Part shown: piece after piece, positions 1 through 64,000 of the stretch
How the letters are laid out: each line of letters begins with the position of its first letter
How positions within the stretch are numbered: the first letter of the stretch is position 1
From: Arabidopsis thaliana
Lineage: Eukaryota; Streptophyta; Magnoliopsida; Brassicales; Brassicaceae
Assembly (NCBI RefSeq): GCF_000001735.4
Contig: NC_003070.9
Coordinates: forward strand, 806,001 to 870,000
Direction: 5' to 3'
Length of the DNA: 64,000 nt
The notes under the pieces: generated by a model
What the model was told of the DNA's origin: nothing
Databases searched by the model: none
What the model saw: the letters and a program-made list of their open reading frames with translations, nothing else
Position numbers and translations under genes: made by a program

Positions 1-758
1 AAGGTTGATGGTGGGGCAGGAGCAGCAGCAAAACTTTCAGATGACAAGAAATCAGCCATTGGAAATGGAGATGAGAAGGATTTGAAGGCATGCTTTTGGG
101 GACAAATCCTTTATATCTATTTAGACTCCCACAGTAGCTTCGTACTTCTGGATATGTTTCAAGAATCTTGATACAGTATTTTCATTTTGCTTCAGGATGA
201 GTATCTCAAAGCTTACTACGCCGAACTTATGAAGCAGCAAGAGCTTGCTGCAAGGCGAAATCAACAAGAATCCGCTGGTGAACCAACTTCTGGCATTCAG
301 TCGGGTACTGTATACTCAGGTCGTCAGGTTAGTATGAAGGCCAAACGTGAAGAGGATGAAGACGAAGATGAAGAAGAAGTAGAATGGGAAGAAAAGGCTC
401 CTGTTACTGGTCAGTTTGAGTTTATTTACTTCATTTCCATTTCGCATACTCGTTGATCAAATGAAACGACACACTAGTTAGTTAGAATAAAAGGAACCTT
501 GTTTAGTAGTATATATTGAAATCGCAGAGCTTCAACAAGAAGAAACTTGTTAAGACATGCTCATAATTAAGTTAGATTACACAGGTCTGTCATGGTTATA
601 TGATGTAAAAAGATTATGATATGCTCGATTTGGTAACTTAACATTTTACGACTCTTGCAGCTAATGGAAACTATAAGGTGGACTTGAATGTGGAAGCAGA
701 AGCTTCGGGTGGTGAAGAAGAAGAAGAGGAAGACGACGTCGATTGGGAAGAAGGCTGA
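1..758 (+). CDS. TFIIE alpha (large) subunit, C-terminal part
   Basis: 3' end of a gene entering from the left. Exons read 1-87, 196-409 and 661-758, one open frame ending in TGA at 756-758. The visible protein is Lys/Glu rich with acidic blocks (EEDEDEDEEEVEWEEK and EEEEEEDDVDWEEG), which fits the acidic C-terminus of the general transcription factor TFIIE large subunit; TFIIE works with RNA polymerase II and TFIIH at promoters in the nucleus. The diagnostic winged-helix and zinc-ribbon parts lie outside the window, so the name rests on the acidic tail plus gene order (At1g03280, from memory). Intron 88-195 appears to start with GC rather than GT; intron 410-660 is GT-AG. Confidence 0.72.
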
Positions 759-1969
759 AAAACAAATGGATCAACCATTGATCATAGAATGAAGTGGTCG
801 ATTGTGAATTCTCATGTACACTATAATGATTAATGACTTTTAGTATCTCACCATCTACACCAAAGGTTGATTTATCTGTGAAACAAAAATGGTTTTATGG
901 TTTTGGACAAAAGTCCAATTTACAAGGGTGTTACTGTTAAGTGTTGTTGTTTATAATTCTGTTGGGAAATATTTATGGCGATATTTGACATGTGGTTAAG
1001 TGTATTTTTGAATTAATCTCTCTTTTTGTAATTTTTGTTTCTTTCGTAAATTAGATAAATCTGTTGAGAAATAGATTCACACGCATAACGTTCATTTGCT
1101 TCATCCAGAAAAATATTGGAAAAACTAATTAATTCAGTATTATTTTTGTAAATAAAATAAACAACAAGCCAATCATAATTTAAGGTACTTTCCCAGTTCG
1201 ACAAAATCCAATAAAGAAAATAATATTTGTCCCTTGCCCATTGGTTGTTGCATGGACCTAGCCGAGAAAGCCACGTCAGTGAAAGTCAACAACTTGACCC
1301 AAATACCCTCGGATACGCAACAAAATTACGATACCACCCACAGCACGACTTAGTCCTCAAGTCGTTAACATAAGAGACGGAGCAAAACTTTAGTTACAAA
1401 TCGTTCCTCCTCCTCCTCATCTTCCTCACAGCTCTCGCTTCTGATCTCTTACTTGCACAGAAATCGAAAATTTTCTAAAGCTTTTGTTCTATTCTCTTCG
1501 TTTTCCTCTGGTAATTGAATCGTCGAATTTGAAACTTGATTTTCCCGTGTGTATTTTTTTGATGATTTGTGATCGTTTCTAAAAATTATAGTTTGATCTT
1601 TTCATGATCCGTTGATGATTATGACGGCTAGGTATATCTCTTTTCTCTTTTCTTTTTTTTTTGATTAGGTTTTACAATTCTACAATTTTAGAAAGCTTGA
1701 TTAGGTGATACTGAGTTTGTACTTTTCGGATCATTGCTCTTTTGTCTTCTGCACTTGTATGAGAGTGTGTCTCTCTCATCTATTTTCATATCACGGATTT
1801 TTTCTTCAGGGTTTTTAACATTAGGGTTTTCACAAGAGGCTTGTGATGTGGCTTTACTAGTTTATATGATAAATTATTTCCAGAGAATTTCTTGTATGCT
1901 AGTCTTCTTTGCATCAAAACTAATATTTTGCTTGTTTTTTTTTTCTGCAGAGTTTATTAACTTTCACTG
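759..1969 (+). other. Intergenic stretch, promoter and 5' leader of the CUE/coiled-coil gene
   Basis: No gene is seen between the TFIIE stop and the next start codon. The left part is AT-rich 3' flank. An ACGT-core motif CCACGTCA lies at 1271-1278, followed by TTGACC at 1294-1299 (W-box-like); these are plausible promoter elements of the downstream gene but untested. A leader intron is likely, with donor CTG|GTAATT at 1511 and acceptor TTCTGCAG ending at 1950, leaving a short leader just before the ATG at 1970. Confidence 0.45.
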
Positions 1970-4680
1970 ATGGGTTTCGGTTCTGTTTATCGATCTCTAA
2001 CGGAAATATTTCCTCAGGTAAAAAACTGATCTCTTATTTGATTACTCCAACTTTAGCAGTGAAATTGTGAAAGTATCCACCATGCTTGTGCTCAGAATGC
2101 ATTTTGACACCATTTTTTTTATATATTTTTTGGCTGAATCATCTGTTCTTTTGTGTTTTCTTAAAGAATTTCTGTCTTTTGTAGTCTTATTGAAACCGCA
2201 TTATATACAGTATTATGTTCCATTGCAGATTGATGCACGAATTTTGAGGGCTGTTGCAATAGAACACCCAAAGGATGCTGATGAAGCTGCTGCTGTGGTT
2301 CTTTCAGAGATTATTCCTTCCTTTTCCTCAAATTTGTTCCATAATTTTACTCAATCTTCGTACAAGTCATCTGGAAGCATTTCAGAGCGCGAAGGTACAA
2401 CTTTATAGCCCTTGGAAAATAACCATTTTGTGAGCTGTTTGTTGCTCTGGCTTATACATTCACAGCTTGAGTATTCTTATTTTTCTATTTTCTGAGAGCA
2501 TGTGTTGAGAAAATGCTTGTTTAATATGCAGTAGAACATGGTTTGGAAGATGTTGCTTCTAGGTGCCGCCCTTTTCTTGGAGCTTCTGGCTCAAAGGCCA
2601 GCACTTCTTCTTCTTCTTCTTCTTCAGAAACTCTTCCCCTGGTTGTTACCCGTGACCACAATACCCGTGCTCTAAGTACTGATTTGGTCTCAAACATGAA
2701 CGAGCTAACAACCTTGCAACCAAATGTTGATCCTGATGTTTGCCATAAAGACCTTGAAAGTGAGGAAATTCAATCAGTGAAAAAGGCTCGTGGAAAAGAG
2801 AATGGAAACTATGATTTATTTGGTAGGTGTTTTGATGTTACGAGCAATGCAAAAATTGGTTTGGATGTGCCAGAGGATGATATTGCCTCAGTCGTCTCTC
2901 TCTTTTCCCTAGATAATGTTAAATTGGCTAGCAATTTTTGGGAAGATCTTGGTTTTGATATCACATGGAATCAAGCAGAAAATGCTGTATCGAAGCTGGT
3001 CGATTCAACTCCTGGGGATACTATGACAACTACACAGCAAGGTTCATGTTTTGAAGTTGGCCATGGGAGTACAAATCTTGTGGACGAGACTTCAAATCGT
3101 TCTTTGTTCTCTGAAAATGGTGATACTGAAATAGGTGATGCTTTTAGCACATCAACGCATGTATGCAGCGTTGATCAACTTGAAGATATTATTGAAGATG
3201 CCAAAAGTAATAAGGTATGACACATAATCTTAGCATTCTTTAAGCGTGTGAAAATATTTTGCTTTTGTTTACGTACATTAAGTTGTGTCCACTGGTGCCG
3301 AGGTCCGAAAAGCTGGACCCAATGCTACAACTTCTAGTTACTTATCTGCATTTTAGTAGATTGGAAGGAACCCAATATTCTTGTATTTCTTTTTGTGCAA
3401 TGATATAGAAAAACTTGCTTACTGAGATGGAAACGGTTACAAATATAATGAGAGAAGTTGAACTAAAGGAGAAAGATGCAGAGAAGTCAAAGGAGGAAGC
3501 TGCTAGGGGAGGTTTAGATACTCTTCAAAAGGTTGAGGAGCTCAAGAAGATGCTGGAACATGCGAAGGAAGCAAATGACATGGTAACAAGATTGTTACCT
3601 GTAATGGGCTAATTCATTTTGCTTTAGGTTCTTGATTTTGTAATTAGAACTAATTTACCATGATTTTGCAGCATGCTGGAGAAGTATATGGAGAGAAGTC
3701 AATTTTGGCCACTGAAGTAAAAGAGCTTGAAAACCGGTTGCTCAACTTATCAGAAGAAAGAAACAAATCTCTTGCTATCCTTGATGAGGCATGTTTCTGT
3801 CTGCTGATTATGAAGACTTGTTTTTTTTTTTCCTCCTGTTAAAACGAAACTGAGATGTCTACCTCTGTTTCACACTGTACAGAGATTTGTCTAATTGTGT
3901 TTCTTTGTAGATGCGAGGAAGTCTCGAAATAAGACTAGCAGCAGCACTGGAGTTGAAAAAGACTGCTGAGAAAGAAAAGAAAGACAAAGAAGATTCTGCA
4001 CTTAAGGCACTTGCTGAGCAAGAAGCCAACATGGAGAAAGTGGTCCAAGAATCGAAGCTTCTACAGCAGGAGGCAGAGGAAAATTCCAAGGTACTATCAC
4101 TGTAACAAACACTAGCGATGAGTTTCCTCTAAACTCAAAATTCTTCTCAATCTCATATCTTTTTTTCTTCGTCTTCTCGGCCTGCAGCTTCGAGATTTTC
4201 TTATGGATCGTGGTCAGATTGTTGATACCTTACAGTAAGTCCCATTCTCGTCCCACTAACCGTACATTGGTCCATTTTTTATAACAGCAATGAATCATTT
4301 AGCAAATTTTTTCTGCGGATATTCATAATGATCGGCCATATTAAATGGAATTTTTAACCTCTCTTGGTTCTTTGCGCAGAGGAGAAATTTCTGTGATCTG
4401 TCAAGATGTGAAGCTGTTGAAAGAAAAATTTGAAAACCGAGTGCCTTTAACCAAATCGATCTCCTCAAGCTTCACTAGTTCATGCGGATCATCTATGAAA
4501 AGCTTGGTGCTCGAGAACCCTTCTGAGCGATTGAATGGAGTGACTGAAACCTCAAACAACAACAAGTTCCCAGAAGCAGCAGCTTTCTTCATGAACAAAG
4601 AGAAAGATGATTGTAGAGATCTTCTTGAAGATGGATGGGACATCTTTGACAAGGAGACCGAACAAGTTGTTTGGTACTGA
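1970..4680 (+). CDS. CUE-domain-like, coiled-coil protein (ELKS/Rab6-interacting-like annotation)
   Basis: Eight coding exons: 1970-2017, 2229-2394, 2532-3214, 3409-3582, 3672-3788, 3911-4090, 4188-4234 and 4380-4680, giving 571 aa. The N-terminus (MGFGSVYRSLTEIFPQIDAR followed by an AIEHPKDADEA helix) resembles a CUE ubiquitin-binding fold. A Ser run coded by a CTT repeat near 2600 follows. Exons 4-7 encode a long Lys/Glu coiled coil, and the last exon has a conserved-looking DGWDIFDKE end. I know it as At1g03290, a plant family with a paralogue at At4g02880; its biochemical role is not established and the ELKS label comes only from coiled-coil similarity. Intron 5 (3789-3910) uses a GC donor. 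Confidence 0.8.
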
Positions 4681-5032
4681 AGAATGAAGTTATTGTACAT
4701 ATAGGGTACTTAAATGCTAAAAATAAATGGATTGGTTTCCTACTCTTTTAGACCAAAACTTGGATTGGGATTTATATGTGGTTCTAGCTTTATTTAACTT
4801 ATGGATTTTCTCAGTCTTTTTGTGGTTGTTTGACAAAGCCAATGTTTTAAGAAATTTTTTAGTAAAAGGGACGTTAAATGATCCATAAACCTGTTAGATT
4901 ATTCTAATCTCTTCAAAAGATGGTTCAATGCATAATCAACAATAAACAAACGGAAATAAAGATCGTAGATAATTGTTTTAACATACATCTACTCTAAATC
5001 TTATTACCATGGAGCTACTCTAAATCTTATTA
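4681..5032. other. 3' flanks of two convergent genes
   Basis: AT-rich stretch between the plus-strand CUE/coiled-coil gene and the minus-strand DUF724 gene. It should hold both 3' untranslated regions and poly(A) signals. A short direct repeat, TACTCTAAATCTTATTACCATGGAG followed by a near copy, lies just downstream of the DUF724 stop (about 4988-5041). No other feature is seen. Confidence 0.4.
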
Positions 5033-7086
5033 TTACCATGGAGTCGAGACAGTTGTCTGAAACTCAAGCTCCTCATCTTTGATCTCTTGATCAATGGTTT
5101 CTGCACATGTCTTCATTTCACCAATCCTTTTGTCAGCCGCTTCTTTCTTCTCCTTGGCAACCAATGCTTGTCTCTTCTTCTCAATAATTATGCGTTCAAA
5201 GTCAGCAAACTCTTCTTCAAACCTCTTCCTTTCGATCTCTTCACATTCAATCTTCTTCTCAAGACATTTTCTTTCCTCCGCTTTCTTTGCTCGCTTATCT
5301 TGGAGGGGCAACACTTTGCTGATCCGTGACAATGGATCTGTAACGTTGAAACCGTGCTTCTCGAGCTCCGCCAAAGAACTACTGAGGCTACTTAGTTTGC
5401 TTGAGGAATCATCGAGCTGCAGATCTTTGACTTCCTTTAATAAACAATAGAAAGTCACCATCATACCAACCGCGGACCATTCGCGGATATCTTCTTTAGC
5501 CTTGAACAACGGGCTGAAATGAGGACTTTGTGGTAATGATTTGTACAATTCATCTGTTTCATAGCTTTTCCAAAACGGTAACTTCTTTGCAAAAGGAGAA
5601 ATAGTTCGTGCACTCTTTGCTGGAGTTTCCTCTGCATCAGCAGCAAAACTGTTCACCACACTCAAGCTCTGATAATATGGTAGCTCAGTAGAGAGCGGCT
5701 GATCATCAACATCATCATTGTTGCAGATACTTTTACCTGTATTACTAATCTCAGACTCTGAACCATTACAAGTCCCATCAATTTCATCCATAACGGAAGA
5801 AGCTGAGTTGTGTTTTTCTTCTCTCTTCCTTTTTGTGCTCCCGTCTTTGCTATTCTCCTCCTCAGGCAACATCTGTTGAGTTGAATCATTTCTCAAGCAA
5901 TTCTGATTCCGCATCGGCTCAAGTTTGTTTCCTTCAGCGTTGGCCTCTGTTTGTTTCAACGGTGTTACACATGAAACAGATTCTTCTGCTATGGTTATTA
6001 CAGGAGGAGTAGTGTCATTCATCAGAGACCAATCCCCATCTTTTCCAACTTTCCAGTGGCAGCAACAGTTTCAGCTACAGAGAGTTCCTCGACATTTTCC
6101 TCAGGGTTAAAAGATATTCTCGCATGTTTTGTAGCCATTTTAGGAGTCATTGGCCTAGCACCAGAAGAAGAGCACATTGGCTTCTGTTTGATGGCGTTGG
6201 AAGGACTTTCCTTTACGGGTTTCTGCTGTGGTCCGTTATGCCAAACCCCATCTTCCCACACCTTAAAAGGCCTAAGATCCGAGTGTTTCACGACCAACTT
6301 ATCCTTGGTAGCCTCTAAAGTAACCGTGTACTGTTTCTCAATGTGAACTCCCTTCACCACCCCTTGACGCCAACTCGAACCATGAAACACCTCTACACAA
6401 TCACGCAAGTCATACTCTTCAACGAAAAAAAGAGGCGGTCTAGGCCTAACACAGCATGAATCAACCGTCATGTTTGGTTTTGCCTCATCAACACGGCAAC
6501 TCAAGTGTTTATTGCATACCTTCACTATAAATTTCTTCTCACCACTCTCCTCAATCTCCTTAACTATCATTGCCGTAACCCAGGAAACTTCAACTTTATC
6601 TATTACACAACTTACTTCAACTAATGTCCCAGGGCTAAACATGGACTTACTCAGTTCCCTGACTTCTGGTTGGACCCATTCCGAACCCGTCCAGTCAAGA
6701 TGTGCTCGCAAATGCTTTGTCTCGAACTGAATAATGTCTGGTGGACAATCGAAGAGAACCAAATAGCTGTCGTTCTCCATTTTATTTATCACAACGCCGG
6801 TTCTCCATCTGTGTTTGTAATCAGCATCAACCATCGTTCCTTCCTCAAAAACGACGCCGTTGTAAAGGTTTTCCGGCGGAACCGGTCTTATGAACCTCTG
6901 TTCGACCGTTGGAGGAGACGAAGAACCTTCTTTGTTGAGCGACTTCGTCATGTAACTAAATCGTAGCTTTTTGCTTTCCGATGTCGGATTCGTTGGGGTT
7001 TCCTCCAGAATTGCTCTGTACCAAGCGTTTCTAAACCCATCTTCTTCAGAGAAGATCTCTACTTCACAATCTTTGAAAATCGCCAT
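5033..7086 (-). CDS. DUF724 protein with two Agenet pairs
   Basis: Plant-specific Agenet/DUF724 gene (At1g03300, from memory). The upstream frame (7086-6022, 354 codons) has four Tudor-like Agenet units: SEEDGFRNAWYRAIL, a unit with DADYKHRWRTGVV, one with EVSCVIDKVEVSW, and one with HGSSWRQGVVKGV. The downstream frame (6022-5033, 329 codons) holds a nuclear-type KRKREEK stretch, then the DUF724 region starting near LPFWKSYETDELYKSLPQSP and a Lys/Glu coiled coil. The family is thought to bind chromatin or RNA and to act in growth, which is inference. The two frames meet at an overlapping TGATG at 6020-6024, so the gene needs a small intron there: donor GTCTCT at 6029, acceptor about 41 nt or 83 nt downstream (670 or 656 aa). 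The exact join is unresolved. Confidence 0.82.
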
Positions 7087-7974
7087 TGACAGAAACTAAC
7101 AATGTTTAGGCTCCAAAAACAAAACCCTAAAAACAAAAGTAGTAAAAATCCACTCTTGAAGTGACACCTTAAAACGGCAATATCCACTCTTGAAGTGAAA
7201 ACAGCTCAGCTCACTTCTGTCTTGAACTTTCAAAACTGAAAAGTACTTTTGTCGTATCTTTCAAAATTATTGGGCCTATGGGCTCGGCCCAGATAAGATC
7301 ACTCCTTTTCAACCCCCACATGCACCTTACGCGCGTGTCTATGTTACAATCGCTAAAAACCGTTTTGTAGGCGCGTGAGGTGAAGGTGGAGAGTTCGTGA
7401 AGGAAGAAGACAAAACATTTCAGTTTCACCCAAAAAAAATCAAATCATAAACTCATGGACACATACACTCACTCGATCATCAGATGGGTAGTGTTAGATA
7501 TCTCTGTTTCAATCATTGTGAAATTCTCTGTTTCCAAGTTTGGTTTTTTGCTTCAATGGCGGTGATGATGCTTATGCGACAGTAAGCTCGACTTTTTTGA
7601 CGACGTTTGTCTCTTCTTTACGCTTTCTTGTGTTCCTTTTTTTTTTCAATTATTTCTTAGTGTTCCGATGAATCATGATCCCGAGACGTCTTGTTCTTGT
7701 TGATTCTACTACACTATCTTTCTTAATTTCTGGAAATTTGAAATGCCGATGGTAGGAAAACTTTGCTAAGTGGGTTCTGTTTTGATTTTAGCTTTGAGAT
7801 GGGAATTTAGCTTATTCAACGAGTTGTTTATTGGATATAGTTTCCCTTGCGAAATTCTGCTTTGGTTTCTGTTTTCTTTCGTTCAATCTTAATAAAGAGC
7901 TTTGGGGTTTGATCTGTGTTCTTAACAGGGATATTCATAACCTGGATTAAAGTTTTTGGTGCTTTGTTTAAACA
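7087..7974. promoter_or_regulatory. Divergent promoter region and ISA2 5' leader
   Basis: Shared 5' region of the DUF724 gene (minus) and ISA2 (plus). A telo-box-like AAACCCTAA lies at 7122-7130. Site-II-like TGGGCC occurs at 7271-7276 and, in inverted form (GGCCCA), at 7286-7291. A direct repeat of ATCCACTCTTGAAGTGA occurs near 7149 and 7182. The ISA2 leader probably carries one intron, from GTAAGC at 7582 to TTAACAG ending at 7928, consistent with a coding region that has no introns. Transcription starts cannot be read from sequence. Confidence 0.5.
7556..7950 (+). other. Candidate spliced upstream ORF in the ISA2 leader
   Basis: If the leader intron 7582-7928 is removed, an ATG at 7556 opens a 15-codon reading frame (MAVMMLMRQDIHNLD) that ends with TAA at 7948-7950, 24 nt before the main ATG. 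Whether it is in the mRNA depends on the transcription start site. It could reduce main-ORF translation. Confidence 0.35.
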
Positions 7975-10623
7975 ATGGCTGCGTGGTCACCATCAGTTGG
8001 GATAGGATCTTGTTGTCTCAATAATGGCATCACTAGAACATGGAAGTTTCCTTCTGCAAGGCTTTTTACTGGTAGGAAGAACAAGATTAAACTTGGATCC
8101 GAGACACTAATGTTTACACGAAAACGTTTCATGGGTGATTTGGTTACAAGCGCGTTGCAAAGTTATCAGTTTAGTAAGATATGTGCTTCAAAGACTTCCA
8201 TCGAGCTGAGAGAGGCATTGTCTAGTAGAAGAGCTGAGGCTGATGACCTGAAGAAGGTAACATCATATTCATTCAGGACAAAAGCAGGTGCTCTGGTTAA
8301 AGTCAAAGTTGAAAAGAAGAGAGAAAAGTACAGCATTTTGGTTTATGTCTCATCTTTGGAACTTAGTGGTGATGACAAGAGTAGGCTGGTGATGGTTTGG
8401 GGTGTCTACAGGTCTGATTCTTCGTGTTTTTTGCCTCTGGATTTCGAAAACTCTTCCCAAGACTCACAAACCCACACAACAGAAACTACATTTGTGAAAA
8501 GCTCCTTGTCTGAGTTAATGCTAGGGCTAGAATTTGATGGGAAAGAATCTCCTTTCTACTTATCATTTCACCTGAAGTTAGTGTCAGGTAGAGATCCGGA
8601 CGGTCAAGAAATGCTGACTCACAGGGACACTGACTTCTGTATCCCGGTTGGTTTTACTGCTGGTCATCCATTGCCGCTAGGCCTTTCTTCCGGGCCAGAT
8701 GATGATTCTTGGAATTTTTCGTTCTTTTCAAGAAGCTCAACGAACGTGGTTTTATGCTTGTATGATGATAGCACAACAGATAAACCTGCTTTAGAACTTG
8801 ATCTTGATCCTTATGTCAACCGAACAGGTGATGTTTGGCATGCTTCAGTTGACAATACATGGGATTTTGTGAGATATGGCTACCGTTGCAAGGAGACAGC
8901 TCACTCTAAAGAAGATGTCGATGTTGAAGGTGAGCCAATTGTCTTGGATCCATATGCCACAGTCGTTGGTAAATCTGTCTCTCAGAAATATCTTGGAAGT
9001 TTATCTAAGAGTCCTTCTTTTGATTGGGGAGAAGATGTGTCTCCGAACATACCTCTGGAGAAACTTCTTGTTTACCGGTTGAATGTGAAGGGTTTTACAC
9101 AACACAGATCCAGCAAGTTGCCTAGTAACGTAGCAGGGACATTTTCTGGTGTAGCTGAGAAAGTTAGCCATTTGAAAACCCTTGGAACCAACGCTGTTCT
9201 TTTGGAGCCAATATTCTCATTCTCCGAGCAAAAAGGTCCTTATTTTCCATTTCATTTCTTTTCACCAATGGACATATATGGACCTTCCAATAGCCTTGAA
9301 TCCGCAGTTAACTCAATGAAAGTGATGGTGAAGAAATTGCACAGTGAGGGAATAGAGGTACTTTTGGAAGTAGTTTTTACACATACTGCTGATTCTGGAG
9401 CTCTTCGTGGAATTGATGACAGTTCCTATTACTACAAGGGAAGAGCCAATGATCTAGATTCTAAAAGTTACTTGAACTGTAACTATCCTGTTGTTCAGCA
9501 GTTGGTATTGGAGAGCTTGCGTTATTGGGTAACCGAGTTTCATGTAGATGGATTTTGTTTTATAAATGCTTCATCTCTCTTGAGAGGCGTTCACGGTGAA
9601 CAGCTCTCTCGTCCTCCTTTGGTTGAAGCAATAGCTTTTGATCCACTTCTTGCGGAGACCAAACTAATAGCTGATTGCTGGGATCCACTTGAAATGATGC
9701 CAAAAGAAGTACGGTTCCCACATTGGAAGCGATGGGCAGAACTCAACACAAGATATTGTCGAAATGTAAGAAATTTTTTAAGGGGAAGAGGCGTTCTTAG
9801 TGATCTGGCTACAAGAATTTGTGGAAGTGGTGACGTATTTACCGATGGAAGAGGTCCGGCCTTCTCCTTCAACTACATTTCAAGAAACTCAGGACTCTCG
9901 CTTGTTGACATAGTCAGTTTCAGTGGCCCTGAGCTAGCTTCAGAGCTAAGTTGGAATTGTGGGGAAGAAGGAGCAACGAATAAATCAGCTGTTCTTCAAA
10001 GAAGGCTAAAACAAATCCGCAATTTCTTGTTTATACAGTACATATCACTTGGAGTTCCAGTGCTTAATATGGGAGATGAATGTGGAATCTCGACAAGGGG
10101 CTCGCCTTTGTTGGAATCACGGAAACCTTTTGATTGGAACTTGCTAGCTTCGGCTTTCGGTACACAGATCACGCAATTTATCTCCTTCATGACTTCAGTA
10201 AGAGCAAGAAGAAGTGATGTGTTTCAAAGGAGAGACTTTTTGAAACCTGAAAATATTGTTTGGTATGCAAATGACCAAACAACTCCAAAGTGGGAAGATC
10301 CTGCTTCTAAGTTTTTGGCATTGGAGATCAAATCAGAGTCAGAGGAAGAGGAAACTGCGTCATTGGCTGAGCCAAATGAGCCAAAGAGCAATGATCTGTT
10401 CATCGGATTCAATGCGAGTGATCATCCTGAGAGTGTAGTCTTACCTTCACTTCCCGATGGAAGCAAATGGAGAAGATTGGTCGACACAGCTCTTCCTTTC
10501 CCGGGGTTTTTCTCTGTCGAAGGAGAAACCGTTGTAGCAGAAGAACCGTTGCAGCAACTGGTTGTGTATGAGATGAAGCCGTACAGTTGTACCCTTTTTG
10601 AAACCATCAATACTACCGCTTAG
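7975..10623 (+). CDS. ISA2: Isoamylase-type debranching enzyme subunit ISA2 (DBE1)
   Basis: Single uninterrupted frame of 882 aa, the expected length for Arabidopsis ISA2 (At1g03310). ISA2 is a plastid protein that pairs with ISA1 in a complex trimming amylopectin precursors during starch granule formation; it is regarded as non-catalytic. The sequence shows a Ser/Arg-rich N-terminus compatible with a transit peptide, an N-terminal CBM48-like region and a degenerate GH13 barrel. The usual GH13 signatures are altered: GFCFINAS around residues 526-533 replaces GFRFDLAS, so the Arg and nucleophile Asp positions are Cys528 and Ile530; LIADCWD has Asp567 where the acid/base Glu is expected; and SRN at 636-638 replaces the AHD motif. 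These losses support a structural role. Confidence 0.96.
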   Translation: MAAWSPSVGIGSCCLNNGITRTWKFPSARLFTGRKNKIKLGSETLMFTRKRFMGDLVTSALQSYQFSKICASKTSIELREALSSRRAEADDLKKVTSYSFRTKAGALVKVKVEKKREKYSILVYVSSLELSGDDKSRLVMVWGVYRSDSSCFLPLDFENSSQDSQTHTTETTFVKSSLSELMLGLEFDGKESPFYLSFHLKLVSGRDPDGQEMLTHRDTDFCIPVGFTAGHPLPLGLSSGPDDDSWNFSFFSRSSTNVVLCLYDDSTTDKPALELDLDPYVNRTGDVWHASVDNTWDFVRYGYRCKETAHSKEDVDVEGEPIVLDPYATVVGKSVSQKYLGSLSKSPSFDWGEDVSPNIPLEKLLVYRLNVKGFTQHRSSKLPSNVAGTFSGVAEKVSHLKTLGTNAVLLEPIFSFSEQKGPYFPFHFFSPMDIYGPSNSLESAVNSMKVMVKKLHSEGIEVLLEVVFTHTADSGALRGIDDSSYYYKGRANDLDSKSYLNCNYPVVQQLVLESLRYWVTEFHVDGFCFINASSLLRGVHGEQLSRPPLVEAIAFDPLLAETKLIADCWDPLEMMPKEVRFPHWKRWAELNTRYCRNVRNFLRGRGVLSDLATRICGSGDVFTDGRGPAFSFNYISRNSGLSLVDIVSFSGPELASELSWNCGEEGATNKSAVLQRRLKQIRNFLFIQYISLGVPVLNMGDECGISTRGSPLLESRKPFDWNLLASAFGTQITQFISFMTSVRARRSDVFQRRDFLKPENIVWYANDQTTPKWEDPASKFLALEIKSESEEEETASLAEPNEPKSNDLFIGFNASDHPESVVLPSLPDGSKWRRLVDTALPFPGFFSVEGETVVAEEPLQQLVVYEMKPYSCTLFETINTTA

Positions 10624-11026
10624 AACTCAAGTTATGATCTTTGTATATGTTACTGTTTTGTTACATTTCCAGTAAGAATATATTCAGTTAAATCAATGAT
10701 TTCCACAATATCTTATATATATATAACATCACTTAAGCCTTTTGCTTGTATCCAAAGCTTGATACTGTATCTCCTCAAATCAGTGATTATTATTCGTTCT
10801 GATACGCGTATGCCTTTTATGGATTCAAACGAGTATGTATATGGAAAGATGATTTTCTTCAAGATTGATATAATCTTTATTTATTTTGTATAGATAGGAT
10901 AAGATATGGATTGCTTAGGGTTTATAATCTTAAGCAAATTCTATAAGTAAAACCCAAAAAAGTTCTTCAAGTTATTCTCTGTAGCTATATTTTTTCTTTG
11001 AAAGCAGCAGGAACGTGATCTGAAAA
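10624..11026. other. ISA2 3' flank and upstream region of the next gene
   Basis: AT-rich spacer with a short TA run (about 10713-10724). It should contain the ISA2 poly(A) region and the promoter and leader of the small gene starting at 11027. No gene or RNA is recognised. Confidence 0.4.
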
Positions 11027-11767
11027 ATGAACGATGGTTGCTGCTCAAAGTGTCAGGTTAAAGCAACGAAGAAGAAGAAATCGAAGAAAAACGAAGGTGA
11101 GTTGTTTAACCTATTTGAAGATTTCTTACTTTTATCTTCACAAATCTTAAAGTTTTTGCCTTTATGATGCACAGATGAGCCTGATGAAGAGGATGTGAAA
11201 CAAAAACAGAAAGTTTCAAAGAATGAGAATCCGAAAAAAGATTCCAATGGGGAGAAAGGATCAGATGAGAAGGATAAGAAGAATAAGAACGTCCTCAGAT
11301 GGCCACAAGACTCAAGTACAAAGAAAGAGAAGGGTGATGGTAAAAACTTGTCAAGCGAGGAAAATGGTGGTAAAAACTTGCCAAGCGAGAAAAATGGTGT
11401 GAACCCGCCGCCGCCTTGTTACACCGCTCAACCGATGATGTACCATGGTGGACACAATCCTTTACACCGGTGGCCCATATCCGCAGCCTCGAGAAGCCAT
11501 TATCCCCCGTTTTCGATGGGGGCAATGCATGGACCATATGGTGGTTGTGGACCTTGTGGTGGTCCAATTGATCCATACCAATCCATGCCTCGACCCAGAA
11601 TGTTCGATGGTGTTCACATTTCACAATATCCGCCTATGGCTGCAGCATATCCGTATATGGCTGCAGCTGGTCCTTTCCCCTATTGGCAAACCAGACCGTA
11701 CATGGATGCAAATCCTATGAAGCGTTACACTACCTATGCAGAAAATTACTCCTATTTTTATTCATGA
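11027..11767 (+). CDS. Uncharacterised basic/proline-rich protein, possible HIPP-tail relic
   Basis: Two exons, 11027-11096 and 11175-11767, giving 220 aa (At1g03320 by position). I recognise no catalytic domain. The N-terminus has a Cys cluster, NDGCCSKC, followed by a Lys block. The middle is Lys/Glu/Asp rich with a repeated GGKNLPSEKNG-type unit. The C-terminal half is Pro/Met/Tyr/Gly rich (HGPYGGCGPCGG, PPMAAAYPYMAAAGPFPYW) and ends YAENYSYFYS. That composition resembles the linker and tail of heavy-metal-associated isoprenylated plant proteins, but the HMA fold and the CaaX box are absent. Function unknown. Confidence 0.75.
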
Positions 11768-11975
11768 GTCTATGTTTTTCCTCTGTTTGCTTCATCTCAG
11801 AAATAAGAAACTAAATTAATGACAAGAGTTAAGGTCCTATTGCTGCTATGCAAACAAGAACTCATATTACTTTATATAAGTTCCTTCTTACTGAGTCTAT
11901 ATGTTTTTCCTCTGCTTGCTTCATCTAAGAAAGGGAAAAACTTAAGTAGTGACAGCCTGACAAGAGTGAAGGTGT
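11766..11975 (+). repeat. Imperfect tandem duplication in the 3' flank
   Basis: Two diverged copies about 127 nt apart, beginning GAGTCTATGTTTTTCCTCTG at 11766 and GAGTCTATATGTTTTTCCTC at 11893. Each continues through GCTTCATCT, AGAAA and GACAAGAGT. The first copy starts inside the stop codon of the upstream gene, so its 3' UTR was locally duplicated. The rest of the spacer to 12160 shows nothing else. Confidence 0.7.
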
Positions 11976-12160
11976 TTCTAAGTAGGCTTTAATAAGCTTT
12001 TCATTTGAACGAGGAAAAGAAATTAAATTATCCATTGTTAATAAAATGGAACAAGATTCATGGCCATACCATTGGCTCTACATCAGGGAAATATTCATTA
12101 TAAAGCCATTACGCCGAATGAAAAGTATTCAAGTTTTGGAGATACAAAGATATTTCAGAA

Positions 12161-13297
12161 TCAGCCACCCCTAGCTTCTCTTCTAGCTGCGTCGTGAAGC
12201 AAATCAACATCGACTCCATCTTTAGGTAACTGCACGTACCTTACCACAGATCCTCTGATGAAACAGTTTCTCACTGAAAGCTACACAGAACAAACACACA
12301 AATCCGTCAGCTAAAAACATCTTCGGGAGGATTCTAGCGAAATTGTACTATTTGACAAGGTTTCTAAAGTGTGACACTGACAAGATAAAGAAATACAGTG
12401 CCAAAGATATAACAATATAAACGCCATAAAACCTAAATGCATTGAAATTGGTCATGCAAACATATTGCAAATCTTTTGTAATCCTGAGTAGACTTGACAA
12501 ATTGCAGTACAAAAGCAGCAATCTCAATCAAATATGTGAACCAGAACCACTAATCACTTCAAATCATCCCTTTGCGTCTGTAAATCTAATCAATATCACG
12601 TTAGAGCTTCTCAAGCTTGGTCACAGTAAATGAAAGCAAGGAAAAAGAAAAGAGTGAAGGCTTAAACACATTTGCAAGAGCCAAGGATTAAGCTTTCAAT
12701 CAGTTCATAAGTGATATTTTACAATACGAGACAAAGAAGTATAGCAAGAAACTAGCGAGTGAGATCAATTCCAGTATAATGTCAAACACTTAAGAGCACT
12801 TCAAGCACACACAACAAAGAAAATATTGCCTATGTGAACAAAAAAAAAACAATAGGCTGCTCCAATAAACCCTAAATTCCCAATTCTTAGAGAAATCGCT
12901 TAAAAGAAAGAAAATTTACCATGTGAGGGTACTTGTCCTGGTCAACAACCCTAGTGTTCTCGAGCTTGATATTCAGATACTGATCAACTGAGTGAAGAGT
13001 TCCTCTTATGGCTAAATCATTCTTCAGCTCAACCGTCACTTCTTGTCCAACCAAATCCTTGAAGTAAGAAAAGAACAACTGCACCAGAGAACAAACACAA
13101 TCAAAACCCATCACGAGAAACCCTAAATCATCATCGAAAACCATAAACTCGAAATCTCCAAGAACCCTAGAACCATTGGCTAAAAAAGAGTAAACCCATG
13201 AATAATTACGAAGAAAGAAGAAACCTTTTCTAGGTCAAACAAAACAACTGCCAACAATCAAGTTCATGAAGATGAAGAAAGCATTCAAATTTACCAT
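12161..13297 (-). CDS. LSM2: Sm-like protein LSM2
   Basis: 93-aa Sm-like protein (At1g03330). Coding exons: 13297-13295 (the ATG only), 13078-12920 and 12280-12161. The protein begins M-LFFSYFKDLVGQEVTVELK, the Sm1 motif; Sm2 is in exon 3 (IRGSVVRYVQLP). LSM2 belongs to both the cytoplasmic LSM1-7 ring (mRNA decapping) and the nuclear LSM2-8 ring (U6 snRNA, splicing). Length and sequence match the family over its full extent. The start is fixed by splicing: the ATG is followed directly by GTAAAT, and the next acceptor (GGTGCAG) joins in phase to LFFSYF. Intron 2 (12919-12281) is 639 nt, long for this window. Telo-box-like AACCCTA copies occur in the introns. Confidence 0.95.
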
Positions 13298-13711
13298 TTT
13301 TGTTTCCTGCTGATTTCTACCTCTGCTCGCAATTCAACAAAGAAGCTGAAAAAGCTTTGCGGGATTTGAGGACTTTAGAACTTCTCTCTCTCGAGTAAAG
13401 AATGTATGTACCCTAATGATCTTTGGGTTAATTTCGAGAATATAAGAAACCAAAGGTATATTTATGTAATTATTGAAAAGATTGGGTATGTTCTTGGTAA
13501 TTTAAGTAATAAGTGCCTCAAAGGGTAAATATTTAAAAACTCAAAGTGTGTTTTGGTCACCAGCCAAAACTGAATAAAGAAAAGATTTACACAAATCTTA
13601 TAATATCTGACGCATATATAGGCGAGATTGCTGACGATAAGCTTTTTCGTTTTGTTTCCATGGTTTTGTGACGAAGAAGAGAAAAAAAAATAAGAAGTCA
13701 GTTTTTTCTCA
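13298..13711. promoter_or_regulatory. Divergent promoter between LSM2 and the membrane protein gene
   Basis: About 410 nt separate the divergent start codons. The part next to LSM2 is a short leader on the minus strand (CT/GA-rich at 13383-13395). The middle is AT-rich. No strongly diagnostic element is seen. Confidence 0.4.
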
Positions 13712-15227
13712 ATGGCTTCTCATAGCTATTCAACACTTAGGTTTAGTCTCCTTCAAGAGCTAAGAAGCAACGAGATCATCAAGGTCAGTTTTTTACTTTC
13801 TCTGTTTTAAAACACTTGGGTTTAGAATCTCTCGTTGAATTCTTGTCCTGGTTCTGTCTTCTCCTTGTTTGGTTCTTATGTCTATGAATGATTCAGACAA
13901 GCCGGGCTTATCTGGTGAATCCTGGAGGAAGAAAATATGAGATATTACCGGAGAGCTCCTTTAACCTGAAATCACAACTCTTGGAGCCATTGAAACCTTT
14001 TTCTTCTTTTAGTAAGTCTAACCACTTTTTGGAGTTTGATTCAACCATGATGAAGCATAGACTCATGGATGTTCATGGTATGTGACTTTGATCAAATTTC
14101 AGTTGAATTCACCAAATTGTAATCCCTTTTTTCGACTGACATGAACTGTGGTTAACAGAAACTGGACCAGACCCTGTGTGTTTAAGCTTGGGGATCACTC
14201 AGCAGTATGCAAGAAAAGAGGAGGTGTTAGAGTTCCTTTTGTCTAGATCAGAAGAAGAACTCAAAGAAGAAGGATTCGATTTGTCTCTCCTATCTGAATT
14301 GATGGGTCTAGATGCTTTAAGATCAAGTTCTCAGCAACCATATGCAAAGCCGTTATTGGATCTCATGGTGGATGCTAACATTCTGTTCTCAAGTAGCAGA
14401 GCTGAATTGAATGATTTGGTCTCTACGGCAGCTGAGTTTCATAGATTAAGGAACTCAACAAGATGGAGAAAGCTCTCACGGCTTGTCCCGCAGTTTCAGC
14501 GGTAGTTAATTCTTCACTGCAAGTTTGATTCATACCTATGAGTCTCATCCTTTTGGGTTTAACATTAAGTTTTTGCTCTCCTCTCATTCTGCAGATTCGA
14601 CAGTGAAGTACCAATAGACACTCTGCAGCTACCCGAGGACGCAGTTACACTAGCTCCTCCAAAGAGGTATCTAATATCATCAACTAGTTTTTGGTACTTT
14701 TGCATCTTTAAAAAACGTTTCTTTCGATTTCCAACAGTCCGAAGAAAACCAGGCTCAAGCCTTCACCAAAGAAACAAAATCCGAAGATAAGAGATAAGGA
14801 ATATGACCTCTACGAACGAAACCGTCTTCATGCGTGTGAGAGCCTTCTCTCTCTGATGATAGGCAATGAACAACATAGAAAAACCACAATGCTATCTCTA
14901 AAGAAATCACGTGGAGAACTCTTCGAGCTTTTGACTCAGTGTTCAATTGGCTTTGCTGGCACTGGTATGGCTGTGCTCTTCTTTCTCGTTTGTAATGTTG
15001 CTTCCAGGCAGGTACCCTTTTGCGCAAACCAATTCTTCGAGGGTGCAATGAGTTTGAGTTTGGTATTGCTCTCGTGGTCTGTGAGTAGACTCAGGGAAGC
15101 CCTTGTTAATTTCAATAGGAAAACAATCAACGAAGAAGAAGTCTCAAATAAAGTGGAAAGAAGAATCAAAGAAGTTTACTTCAGAGCTGCCACAGTTATT
15201 GCCATGGTTGCACTTAGGTTTGGTTGA
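13712..15227 (+). CDS. Uncharacterised plant membrane protein
   Basis: Five exons: 13712-13783, 13897-14077, 14159-14501, 14595-14666 and 14738-15227, giving 385 aa (At1g03340 by position). No domain is recognised. The N-terminus starts MASHSYSTLRFSLLQELRSN; the middle is helical and acidic/basic. Near the C-terminus there are two hydrophobic stretches, about residues 293-311 (IGFAGTGMAVLFFLVCNVA) and 324-339 (GAMSLSLVLLSWSV), suggesting a membrane hairpin, followed by a charged helix. I recall a paralogue at At4g02920, which matters for the EF-Tu relic just downstream. The last exon contains a CAG|GTACCC at 15009 that could act as a donor, but the frame runs straight through it. Confidence 0.82.
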
Positions 15228-15485
15228 ATGTTGGAATGCTGATGATTTGGAGTCTAGTTTCTAACTCCATTCTTTGGCTTGCTTAAAGGTTAATTTGTCA
15301 ATGTTAGGTTGTAGAATAAAGTGAAGATATCACACTGGGAGAAGCTTTTCTTTTAAAACACTAATCTCTCGTTTATTTGATATAAACTCTCAAAGTAGTA
15401 GAAATCTCATGAGAGATGAATCTTTAGATACTAGAGAACAGTTGTGTTTTTTCGTTTGAAGAACTTTTAAATCTGCTATAGCGAC

Positions 15486-15560
15486 TTAGCTCATCACTTT
15501 TGATACCACACCGGCTCCAACTGTTCTACCTCCTTCCCTTAGAGCAAATCTTTGACCCGT
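15486..15560 (-). pseudogene. Relic of a mitochondrial-type EF-Tu gene (C-terminus only)
   Basis: On the minus strand, 15560-15486 reads 24 codons plus a stop: TGQRFAL followed by [17 protein letters not shown]. This is the highly conserved C-terminal strand of bacterial and mitochondrial elongation factor Tu. Upstream of 15560 the homology stops at once and in-frame stops follow, so no functional EF-Tu gene exists here. I recall that mitochondrial EF-Tu is At4g02930, next to At4g02920, the paralogue of the gene immediately left of this relic. That makes it a likely leftover from an ancient segmental duplication rather than a recent organelle insertion. The motif is seen; the origin is inferred. 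Confidence 0.75.
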
Positions 15561-16833
15561 TAAAATCGCAAAATAGAAACAACTTGGATTACTCAAGAAA
15601 CAACTTGCTTTCTCGCCTTGAAATGGTGATTGGGGTTTAAGTGAGGGTTAATTACTCACGCGAGGGTTTCTCTTGGATCCATCCAGATCCTTTTCTATCC
15701 TTTTCTGTGTTCTTCTTACCAGTAAATTCTCAAAGGACGTCGATTGTGGTTTTACACTAATAGTTTCACATCGATTCGTTGCATTATTAAAATCCAATCA
15801 TAAAATTTCTATTTATACATGCACACATACGGTACATGTTCAATTGAAACATTTTCCCTAACTAGACATGCCAATAAATAATAAGTTGGTTTGGTCCAAA
15901 AAATAAAATAATAAGTAAAATTCTACAAAACAAATGGTACAGTTTTGTTAATAACTAGATATTCATCCGGGTACACAACGTATTTATATTTTTGTTAACA
16001 AGTTAAAGATTTTATTTTAGTTAATAGTATTTATAAATGATAAACATATTAAGAAGTACACAACGAGCCTATATTTTTCTCAAAAATTTTTATTTTTTTG
16101 TTTTAAAGATGATTTATAGATATATGCTATTGCTTTTTTTTATGTATGATACATCTCGAAATGATTTATATAACTAAATTTCTGAAATTTTAAGTTATTT
16201 TTTGTATTAATATTGTAAATTTTGTTTAATTTTAGAATTTTACCATAGTATATCATTCCGTATTAATATTGATCCAAACCGTCTCACCATATATCCTAGT
16301 TCTGTGAAATTAAACATCATTTTGTCATTTTCTTATAAAGTTCAAATCTATATAATATTTGAAACTTCAAAAAAGTTTTAAATATATTGTATTATATCGT
16401 CCCGTATTAATATATTTTTAAATATATATATTATATAAAACTTCATAAGAGTTTTAAAATTATAAATATTAAAACGTTTTAAGAAGTTTTAATTTTAAAA
16501 GTTTTACAATTTGTAATATTTAACTTTTTTGGTTCTTCACAAAGGACAGAAATTGAGATTAATTTTGACACAATTAAAGCTCCGAATTCGCAGGGGTCAG
16601 TTGATTGATATACTCAAAATAACTGGAGAGAATGACTATCGCAAGATGAATATATTCAAACTTTCCTCAAACCACCTTCTCAAGTAAAATTTAAAAACAT
16701 ATTTTCAAATCAATGTAAAATAGAAACGTTGAAGAGAAAAACAACTGAAGAATGGGGGCAAAGCGCCAGAAACTTGTAAAAACAAGTAAAAGGATTGGCA
16801 AAAGTAAGAAAGCACACCACTTTAAAACTAACA
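15561..16833. other. AT-rich gene-free stretch, possibly decayed transposon sequence
   Basis: No gene is seen. From about 15940 to 16510 the sequence is very AT-rich with internal repetition: GTACACAACG recurs near 15970 and 16057, and GTATTAATAT recurs near 16205, 16260 and 16403. The text around 15950 (AACTAGATATTCATCCGGGTAC) resembles degenerate non-coding Helitron-type DNA common in Arabidopsis, but I cannot find clear termini. The right end, from about 16560, is 3' flank of the BSD gene. Confidence 0.35.
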
Positions 16834-18246
16834 TTAAGCTTTGGATGATGATGATTCTTCTTCGTCATCTTCATCAATGTCCCAACTTAAATCTTCATCT
16901 TCCTCTGCAGCACTCAGACGTTTACGCAGCTCAGCTCTGTTTGGACTACCACCAGACCGACTCGTTTCCTTACCATCTATGCTACTCATATCCTCGATCT
17001 CGTCCCATCCCAAATCCTCTTCAGATGGTTGTTGAGTTGATGAAGAAGCAGCCACATCTGGTTTAGCTGAGTCTTGGGATGGAGCAGCCTCATCAGATTT
17101 TGGTTTGACAGAATCTTGGATTGGAGCCTCATCAGATGTTGGTTTGACAGAATCTTGGATTGGAGCCTCATCAGACGCAGGAGGAGCAGCATCAACAAAT
17201 GATTTTTCTTCTGGAACTTCCTCACTATCAGTCTCCTTCTTTTCCTCAGAATCTTTATCTGTCTTCAAACCAACATTGCTCACTTCAGTCACTGAATCTG
17301 CACTTGTCACTTCATCTTGCGTGCTCACTTTAGCCACTGAATATGTACTTTCCACTTCATCTTTCACAGTTTCACTCACATCTCCACCACCCATACCATC
17401 ATTCCCTTCAAGTTTCAACCTTGAAACATCTTTGGTAGCTTCAACAACTTTCTCGCTGCTCTCCTCTTCATCATCAATATCCCAGCTCAATTCTTCTTCA
17501 TCATCCAGAGAGATGGCTCGTTTCACAAGATTAGCCCTTAAATCCTCAGCTTGCTTGAGCTTGTTAACCCTATAGAAATACCTAAACCAGAAGGTCTCGT
17601 GATCAACCATACTCGGAACGACCCTTTTATACACTCCTTTCATATCACCATTTTCCTCCAACAATTTCTCCATCTCCTCAGCTTTTCCATCCAGAGAAAA
17701 CGCAGATTCCCACTTTTTGTAATCATCTGAATCCTCAGGCTCTTCACAGTAAGTGTTGAGATCTCCTTGAACAGCACGAATCTGAGCATCGAAACGACTA
17801 TATGGTTTCGAACTGAAGCTATCACGACGACCAAAACTCTGACTACTATTGTTATCAGAAGAATCAGATTCATTACCAGCGGCTAAAATCGCTTCCTTAC
17901 CTTGAGCAATAATCTCAGCCGTACCTTTTAGCACCGTGTTCCCAAGCTCATCAATCGCATGTCCCACCGTACCAAGCGATCCCTGAGCCACCTCGATCTC
18001 TTTCTTCAAACCTGTGCCAAATTCTTCGAGATCTCGTCGGTAGGTTTCAATCACGGATTCGGATCTGGTGGCTAGAGTTTTCATCAGACCACCGAAGCTC
18101 CATCCACCGTCGTCGTTAGATTCAGATTGCTCTGGATGTTCTTGCTCTGGATGTTCATGCTCTTCGCTGTGTTTCGGTGAATCGGATTCGGATTCGGTTT
18201 CTGGAGGATCTAGGTCTTCCGTGAAGACGGATTTGAAGAAATTCAT
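16834..18246 (-). CDS. BSD-domain-containing protein
   Basis: Intronless frame of 470 aa starting MNFFKSVFTEDLDPPETESE (At1g03350 by position). The open frame extends 8 codons further upstream but only from a TTG, so the ATG at 18246 is chosen. The N-terminal third has an amphipathic helical region (GGLMKTLATRSESVIETYRR). The BSD fold lies around residues 180-250, with the aromatic motif HETFWFRYFYRVNKLKQAED. BSD domains occur in TFIIH p62, synapse-associated and DOS2-like proteins; this family's role in plants is unknown. The C-terminal half is acidic, with a 13-residue tandem repeat (DEAPIQDSVKPTS) and two LSWDID(E/D) acidic motifs. Confidence 0.87.
   Translation of the reverse strand: MNFFKSVFTEDLDPPETESESDSPKHSEEHEHPEQEHPEQSESNDDGGWSFGGLMKTLATRSESVIETYRRDLEEFGTGLKKEIEVAQGSLGTVGHAIDELGNTVLKGTAEIIAQGKEAILAAGNESDSSDNNSSQSFGRRDSFSSKPYSRFDAQIRAVQGDLNTYCEEPEDSDDYKKWESAFSLDGKAEEMEKLLEENGDMKGVYKRVVPSMVDHETFWFRYFYRVNKLKQAEDLRANLVKRAISLDDEEELSWDIDDEEESSEKVVEATKDVSRLKLEGNDGMGGGDVSETVKDEVESTYSVAKVSTQDEVTSADSVTEVSNVGLKTDKDSEEKKETDSEEVPEEKSFVDAAPPASDEAPIQDSVKPTSDEAPIQDSVKPKSDEAAPSQDSAKPDVAASSSTQQPSEEDLGWDEIEDMSSIDGKETSRSGGSPNRAELRKRLSAAEEDEDLSWDIDEDDEEESSSSKA
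17102..17179 (-). repeat. 39-bp in-frame tandem repeat in the BSD gene
   Basis: GGTTTGACAGAATCTTGGAT starts at 17102 and again at 17141, an exact 39-bp period covering two nearly identical units. A third, diverged unit lies immediately upstream (about 17060-17100). Each unit encodes 13 residues, so length changes here would keep the frame. Confidence 0.85.
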
Positions 18247-18652
18247 AGCGTAAAGCTCAGATCTTACCAATCGGTACTCTCAGATAATTTGTTTGATCCG
18301 TGAAAGAATCAATTTGAAGAGTGAAGGATTCGAATTAGCGTCAGAAATAGGAAGATCACAAAAGACTTGAAGCTTGTCGCTGCAGAGACGTCTAATTTTT
18401 TTCCCATTTTTTTAATGAAGATAAATAATACTTTATTTGGCGTCAATTATCAGATTAATGGGCCAGAAGTTTTATAAATGGGCCAGAAGTTGGATATGTT
18501 AGTCCAACAAATAACACAAAACCCTAGAATTCATTCAAGGGAACTAACGTCAAGGTTTTTGCTCTTCTTCTCTCCCAAGTCCCAAACTCGTTTTGCATCG
18601 CCATTGTTGTGTTGCTGGAGCTAAATAGAGAGAAAGAGAGAGAGTGTCTGTG
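18247..18652. promoter_or_regulatory. Divergent BSD/RRP4 promoter with site II and telo-box motifs
   Basis: TGGGCC occurs at 18459-18464 and 18479-18484, each inside a repeated ATGGGCCAGAAGTT. A telo-box AAACCCTAG lies at 18518-18526, about 130 nt before the RRP4 ATG. Site II plus telo-box is the usual arrangement in Arabidopsis promoters of ribosome biogenesis and growth-linked genes, which fits RRP4. The AG-rich leader (18628-18646) follows. Confidence 0.6.
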
Positions 18653-20179
18653 ATGGTGATGAGAAAGCTACAGTTACCGTTGAGCCAGACGCAGAAGGTT
18701 AGGTTTGAGAGAGCAATCGAGCGGCTTCAATCACTGTCGTCGTCGGCTAACTCTGACGCTTCTGTTATCGTCACCGACTCTATTCCCGTCAACCATGACG
18801 ATGCCTTCCTCAAGTAATTTCATCTCATTCTCCCTTCTGGATTGAAATTTTTGTCAAATTGCGTTTTCACGATTGGTTTTTTCATTAAAGGGGACATGGA
18901 ACTTCCGAGGTCGATGGTGAGTTGCTCGCGACGGTCTGTGGAGTAGTGGAGCGTGTGGATAAGCTTGTCTATGTACGCACCTTGCGAGCCAGGTCTGTGA
19001 TTGATCTTTGAATTTGTTTAGTTTCCCAGAAAATGTGAATAGAATGGACTCTCTACTCTGAGATTAAGTAGAACTGATGGTTTTGATGATCTACGTTTTA
19101 GGTACAAGCCTGAAGTTGGGGATATTGTGGTAGGCCGTGTCATTGAGGTAGATTTTTGTTTTGGTGTTTGGATTTTTGAAATCGGATTGAGTGAGTAACA
19201 TAAAGGTTTCAATCACATTGCACAGTTACTGGATTGATCTTTACTTATTCAGGTTGCTCAAAAACGTTGGAGAGTGGAGCTCAACTTCAATCAGGATGGA
19301 GTACTGATGCTTTCTTCCATGAACATGCCTGATGGTATTCAGGTACAGTTTGATTCTTGATATTTTGCCATTTGGATGATTGCTTTTGGCTTCAATGATA
19401 TAAGTTTATTGTTGTTGCCAGAGGCGAAGAACCTCTGTGGATGAACTCAATATGCGGAATATCTTTGTAGAGCATGATGTCGTATGTGTAAGTCCTGTGA
19501 TTAGTAATGTTCCAATCTTTACATATCTTAACAGTTACGTCAACCTGACTAAAAGGGTTCCCTCTTTGGTTTGTTCAAACTCTTAGGCTGAAGTACGCAA
19601 CTTTCAGCATGATGGTAGCTTGCAGTTACAAGCCAGAAGTCAGAAGTATGGCAAGGTTGGTTCTCATTTGGTCACATGCTCATGTAGTTATACCTTTCGC
19701 TAGTCTCTTCCTCTGAACATTGATTAATCCATGAATCGCTACAGCTCGAGAAGGGACAACTTCTGAAGGTCGATCCTTACTTGGTTAAGAGAAGCAAACA
19801 TCACTTTCATTACGTAGAAAGTCTTGGGATTGATTTGATTATTGGCTGCAATGGTTTCATATGGGTTGGAGAACATGTCGAAGTGAGAGATCCTATGGCA
19901 ATAGATGATCAGAAAGATGAGGAAATGATCTCATCCTCCTCCACAGGAAAAGAGCAAAGCCATATTCCACTCGAGACTCGACAAACCATATGCAGAATCG
20001 GGAATGCGATACGTGTCTTGTCTAATCTAGGCTTCACCGTGACACTAGAAGTAATCATGGAGACTGTTAACCTCAGTAACTCAAAGAATATTGACATACA
20101 TGATATGCTTGGATCAGAGTTTCACGTTGTGGTAGCAGAGAATGAAGCTGAAAGAAGACGTACAAAGAGGAAAAAGTGA
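18653..20179 (+). CDS. RRP4: Exosome cap subunit RRP4
   Basis: Seven exons: 18653-18813, 18891-18992, 19102-19147, 19253-19342, 19422-19487, 19587-19655 and 19745-20179, giving 322 aa (At1g03360). RRP4 is one of the S1/KH cap proteins of the RNA exosome, acting in rRNA maturation and RNA decay in nucleus and cytoplasm. The N-terminus (KGHGTSEVDGELLATVCGVV) is the typical RRP4 N-terminal domain. The S1 fold follows (VGDIVVGRVIEVAQKRWRVE), and the KH-like domain in the last exon carries RQTICRIGNAIRVLSNLGF. All junctions are GT-AG and keep frame. Confidence 0.95.
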
Positions 20180-21181
20180 AAACTACCCCTTTTTGTCACT
20201 GATGTATCAGAGACTTGTAACGTGTATTAGATCATTCGGTCTTGTTTGTTACTCAGCTTCTATTGAAAGTTCGAATTTTAATCTGATTGAGATATGTAGT
20301 ATGATGGATGTGTTTGATACTATTAACTGTACATCAGATTAGATTAGTCGAGTTATGTCTTTTGGAGACGGCTTTCTTCTTTCATTCATGAATTTATCGG
20401 TTTCGACTTTTGTAGCTGAAATTCGTTTTGTGAAAGGATCTACAGTTGCAGAAACAACATAGAAAAGATTCGCTGCCCTTTTTAGCTCGGAGAAGGGATA
20501 ATTGGGAAATGACTAAAATACCCTCATGAGAATCCAAGTAATAACAGCGATTACCAAACCTCTTCTCTCATTCACGAAACAGTGTTCTACGGCCAATTTC
20601 TCTCGCTCGCTCCACACTCCCAAAACAATATTCTTCTTCTTCGATTTCTCACTCTCTGTTTGTCGCTACCGATCTTATTTCCCGCTATTTTTGTTCCGGC
20701 GCCGTTCTCCTTAAAGTCGCTATTGTCTTCGTTGAAGGTCAGTTTACGGCCTTTTTTAAATCCATTTTGGTGTATTCGTGATTGTTTGTGGGTTGAATGA
20801 TCGTGCGATTATTTGGGGTTTTTAATTAATTTCGATTCAGTAACGGTTCTGAATTGCATTGCGATTAAGCACTTAATCAGAAAGTAGTACGCTTTAGATT
20901 TGAGGAATCTCTGTACATTTACTAGGCAAAAAGTTTACTTTTTTTTTTTGGCGTATTTCTGGGATTGCATTAGTTAGGCGATTGAATCACGTTTCTGAAA
21001 GCTACAACTAGGAGATGAAATCATCTCTCTTTTGCATGTATACAGATAATTTAGATGATTTTGGTCTAACATCTTTGATACTTTAATGGTTTTTGCATAT
21101 GAAACAATTTCGTATCTATGTTCTACGCTTTTTTGTGTGTGTTTAACTTAAGTCGTTCATGTGTAATGGATTAAAAAGGTG
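20180..21181 (+). other. RRP4 3' flank and RF4 leader
   Basis: The left part holds the RRP4 3' UTR. From about 20560 the sequence looks like a CT-rich leader exon, ending GTTGAAG at 20737. A leader intron probably runs from GTCAGT at 20738 to AAAAAG at 21178, ending three bases before the RF4 ATG. A long T run lies at 20939-20949. No other gene is seen. Confidence 0.45.
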
Positions 21182-24100
21182 ATGAGTATAGTTCAAAAGC
21201 AAGAAGAGATGAATGGATGTGGTCTCAATGTTGACAAAGTAGAAGCCTTTACAGTGTCACCTCAGGAAAAAGGAAGGAAAAACAAGAGAAAGTTAGCTGA
21301 TCCTTCTCAACCAAATGCTTCTTCCCTCACTGAATTCCCTCCATATGAGTTACCTTCGTTGAAACCTCAGAACCATTTGAGCGGAAATGGATCGGTTGGG
21401 GAAGTTTCTAATCAGCTGCAAGTTGAAGTGTCTGAATCTGTCGAATGGGATGACCCATTTGCCTGTCATCTTGAAGAATTGTTGTCGTCAAATTTGCTCA
21501 CGCTCTTCCTTGATACAATGAAGCAGCTTATTGATTTAGGCTACACCGATGACGAAGTTCTGAAAGCTGTATCACGCTGTAGGCTGTACTGTGGAGGCAA
21601 TAATCTTTTGTCAAACATTGTCAATAACACCTTGAGTGCTCTCAAGACTGGAGACGAAGGTGCTGGTTCAGGAGACTATGTGTTTGAGGATTTACAACAG
21701 CTTGTTTCCTATACGTTGGTAGAAATGATAAGTCTTATTAAGGAGGTCAGGCCGTCCCTATCAACAGTTGAAGCTATGTGGAGGCTTTTGATGTGCGACT
21801 TGAATGTCTTGCAAGCCTTTGAAGCTGAAGGCGATGGATTGGTGAGTTCAAGTAAATTATCTGATTCGGAATCTCTTGGTGCTGAATCTAATCCTCCAAA
21901 ATCTAGTGACCCAGATAACCCAAAGCCTCCCCAATCCGATCCTCAAAGCAATCGGAATGAGCCACTCAAATTTGGAAACTTCCCAAATACACCGAACTCC
22001 AAAAAAACTCAGTCTAGTGGAACAACACCAGGAAAAGAAGTATGCTCGGGTAGCACTGTTTCTTGTCAAGGCATGAGAAGTACATCATTTACTCTAGTCT
22101 CTGATGAAAAATTGGTATCTTGTCGAAAAGGCCGTACTAAAAAAGAGATAGCAATGCTTCGGCAAAAATCATGTGTGGAAAAAATTAGGACTTACAGCAA
22201 AGGCAGTGGCTATAAGGCGGCAAAGTTTGCATCAGTTGGCAGCTTCCTTTTAGAGAAAAGAGTCAAATCATCTTCTGAATTTGTGCCAAGAAATTCTTCA
22301 TCAAAGATAACAGCAGAGATTGGAGTGAAAGTTTCATTAGCTGAGGATAGCGGCTGTTTTGTAAGAAAGAACAGTAAGTTGGATTCACCTGTGGTAGTGG
22401 TAGATGCAAAGGGCTATATAACTGCCTTACCTGCTAGGTCGGTAAAATCTGCTTCAAAAAAAAAGACTGGTTCTGAGTCTGTAACTCTGATACCATCAGC
22501 TTCAGAAAAGAAGTCTGATTCTTCGATACCATCAACTTCAGAAAAGAAGTCTGGTTCTGAGTCTGAAGAGAAGGCATCTGTGTCTGCAAAGCTAGCACCA
22601 GATTACTATGCTGGGATCCCATATGATGCAGCTCTGGGTATATATGTTCCCCGGGATAAGAAAGATGAATTGATTCTAAAGCTTGTTCCTCGAGTGAATG
22701 ATCTGCAGAATGAACTGCAGGTCTGGACTGACTGGGCTAATCAGAAAGTAAAAGAGGCAACTGGTAGACTACTTAAGGACCAACCAGAGCTTAAGGCACT
22801 AAGGAAAGAGAGGGAAGAGGCAGAACAGTATAAAAAAGAGAAGCAGTTATTGGAAGAAAACACTAGGAAAAGGCTATCTGAGATGGATTTTGCGTTGAAA
22901 AATGCGACCAGCCAGTTGGAAAAAGCATTCAATACTGCTCACAGGCTCGAGCTGGAACAATCTATACTGAAGAAAGAGATGGAAGCTGCTAAGATAAAAG
23001 CCGTCGAGTCTGCTGAGAGCTTTAGAGAAGCAAAAGAGAGAGGGGAAAGATCACTGAAGGATATTCACTCGTGGGAAGGGCAAAAAATTATGTTGCAGGA
23101 AGAGCTCAAGGGTCAAAGGGAAAAGGTGACAGTGCTACAGAAAGAAGTTACCAAAGCAAAAAATCGCCAGAATCAAATCGAGGTTAGCCACTTTTGTAGA
23201 CATACGTTAGGTCTTCTTGTCTTATGACGATTATCGATAGGTACCCGCAATTCACCATATGTCTCATCTGCTAACGTCCCTTCCTTTCATATTCGTATCT
23301 CTGGTAACGATTTTATTCTTTTGGATACATATATATCACCTTGTACATTGCTATATCTAAGGAATGCGATAAAGTAAAGGAAGAAAAAATGTCAGTATCA
23401 GGTGTTTTTAGTCTACTGCATCCTTCTGCTTTAAAGTAGCTCTAGAAATGAAGTGTAGTAATATCAAGAGTGTTGTTGATTGCAATTGATGTTTTTTATC
23501 TATCTAGGTTTGGTCGATGTTGTATCAGGTGTTTTTAGTCTACTGCATCCTTCTGCTTTAAAGTAGCTCTAGAACTGAAGTGTAGTAATATCAAGAGTGT
23601 TGTTAATTGCAATTGATGTTTTTTGTATCTATCTAGGTTTGGTCGATGTTGTAAGTTTGAGAAAGGGTTGTTTTTAGTTATAGGAGTTGATGAAGACATC
23701 TAACGAAAATTCCTCTGCAGGCTGCTTTGAAGCAAGAAAGAACAGCCAAAGGGAAACTCAGTGCTCAGGCTTCATTGATAAGGAAAGAAACAAAGGAACT
23801 TGAAGCGCTTGGAAAAGTGGAAGAAGAGCGGATCAAAGGGAAAGCAGAAACCGACGTGAAATATTACATAGATAACATCAAGAGACTTGAAAGAGAGATC
23901 TCAGAGCTGAAACTTAAATCAGACTACTCGAGAATCATTGCACTGAAGAAAGGCAGCAGTGAGTCAAAGGCAACAAAAAGAGAGAGTCTTGGGATGCCGA
24001 AAGTGAAAAGAGAAAGAGAATGTGTGATGTGTTTATCTGAAGAGATGAGTGTGATTTTCTTGCCTTGTGCTCACCAAGTTCTTTGCTTTAAATGCAATCA

Positions 24101-24191
24101 GCTTCACGAGAAAGAAGGAATGATGGATTGTCCGTCTTGTCGTGGAACAATCCATAGGAGGATTCAAGCTCGTTTCGCTCGCTCCGGGTGA
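21182..24191 (+). CDS. RF4: RING-finger protein RF4 (putative E3 ubiquitin ligase)
   Basis: Two coding exons, 21182-23182 and 23721-24191, giving 823 aa (At1g03365). The N-terminal region carries a conserved plant block (VEWDDPFACHLEELLSSNL, then DLGYTDDEVLKAVSRCRLYC). The middle is Ser/Lys rich with short repeats (SEKKS). A long coiled coil spans about residues 490-760. The C-terminal RING is C3HC4-like: CVMCLSEEMSVIFLPCAHQV, then CFKC and CPSC. Related proteins (RF298, MIND1BOMBO-like) are thought to be E3 ligases; activity is inferred from the RING. Exon 1 is phase 0 and ends QIE|. The intron contains a tandem duplication. Confidence 0.92.
23395..23650 (+). repeat. Tandem duplication (127/129 bp) inside the RF4 intron
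   Basis: Unit 1 spans 23395-23521 and unit 2 spans 23522-23650. They differ at only a few places (GAAATGAAG/GAACTGAAG, GTTGATTGC/GTTAATTGC and a 2-nt insertion near the end). The near identity indicates a recent duplication. It lies wholly in the intron and leaves the splice sites alone. Confidence 0.93.
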
Positions 24192-24967
24192 AAGCTTTCT
24201 TAACAGTTTAAACTTGTAGAAACAACAGTCTCTCTTCTATCTATGAAGAACACAACAACTTTTGGTTAATAATCCCATCTTGGCTTTTTGAATGATTTTA
24301 ACTACCAAGCCAATTAGACTACACGTGGCTACCTTATGGTACTTATTTTCATTTTTGCCCTTCTAATTTTCTTTATTAATTAATGTATTCATATCACCAT
24401 AAACTGCAAAAAAAAAGTTAATTTTGGTGAATAAATCGACGCCAAGATAGAAATATCTTGGTCACAATCAAAGATTCAATAATGTGGGGCGTAAAGCAAA
24501 GATTTATAAACTATGAAGGGTGTCAATGCAATGTTTTAAAAAAATACAGATAGAACTACACTTATGAAAGTTCCGCGTATGAAAAGTCAAAAAAGACATT
24601 AACGTTGACCAAACAAAAAAAAGAAAGAAGAGGAAGACATTAACGAAGACTTCGTCGCCGACGACTTTCTGGATTTATCGTTGTTGTTGTTAATGTTTAC
24701 CTCTTCCGATTTGAAGCAAATTAGGGTTTATTTCCATCCAAAATCTCCTTTTCTCATGCTCAATGATCAATTTCCCCCCATTTCAAAGTTATCTCTCTCA
24801 TCTCCAATTTTGAATTTTCTCCCGATTTGTCTGGCTTTCTCCATTGCTGATTTTTCAAAGTTTTCTTCTCCATTCGTCGTATTTCTGGGACCGTTCTTCC
24901 CTATACTCGCCATCGTCAATTCGACTTTGTGAGTCTCCCTCTGCGGGAGTTCATCAGCGTCGGCGAG
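24192..24967 (+). other. RF4 3' flank and leader of the C2-GRAM gene
   Basis: AT-rich 3' flank to about 24600, then a CT-rich leader. An upstream reading frame starts at ATG 24693 (or a later in-frame ATG at 24756) and closes with TGA at 24932, 35 nt before the main ATG. It encodes a hydrophobic, low-information peptide and may only reflect CT-rich leader composition. Confidence 0.45.
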
Positions 24968-27900
24968 ATGAAGCTTCAGGTCCGAGTCGTGGAAGCGAGG
25001 AATCTACCGGCTATGGATCTCAATGGGTTTAGCGACCCTTACGTTAGATTGCAGCTGGGAAAGCAAAGGTCACGGACCAAAGTAGTGAAGAAGAACTTGA
25101 ACCCCAAATGGACTGAAGATTTCAGTTTTGGCGTCGACGATTTGAACGACGAACTCGTCGTCTCTGTTCTTGATGAAGATAAATACTTCAACGATGACTT
25201 CGTTGGGCAGGTTAGAGTTTCTGTTTCCCTTGTTTTCGATGCAGAGAATCAATCTCTTGGCACTGTTTGGTATCCTCTTAATCCAAAGAAGAAAGGTTCC
25301 AAAAAGGATTGTGGTACGTCCTCCTTCCTCTATATTTTGTCTTTCACTACATTGACGCAAGTTTTGAAATTTCATTTTCATTTTCATTTTCATTTTCATG
25401 TTTGATCCATCTTGTCCAGGTGAGATACTTTTGAAGATATGTTTCAGTCAGAAGAACTCGGTTCTTGATTTGACTTCTAGTGGGGATCAAACCTCTGCTT
25501 CGAGGAGTCCTGACTTGAGACTAGAATCACCTATTGATCCCTCTACTTGTGCCTCTCCTTCTAGATCAGATGATGCTTCATCTATCCCCCAGACAACCTT
25601 TGCGGGTCGATTCACTCAGATTTTTCAGAAGAATGCTATCACCGCTACACCTACACAATCCAGTAGTAGGAGCATTGATGCATCTGACCTATCTGAGATC
25701 TCCAAACCTGTCTTTTCCCTTGAGCTGTCTGAAGATGAATCATCTTCTACTTCCTTTGAGGAATTATTGAAGGCAATGGAGTCGAAAGATCAGGGTAGTG
25801 AACCTCCTAGTAATCTATCAGGAGGTGTCGTTGTGGACCAGTTATTTATGATTTCCCCATCAGATCTTAACATTGTGCTTTTCGCATCGGATTCAAGTTT
25901 CTATGCATCATTGACTGAACTGCAAGGGACCACGGAAGTTCAAATTGGACCATGGAAAGCAGAAAATGATGGCGAGAGTGTTAAGCGTGTTGTAAGTTAC
26001 CTCAAGGCTGCAACCAAACTTATTAAGGCTGTCAAAGGCACAGAGGAGCAGACATATCTCAAAGCGGACGGAGAGGTTTACGCAGTTTTAGCAAGTGTTG
26101 CCACTCCAGATGTCCCATTCGGAGGTACCTTCAAAGTTGAAGTGCTTTACTGCATCTCTCCTGGGCCTGAGCTGCCATCTGGTGAGCAGTGTTCACGTTT
26201 GGTAGTTTCATGGAGATTGAATTTTCTTCAGAGCACCATGATGAGAGGTATGATAGAGAATGGAGCTCGACAAGGTCTAAAAGACAACTTCGAACAGTAT
26301 GCCAATTTGTTGGCTCAAAGTGTAAAGCCTGTAGATTCTAAGGATATTGGGCTGAACAAGGAGCAAGCTCTCTCTTCCTTGCAAGCTGAGCCTCAATCAG
26401 ACTGGAAATTGGCTGTACAGTATTTTGCCAATTTCACCGTGTTATCCACTTTCTTGATTGGTATTTATGTATTTGTCCACATTGTGTTTGCCATACCCAG
26501 TGCAATCCAAGGGCTTGAGTTTAATGGCCTTGATTTACCGGATTCAATTGGGGAGTTTGTTGTTAGTGGGGTTCTCGTTCTTCAATGTGAAAGAGTATTG
26601 CAACTGATTTCCCGTTTCATGCAGGCAAGAAAACAGAAAGGTAACATCCATGAAGATACAGCATCGACCATTTCATATTCTTTCTTGCGGTCTCTCATTG
26701 TTAGCGTGGTGTGTTTATCCGACTGATCATTACATGTCAAATCCAATTATAGGCAGTGATCATGGCATCAAAGCGCATGGAGATGGTTGGTTGCTAACTG
26801 TTGCTCTAATTGAGGGGGTCGATCTAGCAGCTGTAGATCCAAGCGGGCATTGTGATCCGTATATTGTATTTACTTCCAATGGGAAGACAAGAACCAGCTC
26901 CATCAAGTTCCAGAAATCTAATCCTCAGTGGAACGGTAAATGGTTACTCTATGGTTTTTATGTCTAGTTATCTTAGTGGTAGCATGGTCTTATCCTCAAG
27001 CTGACTTTTCATCCACTTGTTTTCGTCAATTCTTGAATGTTTCAACTCTTTGTTTTTTTGAGGGTGGAATTTTGTTTGTGCAGAAATATTTGAATTCGAT
27101 GCAATGGCTGATCCTCCTTCTGTACTGAATGTTGAAGTTTTTGATTTCGATGGACCTTTTGACGAGGCTGTTTCATTGGGGCATGCTGAAGTCAACTTTG
27201 TGAGATCTAATATATCTGATTTAGCGGATGTTTGGGTTCCACTTCAAGGGAAACTAGCTCAGGCTTGTCAATCCAAACTTCACTTGAGGATTTTCTTGGA
27301 TCATACAGGAGGTGGAGATGTTGTCAGAGACTATTTAAATAAGATGGAGAAAGAGGTGGGCAAGAAGGTATGTGGCTACGACTTTGTTCTCTCAATCAAC
27401 ATATAAACTGGTAGTGTTGTTGCGCGTTCTTATCTGCTGAATGGAAATTTCAGATTAATGTGCGGTCTCCTCAAACAAATTCAGCTTTTCAGAAGCTCTT
27501 TGGTCTCCCACAAGAAGAATTTCTAATCAATGACTTTACATGTCACTTAAAGCGGAAAATGCCTTTGCAGGTAACGAGCCCTTGATGTACATCACATTTT
27601 TTTTTGTATTCAACCGCATTCTCTTATCATCAGCTTTGTTCCTTAGAAATATAGAGAGTATATAACACATGTAATTAAGTTTTACTTATGCAGGGTCGTC
27701 TTTTCCTGTCTGCAAGAATTGTTGGCTTTTATGCAAGCATTTTTGGTAACAAAACAAAATTCTTTTTCCTGTGGGAAGATATAGAGGAAATTCAAGTGCT
27801 TCCTCCCACTCTTGCCTCAATGGGGAGTCCCATTGTCGTCATGACTCTCAGACCAAATAGAGGACTGGACGCGAGGATAGGTGCAAAGACACATGATGAG

Positions 27901-28996
27901 GAAGGCAGGCTTAAGTTCCATTTCCACTCATTTGTGTCTTTCAATGTGGCACAAAAGTAAGTGATGAGTCTTTCCAATGTTTTATTTGCTATTTGTGTGC
28001 TTGCTCCTATCAACGTCCTACTAAGAATTTATGTACCCCAATCAATATTGCTTAGTTTAATTTGGATATGCCATTTTCTCATCTGAATCTGAAAATTGGT
28101 TCATTCCTGTAGTATCAACTGCTTTTGTTAGATGAATTTAGACTTGGATGCCTCTTGACTAACTATCAAGAGTTACATACACCCTTAGTAGAAATGAACA
28201 TTTGTTACGATAATATCTATATAGACTTTTTGTACTTGTTTTTGCGTTTATAGGACAATAATGGCTCTGTGGAAAGCAAAATCTTTGACTCCAGAGCAGA
28301 AAGTGCAAGCTGTTGAAGAGGAATCAGAGCAGAAACTCCAAAGTGAAGAGAGTGGTCTGTTCTTGGGTGTTGATGATGTGCGATTCTCTGAGGTTTTCTC
28401 TTTGACTCTCCCTGTCCCGGTGAGTTCTTATCTTTCATTTGTAAAGCAACTGTGTTGTGGAAATGTGTATGAGTTTTGAAATTGTCTTACGCATCATTAT
28501 GATAACTCTCTAGGTAAGTTTCTTTATGGAGTTGTTTGGTGGAGGTGAAGTGGATCGTAAGGCTATGGAGAGAGCGGGTTGCCAGAGCTATTCATGCAGT
28601 CCATGGGAGTCAGAGAAGGATGATGTGTATGAGAGGCAGACATACTACAGAGATAAGCGGATATCACGTTACAGAGGAGAAGTAACAAGTACACAGCAAA
28701 AGTCCCTAGTGCCAGAGAAGAATGGGTGGCTTGTCGAAGAGGTCATGACCCTCCATGGAGTTCCACTGGGTGACTATTTTAATCTCCATCTAAGATACCA
28801 AATGGAAGAATCAACTTCAAAACCAAAGACGACATATGTGCGAGTATACTTTGGGATTGAATGGCTAAAGAGCACTAGACATCAGAAAAGGGTGACGAAA
28901 AACATCCTAGTAAATCTGCAAGATCGTCTGAAGATGACATTTGGATTCTTGGAAAAGGAATATAGCAGCAGACAACAGCAACAACAAGTAACATAA
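24968..28996 (+). CDS. C2-GRAM-VASt domain protein
   Basis: Eight exons: 24968-25313, 25420-26640, 26753-26935, 27084-27367, 27454-27570, 27694-27956, 28254-28419 and 28514-28996, giving 1020 aa (At1g03370). Domain order: C2 at the N-terminus (VRVVEARNLPAMDLNGFSDP), a first StART-like/VASt domain (residues about 240-420), a hydrophobic stretch near 470-490 (FTVLSTFLIGIYVFVHIVFA), a second C2 (VALIEGVDLAAVDPSGHCDP), GRAM (GRLFLSARIVGFYASIFGNK) and a C-terminal VASt. Such proteins are expected to bind phospholipids in a calcium-dependent way and may transfer sterols at membrane contact sites; function here is inferred. The C-terminus has a short Gln run (RQQQQQVT end). Exon 8 begins with GTAAGT directly after the acceptor. 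Confidence 0.93.
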
Positions 28997-30154
28997 TATA
29001 CATACATACATAGCCTTTGGTCTAAAAATGGAGGGCTCGAAGCAACTCGTTCCAGCTTGAAAAACGGAGGTTTGCTCTTGTATGTATGCACACAAGTAGT
29101 CATGTGAAGACGAGAGAGTGTGAATGGAGGTTTGCTCTGCTAGTGCAACTTTGTTGATTCTTTATTTTTATCTGCATTCACTGCTTCTTTATTGTATGAT
29201 TTGTCTGTAGTGAAAGGAGCAGAGTTTTGTGATTATGTTAATATGCTCTGCTACTGCCTAAAACTCTTATAGAAACTGATGATGCTCTCTAGCATTCTTA
29301 TAAAATTGCTAGATGAGAGACATTGGTTTTGTTGATGAAAGAAACTACTTGTTTTAGATTTATTTCTAAATGTTTTTCTTCATTTATCATGAACAACACC
29401 ATAAATTGACATATGAGGTTTGTATCGTTTGGTCGTATCGAAATTTGCTTTATGTGGAGAGCAATAAAGTAGTAGTATGTGAGTATAGGTAACCCAAATT
29501 TGACCATTACAAATATATTTGTAACTTTTTATATCTGGCGAGCCATAGGTTCTACAAGTTAATCTTTTGGTTTAAGGTGAGATTATTAAAATTTTTAACT
29601 AAATCCGATCCAAAATTATCTGTTAACTTTTTTTTAAAGAGAAAAAAAAAAAGTAAAATTGAAAAAAAAAGAAGTTGGAAAGTCAGGCCGTATAAAACTG
29701 AATAAAATAAAGTAACAAGAGAATGATGATTATCCATATATTATTTAAATCAAATGATAAGTCTGTAAAAAAAAAAAATGGCGGAAAAAATTGGATTAAG
29801 GTGAAAATCGCTTTCTCTGAAAATCAAAGACGAACGAGTAAGAGAGAAGTAGTAGACGAGAAGACAACAACAAAAATTTGAGAGAGAGAGAGAGAGATCT
29901 TTTGATTCAAGTCAAACACTACTCAGAAGTTTTCTCATCGGTATCGAGAGAGATCCATCGGATTCTATCATCGGATGTTATATCTGTTCGTCGGTGGTTA
30001 TCGGAGGATATGCTCCGTGGTTGGTTCGGGGGTGTTAGTGGCCGGTGAGGCAGATGGTGATGATGGTGGCGGTTGATGATCGACAAAATTAGAAAGCGTG
30101 TTTTCTTATTTGTTTCGTTTTGAGTTTGTCTCTTAGGTGTTTTGGTAGTAGAAG
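28997..30154 (+). other. C2-GRAM 3' flank and ATG18G promoter and leader
   Basis: A direct repeat, GGAGGTTTGCTCT, occurs at about 29066 and 29126 in the 3' flank. The middle is AT-rich with A runs. A GA microsatellite lies at 29880-29896, in the presumed ATG18G leader. No separate gene is seen. Confidence 0.4.
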
Positions 30155-33100
30155 ATGATGAAGAAGGGGAAAGGAAAGAACAGTGGCTTGTTACCGAATT
30201 CCTTTAAGATTATATCTTCTTGCCTTAAAACTGTATCGGCTAACGCCACCAACGTTGCGTCGTCTGTTCGTTCCGCTGGTGCCTCCGTTGCTGCTTCAAT
30301 TTCCGCTGCTGAAGATGATAAGGATCAGGTCCCTTGATTTTGTTTTGCAGTTACTGTTTGATACTTGCTTTTGTTCTGTGTACCGTGTTGGATTTTACTA
30401 TTTTGTTAGATCATTTAAAATCTAAGACGTAATTGGGATTCTTTCCTGTTTAGAAATATTTAGTGGATTAATGGTTGGTGTGTTTACTTCATTCTTAGTC
30501 TAGCTTTTGCTGCTGTGTCCACTAAGTTTGAGATACATAGGTCTAGTAACAAATATGCAAGTGATTCTTCTGATGTGAAATTATGTGTTCGAATTTGTTG
30601 GTTGTGGTTGGTTAATTTCTGAATTAGGTGTCTATTTCCTTTTTCCTGTTGACCCTCTTTGAAATGGGAGGTTTTGCTATATTTTCAATTCTAGGTTAAC
30701 AACTTCTTTTTCTTTTTTTCGAGAGACTACTTTGTCCACAAACATCTGAACTTCGCTTTCATGACCAGGTGACCTGGGCTGGATTTGGCATTCTTGAACT
30801 GGGTCAACATGTCACCAGACATGTTCTCTTACTCGGTTATCAGAATGGCTTTCAAGTCTTTGATGTTGAGGATGCCTCTAATTTTAATGAACTGGTCTCT
30901 AAACGAGGTGGTCCAGTTTCATTCTTACAGATGCAGCCATTACCTGCAAGGTCTGGTGATCATGAGGGTTTTTGGAACTCACATCCTCTTTTGCTGGTTG
31001 TTGCTGGGGATGAAACAAATGGCACTGGTTTGGGTCACAGTTTTTCCCAGAATGGTTCATTAGCAAGAGATGGTAGTTCAGACTCTAAAGCCGGGGATGC
31101 CATCAATTATCCTACCACTGTTCGCTTCTACTCCCTTAGGTCCCACAGTTATGTATATGTCCTGAGATTTCGGTCATCTGTTTGCATGATTAGATGCAGC
31201 TCCCGAGTAGTCGCTGTTGGCCTTGCGAATCAAGTGAGTATTACTGTGGTTCAATAAATTCAGATTCTTTATTAGAAAATTCTTCCATACCAATCGTACT
31301 TTATCTTAGATGATTGGCAAGATAAGTGTTTGGTAGTTGGTCTTGAGACCAAATGAACCTTGCTTGTATTGAATGTAGTTTAACTATGCGTAGTGTTATT
31401 ATACTTAAGTATAAGAGATTATCTTTTGTTCTTATGCCATACACTGACGGTTTCCATTTGGTGTGTGCAGATATATTGTGTTGACGCACTTACTCTGGAA
31501 AATAAGTTCAGTGTTCTCACTTATCCTGTCCCCCAGCCAGTGAGACAAGGGACAACCAGAGTTAATGTTGGCTATGGTCCGATGGCTGTAGGTCCAAGGT
31601 GGCTTGCATATGCGTCCAAAAGTTCCATGACCATGAAAACAGGGCGCCTAAGCCCACAGACGTTTACTTCTTCACCCAGTCTCAGCCCAAGTTCATCATC
31701 AGGTGGAAGCAGTTTTATGGCCCGTTATGCCATGGAGTCTAGCAAGCAGTTAGCCAATGGATTAATCAACCTGGGGGACATGGGATACAAAACATTGTCA
31801 AAATACTGTCAAGATATGCTCCCTGATGGATCTACTTCTCCAGCATCACCAAATGCAATCTGGAAAGTTGGTGGGGTTTCTGGATCAGATGCAGAGAATG
31901 CCGGAATGGTTAGTATTAAGATGGATCTGAACATTGCGGGCAATTCTTGGGTCATGCTATTCTCTTACACCAAAGATCTTAATCATAGTCACTTACTTTG
32001 AGCTTTGCTCTCTTGCTATTTTTTTTTAATTGCCAGATTGTGATATTATTTGAATGTTCGTCCAACAGGTTGCTGTTAAAGATCTTGTTTCTGGAGCTTT
32101 AGTATCACAGTTCAAGGCTCATACGAGTCCTATCTCAGCACTTTGTTTTGATCCTAGTGGAACTCTATTGGTTACTGCTTCAGTATGTGGGAACAATATC
32201 AATGTCTTTCAGATCATGCCATCTCGTTCACATAATGCACCTGGTGACCTAAGTTATGAGTGGGAATCTTCTCATGTGCATCTCTTCAAACTGCATAGAG
32301 GGATCACTTCAGCTGTAAGTATACTTTTTGGTTGATCTATGTCCTTTTCTTTTCAATGTTCTCTTTGCTTGATTGGATTTTTTCTGCTCTTTTTAACAGA
32401 TTGTCCAGGACATTTGCTTTAGTCAGCAGAGTCAGTGGGTTGCTATTATTTCATCCAAGGGTACTTGCCATATATTTGTTTTAAACTCTTCTGGTAGCGA
32501 CGCTGCGTTTCAACCTTGCGAGGGTGAGGAGCCTACCCGACTACCAGCTTCATCCTTGCCATGGTGGTTTACTCAATCGTTGTCAAGTAATCAGCAGTCT
32601 TTATCGCCACCAACAGCTGTTGCCCTTTCTGTTGTAAGCAGAATAAAGTATAGCAGTTTTGGGTGGCTTAACACAGTAAGCAATGCTACTACTGCTGCTA
32701 CTGGAAAAGTTTTTGTACCATCAGGTGCCGTGGCTGCTGTTTTTCATAAATCTGTCACTCATGACCTTCAGCTGAACTCCCGGACTAACGCGTTGGAGCA
32801 TATCTTAGTCTATACTCCATCAGGCCATGTGGTGCAGCATGAACTTCTGCCATCAGTTTGCACAGAATCACCTGAAAATGGTTTGAGAGTGCAAAAAACA
32901 TCACATGTTCAAGTTCAGGAGGATGATTTGAGGGTCAAAGTTGAGCCTATTCAGTGGTGGGATGTATGTAGAAGGTCTGACTGGCTAGAGACTGAGGAAC
33001 GACTTCCCAAAAGTATCACTGAAAAGCAATATGATTTAGAGACAGTGTCGAATCACTTGACAAGCCATGAGGATGCATGTCTTTCCCTTGACATGAACAG

Positions 33101-34362
33101 CCATTTTAGTGAAGATAAGTATTTGAAAAGCTGTTCTGAGAAGCCCCCTGAAAGATCACATTGCTATCTTTCTAACTTTGAGGTAAAGGTTACCTCGGGG
33201 ATGCTACCAGTGTGGCAAAATTCAAAGGTATTTGTTTAGTCAAAAACTCTTCCTTTCTTTGATATATCTGTACTTGTCTCTTGATTTTTTACTTTCTTGA
33301 TGTGTTGCTAGATTTCTTTTCATGTTATGGATTCTCCAAGAGATAGTAGTTCCACTGGTGGAGAGTTTGAGATAGAAAAGGTTCCGGCCCATGAACTTGA
33401 AATAAAACAGAAAAAGCTGCTGCCAGTTTTTGACCATTTCCACAGCACCAAAGCAACGTTGGAAGACAGGTATTCTTAAATGTTGGACAAAAATTTCTGC
33501 GTAACTTGCTGTCTTCTTGTATTGTGCATTGCTTGACGAAAGTTCATAGTGCGACAAGTATTTTAACGTGTGATTATTTGCAGCCTGTCCTCTTTTCCGA
33601 ATATTCTCTTTTATATTCCCAAAAGTTTTCTTTGATCTGTATATCTTATGCTTTGAATCATGGAACCTTTGACATAGGTTTTCAATGAAATGCTATCACA
33701 CATCCGCAACGGGATCTCATCAAGTTAATGGAAAAATATGCCAAGATATTATCAACTGTCACTCTAAGCCAGGATCAATTGAGTCCGCCGAAAGTTCTGA
33801 AGAGGGTAAATTATTATGTTTCTGCCCCTAAAATATTCTTGATGGCAGAGATCAAAATCTAGGGTCGTTTTAATTCAAGCCACAGTGGAAGTAACCATTT
33901 GGTAATTTAATGGCTATAGGTTCAACAAAACAGATGGAGAATCTCCATGATTCGGATCATATGAGCAACTCAATCAAGTCTTCTTTACCCCTTTACCCAA
34001 CAGTAAATGGGATCTACAAGGAAATAGAGAAGAACAACGCAAATGGGTGGATGGAGAAACCCGTAACAGCCAAACTCTCTACACTCAAAGAAACCCGGAT
34101 CACAAATGGTTTTACCACACCACCTATACTCACCGATAGTGTCAACGAACAGATGCTCTCTACAGGAAAACCTCCTATGGGCTTTGGTTTTGCTTTGCAT
34201 GAGGAGCACTGTAAAGCAGTAGCAGATCCAAAAGAAGAACACCTGAAAAAGAAGTTAGATGAAGTTACTAATGTTCATCACTTAAACGTCAACAACAACA
34301 ACACAGAGAAACTACAAGGAGACAAAATGGTACATGGTATGGTTTCCTTTGTAGGTGATTAA
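30155..34362 (+). CDS. ATG18G: Autophagy-related PROPPIN ATG18G (WD40-BCAS3)
   Basis: Eight exons: 30155-30328, 30769-31233, 31471-31908, 32069-32314, 32400-33227, 33312-33469, 33678-33805 and 33920-34362, giving 959 aa (At1g03380). The N-terminal two thirds forms a WD40/PROPPIN beta-propeller (VLLLGYQNGFQVFDVED; FKAHTSPISALCFDPSGTLL). A BCAS3-type region follows, and the tail is Ser/Asn rich and low in complexity. PROPPINs bind PI3P and PI(3,5)P2 on autophagosome precursors. The canonical FRRG lipid-binding motif reads LHRG in the segment HLFKLHRGITSA, as I recall for the long ATG18F-H group. All junctions are GT-AG. Confidence 0.94.
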
Positions 34363-35032
34363 ATCTCTCACGGAACCACAATCACGACCTCGAGTCTGGA
34401 GTCTCCCTACGGTGAATCCTCCAGACACCTTTATGATGATTTGTTGTCTAAGCGAGTAATGAGAAGCTGATCTCTTTGCTCTTTTCCTAATTTTTGTGTT
34501 TGAACAGGTAAATAGTCAAGTCCTGAACGCTTTTGGAGTTTGTATATTATATAAAGATTTCCTCCGAGTTGGTGGTAATAATTTCTCTGTCCCTTTTCTT
34601 CTTTTATATAAGATATGGCTACGCAAATAGGCCAAATACTATGTACATTATGATAGATGGGAGTTTGGTAAATATGGGTGTCGTTGGGGCGTGGTTGAAA
34701 CCTTGAACGGAAAAGAAAATGAAAATTTTCGAATTTGGGGTTTCCATGTTGTTTTAAACCCTACTAGTGAGCCCTAATCTTTGTACAGTTTGATCCATGT
34801 GGAGATCAACTCTTTGGTCTAAAACTACACCAATGTTTTTTTTTGGTATCTCCTGTTGTTTTAAGTGATTATGATGAATCCGAATTCGTTCTCTGGTGAT
34901 TTGTTATGTGGCTTATGTTTTTGATTGGGGATAATATTAACTCTTATCTGGAATAAACATGAAGTGGTAATTTAAAGTCGATACTAAATCATATGATTGA
35001 CATTAATGTGAATGTTGTGTCGCATCATTGAC
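34363..35032. other. Convergent 3' flanks of ATG18G and the acyltransferase
   Basis: AT-rich spacer between convergent genes, holding both 3' UTRs. GCCCTAATC at 34772 and AAACCCTACTAG at 34757 are telomere-like but isolated. No gene is recognised. Confidence 0.4.
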
Positions 35033-36418
35033 TTATTTATGATCATTTAAAGATAGAAGCCGAGTAAAGGTATGAACAGCAGTAGGAGGCAAGCAAAGGC
35101 AAACCACCATGCTTTGGTCATTGCCAGACTCAACTCCTCCTTGTGGCAACAACACGCAAACCTGTGGCGTAGGCCTCAAGTCAATTGGCCCTGCATAAAC
35201 CGGTTTACCCCATCCAAAATCCGCAGTCTCATACATTTCAAACCGGGTCCATTGCGTTATCGTTAGCTTCCCACCAAACTCTAACCTCTTTGGCCTCTTT
35301 ACATCAACGTAATCCACCATAGAACGCAAGTAATCCTCTGAAACCCTAAGTCTCGCATCCTGAACCAAACGTGTTGTCTTAGAAAGAGAATCGTTAATAA
35401 GACTCTCGACACTGCTCATTGCGCAAGCCAAACACACCACATTGCCGTAAAAACCTTTTCTTAACTTTAGGGTTTCTAGTCTTGTTCTTACGTTGACTGA
35501 AAACGTGAGCCTGAGATTGTAATCCAGTGGCTTCACATCAAGTGCTTTGACCCATGATCTCCATATGTGTGCAGCCATTGCATCAAACGTGCTACAAACT
35601 AAGGTTGGATCTTCTCCTTGAGCAATGCTTTTAACACGACACTGAAACTCTTTGCTTATCCTGTAACATTTCTGCAATGGCTTTGTATCCCACAAGGAGT
35701 TCGTCAAATTCGATCTTTCTTCAATTGGAAGATACTCATGATGTGGGTATTTCACCATTGGAGGGTTTCTTGGTTTGAAAGTCTCTCTATCCCAAACCGG
35801 CTCAGGATCTGCAATCAATTTTCCGGTTTTCGCTGTAGCTGCCCACGAGCCGAGAAACTGCATAGCTCCAAAACCATCACAAATGCAATGGCAAAGTCTA
35901 ATCCCGAGGCTAAATCCACCACAGGTGAAAAACGTTACTTGAGCTATAAGTAACGGCATTTCGAGGATCTTGTAAGCTTCTTCTCCTGGGTTTCGAAAGA
36001 TTAATGGTAACCAAGCTGGATTTGGAACTGTAAGATCTCCAAGATCAGCTAAATCCATTGATGAATTTGCCGACACCATTAACACACCTTGCTCTTCTCC
36101 AAAGAAAACTTCCAGTTTCCCATTTTCCACTTCTCTTAACCTACCAGAGAGTGGATAATACGGAACTAAAACCTCACTAAGAGCATCTTGAAGCCGTTTC
36201 AGTACAAAAGATTCTCGATTATTGGTTGATGGATAGAAATAAACGGAGGGAGTGAAAACTCGTGCTCCGATTATATCATCTAGGTTTGATAGATAGAGAC
36301 TATGGTGAGGAGATTGATTTGCAGGTGTTGGACTTGATGGATGTACAAGAAATTGCTGGTTGATGGTGACTGGGATATGGAGGTGAGTGAAATGAAGTTC
36401 TTGGATGCAAGAAGCCAT
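35033..36418 (-). CDS. HXXXD-type (BAHD) acyltransferase
   Basis: Intronless 461-aa frame (At1g03390 by position). BAHD enzymes move acyl groups from CoA thioesters to alcohols or amines in the cytosol. The catalytic motif HCICD is at residues 177-181, in the typical setting GIRLCHCICDGFGAMQFLG. The structural motif DFGWGKP is near the C-terminus. N-terminal features are usual for the family (VPYYPLSGRLRE). Length is normal. Overall resemblance is to the hydroxycinnamoyl/feruloyl-transferase-like clade, but the substrate cannot be read from sequence. Confidence 0.92.
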   Translation of the reverse strand: MASCIQELHFTHLHIPVTINQQFLVHPSSPTPANQSPHHSLYLSNLDDIIGARVFTPSVYFYPSTNNRESFVLKRLQDALSEVLVPYYPLSGRLREVENGKLEVFFGEEQGVLMVSANSSMDLADLGDLTVPNPAWLPLIFRNPGEEAYKILEMPLLIAQVTFFTCGGFSLGIRLCHCICDGFGAMQFLGSWAATAKTGKLIADPEPVWDRETFKPRNPPMVKYPHHEYLPIEERSNLTNSLWDTKPLQKCYRISKEFQCRVKSIAQGEDPTLVCSTFDAMAAHIWRSWVKALDVKPLDYNLRLTFSVNVRTRLETLKLRKGFYGNVVCLACAMSSVESLINDSLSKTTRLVQDARLRVSEDYLRSMVDYVDVKRPKRLEFGGKLTITQWTRFEMYETADFGWGKPVYAGPIDLRPTPQVCVLLPQGGVESGNDQSMVVCLCLPPTAVHTFTRLLSLNDHK

Positions 36419-36894
36419 TTTGATAAATCAAATGAAATGGTTTTGATTTTTCACCAATATCCATCAGGAAAAGGGGGAGAATTTGTAGTGATATTTCAAT
36501 TAGTTAAACCGGTTTGGTCTAGGTGAGATATAGGTTGCAGGTGTTGTTCTTGCATATCGATTGGTTATTTATTTGATGTATCATCCAACAAGCATGGTAT
36601 AATGGGAACCATAAGTTTTGCGTAGATCCCCGACCTAGACTCACAGGATGAGTTTTCAACTCACTCAATAAAACTAGTGAACCATATGCTCTTGGTTACT
36701 TCTGATGAAGTTTGCAAGATTATCTGATGAAAAAATCAAGTATCATGGGTGGATGAGGATGAATGCGAGGCCAATAAGCTTCGAAATGTACACTATCGTA
36801 TTATATCATGGCTTACATATGAAGTACCAGTTTTCATTGTGTACCGAGAGAGTTTGATAGATTAGTAGACAAAAAAGGTCTAAACCCAAATGTC
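36419..36894 (-). other. Acyltransferase 5' flank and dioxygenase 3' flank
   Basis: The right part (toward 36419) is upstream DNA of the acyltransferase. Bases about 36670-36785 resemble 38388-38502, the 3' flank of the neighbouring dioxygenase copy, sharing CATATGCTYTTGGTTA, ATCTGATGAA, GGTGGATGA and GAGGCCAATAAGCTT. This marks how far the tandem duplication extends. Confidence 0.6.
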
Positions 36895-38158
36895 TTAGAT
36901 TTTGAAATGGTGTAACTTAGGAGCATCGAGCGTTTTTGAGCTGAAGATGGTTGAAAATTCGGTGAGGGTGCAGTCTCTATACTTAGCAGGGTTTTCTGCA
37001 GACAGGAGATCTTTGATTGGCCCATATACTCGAGAATACGCCCTCATGAACGTGCTGAAAACAATTGCCACGGAAGTCCGCGGTTCAGAAGATCCATTGG
37101 CTATCACCCTATGCTCCGCGCTTATGAACTTATCATTGGTTATAAGCTGCACACAGTAAAAAAGAAGGATCAAACCCCAAATCATACATGAAATGAAGCA
37201 AGATCGAAGTAGCAACATGATCTTTTTAACCTGAAGAAAATCTCCAATGTTAATGACTAGAGCCCCAGGGACAGGAGTAACATCAATCCAATACTGTTCA
37301 TGGAAAACTTGAAGCCCTCCAACATTGTCTTGAAGAAGAACGGTGAGAAAGGAAATATCGGTGTGCTTGTTTATGCCTATAGTAAGGTCAGGCTGAGGGC
37401 AAGGTGGGTAGTGTTGGCCAACCATATATTGAGACTTGGCACAGTCCATGTCCTTGAGATGATGAGAGTTCAACCCCAAAGCCTCTGATAGAAGCTCAAA
37501 TAGCCTTTCACCTAAACTCATTATTTCCTTTGAGTACTCCAGCATAATCTCCCTGCCCCATATATGCAGAATTATTAAGCTGTGTATGCTAATAAACGTC
37601 TAGCTACTACATTATCCATGTGGAATCATTGAACGAATAACACATGATTTTCTGACAATAATAGTGAATGACTTACCCGCAAACCGCGGGCAAATCCTCT
37701 AATCTGGGAGGCTCGGGTGCGGTATAACAACCGAGAGTGTCTCTCCAACTGGCGGCCTCGGAGTTTTGGAGATCATGATTGCTAAAGTAAAGCACGTCTC
37801 TAGTGTGATCCCTAGAGTAGAAGCGTTTCTTGGCTTCAGGTTCTTGCTCGTGAAACCCGCGAATCCCTTGAATCATCCTCTCCAGAACCTCCACCGGGAT
37901 GCCGTGATTCACCAAATGGAATAATCCCCATTTCTCAGCAGCTTCTCCGATCTTCTCCACCACGCTTGCTCCTTTGAGATCAACGGTAGGGATGGTGAGA
38001 TGCTTTGGAGGTGGTGGCGACTTCAGGCTTGCAAGAGTAGCCGGCGTTGCACGGAACAGGGCCGGAATCTCTGTGATTCCTGAATCCACAAGCCCTTTCA
38101 CACCGATTTTGGCCTCGTCGAAAGCTTTTGCTTGACTTGAACGATCAGTTGACTCCAT
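36895..38158 (-). CDS. 2-oxoglutarate/Fe(II) dioxygenase, tandem copy next to 2A6
   Basis: Three exons: 38158-37677, 37552-37231 and 37146-36895, giving 351 aa (At1g03400). It belongs to the ACC-oxidase/E8-like 2-oxoglutarate oxygenase group. The iron ligands are visible as HTD in [14 protein letters not shown] and the distal His in [10 protein letters not shown]. The 2-oxoglutarate-binding Arg-x-Ser is RTS in EPRTSVAIV. The N-terminal DIOX_N region carries [10 protein letters not shown] and [14 protein letters not shown]. Start, exon borders and length match the adjacent 2A6. Intron 2 (37230-37147) is 84 nt, a multiple of three, and has no in-frame stop. Substrate unknown. Confidence 0.93.
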
Positions 38159-38781
38159 TGCTTCTTGGTCTTTTTTTTGTTTGTTTTTTTGCTTTTCTAC
38201 GTCCTTAACTAAATTTGTATCATTCAGATAACAAGAGAAATTGCCACCTCATAAAGAAAATGATGTACGTATATCACAACCACATCTAATATTAATTTGG
38301 TTATTTTCATATATATATATATATATGTATATGTATATCCAAATCAGTCAACCGAACGTGGACTAGTCCACCAAGGTTTTAAAAAACCTAAAATCATATG
38401 CTTTTGGTTAATCATTTAAGTTTACAAGAATATCTGATGAACATATAATTAAACGATATATCATCGGTGGATGATGATGATAAATGAGGCCAATAAGCTT
38501 TTTTCGTGATACAACATAAAACAAGGTTCAAAAGAGGGGGAATCTAATCCCCAAAGTTCGTAGATGAAAATGGTAACACGAGGACTTAAAACAAGAAAGT
38601 TCCTCGCAAATTTTATTACATCACGGCTGGAAGATGAAGTAAGTAAGTAGTAGTAGTTTTCATTGTGTACCTTATTTGAATGTTACAAATATCCTTATGC
38701 CTTTTGAGAAAGAAAAAAGAAGCTGGTTTCACGAAAGTTACTTTGAGATGAAGACCGAGCAGAGCCACCAATATAATTGCT
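38159..38781 (-). other. Spacer between the two tandem dioxygenase genes
   Basis: Upstream region of the first dioxygenase and 3' flank of 2A6. It holds a TA run at about 38310-38327, the 22-nt block shared with 41851-41872 (at 38341-38362), and duplicated 3' flank DNA (38388-38502). Confidence 0.6.
38341..38362. promoter_or_regulatory. 22-nt block shared with the 2A6/AHP5 upstream region (copy 1)
   Basis: Core CAGTCAACCGAACGTGGA, about 180 nt upstream of the dioxygenase start at 38158. A second copy with one mismatch lies at 41851-41872. It contains an ACGTG core, as in bZIP/bHLH sites, and may be a conserved promoter element or simply the edge of the tandem duplication. Confidence 0.5.
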
Positions 38782-40463
38782 TCAGATCCTGAAATGGTGT
38801 AACGCAGGGTGACTGATCGTTTGGGACCTGAAGGTGTTTGAAAACTCGGTGATGGTTAAGTCTCTATACTTGGCAGGGTTTTGTTCTGACAAAAGTTCTT
38901 TGATGGGTCCATATATTCGTGGATTCGGCTTCATGAACGTGCTGACGAAACATGGCATTGAAATCCGCGGTTCAGAAGATCCATTTGCTATCACCCTATG
39001 CTCCGCGCTAATGAATTTGTCATTGCTTATAAGCTGCACACAATAAAACAGAGGGTTAAACCCACTCCATAGATGAAATGAAGCTAGAAGCGCAACAATA
39101 TTTTCTTTTTAACCTGGAGAAGATCTCCGATGTTAATGACAAGGGCGCCAGGGACAGGAGAAACATCAACCCAGCATTGGTCATGGATAACTTGAAGCCC
39201 TCCGATATTGTCCTGAAGAAGAATGGTGATAAACGAGAAATCGGTGTGCTTGCTTATGCCTAAAGTAAGGTCAGGCTGAGGGCAAGGTGGATAGTATTGG
39301 CCAAACATGATATGAGACTTGGCACAGCCCATGTCCTTGAGGTGATTAGGGTTTAATCCCAAAGCCTCAGATAGAAGCTCAAAGAGAAATTCACCTAAAG
39401 TCATTAGTTGCTTTGAGTACTCCATCATAATCTCCCTGTCACATCAAAATATTTGCAAGAGATTAGCGTACGTCTAGCTATTCACAAGGCACATATAACA
39501 AATCTATTCAAAATAACTTTGGTATTTAACTTTTTGATTTATTTATCTTTAATTTAATATATACATTGAAAGATCTGTTAAAATCCAATGTGAAATAAAT
39601 AAATAATTTATTAAAAACCAATGAAATCATTAAAAGGTTATAATTACTATTTAGAAATCAATAACTCATGATAAAATCAAGTGTAGAATCCACTAACTTA
39701 TGTAGTTATTAATTATTGACTTTTTATGCTTTTTCAAGTTTAAATTTTGTAATAACCGAGTTAAAACACACAAGATATCCGATCTAGTAGACCCGAAGCA
39801 AGTAGATGAGAAATACGCCAATTCGTACGTGGAAATTCTTTCTCATAATTAAAGTAAAAGAATATAATCTCTATCATCATAAACCAAAAAAAAACTAAAG
39901 AGAAATGAATCCTAGCTAGCTAGGTGTTTGGTATGGAAAGGGAAACGTTACCCGCAAACCGCGGGCAAGTCCTGTAACTTGGGAGGATCGGGGGCCATGT
40001 AACAGGCGAGCGTATCTCTCCAATTTGCAGCCTTATTACAAGTGTGGAGATCGATGTTGCTGTAGTAAAGCACATCTCTAGTGTGATCCCTAGAGTAGAA
40101 CCGTTTCTTCACTTCCGGGTCCTGCTCGTGAAACCTGCGAATCCCTTCTTTCATCCTCTCCATCACCTCCACCGAGATCCCATGATTCACCACCTGGAAG
40201 AATCCCCATCTCTCCGCAGCGTCTCCAATCTTCTCCACCACGCTCCGCCGCGATATCAAATCCATGCTTCCTCCTTTCAGATCCACCGTGGGGATCGTCA
40301 GCTGCTGCGAAGGTGGTGCTGTTTGTTTCAGGCTTGTTAGAGTATCCGGAGGTGTATGGAACATGGCTGGAATCTCTTTGATTCCCGAAGCCACAAGCCC
40401 TTTCACGCCGGTTTTTGTCTCGTCGAAAGCTTTTGCTTGACTTGAACGATCACTTGACTCCAT
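38782..40463 (-). CDS. 2A6: 2-oxoglutarate/Fe(II) dioxygenase 2A6
   Basis: Three exons: 40463-39952, 39435-39114 and 39033-38782, giving 361 aa, the length I recall for 2A6 (At1g03410), related to tomato ethylene-responsive E8. Iron ligands: HTD in [14 protein letters not shown] and the His in [10 protein letters not shown]. The 2-oxoglutarate Arg is in [10 protein letters not shown] ten-residue insertion ([10 protein letters not shown]) relative to its partner explains the length difference. An in-frame ATG at about 40505 upstream is not used by the homologue, so the start at 40463 ([15 protein letters not shown]) is preferred. Intron 1 is 516 nt and AT-rich; intron 2 is 80 nt. Confidence 0.94.
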
Positions 40464-40799
40464 CTTGCTTCTTCTTTCTTTTTTTTGCAATGCACAGATT
40501 TGCATAAGTGCTATTATTCCACATCTTAATGCACATCTTAATACAATTAAATAACAAAAGGAATCGTGACCCATATTAAGATAACAAATAAAGAAATGAA
40601 TCGCCAAAAACAAGGTCCATTAGTTTATTTCAATTCCTATATTAAAATTTGGATTCTTAATTGGTCGTTTGTCTTTACAAGTAAGAATAGCATCCGGTTT
40701 GAACTTTTGTTAATTAACTACACACTTACCATATTAAATCTCATCGCCATTGTTGCTCGCCTAGCTCTCGAAACGCCACTAATTAGCAAAACAACATTT

Positions 40800-40815
40800 A
40801 AAGATATCTCGTTTG
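40800..40815 (+). repeat. Left target-site duplication of the Sadhu element
   Basis: AAAGATATCTCGTTTG at 40800-40815, identical to 41697-41712. The first A residues at the right copy merge with the poly(A) tail, so the true length is 12-16 nt. Confidence 0.92.
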
Positions 40816-41696
40816 GAGGACTTTGGACAATCGTTCCGCTACTGTTCATTTTCTCTCTCTTTGAAGTTTTTTCCAGTTTTTACAGATCTAGTTTTTTCTG
40901 CCTCTGTTCTTCATCTTAGGTTATGAATTTGCAAGACAAAGCAGGAGTAAGGCAAGCTATCTTCTCCGGCATTGGAGTGGTGTGGTTTTTCCGGTAAGCG
41001 TGGCAGCGGTGGCCCTTTCTCGGTGGATGAGAGGCTTCTCTTCCGTTTCTTCCTGGTTATGGACGTCGGTGGAGATCGGTGAAGTCTTTCTTGGTTCAAC
41101 CACTTGGTTAGACGCTGTAGCTGTGGCGGAAGACGCTGTGGATTGGTGGGTTTTCAGTGCGTGTTTGATGGTTAACAAACTGGATCTGAGATGGCTGTTG
41201 CGGGTTCCGGTTGCTGAAGGGTTGTCTGAGCCATCACCCTTCTTTAGCCTCCGTTTTTTGTCTCCATCAATCCGGATTGAAGGTTGCTTTGCTTTTGGAA
41301 AATTTTCAGATCTAAGGTTTTGGAGGTCAGAGGCTTGGAAATGCGTGGTCGTTTTGCGAGGTTGGGGACTCGACCAAATTGGGTGGCGGAGTGTCGGAAA
41401 CTGGGTTTTTTCCGTTAGGTTTGTTGCAGGTCCGGCCAGCTCATTGGTAAGAGATTTGCGGCAGGACTCGTATACTTCGGCCAATGATCTCGTTCCGGTG
41501 GTTGTGTTGCAAAGTAGTGGGCCTTGTATACGACGGTACTAATAGATCTATTTGCTGCCTCCGTTCCACTGCCCAAATCCACCTCTGGTTCTCTTTTTCC
41601 GGTGACCGGATTTTTCCTGTTTTGTAACTGTGGACGATTGTAATTCCGGGCCTAAGCCCAATTGGGACTGGACCTTTTTTTTTAAAAAAAAAAAAA
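40816..41696 (+). mobile_element. Sadhu non-coding retroelement (At1g03420, Sadhu4-2 by recollection)
   Basis: About 880-bp element flanked by identical direct repeats, ending in a T run (41675-41683) followed by an A run (41684-41699). That layout, target-site duplication plus 3' poly(A), no terminal repeats and no real coding capacity, is the hallmark of Sadhu elements, non-autonomous retroposons described in Arabidopsis. Gene order places it at At1g03420, which I remember as Sadhu4-2. Open frames occur on both strands (for example 40982-41542 plus and 41484-40957 minus) but show no domain. It sits in the intergenic region between 2A6 and AHP5. Sadhu copies are known to be epigenetically variable. 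Confidence 0.9.
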
Positions 41697-41712
41697 AAAG
41701 ATATCTCGTTTG
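41697..41712 (+). repeat. Right target-site duplication of the Sadhu element
   Basis: AAAGATATCTCGTTTG, directly after the poly(A) tail and identical to 40800-40815. Full identity suggests a fairly young insertion. Confidence 0.92.
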
Positions 41713-41850
41713 TGGAGAACGCATGCTAGCAACTTCCCTATCTATAAAATCAGATTTGCACCCCACAAACTAAAATATTATTTACGTACTTGATTAATTC
41801 CTACAATATAGTCATTTACAAAAATAACCCTCCATTTGATATTTAAGTCA

Positions 41851-41872
41851 AAATCAGTCAACGGAACGTGGA
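41851..41872. promoter_or_regulatory. 22-nt block shared with the dioxygenase promoter (copy 2)
   Basis: Core CAGTCAACGGAACGTGGA; one mismatch from 38341-38362. It lies about 1.39 kb upstream of the 2A6 start, with the Sadhu element in between, and about 290 nt upstream of the AHP5 start. Which gene it serves, if any, is unknown. Confidence 0.5.
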
Positions 41873-42158
41873 ATAAATTATAACTTTCGACGCTCCGATC
41901 AGATTCATCATCATCTCTCTCTGTGTCGCTCCGATTTTGAATTTGGAATCTCTTAGTTAAGTTGGAAGTTTGTTCTTTGGTCTTTTCGCCTAGTTGTTGT
42001 TGGATCTGTTTTAAATTAAGCCAAAAACCTCCGATTAGATCGATCTCGGAACCGTCGAAATACAGTTCACCGTATCCGTTGTTTGTTTTTGGTATATGTA
42101 TGTTTGAGAAGCTCTTACCATCTTTGTTTACAAGTCTGGTTCTTGGTAAACTTTAGCT

Positions 42159-43235
42159 ATGAACACCATCGTCGTTGCTCAGTTGCAGAGACAATTTCAA
42201 GACTACATCGTTTCTCTTTATCAACAGGTTCGTTCCTAACCAAACTTTTCTTACTTTGGCTGGATTCTCACTTTTGGGCTTAGATAAGCTTAAGGTGCAG
42301 TTATGTGTGAATTTGAATTTTTTTATTTTTTTTATAAAGATGATATAATATGTTGTTGTTTTGAAGGGATTTCTGGATAATCAGTTCTCAGAGTTGAGAA
42401 AGTTGCAAGATGAAGGAACCCCTGATTTTGTAGCTGAAGTTGTCTCTCTATTCTTCGACGACTGTTCCAAGCTTATTAATACCATGTCTATATCCCTGTA
42501 AGCTTTGCTTACTCTCTTAGGCTTCTCTTTTTTATCTAACATGGGACTTTGTCTCTAATCCTCCTTCATATTCATTTTTGAGGGTGTAAATTAGCTTCAT
42601 ATATTCATGACAGCATTTTATGAGTTTATTATAAACATTAGGGAGCGGCCAGATAATGTGGATTTCAAACAGGTGGATTCAGGTGTTCATCAACTCAAGG
42701 GTAGTAGCTCCAGGTTTGTCACAGTGAACACTGCTAAATTTGCTTTTCTAGTTTTAAGTGACCAAACTACATTGATTTTAATGGCTCAGTCTCTGCTTTG
42801 TACTCAGTGTCGGTGCAAGGAGGGTGAAAAATGTGTGCATATCTTTCAAGGAATGTTGCGATGTTCAGAACCGTGAAGGGTGAGTATATTTTTTAGCTTG
42901 TTGATGCAAAATGTTATTGGATCTCTAAACTTTTTTATTATATGAGAAGCTATTCTTCTAATTCACACACAAATTGTGATAATGATATCTGGCACAGGTG
43001 TCTAAGGTGTTTACAGCAGGTGGATTATGAATATAAGATGTTAAAGACTAAACTTCAGGATCTCTTTAATGTGAGTTTTAAACTTTGCGAAAACCTACTT
43101 GTTCTGCTTGTGTATTCTTTTTACTGAGCCTTTTGCTACTTCTCATTCTTCTGTTTCTGTTATGTTATGTTGTTGCAGTTAGAGAAACAGATCCTCCAAG
43201 CTGGAGGTACAATTCCTCAAGTGGATATAAATTAG
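42159..43235 (+). CDS. AHP5: Histidine-containing phosphotransfer protein AHP5
   Basis: Six exons: 42159-42227, 42367-42497, 42642-42713, 42808-42879, 42998-43070 and 43179-43235, giving 157 aa (At1g03430). AHP proteins carry phosphoryl groups from cytokinin receptor kinases to nuclear ARR response regulators. The HPt phospho-acceptor is His83 in [13 protein letters not shown], intact here. Other HPt landmarks are [14 protein letters not shown] near the N-terminus and KNVCISFKE after the active helix. Intron positions and length are normal for the family. Confidence 0.96.
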
Positions 43236-46200
43236 ACCGATGCGTTTCTCGATTATGCAAATGTTCAAGGCTGATGACACAAATGAAACCGAAACTCCTC
43301 TGTAGTTTTGTTGTTGTTGTTATGTTTTATATTGATTAATGAGGTTCAGCAACACTGTCCCTGGCCAGATATCGTGTCTTGTTTAGACTCTTAATTGAGT
43401 TCTAAGAGTAAAAATTGAATTATTAGTCTATAAATAGACATGTCCATATGTATTCCTGTCACAATGCAACCACCATTTGGAGCCTTTGTTCTGACCATCA
43501 TGACTTAGAATTCTCAGCATTATTCTGAATCTGATATACTCTATTGGATTCATGATTTTGATTTGAGCCGTAAAGCATGCGGGTACTAGTTAGCACTTTA
43601 GACGATTTCATTATGTGTGGATTAATCAAGAATGATTTGTTTGAATTATGGATAACACGATTCCATGGTCTCTTTATTTTGTTAACGGTATTCCATGGTC
43701 TCTTTTATCAACATTATTGTTATAGGGCTTATAAGACATGATTGTGACAATAGATTGAGAAAGGATTGGGCATGTCTTGTTAGGTATGTATTTAATATAA
43801 TGTCCGAATTACCTCAAACTAGGAATGAAATAAAAAGAAAATGTCGAAGAATTATCAATAGATTGTTTATAAGTGGAATAAAAAATGTGAAGCCATGTGT
43901 CTATGGTAATCACTAGGTGGAGCATTTTTTTTTTTTTAAAGGAAGAGTATGTGAAGTGAAAGAGACTAATGAAACATAAATTGAAGGCATGGAGGCGTGT
44001 AATGTAACAAATAATAACAAAGCTTTTCTCCTCTATCCTTCATTTTATCATATCCATCTTCATCATTTTTATTTCTCTCAACCAATGTTTTTAAAATAAT
44101 TTTGTAATATCCTTATAACATGGTTGGTTTTAGGGTTCTTCATGAAACCGATTCAAAAGTCAAAGCAAATCTTATATCGGTTACTATGTGATCTTACCTT
44201 CTATGGAGAGAGGATTCGACGACACACCAAACAAACACAAGAGTCCCAAAACGAGTGCGTTAATTGTCTCGTAGTGCGGACCATCTTAGGGTTTAGACCT
44301 TTTTAATTTTGTTCATTATGATTGGAACGTATTGCTTTGGCTTTCTTGCAAAGCCAAGTTTTCTTTTCATAAATCTAATTTGGTCTACTCATCACTACCT
44401 AGTCTCTCTTAGAATGAATACTAAATCATTTTTATTATGCATGGTTGGTATATGTGAATCAGTAGCGAATCATTATTTGAAACGTATTTAGATGTACGCT
44501 ATGAGTTAATTATTTTCAGAAAACGGTAGTTACACTTATGAAACTAATTAATGCACATCAAAAGTAGAGACAATCTGCTAATATACGTACACAAGGCAAA
44601 AGATTGTACAGTAGAGGTATATATCGAGCTATTTTGTTGCTTGCGTATGTAGTGAAACAAATGTTAAAATTGGGTAAGCGTTATAAATGTTGACCTGACC
44701 ATCTTATGCATGTGTTGTTGCTAAAACTTGTGGTCCAAGCTCCTATTCCTTTTTTTAACATACAAACAACAAGTTTTGTGAAAAACCAAATGAGTAAAAA
44801 CTAGAGAAATATAACATGTCACTGTTTTTACCATATTTACTCTTTTTTTTTCCTTTTGCTTTTAAACTTAAAGTCAATCTCTTATGCGTTGTCCAACTTT
44901 TTTACCAATTATCTTTCTTTACGCCCACGGAATTGAAGGACCATTTGCCAGCTACCTTTGTAAAATTTAGACAGTTGGAACAACCTTACAAATCTTTTTT
45001 TTTCTCTTTCACCTATCTAACTGTCATAGCTAGCTTTTACATCTTTCTCATATTCATTTTATTCATTCGTAAAATATTAAAACTTTCTTTCATATATAAA
45101 TATAGATTAATACAGTTATATATTTTTTGGTCAATGAAGTAAGTTAGTAATTAGTATAATGGCTAAATGTAAACGAGTGAAAACAATTGACAAAAACATT
45201 TGTTGATTTATGCAAGAGTCGGTATACGAAACATTTCTTCGATAGATGTGTTAATCTATAACTTCATCAAAGAAGCCCTATGGCGAATCAAACATTTAGT
45301 ACTAACTAGGGACTATAACATTTAACTAATCAAAAGTAGTTGTGAAATAAACTTTTGGTCGCAAGATTTGTTGGAAGTGGATATAGTACAGTAAAGCTTA
45401 GTTAGATATAGACTAGGACACACTTCAAAGTTGATATTGACTAAAACTTTCATCAGTTACATTGACCATTACTTAACCATCTATCATAAGCTAAACTTCC
45501 TACGATATGCGTTATGATTTGTGTTAAATATCAGGAAAATTCTTTATTTTATTTTTTCATCAACTTCAATCAGGAAAATGAAATTGTAACGCTGATTTTG
45601 TGTTTTAAAATCGAGCAAAATATATCTGGAAAAAATAATAAAGTACAATTATAAAACAAAGGTAGTAGCTAGTACAATAGAGTAATTATCGAACCAGAAA
45701 GCTGACGTGTCACGGAAATCTCGCTCGTCCAAGCTGTCACTCAAAACAGTAAAACTGAAACGCACACAAAACTCACGTGACGAGAAGACACACTTTTTAT
45801 CGTCTCTCTCACCGAACCTAATCTGTTTCTTTACGAACCTAAGGCTCGGACAGCCGTTTTACCATATTACCTGTTCCCCATAAAAACCACAGCTAAAAGA
45901 AAAGAAGGCACCTTTTTTCATGTTTTTACTGACACAATCCAAATGTATAACCTTTCTTAATTTAGCATTCTAATTAGTGTTTTTGTCCGACACATTAAAT
46001 TTTCATATCATCGTCTTCCACCACAAGCCACCAAAAGAAACAAACAAAAAGAGCGGAACAAAGAGGAAAATGAAAGTATAGAGAATTTACCAAGTATCTT
46101 TGTATGTATGTTAAACTGTATATTAGATTAACTTACCATGTAGATTGTAGAGAATATGTATTCTTCTTATTAATTATGATGTGAGTACAAAGAGAAAGAT

Positions 46201-46680
46201 AATCTAGAGTTTAGATTACAAACTTGATTGAGAAGTAACTTAACATATATACTTATCTTCGTATATTCTTCTCTGTACAAAGACTGACACTATTAGACAA
46301 AATAAAATATAAAAAAAGGAAACAAAAAATAGAGGAAGAAGAAAGAAGAAACAGACGACGACGTTGATTCATTTCTTGGGTTTTTGGCTTCCTTCTCAAG
46401 CCATTTTGTTTACTCTCTTTCTCTTCTCTCGATAAACCTTTCTTTTCTTCCTTTTGCTAATCGTTTATTGATAATCCTCCATTAAAGCTCTCACGGAAGC
46501 TCCCACGAGAACACCTTCTTTCCACCACATAAACCAGAGACTTTCCCTCTCACGAGAAATCAGAAAACAAAACCCATTTTCTCTACTTTACAGCTCGTCT
46601 CTGTTCTTCCCTCTGTGTATATATATAGTCTCTGTTTCTTGAACCTGTAACGGCTAAGTCTGAAGAAGAAGAAGAAGAAG
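43236..46680. other. Long AT-rich intergenic region between AHP5 and the LRR gene
   Basis: 3.4 kb without a recognisable gene. Open frames (for example 44816-45142) are AT-driven and domain-free. ATTCCATGGTCTCTTT occurs twice near 43660 and 43690. The right end (46330-46680) looks like a CT/GA-rich leader for the LRR gene, ending in a GAA repeat (46663-46680) that runs directly into the ATGATGATG start. No tRNA or transposon with clear ends is seen. Confidence 0.45.
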
Positions 46681-47874
46681 ATGATGATGAGATTTACCAA
46701 GTTGGTTTGGTGTTTGATGTTCCTGCTTCGATTCGGCTTCTTCACGGAGGCGATTCTCGACCCAGTTGATTTCTTGGCTCTGCAAGCTATTCGTAAATCC
46801 CTCGATGACTTGCCAGGTTCCAAGTTCTTCGAGTCTTGGGATTTCACTTCTGATCCATGCGGCTTCGCTGGCGTCTACTGCAACGGAGATAAAGTAATCT
46901 CTCTCAATCTCGGCGATCCTAGAGCCGGTTCACCCGGTTTATCGGGTCGGATCGACCCAGCAATAGGCAAACTCTCTGCACTCACTGAGCTCTCCATTGT
47001 CCCCGGCAGAATCATGGGTGCGTTACCGGCAACAATCTCTCAGCTAAAAGACCTTCGTTTTCTCGCAATCAGCCGGAATTTCATCTCCGGCGAGATTCCG
47101 GCGAGTCTCGGCGAGGTTCGTGGTCTCAGAACACTGGATTTAAGCTATAATCAATTAACCGGAACTATCTCTCCGTCAATCGGATCGTTACCGGAGCTCT
47201 CCAATTTGATTCTCTGCCACAACCACTTAACCGGATCAATACCACCGTTTCTCTCACAAACTCTAACCCGAATCGATCTCAAACGCAACAGCCTCACCGG
47301 CTCAATCTCACCGGCGTCTCTCCCTCCGTCGCTTCAATACCTCTCACTCGCTTGGAACCAGTTAACCGGATCGGTATACCATGTTTTACTCCGGTTGAAC
47401 CAGCTTAACTACCTTGATCTCAGCTTAAACCGGTTCACCGGTACAATCCCCGCTCGAGTCTTCGCCTTCCCGATCACAAATCTTCAGTTACAACGCAATT
47501 TCTTCTTCGGTTTAATTCAGCCGGCGAATCAAGTGACGATCTCCACCGTCGATCTCAGCTACAATCGATTCTCCGGTGGGATATCTCCGCTTCTCTCAAG
47601 CGTTGAGAATCTCTACTTAAACAGCAATCGTTTCACCGGTGAAGTCCCGGCGAGTTTCGTGGAGAGGTTGTTATCGGCGAACATACAGACTCTGTATCTA
47701 CAGCATAATTTCTTGACGGGAATACAGATTAGCCCGGCGGCGGAAATCCCGGTGAGCAGCTCGCTGTGTCTGCAGTATAACTGTATGGTGCCGCCGTTAC
47801 AAACCCCGTGTCCGCTAAAGGCCGGCCCACAAAAGACTAGGCCCACTACACAATGCACCGAGTGGCGAGGGTAG
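46681..47874 (+). CDS. Secreted leucine-rich-repeat protein
   Basis: Intronless 397-aa frame (At1g03440 by position). A signal peptide is likely at residues 1-24 (MMMRFTKLVWCLMFLLRFGF, then FTEA). An LRRNT-like cap follows (DFLALQAIRKSLDDLPGSKF, with the Cys pair SDPCGFAGVYC). About ten extracellular plant-type LRRs follow (LRTLDLSYNQLTGTISPSIG and similar), closed by a Cys-containing C-cap. There is no transmembrane segment or kinase, so it is expected to be apoplastic, perhaps a scaffold or ligand-binding LRR like PGIP/DRT100-type proteins; its role is unknown. Three ATGs in a row make the exact start uncertain by up to two residues. Confidence 0.92.
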   Translation: MMMRFTKLVWCLMFLLRFGFFTEAILDPVDFLALQAIRKSLDDLPGSKFFESWDFTSDPCGFAGVYCNGDKVISLNLGDPRAGSPGLSGRIDPAIGKLSALTELSIVPGRIMGALPATISQLKDLRFLAISRNFISGEIPASLGEVRGLRTLDLSYNQLTGTISPSIGSLPELSNLILCHNHLTGSIPPFLSQTLTRIDLKRNSLTGSISPASLPPSLQYLSLAWNQLTGSVYHVLLRLNQLNYLDLSLNRFTGTIPARVFAFPITNLQLQRNFFFGLIQPANQVTISTVDLSYNRFSGGISPLLSSVENLYLNSNRFTGEVPASFVERLLSANIQTLYLQHNFLTGIQISPAAEIPVSSSLCLQYNCMVPPLQTPCPLKAGPQKTRPTTQCTEWRG

Positions 47875-48652
47875 TTTGGTAAATTACGCTTTCTTATATA
47901 ATACTATGTTTTTATTTTTTTGGTTAAAGTTTTTGAGGAACAGAGTGTTTCATCGTGTTAAAAAAAAACTTTTAAAGGAAAAAACGATTCGTTTATTCGT
48001 TGGTGAGAATGAAGATTAGAGTTTTGGTGTGTACAAGTGTCTTTGGAATAAGGATTATATTGATGTGAGGATGAAGATTGTCCACTATCCATCGTTTCTG
48101 CGTATTTAAAATTGGAAAATGATGGTTTTGTTTTATTGAAGAGTGTTCAAAATGGTTTCATGAATGATCTTGTTTACCAAAATTTGTTTTCAGAAAAGTA
48201 ATAACTTAAAATTCGTTTTAATAGAAAAAAAGGAGTGGGAGATGACAAATGAGTAAGCAGTTTCAGTTCAAATGAAATAAAAAAATTCATAGGAAAATAA
48301 ATGAGTAATCAATTCTAGAAATCAAAACATTTATGAACACAACAATCAGAATGATAATGGAATGGGAATATTTTTTTGGTAATGAATGGAATGGGAATAT
48401 ATGCTTTTTAAGTTTCAACCTCATAACCATTTATTAAAATTATAAAAGTAGAAATAAATCAGGCAAAATGGAATAATGAACAATTGTTTTCCAAACTTAA
48501 GTATATTAAAGAAAATCACTTTTAAAATTGTCCTCTGCCAATACCAAAATAGAAAGAAATGAAAAGAAAAAGGTTCCGGTACACTTGTGCAGCTTGCAAA
48601 TGAAACATTTACACCTCTTCAACCGCACAACTTCTATACCAAATATCTGCCT
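47875..48652. other. Convergent 3' flanks of the LRR gene and BSU1
   Basis: AT-rich spacer between convergent genes. AATGGAATGGGAATAT occurs twice in tandem (about 48357-48401). No gene is recognised. Confidence 0.4.
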
Positions 48653-51600
48653 TTATTCACTTGACTCCCCTCGAGCTGGAGTAGGCGGCATCTCGATGTT
48701 CAGCTCCTGAGTCCATCACAAAAGTACTTAAAAGCTCGGTTACCACAACATGTTTCATATGCTCAATATCTATTCTATATGGTAAAGAAACGGGAGGCTT
48801 ACCTGCATCCATGCTTTGTCTGTATAGTCTTCTTCTGAAGATGAGATGGGAGGAGGGTGAGGATGAATCAGCTTAGGATAAATTACCATATCTCTACCAA
48901 TTACCAATATTGCTCCCGCATTTTGTGCAGTTCCTGCTCATCACACACACAATGTTTTTTATTCACATGCCTATTATATGTATGCAAATGTCGAAATAAA
49001 TGAAAGTTTCTATAAACATAACAAATGTACCACAGTAATTTGTAGCAGAAAAGACTGTTATAAGCCGTCCGTCAGCGAATCTTTCAAAGCCGTCAATAAC
49101 ACACTCGTGTGCTCTTAGTATCATCTCCAGACCATTCCTTTCTAGAAATGCCTTGACTATATCAGGCTTCATTTATAAGACAAGAATATGCGTTAGTAGT
49201 TGAGCTTGAAAATGGTATTCATAAAGTAAAAGATAAATAAGGAATAGGCCTAACCCCAAATGAGACAACACCTTCTCCTCTGGCATTGTCTACTATACCC
49301 AAAACAGTGTCATTCATCGTAGGATCTGACCTGTTTATCCATAAAAAAATGTTATTACACAGCTTGGAAAGAAAAAAAGTTAGAAATAGTTGAGAGTATG
49401 TTACCATAAGATGTCTTTCAAGACCATTGATCCAGTATCCGGGAATGCCGGCCTTTCGATATTTTCAATTTCTTCGATCGTAACTGCCCTCCCAATTCCG
49501 CCATGGACACACAAAACTTTCTTTTCTAGAAGTGCAGCAAGCGGAAGATAATCAAAAACTTGATTAATCTTTAACCATGCTTCGAACCCATAGGACTCGC
49601 CCTGGTAACGTACAGAACAAGATTATATATGTTACTTCATTAATTAGCCAATGACAATGAGAATATATATTCTCTGAAGAGACGTACCATTCTTTCTTCG
49701 CATTCTGTAAGAAAACCATAAATTCTATTCATTGCAAGAGACTCATGATTTCCACGAATCAAGTGGATGTTCTTCGGATATTCTATCTGCGTATAAGAGA
49801 CAGATCTTAGAAGATACTAAAATCAAAAAGTCATAACATATAAGAAAGAATATCTTACCTTCAAAGCAAACAGCAACATGATGATCTCCAAGCTGTGTTG
49901 TCCACGGTCAACATAATCTCCCAAAAACAAATAGTCTATATGGCTGATGAAGACGTATATATATTTAGACACACACACAACGATTGGTTCAGTGACTAAT
50001 ATTCATGAACAAAACTCAAAAACCAGTAAAAACATGCTAGGAAGCTTGAACTTACGTGATATCTCCTTCCACTGAAGGATGTCCATATTCATGAAATAAA
50101 CGCATCAAATCCCCGTATTGTCCATGGATATCGCCGAAGACTTTGATTGGAACTTTGAGCTGAAGAAGTGTTGGTTCATTCATAAATATTTTCTCTACCT
50201 CATCGCACAAATGCTTAACTTCTAAATAACTCAAGAAAAAATCTCTGTTGGCAGGAGGCGTCCAGGTTTTAGGTCTCAACAGTGTCGAAATGACCTGCAA
50301 AGCAAGCAACGTGTAAGTGCATGAAGATGGGAATATATGCTGAAAGCAAGATCATATATATATATACACCTTCTTATGCAAGTCTTGAGTAGATTGATCC
50401 AAGCTTGCAGTTCTCACCAAGCCACCTCGATTTCCAACCGTCTCCTTTGAAATCACAACCAACACTCATTTATTGAACATATAACATTCTATATAAAGAA
50501 AGATAGAGGAGTGAAGGAAAAAAATATTATTCCACATACAGCTCCATGTTGAAGTGGAACGTATCCTTCAATAGCACTATCATAAAAAGCATTTTCGATA
50601 GTTGGTAAGTTATGTGCCTCTGCCAATCTATCCATCGCAATTTCACTTGTGCTGATATCATTATGGAAGAAAGAAGGATTTGTTTAAAAAAACAAAAAAA
50701 CCTATATAGGATTAAGCACAGAACAAAAGAGTGTAGAAAAGTGTGTACGAGTATAGACCTCCTCATTATAAAGGATGAAGCTTCTGGTTCAGAACTTAAA
50801 GGCTTAGGTTCATCCATTAGATAGTCGTCGAGCAACATATCTACACGAGAATAAAATTCAAGCAATTATTGTTAAAAGAAACTTTGTTACTTTTAACTCA
50901 AGGAAGAAATCTGCAAACTTGGAAAAAGTCAAATTGATTAGTGCTTAGATATGCAAAAACCATAGGACTAATATATGAAAGTCAAAACTATATAAGTTTC
51001 CTTTGATTTTACAATTATCAGGATTATCTTCTTCTGGTTCAGGACTTGAAGACTGGGATGTTTCAGCAACTAGCAAATCGTCGAGCAATACATCTACACA
51101 AGAATAAAAACAACAATGGAATTGTCATAAATATTGTTACTTTGCCTTAACTCAAAGAAGATGAATAAAAACAATGAAATTGACTAGTGCTAAGATATGC
51201 AAAATCCATCTCAAAAAACAAAATTTGTATAAGTTCCTTTTATTTTAATGTCAATATAATTTAAAAATTCAGGGCTACCTTCTCTAATCCCGCCATGCAC
51301 ATATAGGTGGCTGCCAAACGATGCAGCAGCATGGTGACAACGTCGCATAAGTTGATATTGATTTTGTCTATTGGCGCCGCTCGCAGAGGTCTCTGGTTGA
51401 TTGGTATCTACCCATTCACCAGTCTCAGTATCAAGCACTGCAAGGAAGTTTTTTTTTTTTCCATAACATTATCCACTACTAAGTCTGATATATATCTGAT
51501 AAGGATCAAACTCAGATTCTCTAGAAAACAGCGGTTAGATATTTACCAGCAACAACTGCTTCACCATCGATTAGGCGAGCCCTATTCAGTATACCCCCAA

Positions 51601-53599
51601 TGACATGCAGTTTTGAACCTCCGAAAACCTAATAAGAGAGACAATGAAGTTAAGGAAGTTTTTGCAAAAGATAGGATTAGAGCATGGAAGTGTTGGTTCT
51701 CACCGCAGTATGTTGATATCTCGGGGAAGGAGCTACAGCTGGAACAGGAGTCCAAACATTATCGCTATCCATTTTCAGCCCGTAAGTATCTCCCAGTGTC
51801 TGGAAAAGGCAAGCATTAGGGTGTATATACATGTCACAATTCAATGAAAGAGATTGGAAAAACAAAAGGTTGGCTATTGTAGTAAACAAGAACTTCGACT
51901 TTTTAAAACTTCTATGTCCTATTTACATAAAATAATCTATGTAATTTTAATTAGGGAAGAAATATTATACCACTCCTGAGTGATCTATTCCACCGCAGAG
52001 CAAAAAAATACCATCTTCTCGAGAACTACCTGAAGCATACCTACAAAAATGTTAAACAATGAAGAGTTATAACTCAAAGCAATGTGTTAGAGTATACTTA
52101 AATCAACTAAATTACTAACATTCTCCCACTTGGCTGATTGCCAGACGGGTTCAATCTGTCCCATGAAAATGGTCCACGCGTGTCCAATGCCCATGTATCA
52201 TCCAGAATTTCATTTCCTACTCCATAGACAAAAGTCGTTTTAGGATGTTTAAATATGACATTTTTACAAAATAAAATAGGATAATGATAACCGAAATTAA
52301 AGTTCCTTCGTAGAAACATAAATGAAAACATTGTTGGAAGATATATACATATTTGTTTCGCTAAGATAATTTTGAAATGCCAAATATAGATTAGGAATTT
52401 GTTCGATGGAGACATTCTCCCTTTCTGAGGGAAACATATCATGCATCTAAATGTTTTCTTACTTATGGATGTACTATATGATATATTGATATGTATAAGT
52501 TAAACAGAAAACTGAAGCTATATATACGATTACAAAATGCAAAAGAGAGACAACATATATCAATGCCAAACGAAAGCGGAAAACATAGATAGACGTACCA
52601 TTATTCCCGCTGAATATGACAAGCCACCTCTGAGCAGCTATATCCATAACATGGCCATAGCGAGGGCTTGGAGTCTCCCCTCCAACCAGAAACCTGAACG
52701 GACATTAAATGCGTAAAAAAAAATTCAGTAACAAAATAGATCTAGCAAAGATTTATAAATTCATAAATGAACTGACTTAATCCACTTGTTATTAGTCATG
52801 TCAAGCATGTAGACATCTCCATCAGAAGGTCCGGATGGACCAATCCCACCCTGCCAACAACAAAAACGACATGCTCATATGTTAGATCATAGACTATTGC
52901 AACCTAAACATCCATCGTGACATATGTAAACTTCATGAACGATGCTATGACAATCAAATTAAAACAAAATCTTTCCAGATCTGTGTTCTCGGACAATCAC
53001 CTGAATAAGGATCAAGGTGCCATATAAAGCGGCAGCATGACAAGCCCTGGGAGACGGAACGTCACCAATCGGATTAAGCCTACACAATTACGAATCGTTA
53101 CAAAGAGATCCTATTAGAATAATGAACTAAATGATTTCCTAAATTCTAATAAGATCCACCTCTTCTAAACCAATTGAAATCATCAATAAGAAAAAAAAAA
53201 CCTAGAAACAAACATCAAGATCCTCAATTACCTTGTCCACTTCCTGGTCAAAACATCAAAAGAATGGACCGAATTGGTGACGCCATCTAAACCTAGAAAA
53301 ACAAATCACATTACAAGAAACAAAGCCATCATCATCAGAGAGGATCTCGAAATCTCAAAACCCTAAAAATTTCGAAAAATCGGGAGTAAAATCTTACTGA
53401 TCTCGGGTAAGGAGGAGTTATGGTTGGCGACGGCAGTAGTACTGCCGCCGAAGAGGATAAGCTGATGGGAATTGTTGACGAAAACCGCCGTGAGAGTATG
53501 GCCGCATCTAGGACCCGGCCAATCCTCATCGGTATCGTAAAAGGTCTGTATCGATTCATACGAAGGAGATGGATATTGATAAGATTGATCAGGAGCCAT
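48653..53599 (-). CDS. BSU1: Kelch-repeat serine/threonine phosphatase BSU1
   Basis: BRI1 suppressor 1 (At1g03445), a nuclear phosphatase in brassinosteroid signalling that inactivates the BIN2 kinase. I resolve 22 coding exons: 53599-53398, 53292-53232, 53079-53001, 52850-52777, 52693-52599, 52216-52120, 52040-51971, 51799-51704, 51628-51547, 51437-51279, 51093-51013, 50840-50759, 50645-50540, 50444-50370, 50294-50056, 49943-49859, 49786-49688, 49601-49405, 49330-49255, 49166-49031, 48933-48803 and 48706-48653 (791 aa; I recall 793, so one border may be slightly off). The N-terminal half is a Kelch propeller ([29 protein letters not shown]). The C-terminal half is PP1/PP2A-like with intact motifs [27 protein letters not shown] and RAHECV. 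Exons 11 and 12 are tandem duplicates. Confidence 0.95.
50759..51270 (-). repeat. Tandem duplication of a BSU1 exon with its flanking introns
   Basis: Exon 11 (51093-51013) and exon 12 (50840-50759) start with matching sequences after identical GTGTAG acceptors and share the LLDDLL/LLDDYL and SSEPE/SSPEPE peptides. The intron upstream of each is also similar (CAAGAATAAAA/CGAGAATAAAA, TTGTTACTTT, TTAACTCAA, TTAGATATGCAAAA/TAAGATATGCAAAA). The period is about 253 bp. Confidence 0.85.
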
Positions 53600-55108
53600 A
53601 ACACAATATTTTGTGGTGGAGAAAGGTGGTGAAATCCAATCGCCTTCGTCTCCATTTTATAGCCTAAAATTTGTCCACGAGCGCACTCTTTTAGTTTTGG
53701 TAAGCAAATAATGAAGTTTAGACTCCGACGAAATTTCTTGAATGGCATTGGTGTCCAACGGCTAAGCGATTAGTGAAATTACGAAAATGCCCACGCTATA
53801 TAGTCTTTGAATGGCGCTTATTGCCTCGTTTGCTGGTCGTTGTTCAATAATTTTTTTCCCTTTCGTACAAAATGGTAAAATAGAAATACGACGCGTTTTA
53901 AAAAGTGCGCGGCATACTTGTTCTCGAGACTTTTTGTATATTGTTTCCTCCAATTTGATAGTTTTATCGACCGGACCGGAATAGACTTTTTGGTATATTT
54001 ATTGTTTTAATTTTATTTTTAAATGATAAAGTTAAGGTTTTAGCAAAGTTTTCCAACTCTCTAATTTTCATAATGACTAGATTTCTTTCCGAAAAATCAA
54101 TCTATTTTATTAATTAAAAATGTATGTTCATTGTAATTTATTTAAGAATACGACCTCCCATTTATAAGAAATATATTTACTGCCAAAAGAAGAAGAATAT
54201 AATATACAGTCATTTATATAAAATATAATTGTGGACCTTTTAGTTAATTATACCAAATAAGAGATAATAATTATATTAATTATCAATTAATGAGTTGTGG
54301 ACCCTTTGTTGATTTTTAAAAGTAATTAAAATATATTAGGACTATTTTAATTTTAAAATGAAATGTGGACCTATAATTTTAATTACCAAATGATAACATG
54401 TGAGCTGTATATTGAGATTTAATATAAAAACTTAAATTTAAAGTCTTAGAACATTTTGATTTCTTTATATATTTTGATCTTTACTCTACTAAAAAAAAAA
54501 GGATACGAAAATAAAATGTTTGAATTGTCAACAACTCAACATTACTTGATTCATTTTAATCAATTCATCTATAATATTGCAACATTTTTGTATATATGCA
54601 GTTTCTTAATAGTCAAGAATATATTACATCGTTGACTCTGTTTTATCCATCAGGGAGCAGAAGCACAACAATACTGTTAGAGAGAAAACAAGGAGAGAAA
54701 AATCCTCCAATTTTCTGGAAAAAAACTACAATCAAACATTCTTAAAGAAGTCTTCAAGAACGGGACTTTTAAGAATGAACAAGATTAATAAATGAAATTA
54801 TAATGGTTAATAATCATAACATTTATACATGAACTTTTCAATGATAGACATAAGTCACAAATTGACAAAGTTTAGAAAAGAGAAAAATAGAAGAAGAGTG
54901 AGTGGAAGAGAATCCTTTTGCATGAAGATACAGCTTTTCTGAGTGATTGAGAATTTCTGACCCACATGATCAGACTTGGCAAATGTTAGTTAATTACGGC
55001 CATCAACTTTTTGTTCTCCAGTTCCATCAAGATCCATCTTAGTGTCTCAACCGGATTTGCCGTTAACCGCACAGCGAACTCTTAATGATGAAGAGATGTC
55101 AGTGGTTT
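53600..55108. other. BSU1 upstream region and BRN2 3' flank
   Basis: Next to 53600 lies the BSU1 promoter and leader. From about 53960 to 54650 the DNA is extremely AT-rich, and the stretch to 55108 is the BRN2 3' flank. No gene or clear repeat is recognised. Confidence 0.4.
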
Positions 55109-58019
55109 TTACGAGTTTAATAAACCGTTAAATAACGGGTTTTTACTCTGTTGTTGTTGCTGCTGTTGACCGTTGTCTCTCTTAAGCTGGACTTTCAATT
55201 TCTTACCGCTTAATTGGCAACCGTTCATTGTGTTAATAGCGTTCTGAGCAGCTGCCTGTGAGTCATAACTAATGAATCCTGCGTGCAGCAACAAAAGGGT
55301 TGCGTAACGGTTAATTCGAGTCTAGGGGAAAGAATGAAGATGATAGAGGAAGAAAGCAAGAGCTTACCGAAACATTTGCTTATACCAGTGGCCTTGTCTA
55401 CAAACACCTTGGCGCTTAGAACCTTACCAAAAGGTTGAAACGTAGCCGCGAGTTCTTGATCCTCGAATTCCCGAGGTATGTTATAAATAAATAGATTCGC
55501 ACCTGCTGGTCCTGAGAACATCAAAGAAATTGCTTTAAATATCAGTAACATAACGACTAGAAACTTATCAAAATCTTATTTGTTCTTGTTTTGGACTAAC
55601 TAAACCTTCTGTTTGAAGCGAGGAAGGTATCGATGTGCCGTTATTAGAAATTCCAGGTGAAACTGTGGTTAGAGGAAGGCGAGGAGGTATCATCCCTCTA
55701 GGAAATGCCATAGGATATTGAAGACCATGGTAACCGTAATTTCCAAGAGCCGTTGGGAAGTTTCTGCGGGGGGCCAAACGTGGTGGGACAGACTCTGTCA
55801 AAGCGGTTCCCTGCAATGCCCTGCCGTTACCTTGGTTAGGTGAAATCACATTGTGAAATGCATGTTGAGTCTGGATAGGTGGTAGCATGTAGCCATAAGT
55901 TCCAGGCACCTGTTATAGAGAAAAGTTTTAAGGATCAAATAAAAAAAGTCTTGCAACCAAAATACACCAATCTCTACAGCTTTTTCAAACCTCATGAGTC
56001 CAAAAAGTTCAATCCAAGTAGATGAGAAAACAAGAACTTACATGATAGCCATATCCATTGTAAGGAGGAACATAACTCATAGGTAATGCTCCAAACATGG
56101 AGGGGTTTTGCGGATCGAGTCTGGAGACATGAGATTGAACTTTTAGAAGTCTTCGAGCTTGTCTTTCCTTTTCTGTGTCTGCCCATTTAACAATCAAAGG
56201 AACATTTGCTCCCTAAAAGAAGAAAAAAAGAATGTGATATTGTCACACTCTCCATACAAGTCTTTATAAAATAACAAGAATGTTCGAGAGAAGTATATGT
56301 AATAAGCACATACCTCCATTATATGTCTTCCGTTGAGGGCTTCCATAGCTGCGACCGCTTGTTCTTTAGACTCGTACTTTAGAAACAGACAGCCTAAAAT
56401 AATCCAAATGAACCAAATAATTAAAGTCAGTCAGAACTCTGGTATAGAGTGCTTGCTATAGATGCATAAGCAAGTGGAGATACATACCTTTGCTAGTTTG
56501 TAGAGACCCTCTTAGAATCTGTAGATCCTTAATGGTTCCGTATTCAGAGAATAAGGACTGGACTTCAGTTTCAGAGACATTCTTTGGAAGCATACCGACG
56601 AAAAGTTTGTGCTCTGGATTGCACGAACAGTCAAGAACATCTATCAAATTGATTGGTATCAAAAATTAAAAAATGCGACCAAACTCTGGAAAGAAAGAAA
56701 AAAAGAACTCTTTTGGTGCTTAGACTTCATCACTCAGAAGCATTTTGCGTACCTAGTCTTTCCAACTCGCCATCTGCATACTTAACTTGCAACGGACTAG
56801 ATGCCTGAAACATATCATAAGAAAGTGAATTCTATAATTCGAGAGAGGGATAAGAGTGTACATAGCCCATAAGCATCCTAATGTTCAGATACCGGCCACA
56901 GAAAAATCGAAAGAAGCAAGGATATATATATACACCAAATTTTTGTTAAAGATCGCTCAACAAAAAGTCAACACAATGAAGCAAAAGTTTTCTCTTGGTA
57001 TTTGGGTTCCTATAATCTCATTCCTAGAGATGTTCTAGCTTTTTGCATCTTGCACGTTTTAGTGACCACTGACATACATCTATAGTGGACCAATGTGGTT
57101 TCTTGGGTTTGAAGAAATCAGCTAGAGAGGATTTGAAACGAACTAGTATCATCAGATTACAATAACTGATAGGGCAGATTCTGATCAGCCAAATCAGATT
57201 CATGATTTCACCTCGATGGATATATGATATATATAACCAAGCAACAACATGCAAAATTAACAGGGACAATAATCAAGTACAATGCAGATCGAGACGGATA
57301 AAAAGAAGAAAAATCAATCTGAGATTTTAATCAGTAGCTTGAAAAAATGTCACCTTAAGTAGTTTTGATGTACACAGAAACATCAGATTCAAATATCAGA
57401 AAATCCCAGAAAATTAAGCAAAACAGCTTCAAGAATGGTAACAAGAAAGAAGACTTACCCCAGGCAATGTCTTCTTGTTATGAAAACTATTGATCACCTT
57501 GTCAGCATCTTCCCTTGTAGGACATGTCAGAAAACAACATCCTACAATTCCACAAGAAATTAGGGTTTTCACAATTCAAAAATAAAATAAAAGCAACGAA
57601 GAAATCACGCGCAATAAAAAAGAACAAAAAAAAAAAAAAACAGGGGAACTTCCAAATTAAAGAAAGAAAAAAACAGAGTTCAAATTAAACGAATGAAACG
57701 GAGAAAATTAGGGTTTTCAGAATCCAAAATCAGACGAATCGAAAAACCATCTACAAGTATCCTCGAAACAGAGAAAAACTTCTAAGAAAAAAAACAAAAA
57801 GATATCAAAAGTAACGTTCTTTGGGAGAAAACAGAGGAATTTTTTTATTAAAAAAAAACCTCGAGGAGCTCGTGTTGTCTTCTCTTTAATGATGTTGACT
57901 TCATTGACGATGGAGAATTCTCGAAACAATGTGAGGAGCTGAATCTCCGTCATGTGCTTCGGAACTTGTCCGACGAACAGCTTCACCCTCTCTTCGTTCT
58001 CCATCGTCTCCTCCGCCAT
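55109..58019 (-). CDS. BRN2: Bruno/CELF-like three-RRM RNA-binding protein BRN2
   Basis: Nine exons: 58019-57860, 57541-57459, 56804-56753, 56640-56488, 56393-56314, 56212-56042, 55909-55606, 55511-55368 and 55278-55109, giving 438 aa (At1g03457). Bruno-like proteins bind U-rich/Bruno-type elements in mRNA 3' UTRs; Arabidopsis BRN1 and BRN2 repress SOC1 mRNA and delay flowering. RRM1 starts [13 protein letters not shown] with RNP1 GCCFLTC; RRM2 starts [13 protein letters not shown] with RNP1 KGCLFLKY; after a Pro/Gly/Tyr-rich linker, RRM3 starts [13 protein letters not shown] with RNP1 KCFGFISY. This 2+1 layout is typical of CELF proteins. The tail has a short Gln run ([11 protein letters not shown]). 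Confidence 0.94.
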
Positions 58020-60216
58020 TATTTCTTTCTCTCGACTTCGTCGTCTTCTTCTTCTTCTTCTTCTTCTTCTCTCTCTACAGGCTTTTTCTTCCTGAATATT
58101 TATTTATTTACTTTCTTTTTTTTGGAAAAAATAATAATAATAAGAAAAAAAAATGAGAGAACTACTAACTAATGGGTGACAAAGTGGTTAAATTAAAATA
58201 CGGACTAAATCTGGGCTCGTCGTTATTACTAAATTTACGATATTGCCATTAAAACAGCTGTTCAATTAAACAAGAAGGCGAGCCTGTGGGATGCCAGGGG
58301 AACACTTTCGGATTGTTTTGTCTGATTATGGATGTGTTGTCATGCCGAATTTACCATTTTATCCGCGTTTTTGTTTTAATATGGAGTGTGTGAATAAGCT
58401 GACTATTTTTTTTGTTATGTTTAAATTAAATAGCTGTCATTTCTTCAGTCTTCTGCATTAAAACTCAAAATGTTAGTTTATGTTTAGTTTTTTTTTGGAT
58501 TTTTATTGTCGTTTGGTTTAAAGAAAAGTGAGTATTTTGTTTATGTTGGATATCGTTTGTTAAAGTTAGTCTACCTTTATTCTAATATTTTTTTTTATCA
58601 ATTCCTCCTTATAATGGATATGATCATCTGACGTTAAAGTAGTGATAGATATATGTCCTAATATTTTTATCACTAAAATTTTTATATATTTAATTCTTTA
58701 TTAATAATAAAAAGTGTAGGTTTGTTTAAAGGTCCAAATCAAACATACACAGTTACAAACACAAAAAGAAAAACCTTTTTTTTCTTTTGAGCAGTTGAAA
58801 TTTGAGTATTTGACAATACACATGGACACGGCTATAAATTTCCATATTAATTATTTTATATAATATATATATTTTAGCTTTAGACAATAATATATTACAC
58901 CATTGAAAAGAGGGTTTGGACATTTCAATCTAGCCAAACCAACTCCAAATGCAAACTGTCATTTTTAACTTAAATTGAATATAAACATTTTTATCGTTTT
59001 CGCACCATACAACTAAATTAAAATCAATCCAATCCTATTTGTAACAAGTGATGAAGTGAATAATAATATGTGTTATATTAATGTAACATATTATTTATTT
59101 TTGGAACGGAGAATCCAATGACCAATTCTAGATTTGTAAAAAAAAAAATTAAAAGTAAGTAAATCGAGAAATAGTTATAGAAATAAATACGACTATACTA
59201 GTTGACCGTAGAATTTATATCCATACACGAGAGGTCATTTTCATTTTTCAGTGACAACGAGTAGAGGACACTGAAATAAGGGTAGAGTGTCGTAAATATA
59301 AGGAAATACTAGTGGCAAAAACATAAATATGACAGACTGTCCTTGCCATTCGGAAATAAATAACCACATCAGCTCCGATTCTTACATCAAATTTCACAAA
59401 GAAGGCCGCTGACTTTATTTAGTTTACGTTTTGACCCCACTTGTTTTCTGGTTTTTGTGCATGTTTGTGTGAATTAGTCATTGATAAACGATAATAGTGT
59501 AGTAGTAATTAAGAAGAAAAAACCACTCGGCCGCTTAATTTAGCATGAAAACGTATTAAAAGAATCTCCACTGTTACTCTGTGAGTAAATGATAATATTT
59601 CTATTGCATTTCATGAAAGAAGTCAATGAAAAAGTTTGACATATCAATCAAGTATTCATTAGTCTACTAAAATATGTATACGTTGTTAGATTAATCTATA
59701 TCCAATCTGTAGATAGTAGATAACGTGCTTATGTAAAAACAAAGTTAGATTCTACATCTCACCAGTCTCTGGCATTTCAAATTTGCAGATCTTTGGGAAA
59801 TTTACTTATCCTCATAGTGAGACCCAAAAGTCTTCAGACTTATGATCATATAAAAGAATATCATTCGACAAAACCACAATCATATAGAAGAACATTATGA
59901 AAATCTAAAATAATGGTCAAACCTTTTAAACAACAACTTCTTATCACCATTTATTACACACATAAAGTAAAAGAAAACAAACTTACAGATATTAAAGAAC
60001 AAAACAATTGATTTCAAAAGAAAGACAATTATATTTAAACAAGAAACGAACAATAGAAAATGTAACAAACATCCATGGACTTAGGTATAACTACAATCCT
60101 ATGATATACCTTACGCTAACTAGTTGAGAGTATACCCTACCTATCACAGAGTACAAAGATATTTAGAGAAAGTTCCTCAGTTTCTGTTCTTGATCACTCG
60201 GACCTCTCTGTCTCCT
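58020..60216. other. BRN2 5' flank and NET3A 3' flank
   Basis: The left edge is the BRN2 leader, with a CTT repeat on this strand (GAA on the mRNA strand). Beyond about 58400 the DNA is AT-rich with no gene seen. Some stretches hint at old insertions (A/T runs at 58130-58155 and 59137-59149), without clear termini. Confidence 0.4.
58043..58070 (+). repeat. CTT/GAA microsatellite in the BRN2 leader
   Basis: About nine CTT units starting 24 bases upstream of the BRN2 ATG. On the transcript it reads as a purine-rich GAA tract, common in Arabidopsis leaders. Confidence 0.9.
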
Positions 60217-61493
60217 CTAAAGAGTCATGAGCTCTTTGGAAGTAGAATCTGTGTTTGGGAGAGCCCAATTGCCAAAGCCTTTCCCCCATAACCCTTCAAG
60301 CTTAATCTTCTTAAACTCAAATGGCTTCCACATCTGTTGCTTCCTCTGAGAATCACCACCTTCCTTATTACGCCTTGCAACAACAGTATTGGTAACACGT
60401 TTCTTAAGCTCTGAGTTCTCTTCTTTAAGCATTTGTATTGCTACACTCATTTGCCTTATAGCTTCTCTCTTCTCTTCATCTTTCTCTCTCACCATTTCAC
60501 TGTAAACCTTATTCTCCTCTCTCAGCCTCTCTATCTCTATCTTCATCATCTCAGAATTTCCATTACCTTCACTGTAAACGACTTCCGATGGTTCTATTTC
60601 CTCAACAATGCCATCAATTTCACTTTCATCGACCCATTTGCTTTCACCGTTATCTATTTCAGACTCCGCATACTCCTCATGAGTCTCACAAGCCTCAGAC
60701 CAAGAAGACTCATCACAAGTTGATGATTTCTCATGACTCTCCGAGTCTGAGCCATGTTTATGCACAGAAGAGGGTCTCAACAAGTCGTACCTCTCGGCCA
60801 AGGAGCGATGTGAACGGTAGAATTCTTCCACCATAGCTATAAGCTCGGGCCTTTTCTTGTAATACATCTCAGCTCGTGCCGCAAAAGAATCAGCATCCTC
60901 ATCAATCACTCTCAGCATTTCCTTTGTCTTTTCATCCAATTCTTCAATAACACAATCAAAGTTCACCATGTCAAAACCTCAATGAAGTTAAATAATTGTG
61001 TATCATTACTTAGTCTCAGAAAGATAAGATACCAAAAGAGAATCATCTACGACTATTATAACCCAATTACAACAAGTATCTTGATAACCAAAGACCTTTG
61101 AGAGGACCAAAGACCCATACACCAATATCAACACTTGGATTAAGACATTAAAAGAACCAAAATAAACGTGTCAAACCTTGATGAAACTAAATACCGATAA
61201 GATACCAAGAGAAGATACCAAGAGAAGAGCATCTTCTCCAACAACAACAAAGCTTTGTGACTAAAATTCATCAAGCAAAAACGCAATAGCTTACCTTTGA
61301 AATCAATAGACACACATATACCAAAATCAACACTTCGAATTCGAAAGAAGAATCAAATCATAAGTAAATATATAAAAATTCTTGGAACCCAAAAAGAGAA
61401 ATTTTTACCAGAGAGAGTAGAATGAAGCCAAGGAGAGAAATTAGTAGTGTTGTGATTTCCAATCCACCACCATTTTGATGAGTCCATCACCAT
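60217..61493 (-). CDS. NET3A: NAB-domain actin-binding protein NET3A (KIP1-like)
   Basis: Two coding exons, 61493-61409 and 60941-60217, giving 269 aa (At1g03470). The first exon carries the signature start of the NAB domain, [20 protein letters not shown]; the second continues [20 protein letters not shown], then [17 protein letters not shown], completing it. NET proteins bind F-actin and sit on membranes; NET3 members are placed at nuclear or ER membranes. After the NAB domain come an acidic region and a coiled coil (about residues 160-220), then a short basic tail. The second-exon frame alone would give a false start at 60969 ([10 protein letters not shown]), which lies in the intron. A near second ATG is at 61487. 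Confidence 0.92.
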
Positions 61494-61677
61494 CTTTCAC
61501 TCTTCTTAAAGCTTTCTCCACTCAAAAAACACAAAACAGCAAAATACAAATCAAAGACTCACTCTTTGAATTATTAGATTAGTTTCATCTTCAGTAACAC
61601 AAAAAGCAGAGACTCCGAAAATTACCAACCTCGGTGCGTGGAAAACCAAGATAGACAATAAATAAACGGCGCCGTTT

Positions 61678-61706
61678 CTTCTTCTTCTTCTTCTTCTTCT
61701 TCTTCT
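61678..61706 (+). repeat. CTT microsatellite upstream of NET3A
   Basis: About nine CTT units, GAA on the NET3A strand, in its presumed leader or promoter, directly abutting the GGCGCC palindrome. Confidence 0.9.
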
Positions 61707-62919
61707 CCGCCTTGAGAGCAATTTTAAGGAGTTTAGTATTCTTCTGTCTTCGGACTTGAGAGTTCAGAGTCTTTTATCATTGACATTAACTGTCTTAACC
61801 AATCGCATATTGCCACGTATGGTATTTAAGTAATACACAGCAGAGTTTGTAATTTACGGATATACCCCTGGAGGCTAAGCGGCGGATGACATGGCAGAAC
61901 TTCACTGTTTATGTCCTTAAATGACGTTTCCACCCCTTAATATGAATTTTTGGACTGCCAGATTTGGTTCTTCAAACGAATTATTTATTACTTAAATAAC
62001 TATTTTTTATAGAAAATTTCCTTAATCAAAGTCAAGTAAAATACTATTCAATGATTTCCTCTCTATATCAGAGTTGTTCTTTAATTTATTTAAATGTTTA
62101 TAACCTTATAACAGTGTAGTCAAAGATTTATCATATATGGAGCTATGAACAGGGGTAGTTTGGGAGTTATGTTCAGATGATAGATATGAAAGTTATCTAA
62201 ATGGGCCCCACGAGGCATGTGGGCCGGGGTGAGCGTAACACGCAAAAGGAGTTTGTGCAACGGTCGATAAAACTCTTTGCCGCAACTTTCCATGGCTTAT
62301 TAGTGTGTAATGAATAAGACAAAAAACATTAAAGTAGTCGGGAAAAATAAAATATTAAAGTAAATATAAAAAATTGATGAACCTCATATTTAGTTCTTCA
62401 TTTGGCTTTGTTTCATTATTAGCTCTTTTTACAATAAGACAAGTGAATCTATTTTTTTTCTTTTTAAGGATGTTATTGTCTTTGAATAATTTTAAATTTG
62501 TACCCTATTTATAGATTAAAGTATTGATTAACACTTACAGGCGTTAAGCACTATTTCTACATAAAAAAAATACACTGATTTGCATAGAATTCTGTACAAA
62601 CAAACAAAAAATAGAAATTTATTGCTTTATTTGGGGATTATTAAATGATTCAGGGCGTAATAACGAGAGAGATGAAAAAAAAAGGAAATTATGACAGCTA
62701 ACACTAAGAGGCTTGATGACAAAAAAAAAAAAAAAAAAAAATACTAAGAGGCCTAATGGCTTACATTAGGCTGGGCTGATCACTGTTTCTTCTCTTTGGA
62801 AAAGCTCAGATTTCAACACTTTGAGCAATAAGTTTTTGTTTTGGGTTCTTAAGGAGGATATGGATTTGGATTAGAGTCCGTAGATAAGCATGTCACTTGT
62901 GAAAAAGTTGAATGCACAA

Positions 62920-63258
62920 GTTGTCTTCGTTGCCATTGGCAAAAGAAAGAAACGAAACGACAGCGTAACAGACGCATGTTAACATGCACATCACAAGGCT
63001 AGAGTATAACTTTCTTTTCAGTAATCTAATCCTCTAAAGCTGCTCAAAACTTGCAAGAAACCAACTGTTTGCATTGGTAAGTTTTGACTTTTAACAACAC
63101 TGCTCTTAGTTTGTCTTCATTGCCATCGCAAAGAGAGAAAGGAGATGATGTTAACATGCACATCACAAGACTAGATTTTGACCTGACCTTACACACTCTC
63201 TTTCTCCATCTCTCCAGTTATCTAATCCTCTAAAGCTGCTCAAAACTTACATGAAACA
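62920..63258. repeat. Diverged tandem duplication in the LIN2 3' flank
   Basis: Copy A (about 62920-63063) and copy B (about 63110-63258) share ATGTTAACATGCACATCACA (at 62976 and 63148) and ATCTAATCCTCTAAAGCTGC (at 63024 and 63220), plus GTCTTCRTTGCCAT. The offset grows from 172 to 196 nt, so indels separate the copies. Copy B adjoins the LIN2 stop region, so this is a duplicated 3' UTR or terminator region. Confidence 0.85.
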
Positions 63259-63301
63259 ATGGAAATAAACTCACTCTTCTCACAACAATGGGAAACACAG
63301 G

Positions 63302-64000
<699 letters not shown>

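Follow-up and report, generated by a model that had tools for sequence, protein, structure and literature searches.

Gene loss by deletion after tetraploidy has been described in maize, in a paper whose relevant passages bring in the Arabidopsis alpha event by way of background (Woodhouse et al. 2010, PMC2893956). In grasses, relics of long-established genes that were lost have been reported at the places where the genes once stood, and 44 of these relics are stated, in the passages concerned, to be transcribed (Zhao et al. 2015, PMC4425925). Such relics are familiar, and the one described here is an ordinary fractionation relic, one of many to be expected. It lies in a window of 64,000 nucleotides, C1:806001-870000 (the whole stretch of DNA analysed, to which positions without a prefix refer), and its counterpart lies on C4; we take C1 and C4 to be Arabidopsis thaliana chromosomes 1 and 4.

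We put at roughly 93% the probability that this sequence is what degeneration has left of the chromosome-1 homeologue of the nuclear gene for mitochondrial EF-Tu, a copy created by a whole-genome duplication. The initial annotation had proposed such a fractionated copy, and synteny, a DNA match at two places in the genome and a homologous 3' flank all support that reading. The relic stands in collinear position and orientation and keeps a near-intact last exon; its acceptor is destroyed, and the other exons are absent from the window. Its parts are as follows.

15486-15556, minus strand: what remains of the last coding exon in an EF-Tu gene of mitochondrial type, consisting by comparison with the C4 exon of GT, 22 codons and a TAA stop.
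15557-15561, minus strand: region of the former splice acceptor, in which the AG of the C4 gene is GG.
15275-15439, minus strand: diverged, gapped remnant of the sequence that followed the stop on the 3' UTR side, with homology to C4:1295534-1295722.
15621-15699, minus strand: possible remnant of the 5' UTR or proximal promoter; it aligns with C4:1298386-1298454, which closely precedes the ATG of the intact gene, and is suggestive only.

Translation of the minus strand from 15486-15560 gives 24 residues, then a stop. The peptide matches the Pfam profile GTP_EFTU_D3 with 30.6 bits, above the cut-off of 27 bits (E 4.5e-7, profile positions 85-105 of 106), and aligns with the C-termini of bacterial EF-Tu in the PDB (best E 7.5e-7 among the 60 of 65 sequences listed). 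When the genome itself was searched at the DNA level with a 201-base query (119,662,809 bases in 7 contigs, E up to 10), the two places listed were the relic and C4:1295751-1295826, which match at 92% identity over 76 bases (15486-15561, E 9.3e-24). Together these results bear out the annotation of an EF-Tu C-terminus with its stop codon. The 25 readable codons claimed for it shrink to 22 full codons and the stop, with the exon starting at 15556 by comparison with the intact gene; the leading T of the earlier translation and the first base of its G codon are intron side or split codon, lying across the destroyed acceptor.

The C4 match forms the end of a complete, intron-rich EF-Tu gene that extends from C4:1295751 to about C4:1298354, which we take to be At4g02930, the gene for mitochondrial EF-Tu. 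Among the 38 matches listed in a search with the 454-residue protein (E up to 1), this was the one multi-exon gene of mitochondrial EF-Tu type, and the relic was the sole match in the window, which held no other EF-Tu coding sequence. Outside the C4 gene, the matches among those 38 that resemble it over the plastid-type gene and other translation GTPases are the relic (88%) and C4:1294849-1294944 (69%).

The latter is a second EF-Tu fragment (L015:4849-4944, L015 being the C4 locus), situated between the C4 partner of the left neighbour and the intact gene. It comprises one internal exon with an acceptor AG, shows 85% DNA identity over 91 bases, with a Ks of 0.36 and a Ka of 0.15 over 28 codons, and resembles what a tandem copy would leave behind. 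Within the intact gene, at L015:5822-5917, the last intron closes with CTGGAAACAG, almost a repeat of CTCGAAACAG, with which the exon before it closes; read-through would therefore give a second LETG before the last exon.

In the relic, the bases preceding the exon read ATTTTAACGG, compared with CTGGAAACAG in the intact C4 gene. The open stretch, 53 codons long, has no in-frame ATG until its penultimate codon, and because the acceptor AG is also lost, translation as EF-Tu is not expected. The disabled splicing and coding that mark a pseudogene are present, in the change from AG to GG and in the absence of the upstream exons from the window. The initial annotation had noted nothing EF-Tu-like upstream, which holds for coding sequence in the protein search but perhaps not for non-coding sequence, since a weak 5' UTR remnant may survive at 15621-15699.

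Homologous non-coding flanks, expected of a duplication relic, were found on the 3' side, were not detectable in the intron and were suggestive only for the 5' UTR. The 3' flank alignment, which was tested after the likeness had been noticed by eye, scored 24; among 740 real genomic windows, taken from both strands, no score exceeded 22, and in two tests with 300 shuffles each 24 was never reached. The real windows, taken from 13 of 14 loci (all but L015) and from the window minus about 14.8-17.0 kb, are the better control, the shuffle being an approximate dinucleotide-preserving swap. For the intron, the score of the last C4 intron against 15562-15635 was equalled by 1270 of 4652 control windows, and an intron remnant was dropped on that ground. 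The match at 15621-15699 includes an exact run of 13 bases and was equalled by 1 of 2614 windows in a narrow test with bounds set post hoc; in wide tests it fell short of significance (51 of 614 windows in one and 147 of 968 in another; 35 and 24 of 300 shuffles). We retain it as suggestive of a 5' UTR or proximal promoter because, across the roughly 3 kb of C4 that precede the last exon, the best same-strand match lies shortly 5' of the start codon.

Comparing 94 kb around the window with 110 kb of C4 by BLAST revealed collinearity of the window with C4:1.275-1.331 Mb: the relic and four gene pairs that were retained follow one another in identical order and orientation.

1932-4661: retained pair, with C4:1275090-1277906, same orientation.
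13704-15228, plus strand: retained left neighbour (presumably At1g03340-like), with C4:1292826-1294671, in pieces of 70-75% DNA identity; Ks 0.77, Ka 0.26. The synteny BLAST paired 13864-15228 with C4:1293190-1294671, a match that the word-7 search below extended slightly.
15486-15561: the relic, with C4:1295751-1295826, same orientation.
21188-24195: retained pair, with C4:1324602-1327352, same orientation.
45834-47873: retained pair, with C4:1329458-1331138, same orientation.

The left neighbour, whose C4 partner is presumably At4g02920, stands tail to tail with EF-Tu on both chromosomes, with the relic on C1 and the intact gene on C4. The initial annotation had named this succession of neighbour and EF-Tu on C4 and had made its reading depend on synteny between the two segments; both are confirmed, the four pairs and the relic lying in register. 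Divergence over 1839 codon pairs of the four gene pairs amounts to a Ks of 0.72 and a Ka of 0.19 (Nei-Gojobori), computed from tblastx segments whose frames were unchecked against gene models, so that Ks is perhaps somewhat inflated. The individual values of 0.63, 0.64, 0.77 and 0.89 agree with one duplication age in 4 of 4 retained pairs. We take a block Ks of about 0.72 to lie within the range of the Arabidopsis alpha duplication, with which the block is in keeping. One tblastx listing, in which E values of 0.0 on many short matches reflect linked-segment statistics, was disregarded save for the line of the relic.

A hunt for relics of other lost genes (blastn with a word size of 7 and E of at most 0.05, comparing 94 kb on C1 with 110 kb on C4) detected none that was collinear: the matches were the four pairs, the EF-Tu exon and four hits to a repeat at about 16.06-16.37 kb. 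One isolated weak match (34 bases, E 0.005) lies on the opposite strand about 19.0 kb left of the window, off the collinear line. The repeat is dispersed and A+T-rich, and occupies 15949-16529, between the relic and the next gene. Searching with 15600-16640 gave at least 151 matches from the 40 of 191 candidates scored, and those listed, self-matches aside, fall at about 15949-16529; the two matches of the synteny BLAST besides the pairs and the relic were both to this repeat.

The exon itself has changed little. Across the 22 codons there are five differences from the C4 exon, four synonymous (over 17.0 sites) and one nonsynonymous (over 49.0 sites), the latter at the last residue, which is Ser in the relic and Thr in the C4 gene. 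Ks is 0.28, compared with 0.72 for the block, and the synonymous count is marginally under the block rate (P 0.049). On a branch of 0.36 that had been neutral since the duplication, 28% of nonsynonymous sites would be expected to differ, and the probability of at most one difference would be about 1.5e-6; for a branch of 0.30 it would be 1.5e-5. If the branch had been neutral for 0.27, 0.30 or 0.50 of the elapsed time, the probability would be 0.055, 0.036 or 0.002, respectively. These values suggest that the chromosome-1 copy probably kept its function through at least about 70% of the time since duplication, an estimate drawn from one exon, 22 codons of a highly conserved motif that was noticed because it is conserved. 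On balance we favour the view that a second mitochondrial EF-Tu gene functioned for at least about 70% of that time and was lost recently, perhaps within the genus Arabidopsis, and that some relatives may keep two. With the duplication dated to 23-50 million years ago in the relevant passage of Woodhouse et al. (PMC2893956), arithmetic would place the loss of constraint, coarsely, in roughly the last 7-15 million years at most.

The observations would fit a history in which both EF-Tu copies remained functional through most of the time since duplication, after which the chromosome-1 copy may have lost its gene body, with all upstream exons, through a single deletion or several. About 2.5 kb, from the last exon to the 5' UTR, would have been removed if the 5' UTR match is genuine. 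The chromosome-1 relic would now make no EF-Tu, and mitochondrial EF-Tu would be supplied by the chromosome-4 copy alone.

Gene conversion, instead of selection, could also have preserved the likeness between a duplication relic and the C4 exon. The restriction of high identity to a short tract and a Ks of 0.28 in a block of 0.72 would be explained in this way, but the edges of the tract coincide with the coding exon: high identity is bounded by the stop codon and by 5 bases past the exon start, as coding constraint predicts, and the proportion of synonymous differences, four of five in 22 codons, is likewise the pattern of coding constraint. Because identity ends at the edges of the coding exon, we favour selection and regard gene conversion as unlikely.

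Less probable again is a recent copy of the C4 fragment that landed beside the left neighbour by chance, whether by transposon capture, as a retrocopy or as filler of a double-strand break. The identity of 92% does exceed the 67-85% seen in pieces of the retained pairs (one 27-base piece reaches 96%), and the dispersed repeat begins about 390 bases upstream of the relic. However, the relic occupies precisely the position that synteny predicts, is correctly oriented and has its 3' flank homologous in register, and its identity breaks off at the stop codon and close to the edge of the exon, both of which random capture would ignore. A retrocopy would moreover have brought the preceding exon, which is absent upstream of the relic; a processed pseudogene, with the upstream exon joined without an intron, was rejected on the same observation.

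We consider it just as improbable as a recent copy that the exon retains a function, for example as the final exon in some unrecognised transcript or as an RNA element that is under selection and runs antisense to the left neighbour's end. The near lack of nonsynonymous change would be expected if it did, but the acceptor is lost, no in-frame ATG precedes the penultimate codon and no further EF-Tu coding sequence lies in the window. An insertion of bacterial or organellar DNA, with a best match elsewhere, was the outcome that the initial annotation had set against its own reading, and despite the match of the peptide to bacterial EF-Tu it can be dismissed: the sole other DNA match listed among the 7 contigs is the C4 EF-Tu gene, at 92%, no organelle contig or plastid-type EF-Tu gene is listed as matching the relic DNA, and the nuclear C4 match and synteny weigh decisively against it.

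Read as a fractionated homeologue, the relic documents within one genome that this duplicated block has lost a gene, and suggests a loss that came late and not at once. When a duplicate of a single-copy gene for organelle translation disappears late, this has a bearing on the question why genes of this class go back to one copy; if true, the timing and cause of a late return could be tested in a core mitochondrial translation factor. Among the best-ranked titles and abstract openings searched, a scope that leaves most subscription papers and genome annotations outside, we found no account of the relic and no paper on At1g03340 or At4g02920; a prior description is possible.

To the known picture this analysis adds that the 3' flank is homologous, that the acceptor is lost and that the gene was probably lost late. 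With the intact gene at C4:1295751-1298354, presumably At4g02930, the relic shares the last exon, the stop codon and a diverged 3' flank, but it lacks the other exons and the splice acceptor. The locus resembles fractionation by deletion, as set out in the relevant passages of Woodhouse et al. (PMC2893956), in that one homeologue was deleted and its collinear neighbours were left; here a gene fragment remains as well, a single exon whose coding sequence is far better preserved than its flanks. With the unitary gene-loss relics of grasses, as they appear in the passages concerned (Zhao et al. 2015, PMC4425925), it shares an identifiable remainder of a dead gene at the ancestral place, whereas here a duplicate of the lost EF-Tu gene survives on C4.
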